Virus record (IMG/VR): IMGVR_UViG_3300009124_000076
Span: 1-28,324 of that record
Source of the DNA: a virus
Direction: 5' to 3' (one strand)
DNA length: 28,324 nt
In this document: one piece after another, positions 1 through 28,324 of the stretch
Position numbering within the stretch: the first letter of the stretch is position 1
Layout: every line of letters begins with the position of its first letter
Notes under the pieces: generated by a model
What the model was told of the DNA's origin: nothing
The model's database searches: none
What the model saw: only the letters and a program-made list of their open reading frames with translations
Program-made: the position numbers and the translations under genes

Positions 1-288
1 GCTATGGAGCTATCCTGCTATCATGAGATGAGTAAGGCTATCCAGGAGAAAGGATACGTTAATAAGCATGATCAGGTATCTCCATATGTGAGCATCCGAA
101 ATAAGGCATTTGTAAATATTACTGCTCTGGCTAGAGAGTTTGGCCTGAGTTTTAGTGCTAGGGATAAAATGGCCTCCAGGTTTAAAGGCCAGGATCCTAA
201 TCAGATGAGCCTGCTGGATGATCTGCTGAGAGGGATCCCTGGGGCAGATGATGAGCAGGATCCTCCTATGATGAGAGCGGTAAAATAG
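1..288 (+). CDS. Terminase small subunit, C-terminal part (P27-like), 5' end missing
   Basis: Probable small terminase subunit, which recognises phage DNA and presents it to the large subunit for packaging. The frame is open to the first base of the window, so the ATG at 4 is unlikely to be the true start. The visible 95 residues end in a segment, LAREFGLSFSARDKMASRF, that matches the C-terminal EFGLTPSSR-type signature of P27-family small terminases. That family is usually about 130-170 residues, so roughly the N-terminal third is absent. The gene sits 13 bp upstream of the large subunit, the usual arrangement. The missing N-terminus probably begins at 28233 at the other end of the window. 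Family assignment is from the signature and position only. Confidence 0.75.
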   Translation, partial: AMELSCYHEMSKAIQEKGYVNKHDQVSPYVSIRNKAFVNITALAREFGLSFSARDKMASRFKGQDPNQMSLLDDLLRGIPGADDEQDPPMMRAVK

Positions 289-301
289 AATGATCTAGGG
301 T

Positions 302-2002
302 ATGGGTAGAAAGCAGCTCCATATAGCAGAGCAGTATGCAGATCAGATATACCGGGGTAAAATATCCGCCTGCAATTATATCCAGCTGGCAGTAGAGAGA
401 TACTATAGGGATCTGAGAGATGCAGAGCAGAGAGGCCTGGTATTTAATAGAGCCTATCCGGAGCACTGTATAAAGTTTATGAGCTATCTCAGGCTCTGGG
501 AGGATCCCTGGGCTGGGCATCCATTTATCCCGGATCCCTGGCAGCAGTTCCTGATCTGGCAGATGTACGGCTGGAGGAGAGGATCTGCTACTGGATCTCT
601 GCGGTTTAATATGATCTATCTGGAGATAGCTAGGAAAAATGGTAAAACTACTCTGGGAGCTGCTCTGGAGATCTATAGCGCTATAGCCTCCGGAGTGCAG
701 GGAGCTCAGGTATACAGTGCTGCTACTAAGAGAGATCAGGCCAAAATACCATTTAACTCTGCTAAAAACATGATAAAAGCTACTCCTGGCCTGGGTAAGA
801 TAGTTAAGGTAAAAGGCCTGGAAATAGAGGTTCCTGGCACTAATAGTATTATGCAGCCTCTCTCTGCAGATTATGGATCTCTGGATGGGTTAAATAGTTA
901 CTTTTCACTCATAGATGAGCTACACGCTCATAAGTCGGATCAGTTAGTAAACGTAATTAAAACTAGTACCGGATCCCGTCCATCCTGGCAGATCCTAGAG
1001 ATAACTACTGCAGGGAGTAATACGGAGGGAGTATGCTATGATCATAGAAAGCATAGTATAAATGTACTCCAGGGAGCAGTAGAGGATGATCGCTGGCTGG
1101 CTATGATCTATACTCTGGATGATGAGGATAGCTATAAGGATCCGGAGGTATGGATAAAGGCTAATCCATCTCTAGGAAAGGCTAAACGTATAGACTATAT
1201 AGAGGGAGAGGTAAAGGAGGCAGAGGCCAGGGCATCCTATCTAAATACAGTACTGCGGTATGATTTTAATATATGGGTAGGAGCCTCTAAAACGTGGATA
1301 AAGGATGCAGTGTATCAGGATACAGTGCAGGATTTTACGGATGAGGAGATAAAGGATCTACCTGCATTTGGAGGCCTGGATATAGCCAGTACTAGAGATT
1401 TTACTAGCCTCTGCCTCCTGTTTTATGATGAGGATAAGGATCTGCTCTATAGGCGGAGCTGGTTCTGGATACCGGAGGATACTCTGGAGGATCGCATGGA
1501 GAGGCAGCTGGTAAATTGGGCTGTATGGGTAAAAGCAGGCTGGATCCGGTGTACTCCTGGTAACGTCCAGGATGATAGGACTATAGCCAGGGATATTATT
1601 AAGATCCTGGCAGATTATAATTTTAAGGGGCTGAGCTATGATAAGTATAAGGCTCATGCTGGTATAATCCAGGATCTGCTCTCTGAGGGTATAAAGCTCC
1701 GGATGATGCCTCAGGGTATTACTTATATGAGTGAGCCTACTAAACTCCTGGAGAGGCTGATATACAGTAAAAAGCAGATAAATGATCCTAATCCGGTGTA
1801 TAGATGGCAGCTGGGTAATGTGGATCTATATATGGATGCAAACGAAAACATAAAAGTAAGAAAGCAGGCCAGCATAGATAAGGTAGATGGCATAGTAGCT
1901 AATATTAATGCTCTAGCAGAGTGGAGTAGCTGGCAGGAGGAGCGTAATAAAAAGCGGAGTGCATATAATAAGCAGAGTAAAGTAATAAGGCATCTAAGAT
2001 AA
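302..2002 (+). CDS. Terminase large subunit (HK97/Terminase_1-like)
   Basis: ATP-driven packaging motor and headful or cos-cutting nuclease, which docks on the portal. The length (566 aa) is normal for the family. The ATPase domain has a Walker A variant ARKNGKTT at residues 110-117 and a Walker B-like segment ending in IDE at residues 204-206. The C-terminal RNase H-like nuclease domain begins near GGLDIAST (residue 357 onward), where D360 is the likely first metal ligand. SYDKYKA and the late KVDGIVAN segment probably carry the other acidic ligands. Its stop overlaps the ATG of the next gene (TAATG). Two short opposite-strand frames within it are shadows. Confidence 0.95.
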   Translation: MGRKQLHIAEQYADQIYRGKISACNYIQLAVERYYRDLRDAEQRGLVFNRAYPEHCIKFMSYLRLWEDPWAGHPFIPDPWQQFLIWQMYGWRRGSATGSLRFNMIYLEIARKNGKTTLGAALEIYSAIASGVQGAQVYSAATKRDQAKIPFNSAKNMIKATPGLGKIVKVKGLEIEVPGTNSIMQPLSADYGSLDGLNSYFSLIDELHAHKSDQLVNVIKTSTGSRPSWQILEITTAGSNTEGVCYDHRKHSINVLQGAVEDDRWLAMIYTLDDEDSYKDPEVWIKANPSLGKAKRIDYIEGEVKEAEARASYLNTVLRYDFNIWVGASKTWIKDAVYQDTVQDFTDEEIKDLPAFGGLDIASTRDFTSLCLLFYDEDKDLLYRRSWFWIPEDTLEDRMERQLVNWAVWVKAGWIRCTPGNVQDDRTIARDIIKILADYNFKGLSYDKYKAHAGIIQDLLSEGIKLRMMPQGITYMSEPTKLLERLIYSKKQINDPNPVYRWQLGNVDLYMDANENIKVRKQASIDKVDGIVANINALAEWSSWQEERNKKRSAYNKQSKVIRHLR

Positions 2003-2217
2003 TGGCAGAGCTAACAGAGCAGCAGCAGCAGCTGCTAACAGTAAAGGGATTTATAAGGAGATATCTGCAGATCTACTGGCAGGAGGAGCTAAATCAGAGG
2101 CAGGCCTATGAGCGTACTGAGCAGGAGTACCTGGAGATAGTAGGGAGGAGAAAATATGCATCCTTTGAGAGTTTTAGGCCTACTATGTATAGGCATCTCA
2201 GAGATAATAATGGATAA
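2002..2217 (+). CDS. Small hypothetical protein between terminase and portal
   Basis: This 71-aa protein is not recognised. It is hydrophilic and mostly helical by composition, rich in Gln, Glu, Arg and Tyr, with no membrane segment and no cysteines. It is translationally coupled to the large terminase through a TAATG overlap, which supports it being a real gene. Its position between terminase and portal suggests a packaging accessory or unknown morphogenesis role, but nothing in the sequence proves this. A 133-bp spacer follows. Confidence 0.7.
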   Translation: MAELTEQQQQLLTVKGFIRRYLQIYWQEELNQRQAYERTEQEYLEIVGRRKYASFESFRPTMYRHLRDNNG

Positions 2218-2350
2218 TATAACTACTGCTGTAGTTTATGCTGGTTTTAATTTGAGTAATTAACCAGAGAGAGCTAGATATTAAATCTGGCTGCAGAAAG
2301 TAAATAAAAGCACTGCCAGATCCAGATCTAATAGATATAGGTTTGCTGGC
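2218..2350 (+). promoter_or_regulatory. Spacer with two inverted repeats upstream of portal
   Basis: This is one of the larger gaps in the head operon. It contains an inverted repeat CTGGTT/AACCAG (2241-2267) and a second, ATCTGGC (2285-2291) with GCCAGAT (2315-2321). TAGGTTTG at 2338-2345 fits the Bacteroidota -7 consensus TAnnTTTG, but it lies only 5 bases before the portal ATG and has no TTG at the -33 distance. No convincing gene is present. The region could hold a promoter, an attenuator or simply remnants; I cannot decide. Confidence 0.3.
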
Positions 2351-3673
2351 ATGAGGATAGGCCAGTATAATTTATCTCTAGAGCTCAGGAGTACAGATAG
2401 CTCATCTACATTAAAGGATCCAGGCCTTTTAAAGTGGTTTGGATTTGGAGCAGGAGGCAGATCATCCGCTGGAGTAGCTGTAACTCCGGATACTGCTCTA
2501 AAATTATCTCATATTTATTTAGGGGTAAGGCTCATAGCAGAGGGTATAGCCTCTATGCCTTTTGGAGTATATCTAAAGGATGGGGATAAAAGGCAGGCGC
2601 TGCCAGATCATCCTCTATATCCTCTGATACATGATAAAGCCTCTCCTTTCTTTACTAGCTATGCTCTCCGGGAGGCGCTGATCTCCAGTGCTATTTTAAG
2701 GGGTGGAGGATTTGCCAGGATAGAAAGGGATCTAAATGGGAGGCCAGTAGCTTTTCACTATATCCAGGAGCAGAAAGTAGAGCCTTTTGCATTTAATGGA
2801 AAGCGCTGGTATAAGGTGGATGGGTTTAAACTACCTATCCCGGATCTAGATATGATCCATATACCAGGCTACGGTTTCGATGGCCTGAGGGCTAAGAGTT
2901 TTGTGGCCTATGCTGCAGATAGCCTGGGAGTATCTCTGGCAGCTCAGGATTTTGGGGGTAAGTTTTTTAGTAATGGCGCTAATCTAGGAGGCATCCTATC
3001 TACAGATAAGGAGCTAGATCAGGAGGCAGAGGATAGGTTAATAGATAGCTGGAACGCTAGATACCAGGGAGAGAGCGGTGCGCTGGGTACTGCTATGCTC
3101 CAGGATGGTATGCAGTACACTAGGATAGGTATAGCTCCTAATGAGGCTCAGTTTATAGAAACGAGGCAGCTAGGTATAGAGGAGGGAGCCAGATGGCTAA
3201 ATATCCCGGTATCTAAGTTAAAAAGCCTAGAAAAAAGCAGTTATAATAGCCAGGAGCAGCAGCAGATAGAGTGGGTAATGGATGCTCTCAGACCCTGGGC
3301 AGTAAAGCTGGAGCAGGAGTTTAATGCTAAGATTTTTAGAGCCTCAGAGATAGGTACTCATTATGTGAGAATAAATCTAAATGGGCTGCTCCGGGGAGAT
3401 CTCAAAAGCAGAGCGGAGTATATTAAAACCCTGGCAGATCGGGCTGCATTAACTACTAATGAGATCAGAGCTCTAGATGATTTAAATCCGGTAGATGGTG
3501 GAGATGTACGCTATATAGCTGCTAATATGATCCCTACAGATATAGCCTCCGATTTTTGGATAGCCAAATCAGTACCAGGTAAATCTCCGGAGTTAAAAAG
3601 TATGGGATTTAAAAAAGCAGGAGAGGAGTATCTCCAGCAGCCAGGGGTATTAAATAATAATGATCATGAGTAA
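2351..3673 (+). CDS. Portal protein (HK97 family)
   Basis: Dodecameric ring at the unique capsid vertex through which the terminase pumps DNA and on which the connector assembles. The length (440 aa) is normal. Typical portal features are visible: SHIYLGVRLIAEGIASMPFGVY near residues 53-75, where the core begins, followed by DHPLYPLIH. Towards the C-terminal half come GARWLNIPVSKLKSLEKSSYNSQEQQQIEW and a helix leading into NEIRALDDLNPVDGGD, a common portal C-terminal motif. It overlaps the prohead protease by 14 bp, so the two are co-transcribed and likely coupled. Confidence 0.95.
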   Translation: MRIGQYNLSLELRSTDSSSTLKDPGLLKWFGFGAGGRSSAGVAVTPDTALKLSHIYLGVRLIAEGIASMPFGVYLKDGDKRQALPDHPLYPLIHDKASPFFTSYALREALISSAILRGGGFARIERDLNGRPVAFHYIQEQKVEPFAFNGKRWYKVDGFKLPIPDLDMIHIPGYGFDGLRAKSFVAYAADSLGVSLAAQDFGGKFFSNGANLGGILSTDKELDQEAEDRLIDSWNARYQGESGALGTAMLQDGMQYTRIGIAPNEAQFIETRQLGIEEGARWLNIPVSKLKSLEKSSYNSQEQQQIEWVMDALRPWAVKLEQEFNAKIFRASEIGTHYVRINLNGLLRGDLKSRAEYIKTLADRAALTTNEIRALDDLNPVDGGDVRYIAANMIPTDIASDFWIAKSVPGKSPELKSMGFKKAGEEYLQQPGVLNNNDHE

Positions 3674-4295
3674 AAAGGACTATCTAAAGGGAGTGGATGA
3701 GCAGGCGGAGCGCCGGTTTATATCTCATCCAGTAGGATATGAGATCCGGGAGGATCAGGAGCAGGGAGAGATCCAGGGAATAGCTATAAAAGTAAACTCA
3801 GAGAGTAATCTAGGCTGGTATAGAGAGGTAATTATGCCTGGAGCCTTTGATGATGTTCTAGGGGATGATGTTAGGGCTCTATTTAATCATGATCCTAATC
3901 TAATCCTGGGGAGGACTAAAAGCGGTACGCTGGAGCTCTATAAAACAGAGGTAGGAGATCTGGCCTATAGATATACTACTCCGGATAGATCCTATGCTAA
4001 GGATCTAGAGGATGCTATTAAAGCTGGAGATGTGTCTCAGAGTAGTTTCGGGTTCAGAGTAAAGGAGGATAGCTGGGAATACTCAGAGGATCGTAATACT
4101 CCTGATCTGAGAAAAATACACAAGCTAGAGCGCCTATATGATGTATCTCCGGTAACGTATCCGGCATATCAGGATACTACAGTAGCTAAACGTTCTGCAG
4201 ATCATGCTCAGGAAAGCAGGAAAACTAAAGAGGCTCCAGAGCTGGATGCCTTTGAAGCTCAATATTTAATCAACAAAAACTCAAAAAAATGGTAA
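3660..4295 (+). CDS. Prohead protease (HK97 gp4-like, peptidase family S78/U35)
   Basis: Serine protease packaged in the procapsid that removes the scaffold-like N-terminus of the capsid protein during maturation. The expected active-site context is present: LFNHDPN with His77, and SQSSFGFRV with Ser128/129, the Ser-Phe-Gly pattern of the family. A catalytic acidic residue is expected from the later segment around YDVSPVTYPAY. The length (211 aa) is normal. Translation could start at 3660 or at the ATG six bases later (3666); both overlap the end of the portal gene. The 3' end overlaps the capsid start by 7 bp. Confidence 0.93.
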   Translation: MIMSKKDYLKGVDEQAERRFISHPVGYEIREDQEQGEIQGIAIKVNSESNLGWYREVIMPGAFDDVLGDDVRALFNHDPNLILGRTKSGTLELYKTEVGDLAYRYTTPDRSYAKDLEDAIKAGDVSQSSFGFRVKEDSWEYSEDRNTPDLRKIHKLERLYDVSPVTYPAYQDTTVAKRSADHAQESRKTKEAPELDAFEAQYLINKNSKKW

Positions 4296-5611
4296 AGAGT
4301 TCAGTGCTCCTAAAGGAGGAGAGAGCATCTAAGATCCAGGCTCAAAAGGAGCTGCTGGATGCTCGTAAAGCAAGTGGTGCAGATTTTAATGATGAGCAGC
4401 GTGCTCAGTTTAATACTCTGCAAAAGGATATCGAGGCTCTGGATGCTCAGATAGAGCAGAGAGAGATGGAGGAGAAAGCAGAGCAGCGTGCAGCTGCAGC
4501 AGCTGCTCCAGTAGTGCATAGTGTGCAGGGTAAAGTGCCGGAGAGTACTGTAAAGGATCTCCGCTCCTACTCTATGCTAAAGGCGGTACGCTCTCAGATG
4601 GGCGGTAAGCTGGATGGCATTGAGGCAGAGATGCACCAGGAGGCAGTAAAAGAGGCTAGAGATGCTGGTACTCAGATCTCCGGGGTAGGGGTTCCTAATG
4701 TGGCTGCTGGTGTACTTTTCGCTCCTGAGAAGCGTGCTACTATGACTACGGATGCGGATGCAGCTGGTGGTTATTTGGTTCCAGAGGAGCCTCATGAGCT
4801 GATAACTGCTCTGCGCGAGGGTATGGTAACGGCTGCAGCAGGTGCTCAAATGTGGGGCGGATTAATTGGTAATGTACCGGTAGATGGCCTCACTGGAGTA
4901 TCGGTTACATGGCCTGGAGAGGATGCTAATGCCTCAGAGAGTAATCCTACTGCATCTCAAAAGGTGCTAAAGCCTAACAGAGTAACGGGCTATAGTACTT
5001 TTAGTAAGCAGCTGCTGATGCAGACCAGCGGATCAGTAGATAGAGCTCTGAGAGCTGATTATGCTGCTGCTCTGCAGGAGGCCTGGGATGCTGTGGCTAT
5101 TAATGGAGGCGGATCTAATGAGCCTACTGGTATCCTGGCTACGTCCGGTATAGGAGATGTAGAGGGCGGTACTAATGGCCTGGCTCCTGCCTTTTCTCAT
5201 ATGCTGGAGCTGGAGGAAACAGTAGGAAACGCTAAAGGCCTCCGGCCTGGGGCTCAGCTGGCAGTAGTATCTAATCATAAGGTACGCCGGGTGCTGAAAG
5301 GCACTAAAATAGATGCCGGATCTGGATTTATGGTATGGCAGAATAATGAGGTAAATGGATATACTGCATATGCCTCTAATGCTGTGCCTAGTGATCTGGA
5401 TAAGGGTACTGCTACTGGAGTATGCTCTGCTATTGTTTTCGGTAATTTCCGTGATCTGGTACTAGCTCAGTGGGGCGGAGTAGATCTGCTGGTAGATCCC
5501 TACTCTGCAGGGATCGCTGGTAATGTGCGCCTGATCGCTGCTCTATATGTAGATGTAGCGGTACTGCGTGCTGCTAGTTTTGCTGCTATGAAAGATGCAT
5601 TAACTGCATAA
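4289..5611 (+). CDS. Major capsid protein (HK97 gp5-like)
   Basis: Forms the icosahedral shell. Residues about 8-75 are a charged, Gln/Glu-rich coiled-coil region resembling the HK97 delta domain, which acts as a built-in scaffold and would be cut by the upstream protease. The folded shell domain follows, with segments such as TTDADAAGGYLVPEE and GSNEPTGILATSGI that are standard in this family. The length (440 aa) fits a capsid protein carrying its own scaffold. Codon use differs from the neighbours: 11 of 19 Arg codons are CGT or CGC, against about 5 of 36 in the large terminase. This is consistent with selection for high expression. A strong hairpin follows the gene. Confidence 0.95.
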   Translation: MVKSSVLLKEERASKIQAQKELLDARKASGADFNDEQRAQFNTLQKDIEALDAQIEQREMEEKAEQRAAAAAAPVVHSVQGKVPESTVKDLRSYSMLKAVRSQMGGKLDGIEAEMHQEAVKEARDAGTQISGVGVPNVAAGVLFAPEKRATMTTDADAAGGYLVPEEPHELITALREGMVTAAAGAQMWGGLIGNVPVDGLTGVSVTWPGEDANASESNPTASQKVLKPNRVTGYSTFSKQLLMQTSGSVDRALRADYAAALQEAWDAVAINGGGSNEPTGILATSGIGDVEGGTNGLAPAFSHMLELEETVGNAKGLRPGAQLAVVSNHKVRRVLKGTKIDAGSGFMVWQNNEVNGYTAYASNAVPSDLDKGTATGVCSAIVFGNFRDLVLAQWGGVDLLVDPYSAGIAGNVRLIAALYVDVAVLRAASFAAMKDALTA

Positions 5612-5636
5612 TAATATCGGTTGGTTTAGATGTGTA

Positions 5637-5679
5637 GGATCCGGGGAGGCTGGGGCTCTGGCCTCTCCTCTCCGGATCT
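5637..5679 (+). terminator. Hairpin after the capsid gene, terminator-like
   Basis: GATCCGG (5638-5644) pairs with CCGGATC (5672-5678), and inside it GAGGC (5646-5650) pairs with GCCTC (5661-5665). The GC-rich hairpin begins 26 bases after the capsid stop. It is followed by TCTATTTAAA rather than a clean T-run, so it may be a partial terminator, a transcript-stabilising 3' structure, or a weak attenuator. Confidence 0.5.
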
Positions 5680-5700
5680 CTATTTAAATGGGTAAAGATC

Positions 5701-5886
5701 ATGGCAAAGAAAGCAACAAAGAAAGCAGCAGAGGCTCCTAAAGTAAAGAGGGTGCTATTTATCCGGCAGCCGGCTAGTATAGGCCTGGCATATGCAGAGG
5801 GTAAGGAGTATGATCTGCCAATAAAGCAGGCGGATGATCTGGTAAAGCGTGGATTTTGTGTAGATCCATCTGAGGCAAAAGGATAA
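5701..5886 (+). CDS. Small basic protein downstream of capsid
   Basis: 61 aa with a Lys/Ala-rich basic N-terminus (MAKKATKKAAEAPKVKR) followed by a compact segment, LFIRQPASIG...GKEYDLPIKQADDLVKRGF. The pattern 'G..YDLP...A..LV..G' is seen in many short proteins encoded between capsid and connector genes. The function is unknown; head decoration or completion is possible from position. The C-terminal half of the protein at 7795-8169 has a similar pattern. It is preceded by the post-capsid hairpin and followed 11 bp later by the connector gene. Confidence 0.75.
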   Translation: MAKKATKKAAEAPKVKRVLFIRQPASIGLAYAEGKEYDLPIKQADDLVKRGFCVDPSEAKG

Positions 5887-5897
5887 AAAGTACAGAG

Positions 5898-6491
5898 ATG
5901 ATAAGACTGCAGAAAGTATCTAGAGAGGATTATGAGCCTCTATCTCTATCAGAGGTAAAGCTGCATCTAAAGGTAGATGCAGATGCAGATGATGCTCTGA
6001 TATCTAATCTGATCCAGGGAGCTAGGGAGCTCCTGGAGGATGCCTGCAGTATTACTCTGATTAAAAGTACCTACAGGATCTATCTGGATGGGTTCCAGCA
6101 GATGATCTATCTGCCTAGAGCTCCTCTAATTTCTGTGGATAGTGTAAAGTACCTGGATACGGATGGATCAGAGCAAACGCTGGCAGCATCTAGGTACTCT
6201 ATAGATGCAGTATCTAAGCCTGGGCGGATCCGGATTAATGATATACCTGGTACTGATGCAGATGCTCTAAATGCTGTATGGGTAGAATATCAGGCAGGAT
6301 ATTTAGATAGCTCAGTGGAGGCAGATCTGCAGGCAGCAGTGCCTATGGTAGCTAGGCAGGCTATGCTGCTTATTATAGGATACTGGTATGAGAATAGAGA
6401 GGATTTTTATACTGATAAGTACCAGGCTCCTAGAGCTGCTAGGTATTTAATGGCTAGGCTAAAAGTGCAGGATTTTTATAGCTATGGGTAA
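5898..6491 (+). CDS. Head-tail connector protein (gp6-like)
   Basis: Forms the first ring below the portal and closes the filled head. The N-terminus has the family hallmark LSLSEVKLHLKVDADADDALISNLIQGARELLEDACS (residues about 17-53). A beta-rich middle starts with IYLPRAPLISVDSVKYLD. The C-terminal helix follows, with VPMVARQAMLLIIGYWYENRED. The length of 197 aa is normal for the longer Bacteroidota variants. It overlaps the next gene by 8 bp. Confidence 0.9.
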   Translation: MIRLQKVSREDYEPLSLSEVKLHLKVDADADDALISNLIQGARELLEDACSITLIKSTYRIYLDGFQQMIYLPRAPLISVDSVKYLDTDGSEQTLAASRYSIDAVSKPGRIRINDIPGTDADALNAVWVEYQAGYLDSSVEADLQAAVPMVARQAMLLIIGYWYENREDFYTDKYQAPRAARYLMARLKVQDFYSYG

Positions 6492-6846
6492 GAGGACAAA
6501 AATAGCAGAGCTAGATGAGAGGGTAACTATAATTACTCCTGCCTATACTCAGGATGCTACTGGTCAGGTGCTGCCTAATTATGATACTCCTGCTGCCAGT
6601 GTAGAGGTATGGGGCAGGGTACGATATGTATCAGGATCAGAGAAAGTAGAGGCTGCTCAGGTAGTAGCTACGGATGAGCTGGAGGTAATAGTACGCTATA
6701 GGGAGATAGATAAGGATCAGGTGCTGGAGCTCTCAGATGGAGAGATCTATGATATAACGGCCTCCGGAGATTTAAATCATTATCAGGAGGATATCCAGCG
6801 TAAAAAATTAACCAGGATCAGGATTAAAAAGAGAGATAGAGGATAA
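6484..6846 (+). CDS. Head-tail adaptor (SPP1 gp16-like, Phage_H_T_join)
   Basis: Stopper or adaptor ring joining the connector to the tail. 120 aa is the usual size. It has the characteristic opening LDERVTIITPAYTQDATGQVLPNYDTPAASVEVWGRV, in which a beta strand is followed by a T/S-rich turn and 'VWGRV'. A conserved end follows, with DGEIYDITASGDLNHYQEDIQRKKLTRIRIKK. The stop and the next start overlap by one base (TAATG). Confidence 0.88.
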   Translation: MGKRTKIAELDERVTIITPAYTQDATGQVLPNYDTPAASVEVWGRVRYVSGSEKVEAAQVVATDELEVIVRYREIDKDQVLELSDGEIYDITASGDLNHYQEDIQRKKLTRIRIKKRDRG

Positions 6847-7397
6847 TGGGATCTAGATATAGAGAGTATATGGGATCCTCCGGGAGATCTAGCAGAGCCT
6901 CAGTAGGGAGGAGCATGAGTGCCTCTAAGGAGATGGTAAGAATAGAGGGTTTTGATGAGCTGGTATCTAAGATTAAAAAAATCTCCTCAGATGTAGATAA
7001 AAAAAGGGAGATCAGGAAAATCCTCAGGGCAGCATTAAAGCCTACGGTGCAAGCAGCTCAGGCAGCAGCTCCGGAGGCAGATAGGGTAATAATCCGGAGA
7101 GTAAAAGGAGGTAATAAGGAGTACAGGTATGAGCCTGGTAATCTAAAAAAAAGCATAGGCTATATAACGGTGAGGAGTATGCGCTATGCTACAGTAGAGG
7201 TAGGAGCTAGAGCTGGATCCCGTAAAAAGTATGATGGATATTATGGGGGATTTGTGCATGAGGGTACTAAATACATATCTAAGGCTGTGCCCTATCTGGA
7301 TATAGCTATGAAAAAAACAGGAGGAGCAGCCTCTGCTGCTGCAGCTCTAGGGATGAAAAAGAAAGTAGATAGCATAGTGAAAAAGTATAGCGTATAA
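6846..7397 (+). CDS. Tail-neck protein, HK97 gp10-like
   Basis: Neck protein thought to terminate the tail tube at the head-tail interface. Recognisable elements are the opening helix EGFDELVSKIKKISSDVDKKREIRKILRAALKPTVQAAQAAAPEA (about residues 34-78), then PGNLKKSIGYITVRS and a Gly/Tyr-rich GGFVHEGTKYISKAVPYLDIAM. The first 29 residues are Ser/Arg/Gly-rich and lie outside the usual family domain. An internal ATG (such as the MSASKEM region at residues 24-30) could be the true start, but the TAATG coupling to the previous gene favours 6846. Confidence 0.82.
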   Translation: MGSRYREYMGSSGRSSRASVGRSMSASKEMVRIEGFDELVSKIKKISSDVDKKREIRKILRAALKPTVQAAQAAAPEADRVIIRRVKGGNKEYRYEPGNLKKSIGYITVRSMRYATVEVGARAGSRKKYDGYYGGFVHEGTKYISKAVPYLDIAMKKTGGAASAAAALGMKKKVDSIVKKYSV

Positions 7398-7798
7398 TGC
7401 AGGTAGGTAAGGCTATATATGATATCCTGAGTAATAGCGCTGGAGTATCTGCTCTAGTAGGATCCAGGATCTATCCGGAGCTGGCTCAGCAGAAAGCCTC
7501 CAGGCCTTATATAGTGTATAAGGTGCATATGATAGATCCGGAGGATAGTAAGCAGAGAGCAGCTAGGCTGGATAGTGTATATGTATATCTCCAGGTAATA
7601 GGAGATAGCTATGCAGAAAACAGTAGTATAACTGCTGCTATCAGGGCTGCTATGGATAGATACTCTGGTACTAGATCGGTAGGGGGAGAGGATATCCAGG
7701 TGCAGAGCATCCGGTATATATCCACTGAGGATAGATATAGTAAAGAGGCGGAGAGCTATGTGCAGGAGAGTGAGTATAAGATAAGGCTAGTAGTATGA
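7397..7798 (+). CDS. Tail completion protein (DUF3168 / gp17-like)
   Basis: Small tail-terminator protein. 133 aa is typical. The family pattern is clear: an N-terminal helix VGKAIYDILSNSAGVSALVGSRIYPELAQQKASRPYIVYKV, then a strand with LDSVYVYLQVIGDSYAENSSITAAIRAAMDRYSG, and closing strands that include an IRYISTEDRYSKEAESYVQESEYKIRL-type end. It overlaps the previous gene by one base and the next by four. Confidence 0.88.
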   Translation: MQVGKAIYDILSNSAGVSALVGSRIYPELAQQKASRPYIVYKVHMIDPEDSKQRAARLDSVYVYLQVIGDSYAENSSITAAIRAAMDRYSGTRSVGGEDIQVQSIRYISTEDRYSKEAESYVQESEYKIRLVV

Positions 7799-8169
7799 TC
7801 AGTTATAGTATCCATCTGCCAGCAGTAGAAAATAAAGCAGAGCAGCTCTGGGAGCTGGTGCAGGTAAATTATCCAGGAGCTCAGAGGGAGGTTCTGAGGT
7901 TTGCGGAGAGGGATGATCTGAGGGAGTTTGTGAGATCCTGCTATGCGGATCCGGCGTGCCTGGTTTATGAGGATGGCAGAAAAAAGCAAATAAATAAGAG
8001 AGAGAACATGGAAAAAATTAAGCTAAGCAAAGCCTGGGAGATAAAGCCAGGGGTAACAGTGGAGAAAGGATCTACTGTAAAGGTAACACTGCAGAGAGCG
8101 GAAGCTCTGAGAGCTGCAGGGATGGTACAGGATGAGAAAAAGAGTACTAACACTAAAATAGATAAATAA
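7795..8169 (+). CDS. Hypothetical protein before the tail tube gene
   Basis: 124 aa, not recognised. The first 70 residues are charged and helical, ending in VYEDGRKKQINKREN. The last 54, starting at an internal ATG near 8008, contain KAWEIKPGVTVEKGSTVKVTLQRAEALRAAGM, whose 'G..V.V....A..L...G' pattern resembles the small protein at 5701-5886. It could be one two-domain protein, or a gene with an internal start producing the C-terminal domain alone. It overlaps the previous gene by 4 bp (ATGA) and ends 1 bp before the tail tube gene. Confidence 0.65.
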   Translation: MISYSIHLPAVENKAEQLWELVQVNYPGAQREVLRFAERDDLREFVRSCYADPACLVYEDGRKKQINKRENMEKIKLSKAWEIKPGVTVEKGSTVKVTLQRAEALRAAGMVQDEKKSTNTKIDK

Positions 8170-8170
8170 G

Positions 8171-8611
8171 ATGGCAGCGACTACTACGGCTATTAATGGC
8201 TCTGATTATGTACTGATGATCAGTACTGATGCAGGAGTATCCTATGATGAGATAGGAGATTTAACTAGCGCCTCTCTGAGCTCTCAGATGGCTACTAGAG
8301 ATGTGAGTGCTAAGCAGAGTGCAGGGCACAAAAGGATAGCAGAGGGGCAGCAGAGTTCTACTGCATCCGGTGAGGTTTTGGTAACTTTTGATACAGAGGC
8401 GGATATAGCAAAGCTATCCGATCTCTGGAGCCTCAAAAATAACCGGACTAAGCATAAGGTAAAAATGAGTAATGGTAACTCCGGAGATTACGAATGGATT
8501 TTCGATGCCTATATAACTGGGCTAAATGTAGAGAGCGGAGTGGAGGATACTGTAACGGCCTCTATAGATTGGGAGGTAGATGGAGAGCTGAATGCTACAG
8601 TTATTGCCTGA
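8171..8611 (+). CDS. Major tail (tube) protein
   Basis: Stacks as hexamers to form the tail tube. 146 aa is typical of the TP901-1-like tube family. Family features visible are an N-terminal GSDYVLMISTDAG, then GDLTSASLSSQMATRDVSAKQSAGHKRIAEG, which is the conserved Thr-Arg-Asp and Gly-rich loop region, and a C-terminal strand ending in DTVTASIDWEVDGEL. It is followed by a strong hairpin and T-run, as expected where expression of an abundant structural protein is separated from downstream genes. Confidence 0.92.
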   Translation: MAATTTAINGSDYVLMISTDAGVSYDEIGDLTSASLSSQMATRDVSAKQSAGHKRIAEGQQSSTASGEVLVTFDTEADIAKLSDLWSLKNNRTKHKVKMSNGNSGDYEWIFDAYITGLNVESGVEDTVTASIDWEVDGELNATVIA

Positions 8612-8633
8612 TAAAATACCTGTATCCTGATCC

Positions 8634-8681
8634 GGGGGCTGGCTCCTCTGCTTTTCAGCAGTGGGGGCTGGCCTCCTTTTT
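8634..8681 (+). terminator. Intrinsic terminator or attenuator after the tail tube gene
   Basis: Outer stem GGGGGC (8634-8639) pairs with GCCTCC (8671-8676) and includes one G-T pair. The inner stem is CTCC-t-CTGCT against AGCAG-t-GGGG with a short TTTC loop. Five Ts follow at once (8677-8681). This is the best intrinsic-terminator candidate in the structural region. It sits between tail tube and chaperone genes, so partial read-through would set the ratio of tube to tape-measure transcripts. Confidence 0.7.
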
Positions 8682-8695
8682 AACACTGTAAGAAA

Positions 8696-9007
8696 ATGGA
8701 AAGCACTATAAAGATTAAAGGCCAGGAGTACGCTATCAGAGTATCCTGGAAAGTTCTAAAGCGGTTTTGTAATAAGACCGGAAAGAAAATGCAGGAGCTA
8801 GATGATCTCTCTCCTATGGATTTCGAGGAGATATTATATCAGGCTATCATGCTAAATAATCCAGGAGCTACTATTACTAGGGAGCAGCTGGAGGACTGGC
8901 TAGATGAGGATATGAGTAGGCTCTATGAGATCTCCAGTATTATAGAGAGAGATCTGCAGCCAGCTCCAGATCCGGAGGGAGAGGTAAAAAAGCAGATGGA
9001 TCAGTAG
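8696..9007 (+). CDS. Tail assembly chaperone, short form (gpG-like)
   Basis: Short product of a chaperone gene that coats the tape-measure protein before tube polymerisation. 103 aa, acidic, with the helical segments WKVLKRFCNKTGKKMQELDDLSPMDFEEILYQAIM and LEDWLDEDMSRLYEISSIIERDLQ, typical of tail chaperones in siphoviruses. The identification rests on position (tube, chaperone, tape measure) and on the -1 frameshift signal seven residues before the stop. Most ribosomes would end at the TAG at 9005-9007. Confidence 0.85.
   Translation: MESTIKIKGQEYAIRVSWKVLKRFCNKTGKKMQELDDLSPMDFEEILYQAIMLNNPGATITREQLEDWLDEDMSRLYEISSIIERDLQPAPDPEGEVKKQMDQ
8986..8992 (+). promoter_or_regulatory. Programmed -1 ribosomal frameshift slippery site A AAA AAG
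   Basis: In the frame of the chaperone gene the codons are GTA AAA AAG CAG ATG GAT CAG TAG, so the heptamer reads A AAA AAG. This is an exact X XXY YYZ slippery sequence, the same heptamer used by E. coli dnaX. Slipping back one base at AAG enters a frame that stays open to 9363 and encodes a well-formed helical extension. The site is 12 bases upstream of the zero-frame stop. I did not resolve a clear downstream stimulatory structure. Confidence 0.85.
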
Positions 9008-9363
9008 AGGCTAAGCCTTTTACTGAGGATGCTCTGGAGGAGGCTGGCCTGGGCATCCTGGGGCTGCAGATAGAGGAGCTCTGGGCATATACTCCTAGAG
9101 AGTTTTTTAATGCTCTCAGGGGGTACTACAGGGATCAGGCTCAGATCCTGGAGATGCAGCATAGGAGTAATATGGTGGCCTCTAGGTTTGCAGCAGCCAG
9201 GATAGCTAATTATCTGGTAAAGCAAAGGGTAAAGGAGCAGGATCTGGGGGTATTTACCTGGGAGGAGAAAAAAGCAGGCCGGGTAATTAATAGCAGAAAG
9301 GATCTAGAGGATCTACTAAGAGAGAAACAAGCTAAAAGAGAGCAGCATGGGGCTACTAAGTAA
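8992..9363 (+). CDS. Tail assembly chaperone, frameshift extension (gpT-like part of G-T)
   Basis: The -1 frame opens well upstream of the short-form stop and runs to 9363. From the slip point it encodes about 123 residues beginning ADGSVEAKPF and including LGLQIEELWAYTPREFFNALRG, then WEEKKAGRVINSRKDLEDLL. There is no ATG until 9154, and a start there would remove half of this conserved-looking domain, so translation by frameshift from 8696 is far more likely. The G-T fusion would be about 222 aa. In lambda, the T part binds tail tube protein while G binds the tape measure. The end overlaps the tape-measure start by 17 bp. Confidence 0.85.
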   Translation, partial: ADGSVEAKPFTEDALEEAGLGILGLQIEELWAYTPREFFNALRGYYRDQAQILEMQHRSNMVASRFAAARIANYLVKQRVKEQDLGVFTWEEKKAGRVINSRKDLEDLLREKQAKREQHGATK

Positions 9364-11749
9364 ATTAAATGTAGGGCTATATCTAGATATCTCTAAGTTC
9401 AGTACAGATCTGCAGAATGCCTCCAGGAAAATCTCTAAAACTGGAAAGCATATGCAGAGCCTGGGTAAAAAAATGAGCCTGGGTTTATCTGCTCCTCTAG
9501 GGATTATGGCAGCTCAGGCTATCCGGGTGGGGGCGGATTTTGAGGCCTCTATGAATAAAGTGAGCGCTATTACTGGAGCAACTGGAGAGGATTTTAACCA
9601 GCTCCGGGAGGCAGCTAAGGCTCTAGGGATATCTACTCAATTTAGCGCATCTGAGGCAGCGGAGGGTATGACGTATCTAGGCATGGCTGGATTTAATACT
9701 GCTCAGATAGTAGCTGCTATGCCAGCGGTGCTAGATCTGGCAGCAGCTGGTACTCTGGAGCTGGGATCTGCTGCGGATATAGCCTCTAATATTATGGGGC
9801 AATTTGGGATCCAGGCAGATCAGGCATCCAGGGTAACTAATGTGCTGGCAGCTACTGCCAGCAGCTCTAATACTGATATAACTCAGCTGGCGGATGCTAT
9901 GAAATACCTGGGCCCGACTGCTGCAGCTATGGGAGTATCAGTGGAGGATGCTGCAGCTGTAGTAGGAGTGCTAGGAGATGCAGGCCTGCAGGGATCTATG
10001 GCTACTAGAGCATTTAGTACTGCTCTGCTCCGGCTATCAGATCCTACTGCAGAGATGCAGGGCGCTATGGATGCGCTGGGGGTATCCTTTTATAATGCCT
10101 CTGGAGAGTTTGTAGGAGTAGCAGATATGCTAAAGCAGCTAGAGGTAGCTACTGCAGGCCTAACAGATCAACAAAAGCAGATGTACCTGAGCCAGATATA
10201 CGGCTCTGAGGCATTTAAGCATATGCAGATCCTGCTAGATCGCGGATCAGAGGCCTATGCTAATTTTAGTGGATCCATTACTGGCACTGATAAGGCTCAG
10301 CAAATGGCAGCTAAGCAGATGGAGGGATTTAATGGAGCTATAAAAGCTCTGAGATCTGCTATAGAGGGTGTAGGGATCGCATTTAGTGAGAGCGGAGTGC
10401 TGGCCTTTTTAACCAGTATGATCCGGGGGCTCTCTATTATGATCCGGGGAGCAGCTAAAGCATCTCCGCTACTTTTTAAACTGGCAGCAGCTGTAGGGGC
10501 GGTACTTATAATAGTGCCTCCTCTGGTAATGGGTATAGGAGCTCTGGCTGCATCTATGGCTGCTCTAAATGGGGCAGCTCTGCCTATTACTGCAATAATT
10601 ATAGCTATTATCCTGGTGCTGGCAGCTCTGGCTGCAGCTGCGGTATATGTTTATGATAACTGGGAGGCTATAACGGAGAGGATGGCTAATCTCTGGATAA
10701 AGTTGAAAAATGGAATAATAGAGGCTATAGCCAGGATCATCTCTGCAGCAGATGGGCTATTTAGTGCTCTAGGTATGAATTTTCTAAGCGGAGCAGCAGA
10801 TAGGCTCCGGAAATTTAAGGAGCCAGTAAAAGAGGTTACTACTAGTATGGGATCCTTTGGGGATAGTATGAAGCCTATAAAGGATGCTATACTGCCAGAT
10901 CTAAATGCTGGCCTGGATGATACTGCTACTAGTTTGGGTACTGTAGCTACTGCAGCGGATACTGCAGCTGGGGCTATGGCTAGGCTCCAGGAAAGGATGG
11001 CATTTATACCTAGTTTATCAGATCCTAAGCCAGTGCATATACAATATGTAGAGGATAAGAAAAATGGCACTAAAGCCGGGCAGTATATCCCGGAAAGGCC
11101 AGAGATGGATCTAGGATTAACAGATAATGAAAAAGCTAATGCAGAGAGATCTATAACATGGTATGAGGCTCTAGGGCAGAGGCTCGGTGCTGTATTTGTA
11201 GATATAGAGCAGCAGATATCTAGGAGCCTGGTGAGCCTGGCTATGAATGTGGGTACTTTTATGGGAGCTCTAATAGCTGGAGCAGATGTGGGGGTATCCT
11301 TTGGGCAGATTATCCTGAGTAGTTTTAGTGGCCTTTTAAAGCAGTTAGGCCAGATGATGATAGAGGCAGGGGTAGCTAAACTGGCATTTGATGTAGCTAT
11401 GCTAATCCCTGGAGGAGCCTGGGGTGCTATAGCAGCAGGTACTGCTCTGGTGGCTGCAGCTACTGCATTAACTAGTCTGCTCTCAGGAGGCAGAGGATCC
11501 GGAGGATCTGCGGTATCTGCTCCTCCTATGCTGGCCTCCGGAGGTTTAGCGTATGGTACTACTCTGGCAGTGGTAGGAGAGTACTCTGGAGCTAGTGCTA
11601 ATCCAGAGGTAATAGCTCCTCTGAGTACATTAAAAAAGCATCTAGGATCCTCAGAGCCTGCTATTATAGGCGGTACTATCAGATCTAGGGGTAGGGATTA
11701 TGAGGTGATCCTGGCTAATGAGAGCAGAGTAAGTAATAGGAGGAGGTAA
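9347..11749 (+). CDS. Tail tape measure protein (TP901-type)
   Basis: Sets tail length and is ejected with the DNA. It has an N-terminal helical start (LNVGLYLDISKFSTDLQNASRKI), then the PhageMin_Tail-like core (about residues 65-330). That core includes ADFEASMNKVSAITGATGEDFNQLREAAKALGISTQFSASEAAEGM and the repeated Ala-rich helices typical of the family. Strongly hydrophobic segments lie at about 370-435. The C-terminus is Gly/Ala-rich with a GGLAYGTTLAVVGEYSG...EVIAPLS ending common in tape measures. At 800 aa, and with the known ruler of about 0.15 nm per residue, the tail would be near 120 nm. It overlaps the next gene by one base. Confidence 0.93.
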   Translation: MGLLSKLNVGLYLDISKFSTDLQNASRKISKTGKHMQSLGKKMSLGLSAPLGIMAAQAIRVGADFEASMNKVSAITGATGEDFNQLREAAKALGISTQFSASEAAEGMTYLGMAGFNTAQIVAAMPAVLDLAAAGTLELGSAADIASNIMGQFGIQADQASRVTNVLAATASSSNTDITQLADAMKYLGPTAAAMGVSVEDAAAVVGVLGDAGLQGSMATRAFSTALLRLSDPTAEMQGAMDALGVSFYNASGEFVGVADMLKQLEVATAGLTDQQKQMYLSQIYGSEAFKHMQILLDRGSEAYANFSGSITGTDKAQQMAAKQMEGFNGAIKALRSAIEGVGIAFSESGVLAFLTSMIRGLSIMIRGAAKASPLLFKLAAAVGAVLIIVPPLVMGIGALAASMAALNGAALPITAIIIAIILVLAALAAAAVYVYDNWEAITERMANLWIKLKNGIIEAIARIISAADGLFSALGMNFLSGAADRLRKFKEPVKEVTTSMGSFGDSMKPIKDAILPDLNAGLDDTATSLGTVATAADTAAGAMARLQERMAFIPSLSDPKPVHIQYVEDKKNGTKAGQYIPERPEMDLGLTDNEKANAERSITWYEALGQRLGAVFVDIEQQISRSLVSLAMNVGTFMGALIAGADVGVSFGQIILSSFSGLLKQLGQMMIEAGVAKLAFDVAMLIPGGAWGAIAAGTALVAAATALTSLLSGGRGSGGSAVSAPPMLASGGLAYGTTLAVVGEYSGASANPEVIAPLSTLKKHLGSSEPAIIGGTIRSRGRDYEVILANESRVSNRRR

Positions 11750-14175
11750 TGGGTATCAGGTTTAGAGAGGATTTAGATAATACGGATCTAGGGAGCTCCT
11801 GGAGAGTAGAGATACATGATCTAGAGTATGCAGATAGCATCCAGGATCTAGTGCTCTCAGATCCATACTTCGAGATCTCCTGGGATAAAGAGGGAGATGA
11901 TCTATATGCTCCGGTAAAAGCATCCAGTGCAGAGATCTACATAGAAAGCCAGAGCGGAGATACTGCTCTGCTATCCTTTTATGATGATCTAAGGACTGCA
12001 GAGGAGGGGAGATTTTATGTAAAAATCTATAGAGGAGATGGAGGAGATCCGGAGAGCTATAGCCTTTACTGGGTAGGCCGGGTATTTACAGATGGAGTAT
12101 CTAGAGGGGTGGCGTATCCATATACTTTTACTCTATCTGCTACAGATGGGCTAGGTATCCTAAAAGATATAGATTATGATGATGAGGGTACTCTATACTC
12201 CGGAGCAGAGAGTTTTATAGGGATGATCCTAAAGGCTCTGGATAAAACAGGGATCCCGGATTTATATGGAGCTACGGATGATCTGCTAGAGGTTTGCAGT
12301 GAGTGGTATAATGTGGATCATGATGCTATTACTGTAGATACTCCTCCTCTGGAATACTCTAGGATAGATCATGCTACTTTTTACCAGGAGGCAGAGGATG
12401 AGGATACACTGTATAAAGCCAGTAGTGCATATGATGTACTGGAGAATATCCTAAAAGGATGGGGAGCCAGGATAATATATGCTAATGGCCTGTATAGGAT
12501 CATCCAGCTGCATCTATATCAGAGTACAGATGCTAAATATGCTGTATATGATAAATCCGGCACTAGAAATAATGCAGCTACTCATAATGTAACGGCCTGG
12601 CAGGAGGAGCTGGATGGGGTAAATATCAGGGAGCTATCTGGAGGCCAGATATTTTATCATCCGGCAGCTAAGAAAGTAAAAGCGGTTCATTATCATGCAG
12701 GCAGTTATAATAGGTTGCCTAATCAGAGGAGATATAGTACTGCTGTAGATGTGGGAGGGTTTGCAGCTGGAGGAGGTAGTAAGGTTAAAATAAAGGGGGT
12801 AATTAAACTCACTGTAACTAATCGTACTGCTGCTACAGTGCATAATAAGCTGGCCTACTTTCAGCTGTTTTTTAATATCGGAGCTAATTATCTTAAAAAA
12901 ACTGCTCTAGGCCAGGATACTACCTGGAGTACTAGCTATAATGCATATCAGGTAAGTACTATGCTCTATCAGACTGGCATATTTACTACGGACTGGCAGA
13001 GGACTATCTATATACCTATCTCAGTAGTAACTCCATCTATCCCTGCAGGATCCAGCTCAGGTAATGAGTTTAGGCTAATACAGGGAGGCTGGATGGATAC
13101 TAATGGTAATCCGGTATCTATAACAGATGCTCTAGAGATAGGAGCTCAGGCAGATCCATATGATGCAGCATATGCTGGTAAGTTTGTATATCAACATGAG
13201 TGTAAATACTTTGAGCTAGTATCTCTAGTAAATGGTAAAGATCCCTGGGAGGAGGATGAGTACCTGGCAGTAAATCCTGCAGTATCAGGATATGAGAACA
13301 GTAAAGTAATAGATCTAGGCTCTATAAAGTTTGGAGATAAAGTAGAGGGCTATGAGCCAGGCAGGATCGAGGTAAGATCTGCAGCCTCTGCAGTGTGGGC
13401 AGATGCTACGGAGGGATCCTGGGATGCTGGTACTCTGGCAGGATCAGAACAATTTACAGAGCTGCTAGTAAAGGAGGTAGCATCTCAGTATAGGCAGCCT
13501 CTAAAGGTTCAGAGTACTGCATTATATGGGATCTATGATATCTGGAAGCAGCTAAAAGAGGGGGATATATCAGAGTATGACTACTGGGTATTTAATGGAG
13601 GTAAGCTAAATGCTGCTAGGGATGAGATCTCTGGAGAGTGGATAGCGGTAATCTCCAGGGATATCTCTGCTGCTACTAGCACTATTAAAAATCTCTCCTC
13701 CGGATCTACTCCTGGGGATGATGTGGGTAATATACTGGAGGAGGTGCTAAGGCTCCAGCAGGGAGTGCAGAGTACTCTAAAAAACGTAAGCGGAATAACT
13801 AGTATAAGCTCAGATATAGATGCTGGATCTCCTATTACGTCAATACCTATAGATGCTGTAGGATCTGCTACGATTAAAGCAGGCCAGAGTATAATCCTGA
13901 TGGATCCGGTAACAGGAGGTACAGATACTTTTACAGTGGCTGCAGATGTAGGAGCTGGGGATACTAGCATATCAGTATCCAGTAAATCTCCGGATAATAA
14001 CTATGGAGCTGGGGCGGTAATACTCTATCCATCTAGTACAGTGGCTCAGGCTATATCTGATGTAGAGGCTGGGGCAGTGGGCTCTGGAGATAGTAATATA
14101 GATGGAGGTGCTCCGGATACAGATTATACTTTAGAGAGTTTTTCAATAGATGGAGGAGATCCTGATAGTTTTTAA
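11749..14175 (+). CDS. Large tail tip/baseplate protein, Bacteroidota phage type
   Basis: 808 aa, directly after the tape measure, where distal tail and hub proteins are normally found. The N-terminal 150 residues are beta-rich with a pattern I recognise from Bacteroidota prophages: WRVEIHD, EISWDKEGDDLYAPVKASSAEIYI, LYWVGRVFTDG, then YTFTLSATDGLGILKD. It likely forms the tail tip and carries the fibres. The C-terminus ends with two Gly-rich motifs, NIDGGAPDTDY and SIDGGDPDSF, a style of ending frequent in these proteins. No enzymatic motif was seen. Function is inferred from position and family resemblance. Confidence 0.75.
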   Translation: MGIRFREDLDNTDLGSSWRVEIHDLEYADSIQDLVLSDPYFEISWDKEGDDLYAPVKASSAEIYIESQSGDTALLSFYDDLRTAEEGRFYVKIYRGDGGDPESYSLYWVGRVFTDGVSRGVAYPYTFTLSATDGLGILKDIDYDDEGTLYSGAESFIGMILKALDKTGIPDLYGATDDLLEVCSEWYNVDHDAITVDTPPLEYSRIDHATFYQEAEDEDTLYKASSAYDVLENILKGWGARIIYANGLYRIIQLHLYQSTDAKYAVYDKSGTRNNAATHNVTAWQEELDGVNIRELSGGQIFYHPAAKKVKAVHYHAGSYNRLPNQRRYSTAVDVGGFAAGGGSKVKIKGVIKLTVTNRTAATVHNKLAYFQLFFNIGANYLKKTALGQDTTWSTSYNAYQVSTMLYQTGIFTTDWQRTIYIPISVVTPSIPAGSSSGNEFRLIQGGWMDTNGNPVSITDALEIGAQADPYDAAYAGKFVYQHECKYFELVSLVNGKDPWEEDEYLAVNPAVSGYENSKVIDLGSIKFGDKVEGYEPGRIEVRSAASAVWADATEGSWDAGTLAGSEQFTELLVKEVASQYRQPLKVQSTALYGIYDIWKQLKEGDISEYDYWVFNGGKLNAARDEISGEWIAVISRDISAATSTIKNLSSGSTPGDDVGNILEEVLRLQQGVQSTLKNVSGITSISSDIDAGSPITSIPIDAVGSATIKAGQSIILMDPVTGGTDTFTVAADVGAGDTSISVSSKSPDNNYGAGAVILYPSSTVAQAISDVEAGAVGSGDSNIDGGAPDTDYTLESFSIDGGDPDSF

Positions 14176-14178
14176 GAT

Positions 14179-15984
14179 ATGGCACAACAGATACAGATAA
14201 GGAGAGGAACTGCTGCAGCATGGGCAGCATCTACTAAAGTGCCGGCGCTAGGTGAGTGGTGTCTGGATACTACTAACATGGTAGTAAAAATGGGTAACGG
14301 AGTAGATTTATTTTCTGCTCTGGATAATGCTCTGGATCTAGGCTCTATAATTACTATGGATAGCATAGGTATCTGGTATCTGGCCTCTGAGGATACTGCT
14401 GATGCAGATCCTGGAGATTATTATATAGCCAAAGATGATATAAATCCATCTGCTGCAAATTATTTTTATTTATCTGATCAGTCTGCAAACGGAGTAGATG
14501 TATCAGATGTATTATCTAGGCTGGCCTCTGGAGCTCTGATCTATATCTCTGATGGAGCAGCTGCTACTGGAGCACTCTATGAGGTAACGGGTACTCCGGT
14601 AGATGGTACTGGATACTGGAAAATCCCGGTAAATAATTTAGATGGTGCTCCGGTATGGGGTGAGGATGCTAGGTTGGGATTAACTTTTATGTACTCTAAT
14701 AATGCAAGCTCTATAGATGTACCTGGTTTATCCTCTATGCCTGCAGAGTTAATAGATGCATCTGATCTCTATCAGGTATATGATGTGTCTGCTGGACAGA
14801 ATAAAAAGATAACAGGAGCAGAGCAATTTACGGCAGGAGCAAATTTAGCCAGGCTTGATATATGTTTAGCATTTGATGATAACACTACAGAGGGGGAGCC
14901 TGGCACTAGTGCCTTTAGGTTAAATAATACTGATCCATCTGCTGCCTCAGAGCTCTATATAAAATACTCAGTGCTGGATGGGGTGGATATCTCCTCTATA
15001 ATAGGATCCCTGGGGTCAGGATCTATATTTATGCTGGTTCCTTTTGATGGGCTGGATCTGATGATATTTACAGTATCCGGATCCATTACTGATAATACTA
15101 CATGGGCTAAAATACCTATAACAGTAGCGAGCTCTGGCAGTACTACTCCTCCAGCTACTAATTACTATGGATTTAGAGTGCTCTATACTCCTGGAGCAGC
15201 AGCAGCTGATAAAGCTGCAGGCATCCGGTATAAGTTTAGTGCATCCACTGCAGAAACAGATCCGGGGGCTGGGTATTTAGCGTATGATGATACAGATCCT
15301 AGTTTAGTAGGTAGTATAGTAATGGATGATCTGGATGCAGATGGAGTAGATTTATCTGATCTATTTACTGCTATGGATGGGCTAAATCATTATCTGCTTA
15401 TAAAATCAGAGGCGGATCCTGGGGATTTTTATTTAGGCCAGGTGCAGTCAGTATCTGATAATACAGGGTATTTTACTATACGTATAGATGTAAAAAGCTA
15501 TGGCCTGCTGCCTACTGCGGATGATGTACTAAGCGTGCAGATCATCCAGGCAGAGGATAATGATACTGGTATAGCCTCAGTATCTGCAGATCCATCTCCT
15601 GTATTTTCTAATAATGTAGGGCTAAATAACAAAGGATTTTATATATCCATTACTGCAGGAGAAACGCTGGCAGCTGGAGATGTAGTGCAGCTAGATAGTG
15701 GTACTAAAGCTAAGGCAGATGCAGAGGGTACTACTAAGGGGGCGCTGGGTATATGCCAGGGAGCAGCTACGGCCTCTAATCCTGTAAATGTATTTATAGC
15801 AGGGGTATTTACTACTACAGGCCTCACTGCTGGAGCGGTGTACTTTTTATCTGCAGCTACTGCTGGAGCTATTACTGCTACTGCTCCTACTGGTACAGGG
15901 GATCAGATCAGGGTAATAGGCCAGGCTATCAGTACTACTCTGCTGCTGGTGTCTATCTCTCCGGATTATTATGAGCATAGCTGA
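14179..15984 (+). CDS. Tail fibre with RRGT N-terminus and three internal repeats
   Basis: 601 aa. Residues 5-55 match the common phage fibre N-terminal module (IQIRRGTAAAW ... LGEWCLDTTNMVVKMGNGVDLFSALD). Three diverged repeats of about 105-110 residues follow (approximately 66-172, 231-336 and 350-458). Each has a 'DPS' start, then 'GVD(V/I/L)S', a 'G..I' strand, a 'D.T.Y.KIPV'-like strand and a final strand. The C-terminal 120 residues (from about 485) contain AGETLAAGDVVQLDSGTKAKADA, which resembles a decoration or DUF2190-like fold. It is probably a trimeric adhesin. It lies 3 bp after the tail tip gene. Confidence 0.72.
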   Translation: MAQQIQIRRGTAAAWAASTKVPALGEWCLDTTNMVVKMGNGVDLFSALDNALDLGSIITMDSIGIWYLASEDTADADPGDYYIAKDDINPSAANYFYLSDQSANGVDVSDVLSRLASGALIYISDGAAATGALYEVTGTPVDGTGYWKIPVNNLDGAPVWGEDARLGLTFMYSNNASSIDVPGLSSMPAELIDASDLYQVYDVSAGQNKKITGAEQFTAGANLARLDICLAFDDNTTEGEPGTSAFRLNNTDPSAASELYIKYSVLDGVDISSIIGSLGSGSIFMLVPFDGLDLMIFTVSGSITDNTTWAKIPITVASSGSTTPPATNYYGFRVLYTPGAAAADKAAGIRYKFSASTAETDPGAGYLAYDDTDPSLVGSIVMDDLDADGVDLSDLFTAMDGLNHYLLIKSEADPGDFYLGQVQSVSDNTGYFTIRIDVKSYGLLPTADDVLSVQIIQAEDNDTGIASVSADPSPVFSNNVGLNNKGFYISITAGETLAAGDVVQLDSGTKAKADAEGTTKGALGICQGAATASNPVNVFIAGVFTTTGLTAGAVYFLSAATAGAITATAPTGTGDQIRVIGQAISTTLLLVSISPDYYEHS

Positions 15985-15987
15985 GAT

Positions 15988-17403
15988 ATGGGAATTAATA
16001 AGATAAATGGAATTAATGCAGCTGATCTAGCTAAGCTGGCAGGCATCTCTATCTCTGATATATCTAAGGTAAATGGGGTGGCTCTGGATGCTGGGGTATC
16101 AGTGCCTACTATTAGCGCCTATGGTAGTGCTGGCTCTCAGAGCCAGATTAATAGTAGTACAATGGTGGGTAGTACTAGTCTGGTATCAGTGGAATTATCT
16201 AAAGGTAGATGGATAGTAATCTATGCAGATGGTACTAATAGGAGGATTTTCGGTTTATCCTATGATGGATCTACATTTACTAAATCATCTACAGAGATAG
16301 CGGATAGTGCTGGTTTTGGTAATGGCTCCTGGTGTATAATATCTGGTATGGCTTTTATCCTGGATAATGGCTCTGGATCCTGGGGTTTATACTCCTATAG
16401 TGGTGGTACTGCAGCTGTAGTAGAGGAGGATACTGGCACGCTATCTCAGGCATATACAGGAGATGGAGGAGAGTATGATGTATATCCATTATATCAATCT
16501 GCTGCAGATGTATGGGTGATTATCTATTGCTATAAATATGATAACTCAGGTACTCCTACTCCAGTGTATCAGGCTATAGAGGTAGATGTATCTACTCCAT
16601 CTACTACTACGGTAACAGAGCTGGATGCCTATGCCTATACTGGAATAGGCAGCCCTGGTACTCAAAATCCAAGACTGGCATATTTCGGAAAGGTATCAGG
16701 AGCTCATTACTTTGCTGGGTTTTATACTAATAGGCCTACTATAGCTAATAGGGGGCAGCTATATCATGTGAGTATAAGTTTTAGTGAGAGCTCAGAGGTA
16801 TTTACTCTAGAGAAAGCAGAAACGCTATTAGATAGCCATAATTATAATAATCTAGCTTGTAATGGTAATGGTAATCATTACGATCCAGAGATAATTACTG
16901 GGGTGAGTACTTTCTCAGTAAAAGTAAATGCGGAGAGTACTCTGGAGGCTGTAATAGTCTATAGGCGTGGAGGGTCTGGTATTGCTAGTAATACAGATAC
17001 TAGAGCGCTGTATTACTCTATGAATAGTAGTACAGGCGCATTAACTTTAGAGGATAGTGATACTACAGGATGGGTATATGATACAGATGTGATCCTATCT
17101 CTATATAAAAATGGATCTAGTATATCAGATACTCAGTATATACTAACAATGCCAGATGAGGATGCATCTGGATCCTATGAATGGGAAACATATCAGGGAT
17201 ATTTAAATGTAGATACCGGCGCTAAGACTGTAGAGGTAAATGGTAATGTATCCTGGAATAATATAGATGGAGGTACTTATATAATGGCTCATAATGGATC
17301 CTTTAGCTATAGCTATGACTGGGATACCCTTATATGCCTATGGGCGGAAAATGCAGCTACTCCTAAAGTAAATAGGCATATAGCATCTATAACTAATAGC
17401 TAG
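15988..17403 (+). CDS. Adhesin-like tail protein, candidate receptor-binding protein
   Basis: 471 aa. It starts with a duplicated short motif, INKINGINAADLAKLAGISI then ISDISKVNGV, often seen at the attachment end of Bacteroidota phage fibres. The rest is rich in Ser, Gly, Thr and Tyr with recurring short beta strands ended by Gly/Asn turns (for example GRWIVIYADG, GSWCIISGMAFILDNG, ADVWVIIYCYKYDN, LEAVIVYRRGG), suggesting a beta-propeller or similar repeat fold. No catalytic motif was seen. From order and composition this is the likely host-range determinant. It follows the RRGT fibre by 3 bp and abuts the next gene without a gap. Confidence 0.6.
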   Translation: MGINKINGINAADLAKLAGISISDISKVNGVALDAGVSVPTISAYGSAGSQSQINSSTMVGSTSLVSVELSKGRWIVIYADGTNRRIFGLSYDGSTFTKSSTEIADSAGFGNGSWCIISGMAFILDNGSGSWGLYSYSGGTAAVVEEDTGTLSQAYTGDGGEYDVYPLYQSAADVWVIIYCYKYDNSGTPTPVYQAIEVDVSTPSTTTVTELDAYAYTGIGSPGTQNPRLAYFGKVSGAHYFAGFYTNRPTIANRGQLYHVSISFSESSEVFTLEKAETLLDSHNYNNLACNGNGNHYDPEIITGVSTFSVKVNAESTLEAVIVYRRGGSGIASNTDTRALYYSMNSSTGALTLEDSDTTGWVYDTDVILSLYKNGSSISDTQYILTMPDEDASGSYEWETYQGYLNVDTGAKTVEVNGNVSWNNIDGGTYIMAHNGSFSYSYDWDTLICLWAENAATPKVNRHIASITNS

Positions 17404-17688
17404 ATGGGGATAGTAAGGGTGATAGCTGGTAAGGGTACTGGAATACTGGTAAAAGTATCTCCTGTAGTAGAGGAGGTGAGTACTGAGCTGATTATAAAGC
17501 AGAGCCAGCAGGATCTGCAGCCAAAGTATATAGCAGCTGGAGCTCTAGAGGGAGATGTATTAGAGGTGTATATGGTAAATGAGGCTAATATACCGGAGGG
17601 AGTATTTCCGGGAGGCTGGCTGTATGATGGTACTGCCTGGAGTATAAATCCGGCCTGGATAGATGAGCCAGATGAGATAGATATATGA
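17404..17688 (+). CDS. Small protein after the adhesin gene
   Basis: 94 aa, not recognised. It is acidic, with beta-type segments (IVRVIAGKGTGILVKVSP, KYIAAGALEGDVLEVYMV) and a Trp/Pro-rich end, GGWLYDGTAWSINPAWID. The WLYDG...W pattern is like short fibre-tip or fibre chaperone proteins found next to phage fibre genes, but this is only resemblance. It abuts the adhesin gene and overlaps the next gene by 4 bp (ATGA), so the three are probably translated together. Confidence 0.65.
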   Translation: MGIVRVIAGKGTGILVKVSPVVEEVSTELIIKQSQQDLQPKYIAAGALEGDVLEVYMVNEANIPEGVFPGGWLYDGTAWSINPAWIDEPDEIDI

Positions 17689-17942
17689 AAATGCTAGTAC
17701 ATAAAAATAGCAGGGTAATTACTGCTATAGGAGGTAATGTGGATAAAATCCCTGGGCAGTACTGTATCAGAAAGTCAGGGCTTGATAATTATCCGAAATA
17801 TCAGAGCTCTTATAATTTGGAGGAGCATGATGTGAAGCCTAAAGATCTGCCAGAGCTGCCTCCTAAAAAATGTGTAGGTAAATACTGCTGGGATCCGGTG
17901 CAAGGGTTTTATGATAATCCAAAGCATATAAAAAGCATCTAA
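17685..17942 (+). CDS. Small hypothetical protein, two-cysteine motif
   Basis: 85 aa, not recognised. It is basic and has three cysteines, two of them in KCVGKYCW (spaced CxxxxC). It has many Lys, Tyr and Pro residues and no membrane segment. It overlaps the previous gene by 4 bp. It lies between the tail fibre and lysis modules, so it may be a late accessory protein; nothing more can be supported. Confidence 0.6.
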   Translation: MKMLVHKNSRVITAIGGNVDKIPGQYCIRKSGLDNYPKYQSSYNLEEHDVKPKDLPELPPKKCVGKYCWDPVQGFYDNPKHIKSI

Positions 17943-17956
17943 AAATATTAAGGGAG

Positions 17957-18223
17957 ATGGCAGATCAGAACACTATTAACAGAGATGATTTAACGGTAAA
18001 AGAAACGGTGCTAAAAATCCTGGATAGATTAGATAGATTAGATAAAGCTCTCTCTGAGGATATGCATGATATTAAAAACAGATTAACTCCTCTGGAGGAG
18101 CATAAAATACAGGTAGAGAGAGATCAGTATAATATGCGCTGGCAGCTTCCTCTGCTTATATCTATGAGCGGAGTAATAGCAGCTCTGATAGGGGCGCTGG
18201 TAACTTTGATCGTGGTACTATGA
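17957..18223 (+). CDS. Coiled-coil protein with C-terminal membrane anchor (XhlA-like)
   Basis: 88 aa. Residues about 10-50 form a charged coiled coil with heptad Leu (VLKILDRLDRLDKALSEDMHDIKNRL). Residues 65-88 form a single strongly hydrophobic helix (LPLLISMSGVIAALIGALVTLIVVL) at the very C-terminus. This layout resembles XhlA/hemolysin-type lysis accessory proteins. It is translated with the next gene through a 4-bp overlap and opens the lysis module. Confidence 0.65.
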   Translation: MADQNTINRDDLTVKETVLKILDRLDRLDKALSEDMHDIKNRLTPLEEHKIQVERDQYNMRWQLPLLISMSGVIAALIGALVTLIVVL

Positions 18224-18591
18224 GAAAGTTAAGAGAGTACTGGCTAAAGCTGGTGGAATTTGTGGAGCTATGGCCGGAGGTTTATAGTGTGGCTATCTTA
18301 ATAGCAGCTTGGTATTTTAGCTCTAGGATCCTGGATCTGCTAGATCCTATGGCTGGAGCATTTAAGCTAGGAGAGATCCATAGGGTTTTATTTTCTGTAG
18401 TGGTGGTGGCTATCCTCTCCGGGTTTGCCTTTTTAGGGATTAAATTAAATTATCCTGGGCTCTATAAGTACTATGCTCAGGAGTTTAAACATGATTTTAA
18501 AGAGCTCAGTGCATGGCAAAGAGTAAAAGTATTTTCGGCCTATTATCTGCTGCTATTATCTCTGCTGGTACTATGTGCCTGGATCTTATAA
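18220..18591 (+). CDS. Holin candidate, three membrane segments
   Basis: 123 aa. Three hydrophobic segments are visible: about 22-38 (VYSVAILIAAWYFSSRIL), 56-76 (VLFSVVVVAILSGFAFLGIKL) and 105-123 (AYYLLLLSLLVLCAWIL). Size, topology and position between the coiled-coil membrane protein and the endolysin fit a class I-like holin that permeabilises the inner membrane at lysis time. The 3' end overlaps the endolysin start by 79 bp. No diagnostic motif exists for holins, so the call rests on context. Confidence 0.65.
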   Translation: MRKLREYWLKLVEFVELWPEVYSVAILIAAWYFSSRILDLLDPMAGAFKLGEIHRVLFSVVVVAILSGFAFLGIKLNYPGLYKYYAQEFKHDFKELSAWQRVKVFSAYYLLLLSLLVLCAWIL

Positions 18592-19097
18592 ATAATCCTC
18601 CAGAGGAGCCTAGTGATCCTCTGAGGGTAGATAAAAGATCCCTGGTGCAGCAGATCTATCTGGATCAGGTAGGGGTAATGGAGGCTACTGGTAATAATGA
18701 TGGAGATCAGGTAGAGGCATATCTGGCATCGGTAGGCCTGGGCTCTGGCTATCCCTGGTGTGCTGCATTTGTGGCCTGGGTGCTATATGAGGCTAAAGTA
18801 GAGCATAATATTACGGCCTGGAGCCCTACCTGCTGCCCGGATGATAGGATGATATGGAGTAGAGCTGGAGGTAGATCATCTAGGGATCCGATCTCTGGGG
18901 ATATATTTGGGATCTATTATACCAGTAAAAAGCGGATAGGACATACTGGATTTATAGAGGCCTGGGAGGATGGTACTCACTGTATAACAGTGGAGGGTAA
19001 TACTGATGGCTCCGGATCCAGGGAGGGAGATGGAGTATATGCCAGGAGGAGGAGTAAAGGGATGATATTTAAGGTAGTAAACTGGATAGATGATTAA
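18513..19097 (+). CDS. Endolysin, CHAP/NlpC-P60-like peptidoglycan amidase/endopeptidase
   Basis: Cuts peptidoglycan at lysis. The catalytic domain (about residues 40-194) has the Cys-His-polar arrangement of CHAP-type enzymes: GYPWCAAFVAW with Cys83, RIGHTGFIEAW with His144, and TVEGNTD with Glu161/Asn163. The ending GSGSREGDGVYARRR is common in Bacteroidota phage lysins. Residues 7-20 are hydrophobic (IFGLLSAAIISAGT), suggesting a signal-anchor or export signal, so export may not depend wholly on the holin. The start at 18513 overlaps the holin gene by 79 bp. An in-frame ATG at 18573 (Met21) is an alternative that would remove the hydrophobic segment. Confidence 0.85.
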   Translation: MAKSKSIFGLLSAAIISAGTMCLDLINNPPEEPSDPLRVDKRSLVQQIYLDQVGVMEATGNNDGDQVEAYLASVGLGSGYPWCAAFVAWVLYEAKVEHNITAWSPTCCPDDRMIWSRAGGRSSRDPISGDIFGIYYTSKKRIGHTGFIEAWEDGTHCITVEGNTDGSGSREGDGVYARRRSKGMIFKVVNWIDD

Positions 19098-19428
19098 GGA
19101 GCGGATGATATGGATCCTGGGGATCCTGGTAATGAGTTTAGGGGTGTGGATCGCTCTGCTGTATGATCGCTGGCCTGATCCAGATCCCTGGGCTAGATCC
19201 CTGGATAGTTTGGAGCATAAAATATCTGCCAGGGATGATCAGATACAGATCCTGGAGGATAGTATATCCTGGATGATGCAGCAGGATAGTATAATAGCGC
19301 TGGAATATAATAGGATACTGGAGGATTATGAGGCTAAAGCTGATAGCATTAATAACTACTCTGCAGATGATATCTATGGATGGATCTGCAGGAGGTATGG
19401 ATACCTGGATACTGGATACTGCCAGTAA
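19090..19428 (+). CDS. Spanin-like inner-membrane coiled-coil protein (i-spanin candidate)
   Basis: 112 aa. It has an N-terminal membrane anchor (residues 6-25, MIWILGILVMSLGVWIALLY) followed by a periplasmic-type coiled coil (ISARDDQIQILEDSISWMMQQDSIIALEYNRILEDYEAK). This is the topology of Rz-like i-spanins, which link inner and outer membranes in the last step of lysis. It overlaps the endolysin by 8 bp, and the next gene begins inside it in another frame, as in Rz/Rz1. The functional call is by topology and context only. Confidence 0.6.
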   Translation: MIKERMIWILGILVMSLGVWIALLYDRWPDPDPWARSLDSLEHKISARDDQIQILEDSISWMMQQDSIIALEYNRILEDYEAKADSINNYSADDIYGWICRRYGYLDTGYCQ

Positions 19429-19729
19429 TACTACTGAGATCCCGGATACTATCCTAAAGCAGATAATAAAGGATCTGGAGGGGTATGATCTATGCCAGGG
19501 GGCTCTAGAGATCTCCAGGCAGAGGATCCGGATACTGGAGGAGGTAATAGTGCTGCAGAGAAAAGAGATACAGATGCTCCAGGATAATAGGCATGATCAG
19601 GATGCTAGGGAGAGGATCCGGATGCAGCAGATCCAGGTGCTCCAGGATAAAAATAAGCAGCTGCAGATCCAGAGGGATCTATCTATAGGGGTATCTCTGC
19701 TCCTGATCCTGATCATAGCTATCCTCTAG
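19328..19729 (+). CDS. Second lysis-module coiled-coil protein with C-terminal anchor
   Basis: Up to 133 aa, in a different frame and overlapping the preceding gene. It contains a long Gln/Arg/Leu-rich coiled coil (about residues 55-115, with EEVIVLQRKEIQMLQ and QIQVLQDKNKQLQIQ) and a C-terminal hydrophobic helix (SIGVSLLLILIIAIL). The start is uncertain: ATGs at 19328, 19367, 19376 and 19397 are all in frame. Similar proteins start near MDTW/IPDT, favouring 19376 or 19397. It may partner the upstream spanin-like protein, but no outer-membrane lipobox is visible, so it is not a classic o-spanin. It is the last gene of the late operon. Confidence 0.55.
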   Translation: MRLKLIALITTLQMISMDGSAGGMDTWILDTASNTTEIPDTILKQIIKDLEGYDLCQGALEISRQRIRILEEVIVLQRKEIQMLQDNRHDQDARERIRMQQIQVLQDKNKQLQIQRDLSIGVSLLLILIIAIL

Positions 19730-19753
19730 AAAGTTTAAACCAGAGTTTAAACC
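19729..19753 (+). repeat. 25-bp direct repeat, copy 1 (two GTTTAAAC palindromes)
   Basis: It contains GTTTAAAC at 19733-19740 and again at 19745-19752, spaced by CAGA, so the octamer recurs every 12 bp. All 25 bases are identical to copy 2 at 19998-20022. The pair brackets the tRNA-like att core. It is a likely integrase arm site or regulator-binding site. Confidence 0.85.
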
Positions 19754-19760
19754 AGGCAAA

Positions 19761-19794
19761 AGAGGCAGCTACTGTATCCGGTGTAACTGCCTCT
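19761..19794 (-). terminator. Hairpin beside the tRNA remnant, minus-strand terminator-like
   Basis: AGAGGCAG (19761-19768) and CTGCCTCT (19787-19794) form a perfect 8-bp stem. Read on the minus strand the stem is followed by TTTTG, as in an intrinsic terminator placed about 10 bases after the tRNA 3' end. It may be the host tRNA gene's own terminator, carried within the attachment site so that it is rebuilt on integration. Confidence 0.5.
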
Positions 19795-19803
19795 CTATCA
19801 GTG

Positions 19804-19845
19804 TGGGGCATACTGGATTTGAACCAGTGGCCTCTTACCTGTCAA
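19804..19845 (-). tRNA. 3' half of a host tRNA (probably tRNA-Val GAC): attP core
   Basis: On the minus strand this reads as the 3' half of a tRNA. The anticodon loop TTGACAG is at 19845-19839, the 3' anticodon-stem strand GTAAG is next, and the variable loop is AGGCC. A perfect T arm follows (ACTGG, loop TTCAAAT, CCAGT), then the acceptor strand ATGCCCC and discriminator A at 19804. From spacing, the anticodon is GAC (Val). No matching 5' half (GGGGCAT) is found upstream on that strand, so it is not a working tRNA. A partial 3' tRNA beside a tyrosine integrase is the classic signature of attP. CCA is not encoded. Confidence 0.82.
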
Positions 19846-19865
19846 GCATAGGGCTCCGCTAAATA

Positions 19866-19898
19866 CTGTAGAGAGCTGTAATCCGCTGTAATGCTGCA
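19866..19898 (+). repeat. Helically phased CTGTA repeats next to the att core
   Basis: CTGTA occurs at 19866, 19876 and 19886, exactly 10 bp apart, with a near copy CTGCA at 19894. The same motif recurs at 22032, 22053, 22063 and 22074 in the repressor/early control region, there spaced about 21, 10 and 11 bp. This suggests one DNA-binding protein acting at both places. Confidence 0.55.
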
Positions 19899-19974
19899 GA
19901 TCATGAGTATCCATATAGGCTCCAGGCTATTTTATGGTATCTATAAAGCAGGATAAATACAGTATCTGCTCTAT

Positions 19975-19982
19975 TATATTTG
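19975..19982 (+). promoter_or_regulatory. Possible integrase promoter -7 element
   Basis: TATATTTG fits the Bacteroidota primary sigma factor -7 consensus TAnnTTTG. The predicted start of transcription would be near 19989, just before the second 25-bp repeat, which would then act as an operator in the leader. No good TTTG is seen at the -33 distance, so the call is weak. Confidence 0.35.
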
Positions 19983-19997
19983 TGTTTATATACTCTG

Positions 19998-20022
19998 GAA
20001 AGTTTAAACCAGAGTTTAAACC
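19998..20022 (+). repeat. 25-bp direct repeat, copy 2 (two GTTTAAAC palindromes)
   Basis: Identical to 19729-19753. GTTTAAAC lies at 20002-20009 and 20014-20021. It ends 7 bp before the integrase ATG, so a protein bound here could both form the attachment complex and block integrase translation or transcription. Confidence 0.85.
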
Positions 20023-20029
20023 GGGATAA

Positions 20030-21202
20030 ATGGCAGGCAGGTATAAGGCAGTACTGTATAAAAGTAAGAGGCTGGCAGATGGAAAGCATCCGGTAATGAT
20101 CAGGATCTCCATTTATGGAGGAGTAAAGTATATCAGTACAGGGATCCGGTGTGCTGCTGATCAGTGGGATGATCATGCTGGAGCTCCGCTGGGAGCATCT
20201 GCCAGGGAGCGTAATCTGATAAATCTCCGGATATATGAGGCAGGCCAGGCTCTAGTAGATATGCTCTCTGGAGAGGTGCAAACGGTGGAGAGATGGGCGG
20301 AGCTGATCCAGGGGGATAAAAAGCAGGAGCCTCTGGTGCTGGATTATTATGATCAGATAATAAAGGATCTGGAGGCTGCAGGATCCAGGGGTAATGCTAA
20401 GCTGTATAGATCGGTAAAGAGTATCCTAAAGGGGATGCCTGGTATGAGTAAAAAGAGGATCCGGGATCTAGATTATAGATTTATCCTGGCCTGGGAGCAG
20501 GATCTGAGATCCAGAGGCAGGAGATCTAATACGGTATCAGTATATATGCGTAATCTCCGGGCGGTATGGAATAGGGCTATAAAGGAGGGGCTGGTAGATC
20601 AGAGCTCCTATCCATTTGCCAGGTATAAGATCCCTAAAGCAGAGAAAAATAAGAGAGCGCTGGCACTGGATGAGATCCAGAGGATCCGGGATCTGCAGCT
20701 ATCCGGATCTGCAGCTAAGGCCAGAGATCTATATATGCTCTCCTTTTATCTCCAGGGCATTAATTTAATGGATCTGCTCATGAGCGGTAAAGGATCCCGG
20801 ATCCGGGGGAGGCTAGAGTACAGGAGATCTAAAACAGGTAAGTATTATAGCGTGAGGATCTATCCGGAGGCAGATCAGATCCTGCAGAGGTATAAAGGCC
20901 AGGCCTATCTGCTGGATCTGCTAGATGGCTATCCGGATCCGCTAAAGCAGGTGTATAATTATACTAAAACAGTAAACAAGTATTTAAGGCATATAGGAGA
21001 GGAGCTGGCACTGAGCAGGAAATTAACCTACTATACTGCCAGGCATAGCTACGCTACTGCAGCCAGGGATCTAGGGTATCCTAGAGATCTAATAGCAGCA
21101 GCTCTAGGGCATAGTGCTAGAGATATAACAGATACCTATTTAGCAGATTATGATCTCCAGGATCTAGATCAGATGCTCCGGGCGGTATTGGATGCGCTGT
21201 AA
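20030..21202 (+). CDS. int: Tyrosine site-specific integrase
   Basis: Inserts the phage genome at the tRNA-type attachment site just upstream. 390 aa. The N-terminal arm DNA-binding domain (residues 5-47) has the Bacteroidota pattern YKSKRLADGKHPVMIRISIYG...ISTGIR, the SAM-like core-binding domain covers about 103-195, and the catalytic domain 205-390. Catalytic positions seen are Lys268 (RSKTGK), Arg338 in YTARHSYAT, His361 in ALGHS and the nucleophile Tyr370 in TDTYLADY. The first catalytic Arg is replaced by Gln242 (FYLQGINLMDL). I recall relatives with FYLIGIN here, so the change may be a clade feature. The gene is convergent with the repressor: their ends abut at 21202/21203. Confidence 0.93.
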   Translation: MAGRYKAVLYKSKRLADGKHPVMIRISIYGGVKYISTGIRCAADQWDDHAGAPLGASARERNLINLRIYEAGQALVDMLSGEVQTVERWAELIQGDKKQEPLVLDYYDQIIKDLEAAGSRGNAKLYRSVKSILKGMPGMSKKRIRDLDYRFILAWEQDLRSRGRRSNTVSVYMRNLRAVWNRAIKEGLVDQSSYPFARYKIPKAEKNKRALALDEIQRIRDLQLSGSAAKARDLYMLSFYLQGINLMDLLMSGKGSRIRGRLEYRRSKTGKYYSVRIYPEADQILQRYKGQAYLLDLLDGYPDPLKQVYNYTKTVNKYLRHIGEELALSRKLTYYTARHSYATAARDLGYPRDLIAAALGHSARDITDTYLADYDLQDLDQMLRAVLDAL

Positions 21203-21988
21203 TTATTGTGCAGATTTCTTTATGATCCCTTTTACTAGGTATAGATCCTGGATAGCATCCAGCTCTATTATAATATCGTCAAAATTAGGGTTAGTAGCAG
21301 TAAGCAGTAGATGATCCGGGCTATCTAGTTTGCGGATCCTGCGGATCATATTTAGATCCTGAGTAGACAAATAAAATATTTGTCCGTAGGGTATTATAGA
21401 TCTATCTCTGATAACTTTTAGTACTGCTACATCTCCAGCACTGATATCCGGATACATATCATCTCCGGATATCGTAATAGCTATCTGGCAGTCTGAAAAT
21501 GCTGGGTATTTAAACCTATCTAAAGTAGTATCATGATCCATATCAGAGCTATTTATAAGGGCACTAGCTCTAGTAGAGTTTATAGTGCTCATAGGTATTA
21601 ATGGAATGCCTAGAGGATCCTCTAGGCTGCTCTTATTATGGTCGCTGCTAATATCGCTAATAATATGATAATCCTCATCTGGCTCCTGGATCTGGTTGAG
21701 GTTTTTAATCTCTAGGGAGATCTCCTGGAGTTTATGCATAATAATATCTGCTCTCTGGCCTGATTTATCCAGTGATATCTCCTGCTCCAGCTGATCTGCC
21801 TGGGCTGGATATATGCTAAAGGCTCTGCTGTAGGTTTTGAGGGGGCACTGGTTACGGCCTTTTAAAATATTGCTGAGCATCTGAGGGCTAGTGCCTAGAT
21901 CCTCTGCTATTTTCTTATAACTCCTGCCAGTAGATTTAACTAGAGTAATTAGCTCTATAAATCCCTGATTTAATATCTCCTGATCCAT
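21203..21988 (-). CDS. CI-like repressor with degenerate S24 peptidase domain
   Basis: Lysogeny repressor candidate. 261 aa. The N-terminal helix-turn-helix (about residues 22-46) has SYKKIAEDLGTSPQMLSNILKGRN. A Gln/Ile/Leu-rich linker follows. The C-terminal LexA/S24 fold (about 165-258) has ITISGDDMYPDISAGDVAVLK, PYGQIFYLSTQDLNMIRRIRK and NPNFDD...LYLVKGIIKK. In active relatives the first motif reads GDSM and the later one VKR. Here the nucleophile position is Asp177 and the general-base Lys position is Arg216, so self-cleavage is not expected. The gene diverges from the early operon across a 113-bp control region. It may be induced by an antirepressor or another signal rather than RecA. 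Confidence 0.88.
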   Translation of the reverse strand: MDQEILNQGFIELITLVKSTGRSYKKIAEDLGTSPQMLSNILKGRNQCPLKTYSRAFSIYPAQADQLEQEISLDKSGQRADIIMHKLQEISLEIKNLNQIQEPDEDYHIISDISSDHNKSSLEDPLGIPLIPMSTINSTRASALINSSDMDHDTTLDRFKYPAFSDCQIAITISGDDMYPDISAGDVAVLKVIRDRSIIPYGQIFYLSTQDLNMIRRIRKLDSPDHLLLTATNPNFDDIIIELDAIQDLYLVKGIIKKSAQ

Positions 21989-22005
21989 TACAGTAAAATA
22001 AAGTG

Positions 22006-22019
22006 AACAGTGTACTGTT
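22006..22019. promoter_or_regulatory. Palindromic operator candidate AACAGT-GT-ACTGTT
   Basis: A perfect 6-bp inverted repeat with a 2-bp spacer starts 17 bp upstream of the repressor ATG. It lies between the divergent repressor and early genes, where a CI-type dimer would bind. It is the only strong palindrome I found in the spacer. Confidence 0.6.
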
Positions 22020-22031
22020 AATAACTCCTAG

Positions 22032-22080
22032 CTGTAGATAGGTGTATTTATACTGTAAAATGCTGTAAAATTGCTGTAGT
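22032..22080 (+). repeat. Phased CTGTA repeats upstream of the early operon
   Basis: CTGTA starts at 22032, 22053, 22063 and 22074, and two copies extend to CTGTAAAAT. The spacings of about two, one and one helical turns put the copies on the same face of the DNA. The same pentamer is phased in attP. It is a likely binding array for a Cro-, excisionase- or integrase-like protein. TAAAATTG at 22066-22073 is one base off the Bacteroidota -7 consensus. Confidence 0.5.
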
Positions 22081-22101
22081 AATTACATAAAGCTACAAAT
22101 A

Positions 22102-22347
22102 ATGCAGGATATAATGGTGCCAGCATCCTATTTATCAGGATCTGATAGGCTAAAGCTCAGGATGCTAAAGGTAAAAAGCCAGTGGAGATTATTGGGGCTG
22201 GGGAGTTATCTGGAGTATCTCCGGATGCGTTATCCTAAGCTAGTGGAAAGCCTGGGAGAGGCTAGAGTAAATAGGATCATATCTCTCCAGGGATCAGATG
22301 AGGATCTAGTAAAGGCTCTGGAGGATATCCTGGAAAGCTATCAGTAA
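22102..22347 (+). CDS. First gene of the early operon, unknown
   Basis: 81 aa, not recognised. It is basic in the first half (LKLRMLKVKSQWRLLGLGSYLEYLRMRYPKL) and acidic at the end (GSDEDLVKALEDILESYQ), and appears mostly helical with no cysteine. It is the first gene to the right of the divergent control region, the position of Cro or antirepressor genes in lambdoid phages. However, there is no clear HTH motif, so that role is not claimed. It overlaps the next gene by one base (TAATG). Confidence 0.65.
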   Translation: MQDIMVPASYLSGSDRLKLRMLKVKSQWRLLGLGSYLEYLRMRYPKLVESLGEARVNRIISLQGSDEDLVKALEDILESYQ

Positions 22348-22790
22348 TGGATAAGGCAGCAGAGATAAAAGTACTGGAGATGCTGAGCAGCGTGGTGCTG
22401 CAGGATGCTACATATGTAGAGGCCTATAGCGTGCTCTATGATGCTGCAGCTGCTCCGGTGATCAGGATTATACTCAGATCTGATATAATAGATGATCTGC
22501 AGCTGCAGTATGATCTGCCTAAAATGAGGGTAGATTATTGGCTGGAGCTCCGGATATCGGATATATGGGCAGCTGGAGAGGATTATCTCTATCTGCCTAC
22601 TGATTTAGCAGATAGTTACTATGGGGATTATAGCGCTCTGCTAGGAGATCCTCTGCAGTTGAAAATATCGGTTTTTAGGTTGGTTGAGAGCCTGGATAAG
22701 TGTAGGGTGCTGCATTTGTCCAGGCTATTTTATGACCTGATAAGAGTAGTGGATTTATCATCTCAAAATTATAGTAATGATCAGGATTAA
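22347..22790 (+). CDS. Early protein of unknown function
   Basis: 147 aa, not recognised. It is acidic, rich in Leu, Asp, Tyr and Val, without membrane segments. The segment RVDYWLELRISDIWAAGEDYLYLPTDLADSYYGDY is notable for aromatic and acidic residues. Such acidic early proteins can be inhibitors of host DNA-binding proteins, but there is no direct evidence here. It is coupled to the preceding gene by TAATG and overlaps the next by 14 bp. Confidence 0.62.
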   Translation: MDKAAEIKVLEMLSSVVLQDATYVEAYSVLYDAAAAPVIRIILRSDIIDDLQLQYDLPKMRVDYWLELRISDIWAAGEDYLYLPTDLADSYYGDYSALLGDPLQLKISVFRLVESLDKCRVLHLSRLFYDLIRVVDLSSQNYSNDQD

Positions 22791-23025
22791 AGCAGAAAAT
22801 GCGGAGCAGTACTATAGCAGTATGCGCTCTAAGATCCAGGAGGCAGGTAGTGTAAATGCTATGCTGGATATTATGGTATCAGAGTTTCAGACCGGGGTAC
22901 AGGATCGTATGAGATCCTATTACAAAAGGATGATAAATAAAACGTGCAGAGGAGATCTGGAGAGAGCTAGGATGCTCATGATCCAGGAGCTAAATAGTAT
23001 GGAGCATAATTATTATGCGGAGTAG
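22777..23025 (+). CDS. Small helical early protein, unknown
   Basis: 82 aa, not recognised. It is predicted helical with a charged middle (SEFQTGVQDRMRSYYKRMINKTCRGDLERARMLMIQEL). It has a single Cys, no membrane segment and no recognisable DNA-binding motif. It overlaps both neighbours (14 bp and 11 bp), indicating translation as one operon. Confidence 0.6.
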   Translation: MIRIKAENAEQYYSSMRSKIQEAGSVNAMLDIMVSEFQTGVQDRMRSYYKRMINKTCRGDLERARMLMIQELNSMEHNYYAE

Positions 23026-23341
23026 CATGGTGGAGCCTATTAGCATAAATGCAGCTCTGGCTAGGATAGCAGAGATGCAGGTAAAGGTGGTAGTATCTCC
23101 GGGGGTAAAAGGCCTGGAGGTATCTCTAGTAGATAAGCAGAGTAATCTGATCTCCAGGATCCAGGTGAGGGAGGATGATAGGCTGAGTATCCTGCTGGCT
23201 GGTGCTATGGTATCCGGGCTAAATAGGGTGCTCAGTGATCAGAGTAAAGCAGGCCTGGTAAATCTCCAGTATGATCTCTATAGGCTCCTGGAGAGAGCTG
23301 AGCCAGTGTATAAAGCGGTAAATGCAGAGGATTATGAGTAG
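23015..23341 (+). CDS. Early protein of unknown function
   Basis: 108 aa, not recognised. The first half contains beta-type strands (VKVVVSPGVKGLEVSLVDKQSNLISRIQV) and the second half amphipathic helices (LLAGAMVSGLNRVL, LVNLQYDLYRLLERAE). A second ATG at 23027 (MVEP) is a possible start. It overlaps the preceding gene by 11 bp and the following one by 8-20 bp. Confidence 0.6.
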   Translation: MRSSMVEPISINAALARIAEMQVKVVVSPGVKGLEVSLVDKQSNLISRIQVREDDRLSILLAGAMVSGLNRVLSDQSKAGLVNLQYDLYRLLERAEPVYKAVNAEDYE

Positions 23342-23606
23342 AGTAGTGCCTGGCATATGCCTAATCATAAAGCAGGAGCATCTGCAGGATCTGATAGATC
23401 TAGGATATGCAGAGCTCCGGGAGTGGAATTGGATACCGGCAGCTAGGGCTAAGCAGCTCCTGGCCTGCTCTGGATCATATTTAAAGAAGCTCCGGGATCA
23501 TGGCCTGATAGAGTACAGTATGGATCCTGATGGGAGAAAAATACTCTACTGTAAAAAGAGCATAGAGGCCTATCTAGAGAGTAACAGAAAAAAGAGGTAC
23601 AGATGA
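23322..23606 (+). CDS. Helix-turn-helix protein, excisionase/MerR-like fold
   Basis: Up to 94 aa. The C-terminal two thirds match the winged HTH_17-type domain common in Bacteroidota excisionases and phage regulators. They begin IPAARAKQLLACSGSYLKKLRDHGLIEYSM, where ARAKQLL to KKLRDHG is the HTH, and continue DPDGRKILYCKKSIEAYLESN, where the wing and the final helix lie. It is a candidate excisionase (Xis) or early transcription regulator. The ATG at 23334 gives an overlap of 8 bp with the preceding gene and may be the true start. The next gene starts 4 bp before this one ends. Confidence 0.72.
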   Translation: MQRIMSRVVPGICLIIKQEHLQDLIDLGYAELREWNWIPAARAKQLLACSGSYLKKLRDHGLIEYSMDPDGRKILYCKKSIEAYLESNRKKRYR

Positions 23607-23905
23607 GAAAGCAGCTAGATATATTTTATAACACTGCAGCACTCCATAAGGGAGATTATGAGAGAGCGGTGCAGAAAGCTACAAGGCAGAGAGATCTGAT
23701 CCTGGATCTATTTAAAAAGTATCCAGATCAGGGATTTACTGCTCCGGAGGTGCATAGCATGATCCAGGAGCTGCATAGAGCTCCTATTACGTCCATCCGG
23801 AGAGCTATTACTAATCTTTATAAGGATGGGCATCTGGAGAAAATGCAGCAGCAGAGAACGGGGCTGCATGGGGTGCCTAATTATCTCTATAGGCTATGTA
23901 AATAG
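23603..23905 (+). CDS. Winged-helix DNA-binding protein
   Basis: 100 aa. The pattern RQRDLILDLFKKYPDQGFTAPEVHSMI followed by PITSIRRAITNLYKDGHLEKM and a final YLYRLCK is a winged helix-turn-helix. The recognition helix is near residues 61-72 and the wing lies after GHLEK. Similar small proteins occur in replication regions of Bacteroidota phages. The role could be transcriptional or in origin function; I cannot tell. A terminator-like hairpin follows its stop. Confidence 0.72.
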   Translation: MRKQLDIFYNTAALHKGDYERAVQKATRQRDLILDLFKKYPDQGFTAPEVHSMIQELHRAPITSIRRAITNLYKDGHLEKMQQQRTGLHGVPNYLYRLCK

Positions 23906-23909
23906 GCTG

Positions 23910-23961
23910 GGAGGCTCCGGGATTTTCGTAGAGGTTTTATCCTGGAGCTCCTGGCCTTTTT
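23910..23961 (+). terminator. Terminator-like hairpin inside the early operon
   Basis: Three stem blocks line up: GGAG (23910-23913) with CTCC (23948-23951), CTCC (23915-23918) with GGAG (23944-23947), and GGAT (23920-23923) with ATCC (23939-23942), separated by single-base bulges. A run of five Ts (23957-23961) follows after TGGCC. The small gap between stem and T-run makes it imperfect. It divides the regulatory genes from the replication genes. Confidence 0.5.
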
Positions 23962-23972
23962 AAGATAAAAGG

Positions 23973-24371
23973 ATGATGGGAAAAATATCAGTTTATGCTA
24001 TCCCTGGCATAATAACAGGGGATAAGCTAAAGGTGCTCAGAGATCAGGTATCTAGATCCTATGGATTAACTGAGAGAGATCTGGTAAAGCGTACTAGGAT
24101 AATGGAGATCCGCTGGCCTCGCCAGGTGTATCATTATCTAGCTACTAGATATGGATCTAATCAGGATAGCTATAGGGTAATAGCAGCCAGTACCGGATTA
24201 ACTCATAGTACTATAGTAAATAGTATCTCCAGGGTAATTAATGCAGCTCATACAGATAAAGGTATAAAGGCAGAGGTGCTGGAGATCTCTGCTAGGTGTG
24301 CAGATTTCTATGGATCTAGTGGGGCTGCAGTGCATGAGGAGATAAAGCAGGAGCTAACATGGGAACGGTAA
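23973..24371 (+). CDS. Stand-alone DnaA domain IV-like DNA-binding protein
   Basis: 132 aa. Residues about 33-92 resemble the C-terminal DNA-binding domain of DnaA: a helix ERDLVKRTRIMEIRWPRQVYHYLATRY, then SYRVIAASTGLTHSTIVNSISRVIN. TGLTHSTIVNS (74-84) corresponds to the DnaA signature GGRDHTTVLHA-type helix-turn-helix. No AAA+ ATPase domain is present, so it cannot be a full initiator. It could mark or compete for DnaA-box sites, or help load the phage replisome at the origin with the initiator at 25588 and DnaB at 26526. An ATG three bases later (second Met) is an alternative start. Confidence 0.75.
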   Translation: MMGKISVYAIPGIITGDKLKVLRDQVSRSYGLTERDLVKRTRIMEIRWPRQVYHYLATRYGSNQDSYRVIAASTGLTHSTIVNSISRVINAAHTDKGIKAEVLEISARCADFYGSSGAAVHEEIKQELTWER

Positions 24372-24520
24372 TAGAAAGGATCTCCAGTAGGGAGTTTAGG
24401 GTAAATGGAAAGCTAGTTGAGCTGGTATATGGTGGATATAAGGTATCCGGATCCTGGAGTAATGAGGAGCTGAGATCCTGGAGATCCTATTACAGAGATC
24501 TAATAACTAAAAATAGATAG
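24359..24520 (+). CDS. Small protein, 53 aa, unknown
   Basis: A 53-codon frame begins inside the end of the DnaA-like gene (13-bp overlap) and stops 2 bp before the next ATG, filling what would otherwise be a 150-bp gap. The protein reads MGTVIERISSREFRVNG at its start and has two WS/WR-rich turns (SGSWSNEELRSWRSYY) and a basic end. Position, overlap style and codon use like its neighbours support it being real. The function is unknown. Confidence 0.55.
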   Translation: MGTVIERISSREFRVNGKLVELVYGGYKVSGSWSNEELRSWRSYYRDLITKNR

Positions 24521-24522
24521 AT

Positions 24523-24879
24523 ATGGTAGAGTTTTTATGGCTGCTAGTAATAGCAGCAGGAGCTGGCCTGGCTTATATGGGATATAGGCTGGATAAGCTA
24601 AATGCAGAGCTCCAGCAGGAGCGTAATAAGGGCTATGGCCTGGTAATTTATAGGCCTAATAAATCTAGGAGATTTGGGAGCCAGTCTGGATATTATTGGA
24701 TCCGGACTAGGCCAGATCTGATTAACGGTAAAAAGCAGGAGCGCTGGCTATGTTTTACCTATAGTGATCTAGATAATGCTCTGGATAGATCAGTGGATAA
24801 TCCAGAGGATATCCCTAATCCAGAGCAAATAGCAGAGGCTAGGATGGCTGCAGATGCATTTATAGGATCAGAGCTATGA
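24523..24879 (+). CDS. Membrane-anchored early protein
   Basis: 118 aa. One N-terminal membrane helix (residues 3-21, EFLWLLVIAAGAGLAYMGY) is followed by a charged coil (RLDKLNAELQQERNK) and a soluble domain with YWIRTRPDLINGKKQERWLCFTYSDLDNALDRSV. The end is acidic. The family is not recognised. It overlaps the next membrane protein by 4 bp. Three membrane-protein genes in a row in the early region could act on the host envelope, for example in superinfection exclusion, but this is inference. Confidence 0.65.
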   Translation: MVEFLWLLVIAAGAGLAYMGYRLDKLNAELQQERNKGYGLVIYRPNKSRRFGSQSGYYWIRTRPDLINGKKQERWLCFTYSDLDNALDRSVDNPEDIPNPEQIAEARMAADAFIGSEL

Positions 24880-25076
24880 GAGTAGAGATCTGGATAAAGG
24901 TAGTGCTGGCTCTGGTGGCTGTAGTGGTGATCTATCTCCTGTGTGCATTTATGGCCTGGGAGATGGATCCTGCTCTATGGGATCCTATGGGTAGGTTTAT
25001 GATGGTAATAGTGGTGCTGGCTAGCTGGTTAGGAGTGGTAGCTCTAAAAGTAGAGAGAGATGATAGGAGGGAGTAA
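24876..25076 (+). CDS. Small protein with two membrane segments
   Basis: 66 aa with two hydrophobic helices: residues 6-27 (WIKVVLALVAVVVIYLLCAFMAW) and 41-57 (FMMVIVVLASWLGVVAL). They are joined by a short acidic loop with WEMDPALWDPMG, and the tail is charged (KVERDDRRE). The family is unknown. It is coupled to the preceding gene by a 4-bp ATGA overlap, and the next small membrane gene starts 17 bp before it ends. Confidence 0.6.
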   Translation: MRVEIWIKVVLALVAVVVIYLLCAFMAWEMDPALWDPMGRFMMVIVVLASWLGVVALKVERDDRRE

Positions 25077-25233
25077 AGCGCTGGGATATGAGATCCTGAT
25101 GCATCTAGGGATAATCATAGGGCTGCTCCTGGCAGATGCTGGATATATTTTCTGGAGTGCTGTAGCATTTGCTAAGAGTGCTCTGGATCTATTATTAATG
25201 ATCCGGGTAAGTTACCTGGAGGCCAAAAAGTAA
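25060..25233 (+). CDS. Very small membrane protein, 57 aa
   Basis: A 57-codon frame starts inside the end of the previous gene and runs to a TAA at 25231. It encodes a hydrophobic stretch (about residues 11-50) with HLGIIIGLLLADAGYIFW and SALDLLLMIRV, and ends in EAKK. It fills an otherwise empty interval, has codon use like its neighbours and is followed 6 bp later by another start. The function is unknown. Confidence 0.5.
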   Translation: MIGGSKALGYEILMHLGIIIGLLLADAGYIFWSAVAFAKSALDLLLMIRVSYLEAKK

Positions 25234-25239
25234 AGGATA

Positions 25240-25374
25240 ATGGGATGCATGGTATTAACTCCTGGAGGAGTAATTAAGGTAGAGGCTGCAGCAGAGGCTA
25301 GAGCTTATAATATGGCATATGGCTATCCATATGTAAAGGAGAGAGAGGAGGCAGAGGATGAGCAGTGCAGTTAA
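25240..25374 (+). CDS. Very small protein, 44 aa, unknown
   Basis: A 44-codon frame with the sequence start MGCMVLTPGGVIKVEAAAEA and a charged, Glu-rich end. It begins 6 bp after the previous stop and overlaps the following gene by 17 bp, consistent with the tight packing of this operon. No domain is recognised and no membrane segment is present. Because it is so short the call is moderate. Confidence 0.45.
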   Translation: MGCMVLTPGGVIKVEAAAEARAYNMAYGYPYVKEREEAEDEQCS

Positions 25375-25585
25375 TGAGATGGATCTGCAGGAGGCTCTGG
25401 AGATAAATCTAGAGCTCTGGAGGAGATATATGGCTAGAGCTCTAAAGTATGAGGAGAGGCAGGATTATGATCTGGCAGGCCAGGCTATGAGGCTGGCTAA
25501 AGCTCATCATATCGCTATAGATGCTCTGCTGGAGAGGATAGATGCCAGAGCTGGATCAGGTAGTAATAACGTAAAAAGCATATAG
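25358..25585 (+). CDS. Small helical protein upstream of the replication initiator
   Basis: 75 aa, not recognised. It is nearly all helical by composition, with heptad-like Leu/Ala spacing (LQEALEINLELWRRYMARALKYEERQDYDLAGQAMRLAKAHHIAIDALLERI). This could be a helical hairpin or a TPR-like pair. It sits 2 bp upstream of the replication initiator, suggesting a role in replication or its control, but no direct evidence exists. Confidence 0.62.
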   Translation: MSSAVNEMDLQEALEINLELWRRYMARALKYEERQDYDLAGQAMRLAKAHHIAIDALLERIDARAGSGSNNVKSI

Positions 25586-25587
25586 AG

Positions 25588-26529
25588 ATGCCTAAAAGAT
25601 TAACAGATACAGATATATGGGTAAAAGGCTGGTTTAGAAAGCTGCCAGAGCCTCTAAAATTATTCTGGTTTTATGTAAAAGATAGATGTGATTATGCTGG
25701 GATCTGGGAGCCAGATTATGAGCTGGCATCGTTTCAGATTGGAGCAGAGATAACAAGGGAGCAGGTGCTGGATGCCTTTGGAGATAAGATCCAGGAGATC
25801 TCAGGTAAGGTATACCTGGCAAAGTTTATAGAGTTCCAGTATGGAGCCAGGTTAAATCCTGCTGCTCCTATGCATAAAAAAGTACTGGCAGCTCTGGATG
25901 AGTATGGTATAAAATATCCAGTATCTGATACAGTATCCCATAGGGTATCCCATACAGTACCAGATACAGTATCTGATACAGTATCCCATAGGGTATCCCA
26001 TACAGTACCAGATACAGTATCCCATACAGTATCCCATAGGGTATCCCATACAGTATCTAGTAAAAAGGATAGTGCTGATAATCAGGATGATAAAAAATCT
26101 CCAGATAGGGTATCAGATAGGGTATATGATACAGTATCCCATAGGGTATCCCATACCCTACAAGAAGAAGAAGAAGAAAAAGAAAAGGATAAGGATATTA
26201 GGGGGGAGTATGAGGGGGGTAAAGTAGATCCGGTATCCTGGGAGGATAAAAAGAGAACGCTGCTAGAGGATACGGCCTGGCATATCCGGATAACTACCTG
26301 GCTCCTGGGGTATGATCTCCAGATAAGCAGAAAGCAGCTAGATAAGCTCCTGCTAACTTTTATACAAAAGCTGGAGGCGGATGATGATACTACTAGGGCT
26401 CTGAGAGAGTATAAGCAGTATGGGAATAACTGGATAAAGCAGGAGCTGATCCGGAGAAAGGATAAAAAGGAGAGGGCATCTGGAGAGGATCTATCTAATC
26501 TGCCTAGCAGGAGAATTATAAAAGGATGA
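25588..26529 (+). CDS. Replication initiator/replisome organiser with repeat linker
   Basis: 313 aa. The N-terminal 105 residues match the Bacteroidota phage replication protein type: KRLTDTDIWVKGWFRKLPEPLKLFWFYVKDRCDYAGIWEPDYELASFQIG, a winged-helix DnaD-like or O-protein-like start. A repetitive linker follows (residues 112-155 are eleven 4-residue units V-S/P-D/H-T/R, and four more such units lie near 172-190). An E/K-rich tract is at about 192-206. The C-terminal helical domain (about 218-305) has TAWHIRITTWLLGYDLQISRKQLDKLL and KQYGNNWIKQELIRRK. It lies immediately upstream of dnaB, as lambda O lies upstream of P, so it likely binds the origin and brings the helicase. Confidence 0.75.
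   Translation: MPKRLTDTDIWVKGWFRKLPEPLKLFWFYVKDRCDYAGIWEPDYELASFQIGAEITREQVLDAFGDKIQEISGKVYLAKFIEFQYGARLNPAAPMHKKVLAALDEYGIKYPVSDTVSHRVSHTVPDTVSDTVSHRVSHTVPDTVSHTVSHRVSHTVSSKKDSADNQDDKKSPDRVSDRVYDTVSHRVSHTLQEEEEEKEKDKDIRGEYEGGKVDPVSWEDKKRTLLEDTAWHIRITTWLLGYDLQISRKQLDKLLLTFIQKLEADDDTTRALREYKQYGNNWIKQELIRRKDKKERASGEDLSNLPSRRIIKG
25921..26052 (+). repeat. 12-bp/48-bp tandem repeats in the initiator gene, candidate origin iterons
   Basis: Eleven consecutive 12-bp units of the type GTA-TCC-CAT-ACA. At the higher level, 25921-25968 and 25969-26016 are identical over all 48 bases, and a third partial copy runs to 26052. Four further units occur near 26104-26157. Many units carry CCC-ATA-GGG or GGG-TAT-CCC, which are short interrupted palindromes. 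A purine-only tract (about 26162-26185, AAGAAG repeats) follows the second cluster. In lambda the origin lies as iterons inside the initiator gene O, so this is a plausible origin. Confidence 0.7.
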
Positions 26530-27935
26530 TGGAGGTAATGGATATAGGAGCAGCGGTATATGATAAGAGAGTAGAGGCAGCGGTGCTGGGCTATCTATTA
26601 AACTACTCTGGGTCTGATGTGGATCAGATCCTCTATCATGTAAAGGATCCGGAGGTATTTTATAATCCGGTGCATAGGCTCATGTATAGAGCTATCCAGG
26701 ATCTAGCTGCAGATCATAAAGAGATAGATGCGCTAACAGTTGTGGATAGGATGAAGCAGCTGGATAAAATAACTGCAGAGCAGGAGTATCAGGTATATGA
26801 GGTTATGAGCCTATCTGCTCATATCGTGGATATCTTTGATTATGTAGAGATCCTGCAGAGGCTCTATATGCATAGGAGGATGCATAGGATAGCAGGGGTA
26901 CTGGCTAAAGCCTCTGGAGATACTACGGTAGATCCTATAGAGGTGCTGGATAATGCCCGGCGTGATTTTGACCAGCTGATAGATAGCGTGGCAGCGGATA
27001 TGGAGCAGCATATAGGAGATATCCTAGTAGATGTAACAGAGGATGTATCTAGGCTCTCAGAGGGATTAAATACGCTATCTGGAGTACCTACTGGCCTGGC
27101 CTCTCTAGATCGGATAACTGGAGGCTGGGGTAATACGGATCTGATAGTGATCGCTGCTAGGCCTGGTATGGGTAAGACTGCATTTGTACTAGGATCTGCT
27201 CTGGCAGCTGCTAGGGCTGGGCATCCGGTGGGGATTTTTTCGCTAGAGATGAGTAAGATCCAGCTAGTAAAGCGGATGGTATCTGCCTCCTCTGATGGCC
27301 TGCATAGCAATATGCTTTTTAAGCATGGTATGAGGGATAAGGCCGGGCAGAGTGATAAATACTGGCAGCAGTATCATGAGGTAGTAAGAGATCTAGAGCA
27401 GCTGCCTATTTACATAGATGAGAGGATAGATGGCCTCTATGAGCTGCAGGCTAAAGCCAGGAGGCTAAAAAGCCAGTATAATATAGAGATGCTCATAATA
27501 GATTATCTGCAGCTAGTAGAGATAACTGGGGATAAAAAGCAGCGTAATAGAGAGCAGGAGATATCCACTATTACCAGGAGGCTAAAGCAGCTGGCAAAGG
27601 AGCTGGATCTGCCTATACTCTGCCTATCTCAATTATCTAGGCAGGTGGAAACGAGGGGGGATAAAAGGCCTAGACTAGCAGATCTAAGGGAGAGCGGTGC
27701 TATAGAGCAGGATGCGGATCTGGTATGCTTTTTATACCGGGCGGAGTACTATGGGATCCCTGAGCTGCTAGATGGATCTCCTAGTGCAAATATGGGAGAG
27801 GTAGAGATAGCTAAGCATAGGAACGGAGGTATAGGTACAGTGATAGTAGGATTTGATGGGAATTTTACTAGGTGGTATAATCCGGATGATCCTGGTATAA
27901 GGGTAGAGGTAATGGATGATACTAATCCCTTTTAG
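26526..27935 (+). CDS. dnaB: Replicative DNA helicase, DnaB-like
   Basis: Hexameric 5'-3' helicase that drives the replication fork. 469 aa, a full-length DnaB. The N-terminal domain starts EAAVLGYLLNYSGSDVDQI and includes FYNPVHRLMYRAIQDLA. The RecA-like ATPase domain begins near LSGVPTGLASLDRITGGWGNTDLIVIAARPGMGKTAF, with Walker A at residues 212-218. The segment FSLEMSKIQLVKRM follows, then Walker B MLIIDYLQ at 322-329. SQLSRQVETRGDKRPRLADLRESGAIEQDADLVCFLYR is the conserved C-terminal part with the arginine finger region. It overlaps the initiator by 4 bp. With its own helicase the phage needs the host mainly for primase and polymerase. Confidence 0.95.
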   Translation: MMEVMDIGAAVYDKRVEAAVLGYLLNYSGSDVDQILYHVKDPEVFYNPVHRLMYRAIQDLAADHKEIDALTVVDRMKQLDKITAEQEYQVYEVMSLSAHIVDIFDYVEILQRLYMHRRMHRIAGVLAKASGDTTVDPIEVLDNARRDFDQLIDSVAADMEQHIGDILVDVTEDVSRLSEGLNTLSGVPTGLASLDRITGGWGNTDLIVIAARPGMGKTAFVLGSALAAARAGHPVGIFSLEMSKIQLVKRMVSASSDGLHSNMLFKHGMRDKAGQSDKYWQQYHEVVRDLEQLPIYIDERIDGLYELQAKARRLKSQYNIEMLIIDYLQLVEITGDKKQRNREQEISTITRRLKQLAKELDLPILCLSQLSRQVETRGDKRPRLADLRESGAIEQDADLVCFLYRAEYYGIPELLDGSPSANMGEVEIAKHRNGGIGTVIVGFDGNFTRWYNPDDPGIRVEVMDDTNPF

Positions 27936-27937
27936 AG

Positions 27938-28243
27938 ATGCCAAAGATACCAGAGGATAGTAGTAGGCACTGGGTGCCTAAAAAGCAAGGCCAGCAGCCT
28001 AGTAGAGATACAGATGGAAACTTTTACCGGAGCAGGCGCTGGAGGAAAGTAAGAGAGCAGCAGCTGATCAGGGAGCCTCTATGCAGAGAGTGCCTGGAGG
28101 CTGGAGTAGTAAAGGCTGCGGAGATGGTAGATCATATCCAGCCTATAAAGCAGGGTGGAGATAAATATGCTCCATCTAATCTGCAGAGCCTATGTAATAA
28201 GCATCATAACATAAAACGAGGCAGAGAGAGGCATGGCAAATAA
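27938..28243 (+). CDS. HNH endonuclease of the packaging module
   Basis: 101 aa. Conserved HNH elements are present: CRECLEAG with Cys49/Cys52, MVDHIQPI with Asp65-His66, a central Asn81, and SLCNKHHNIK with Cys86 and His89/His90. The two Cys pairs would bind structural zinc and the His/Asn residues the catalytic metal. In many HK97-type phages such an HNH protein sits next to the terminase genes and is needed for specific genome cutting at cos. Here it is immediately upstream of the small terminase start, which fits that role. It starts 2 bp after dnaB. Confidence 0.92.
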   Translation: MPKIPEDSSRHWVPKKQGQQPSRDTDGNFYRSRRWRKVREQQLIREPLCRECLEAGVVKAAEMVDHIQPIKQGGDKYAPSNLQSLCNKHHNIKRGRERHGK

Positions 28244-28299
28244 AGGAATAGATCTGGATCAGAGCAGTAAAATATATACAGGGGGGAGGGGGGTTAAAT
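28233..28299 (+). CDS. Terminase small subunit, N-terminal fragment, interrupted by contig end
   Basis: The ATG at 28233 overlaps the HNH stop by 11 bp and opens a frame reading MANKGIDLDQSSKIYTGG and a few further residues before the adapter sequence. Gene order (HNH, then small terminase, then large terminase) implies that this is the missing start of the gene whose C-terminal part is at 1-288. About 22 residues are present here and about 95 at the other end, so some tens of codons are not in the window. The region includes the tract GGGGGGAGGGGGG at 28281-28293. Confidence 0.65.
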
Positions 28300-28324
28300 C
28301 TGTCTCTTATACACATCTCCGAGC
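28300..28324 (+). other. Sequencing adapter (Nextera mosaic end plus i7-side adapter), not genomic
   Basis: The first 19 bases are the reverse complement of the Tn5 mosaic end (CTGTCTCTTATACACATCT), and the next six (CCGAGC) match the start of the Nextera read-2 adapter. This is library sequence left on the contig end and should be trimmed. It marks the end of a read through a short insert. Confidence 0.97.

Follow-up and report, generated by a model that had tools for sequence, protein, structure and literature searches.

A predicted attachment site at the anticodon loop of tRNA-Val(GAC) in an uncultured temperate Bacteroidota phage

Results

A half tRNA between paired repeats upstream of an integrase gene

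The window, by which we mean the whole 28,324-nt stretch of viral DNA that was analysed, contains the 3′ half of a tRNA-Val(GAC) gene adjoining a tyrosine integrase gene, together with a terminator-like hairpin, a 42-bp direct repeat in two copies and a gene for a CI-like repressor (Table 1). The half tRNA reads TTGACAGGTAAGAGGCCACTGGTTCAAATCCAGTATGCCCCA on the minus strand. Its loop positions 32–38 are TTGACAG, with anticodon GAC, followed by the 3′ strand of the anticodon stem (GTAAG), the variable loop (AGGCC), a T arm (ACTGG-TTCAAAT-CCAGT), the 3′ strand of the acceptor stem (ATGCCCC) and the discriminator A. The T arm, acceptor strand and anticodon loop described in the earlier note are thus all present, on the strand it gave, and its assignment of the anticodon as GAC agrees with complete Bacteroidota tRNA-Val(GAC) genes, which match at up to 38 of 42 positions. 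The 5′ half is missing, as had also been stated: ARAGORN found no complete tRNA in the 28,324-nt window, and the Rfam tRNA model covers the T-arm part only (model positions 43–63, E 0.07), while another Rfam scan gave no tRNA match in the attP region at E values up to 5.

Table 1. Features of the predicted attachment site and adjoining genes (window coordinates)
Feature	Position	Strand	Basis
Integrase-distal arm repeat, copy 1 of 42-bp direct repeat	19720..19761		Flanking-repeat score
Terminator-like hairpin, gagaggcag...ctgcctctt then TTGCC	19760..19795	minus	-21.9 kcal/mol
3′ half of tRNA-Val(GAC), attP common core	19804..19845	minus	Match to Bacteroidota tRNA-Val(GAC) genes
TGCTTGACAGG, stretch matching the most frequent Bacteroidales tRNA-Val(GAC) genes without a break	19838..19848	minus	MAG attL/attR repeats share this TGC start
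Integrase-proximal arm repeat, copy 2 (88% identical)	19989..20030		Flanking-repeat score; similar placement in L093, JC749
Tyrosine integrase, 390 aa	20030..21202	plus	Arm-DNA-bind_5, Phage_int_SAM_5 and Phage_integrase domains; Pfam, PHROGs
CI-like repressor with Peptidase_S24 domain	21203..21988	minus	Domain match

The core is single-copy in the window, where the next best placement has 19 mismatches. Against the 3′ half of a Bacteroidota tRNA-Val(GAC) it has 4 mismatches, compared with 18–20 at best in 10 shuffled windows (at most 24 of 42 positions matched), so the resemblance to a tRNA is not due to chance. Single-strand folding of the attP region was uninformative (z -0.93).

Each copy of the direct repeat holds two GTTTAAACC units with a 12-bp period, at 19733–19741 and 19745–19753 in copy 1 and at 20002–20010 and 20014–20022 in copy 2, which reaches the integrase start codon. 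Measured from the centre of the anticodon loop, the units lie at -105/-93 and +164/+176, and the offsets read from the sequences of two related loci, L093 and strain JC749, are similar. The flanking-repeat score across the core is 28, whereas 60 shuffles never exceeded 10. These paired units are probable arm-type sites, to which the integrase would bind. Negative autoregulation of int has been described for tRNA-associated prophages (PMC2951348), and the inner pair, abutting the int start codon, would suit such control.

The hairpin begins 8 nt past the tRNA 3′ end and would terminate the transcript of a rebuilt tRNA; the built-in terminator scan, with a loop limit of 8 nt, omits it. Identity between the window and tRNA genes of Bacteroidales metagenome-assembled genomes (MAGs) also starts at TGC, and we infer a crossover, including its exact point, within the 7-nt anticodon loop at 19839–19845. 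A core that occurs once and is flanked by arms on either side marks the site as attP rather than attL or attR.

The integrase and repressor

The earlier note had placed a tyrosine integrase beside the half tRNA, and both Pfam and PHROGs identify one there. Its N-terminal arm-binding domain (PF17293, Arm-DNA-bind_5) spans residues 8–67 with an E value of 1.4e-11. R338, H361 and Y370 are invariant in the integrase alignment; the Arg I position aligns with Asn245, and each of the six aligned sequences has either Asn or Ser there, leaving incomplete the full catalytic set, Arg I included, by which lambda-like (heterobivalent) integrases are recognised. Substitution of Arg I is known for IntDOT. 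By analogy, the window integrase would resemble the lambda-like kind without Arg I, and since neither it nor any aligned relative has Arg at this position, its activity is assumed from the family. The closest IMG/VR integrase, that of L093, is only 34% identical, so site specificity is likewise argued by analogy. In the search of viral contigs for integrases, a single-protein query returned no matches and an alignment query succeeded. The Peptidase_S24 domain of the CI-like repressor supports a temperate phage.

Half tRNAs are common upstream of related integrases

We surveyed 70 loci that encode related integrases and have 200 nt or more of sequence upstream, among them the window, JC749, the MAGs fen_957 and UBA4772 and two Bacteroides phages. 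The T arm of a half tRNA was found upstream of int at 32 of the 70 loci versus 1 of 70 when shuffled, and a hairpin with a T-rich tail follows the half tRNA at 22 of 33 sites, versus 8% in shuffles. The target tRNAs vary widely and were read as Pro, Ser, Asp, Arg, Lys, Met, Gly and Val, among others. L093 has the same layout as the window: its half tRNA is that of a tRNA-Pro and is flanked on each side by a pair of CACGCGAA units, of which the inner pair adjoins the start codon. A strict GG/CC T-arm pattern misses this half tRNA, and a relaxed one detects it. Seven other loci also beat all their shuffles on the flanking-repeat score and the remaining loci do not; the arm layout is thus clear in the window and several relatives, not in all.

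The half tRNA of the window and int point in opposite directions. In a tree of 32 integrases, loci of this arrangement and loci with both in the same direction fall on either side of a single branch with 97/92 support, and none of 500 shuffles gave as low a value for this split; the tree rests on a small sample and includes several long branches. An example of the other orientation is Bacteroides phage BS-TP2 (PQ571275.1), whose integrase belongs to the same family. Its attP resembles that of the window in having GTGCAAAT units on both sides and a terminator-like hairpin, and differs in that its half tRNA, with loop TTCCCAA read as Gly-CCC, runs in the same direction as int.

Integrated elements with regenerated tRNAs

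Elements with integrases of the same family occupy the same tRNA-Val(GAC) in two MAGs, both Bacteroidales. In fen_957, a 21,937-bp element is bounded by exact 91-bp repeats. Of these, the first makes up the remainder of a full tRNA-Val, and the second is a half tRNA without its 5′ half, beside a frame-broken integrase. Both start TGC|TTGACAG, three bases ahead of the anticodon loop. As no phage structure was seen by eye in its other genes, this element is taken to be an island rather than a phage. In UBA4772, contigs L029 and L047 share a 48-bp core with the same left boundary as in fen_957. On the attL side, L029 carries the full tRNA, the hairpin and two TTTGCAAAC units; L047 carries the half tRNA, a unit matching TTTGCAAAC and an integrase 30% identical to that of the window. 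The two contigs would be the two ends of one element.

A regenerated tRNA with a displaced 3′ fragment is thus seen in two related-integrase elements at the same tRNA, and also at tRNA-Thr in Catalimonadaceae strain JC749. There, loci L178 and L177 lie at about 544.8 and 610.9 kb of G007:C12. Beside an intact tRNA-Thr(tgt) lie a hairpin and ATTTGATAC repeats. A half tRNA-Thr with a related integrase and repeats on both sides stands 66 kb away. The arrangement resembles insertions stacked on one another, with a separate tRNA-repair cassette left by each.

The target gene and the host

A relaxed pattern of the core recovered 70 stretches from species genomes, nearly all in Bacteroidota and mostly in Bacteroidales MAGs, with Cytophagales-type genomes (Roseivirga, Reichenbachiella and Catalimonadaceae JC749) also represented. 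Intact matches run through ARAGORN were called tRNA-Val(gac), and joining host 5′ halves to the window half produced tRNA-Val(gac) in 61 of 62 cases. The best complete Bacteroidota genes agree with the core at 38 of 42 positions. The nearest tRNA-Val relatives mostly end ACGCCCCA; that of Roseivirga seohaensis ends ATGCCCCA and differs from the core elsewhere.

The identical Bacteroidota tRNA-Val for which the earlier note called was not found. The exact 42-mer occurs in none of the contigs of a collection of 84,980 species, and no sequence within 3 mismatches was present in 396 sampled Bacteroidota genomes or in 118 genomes from the order to which strain JC749 belongs. No tRNA among those recovered unites the GTAAG stem with the ATGCCCC acceptor. 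In the viral contig collection neither the exact 42-mer nor the relaxed Val patterns gave a match, so no other searched viral contig shows this attP. Integrated elements bounded by attL/attR at tRNA-Val were seen in the two Bacteroidales MAGs with same-family integrases; a lysogen of the window phage or a close relative was not found in the genomes searched, and the TerL search gave only four distant relatives at 34–36% identity. Further indications of the host agree with this group: among annotated phages, related integrases are carried mainly by Bacteroides phages, and the capsid match listed first is Cellulophaga phage phi39:1. That the host belongs to the Bacteroidota is well supported. 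The proposal that the target tRNA would lead directly to the host therefore stands for the phylum and for tRNA-Val(GAC), and fails for the species, which the attachment site does not give.

Word avoidance and the four differences

The window genome contains GAC/GTC at 0.13 of expectation, an avoidance that is strong and even across 1–28324; of the 166 sequences of 3.5 kb or longer that were compared, none of the others has a GAC value below 0.69. CAA, CGA and GAA stand at about 0.3 of expectation, and GATC is about 2–7 fold above it. Asp is encoded by GAT 497 times and by GAC 7 times, and Val by GTA 302 times and by GTC twice. Host composition, restriction avoidance and mutation bias are candidate causes of this avoidance. 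In the main genes, only 25 of the 444 Val codons are GTT or GTC, the two read by tRNA-Val(GAC), a scarcity that is probably a by-product of the word avoidance.

Relative to the closest common Bacteroidota variant, the core carries C40T, T47C, G57A and C67T (tRNA positions), all transitions. All four preserve pairing, and each deletes an avoided word or a CG; the words lost at these positions are CAA, GTC, CGA/GAA and CG. Among 10,020 structure-keeping variants with four transitions, 27 (0.27%) fit the phage composition as well, a result that is suggestive only, since the reference was the closest sampled variant and the test was conceived after the differences had been seen.

Discussion

We conclude that 19720–20030 is very probably the complete attP of a temperate Bacteroidota siphovirus that integrates at the anticodon loop of tRNA-Val(GAC). 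The claim of the earlier note that the half tRNA is the attP core gains its footing from the attL/attR pairs in MAGs, the flanking repeats and the excess of half tRNAs in the survey over shuffled sequence. In the proposed mechanism, the integrase would bind the paired arm sites on either side of the core and act at 19804–19845, with strand exchange in the 7-nt anticodon loop of the host tRNA-Val(GAC) gene (attB). Integration would join the host 5′ half to the phage 3′ half and so yield a functional tRNA-Val, whose transcript would stop at the terminator supplied by the phage. The host's own 3′ half would be moved to the opposite prophage end, next to the integrase.

Two other accounts of the half tRNA were weighed and rejected. 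Since tRNA genes do occur in phages, and no lysogen was seen in the genomes searched, it might be the decayed relic of a phage-encoded tRNA gene with no role in integration. We consider this highly improbable: the half tRNA is cut off at the anticodon loop, at precisely the point seen in the integrated relatives, it sits between matched repeats, related integrases carry halves of many different tRNAs at the same place, and pairing survives the four changes that separate it from the closest common Bacteroidota variant, unlike in decay. Almost no credence is due to the suggestion that the window derives from a chromosome and represents one end of a prophage (attR or attL), with the half tRNA as the displaced host fragment. 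A half copy does stand beside the integrase at attR in integrated relatives, but the window has phage genes on both sides of its core (an endolysin side and an integrase side), arm repeats on both flanks and a single core copy.

How the four differences arose is a separate matter, and is compatible with the attP assignment either way. The phage half may have drifted from the host gene toward the word avoidance of the phage while pairing was kept through G-U, in which case the tRNA-Val(GAC) expressed in a lysogen would be recoded and chimeric, replacing the host's own; we hold the chances of this to be evenly balanced. Alternatively, an unsampled lineage may have a tRNA-Val that equals the core exactly, the differences then coming from the host, which we regard as possible, if somewhat short of an even chance. 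Many Bacteroidota species are unsampled, none of the searched genomes contains the exact 42-mer, and the Roseivirga lineage also has the ATGCCCCA end; against this, no tRNA was found with both the GTAAG stem and the ATGCCCC acceptor, and the differences fit the phage composition within the top 0.27% of variants. The latter objection falls if the host shares that composition, and such a host would explain the four differences equally well.

The site predicted here is an ordinary yet unusually complete tRNA-anticodon-loop attP, and represents a known strategy. Anticodon-loop ('A') tDNA attachment sites of tyrosine integrases are described in the Islander work (PMC4383910, citing Williams 2002). 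They share with the window the crossover in the anticodon loop, the 3′ tDNA fragment borne by the element, regeneration of the tRNA at one end and displacement of the fragment to the other; nothing essential differs, and what is specific to the window is the use of tRNA-Val(GAC) by this integrase branch and the arm/terminator layout. NBU1 and CTnDOT also have Bacteroides tyrosine integrases, and NBU1 likewise uses a tRNA gene; its site is the 3′ end of a tRNA-Leu gene, unlike the anticodon loop proposed here (PMC10865867). The 10K genomic island of Riemerella anatipestifer pairs a Bacteroidota integrase with a tRNA gene (Arg) and a 53-bp att repeat, and a plasmid was used to show its integration (PMC6764341). 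On our own reading of the repeat as printed there, it ends in a hairpin with a T run. It differs from the window in being an island at another tRNA, and anticodon-loop crossover and arm sites are absent from the passages available (PMC6764341). In tRNA-dependent lysogeny, the core is too short to rebuild the tRNA and the phage carries the cognate full tRNA gene (PMC10865867); this does not apply here, because the window carries the whole 3′ half without a full tRNA gene.

These results fix an attachment site for an uncultured Bacteroidota phage, at the strength given above. A terminator-like hairpin and a 3′ half tRNA just upstream of int form a layout common in this integrase family, joined in several members by paired arm repeats, and because it is shared, attP, target tRNA and host phylum should be readable from many orphan phage contigs. 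An exact tRNA match can fail as a host finder, since the half carried by the phage need not be identical to the host genes that have been sampled.

Finally, 28300–28324 resembles the Nextera transposase adapter, CTGTCTCTTATACACATCTCCGAGC. The contig end is therefore artificial and the gene at the window start is cut; this gene is probably terS.
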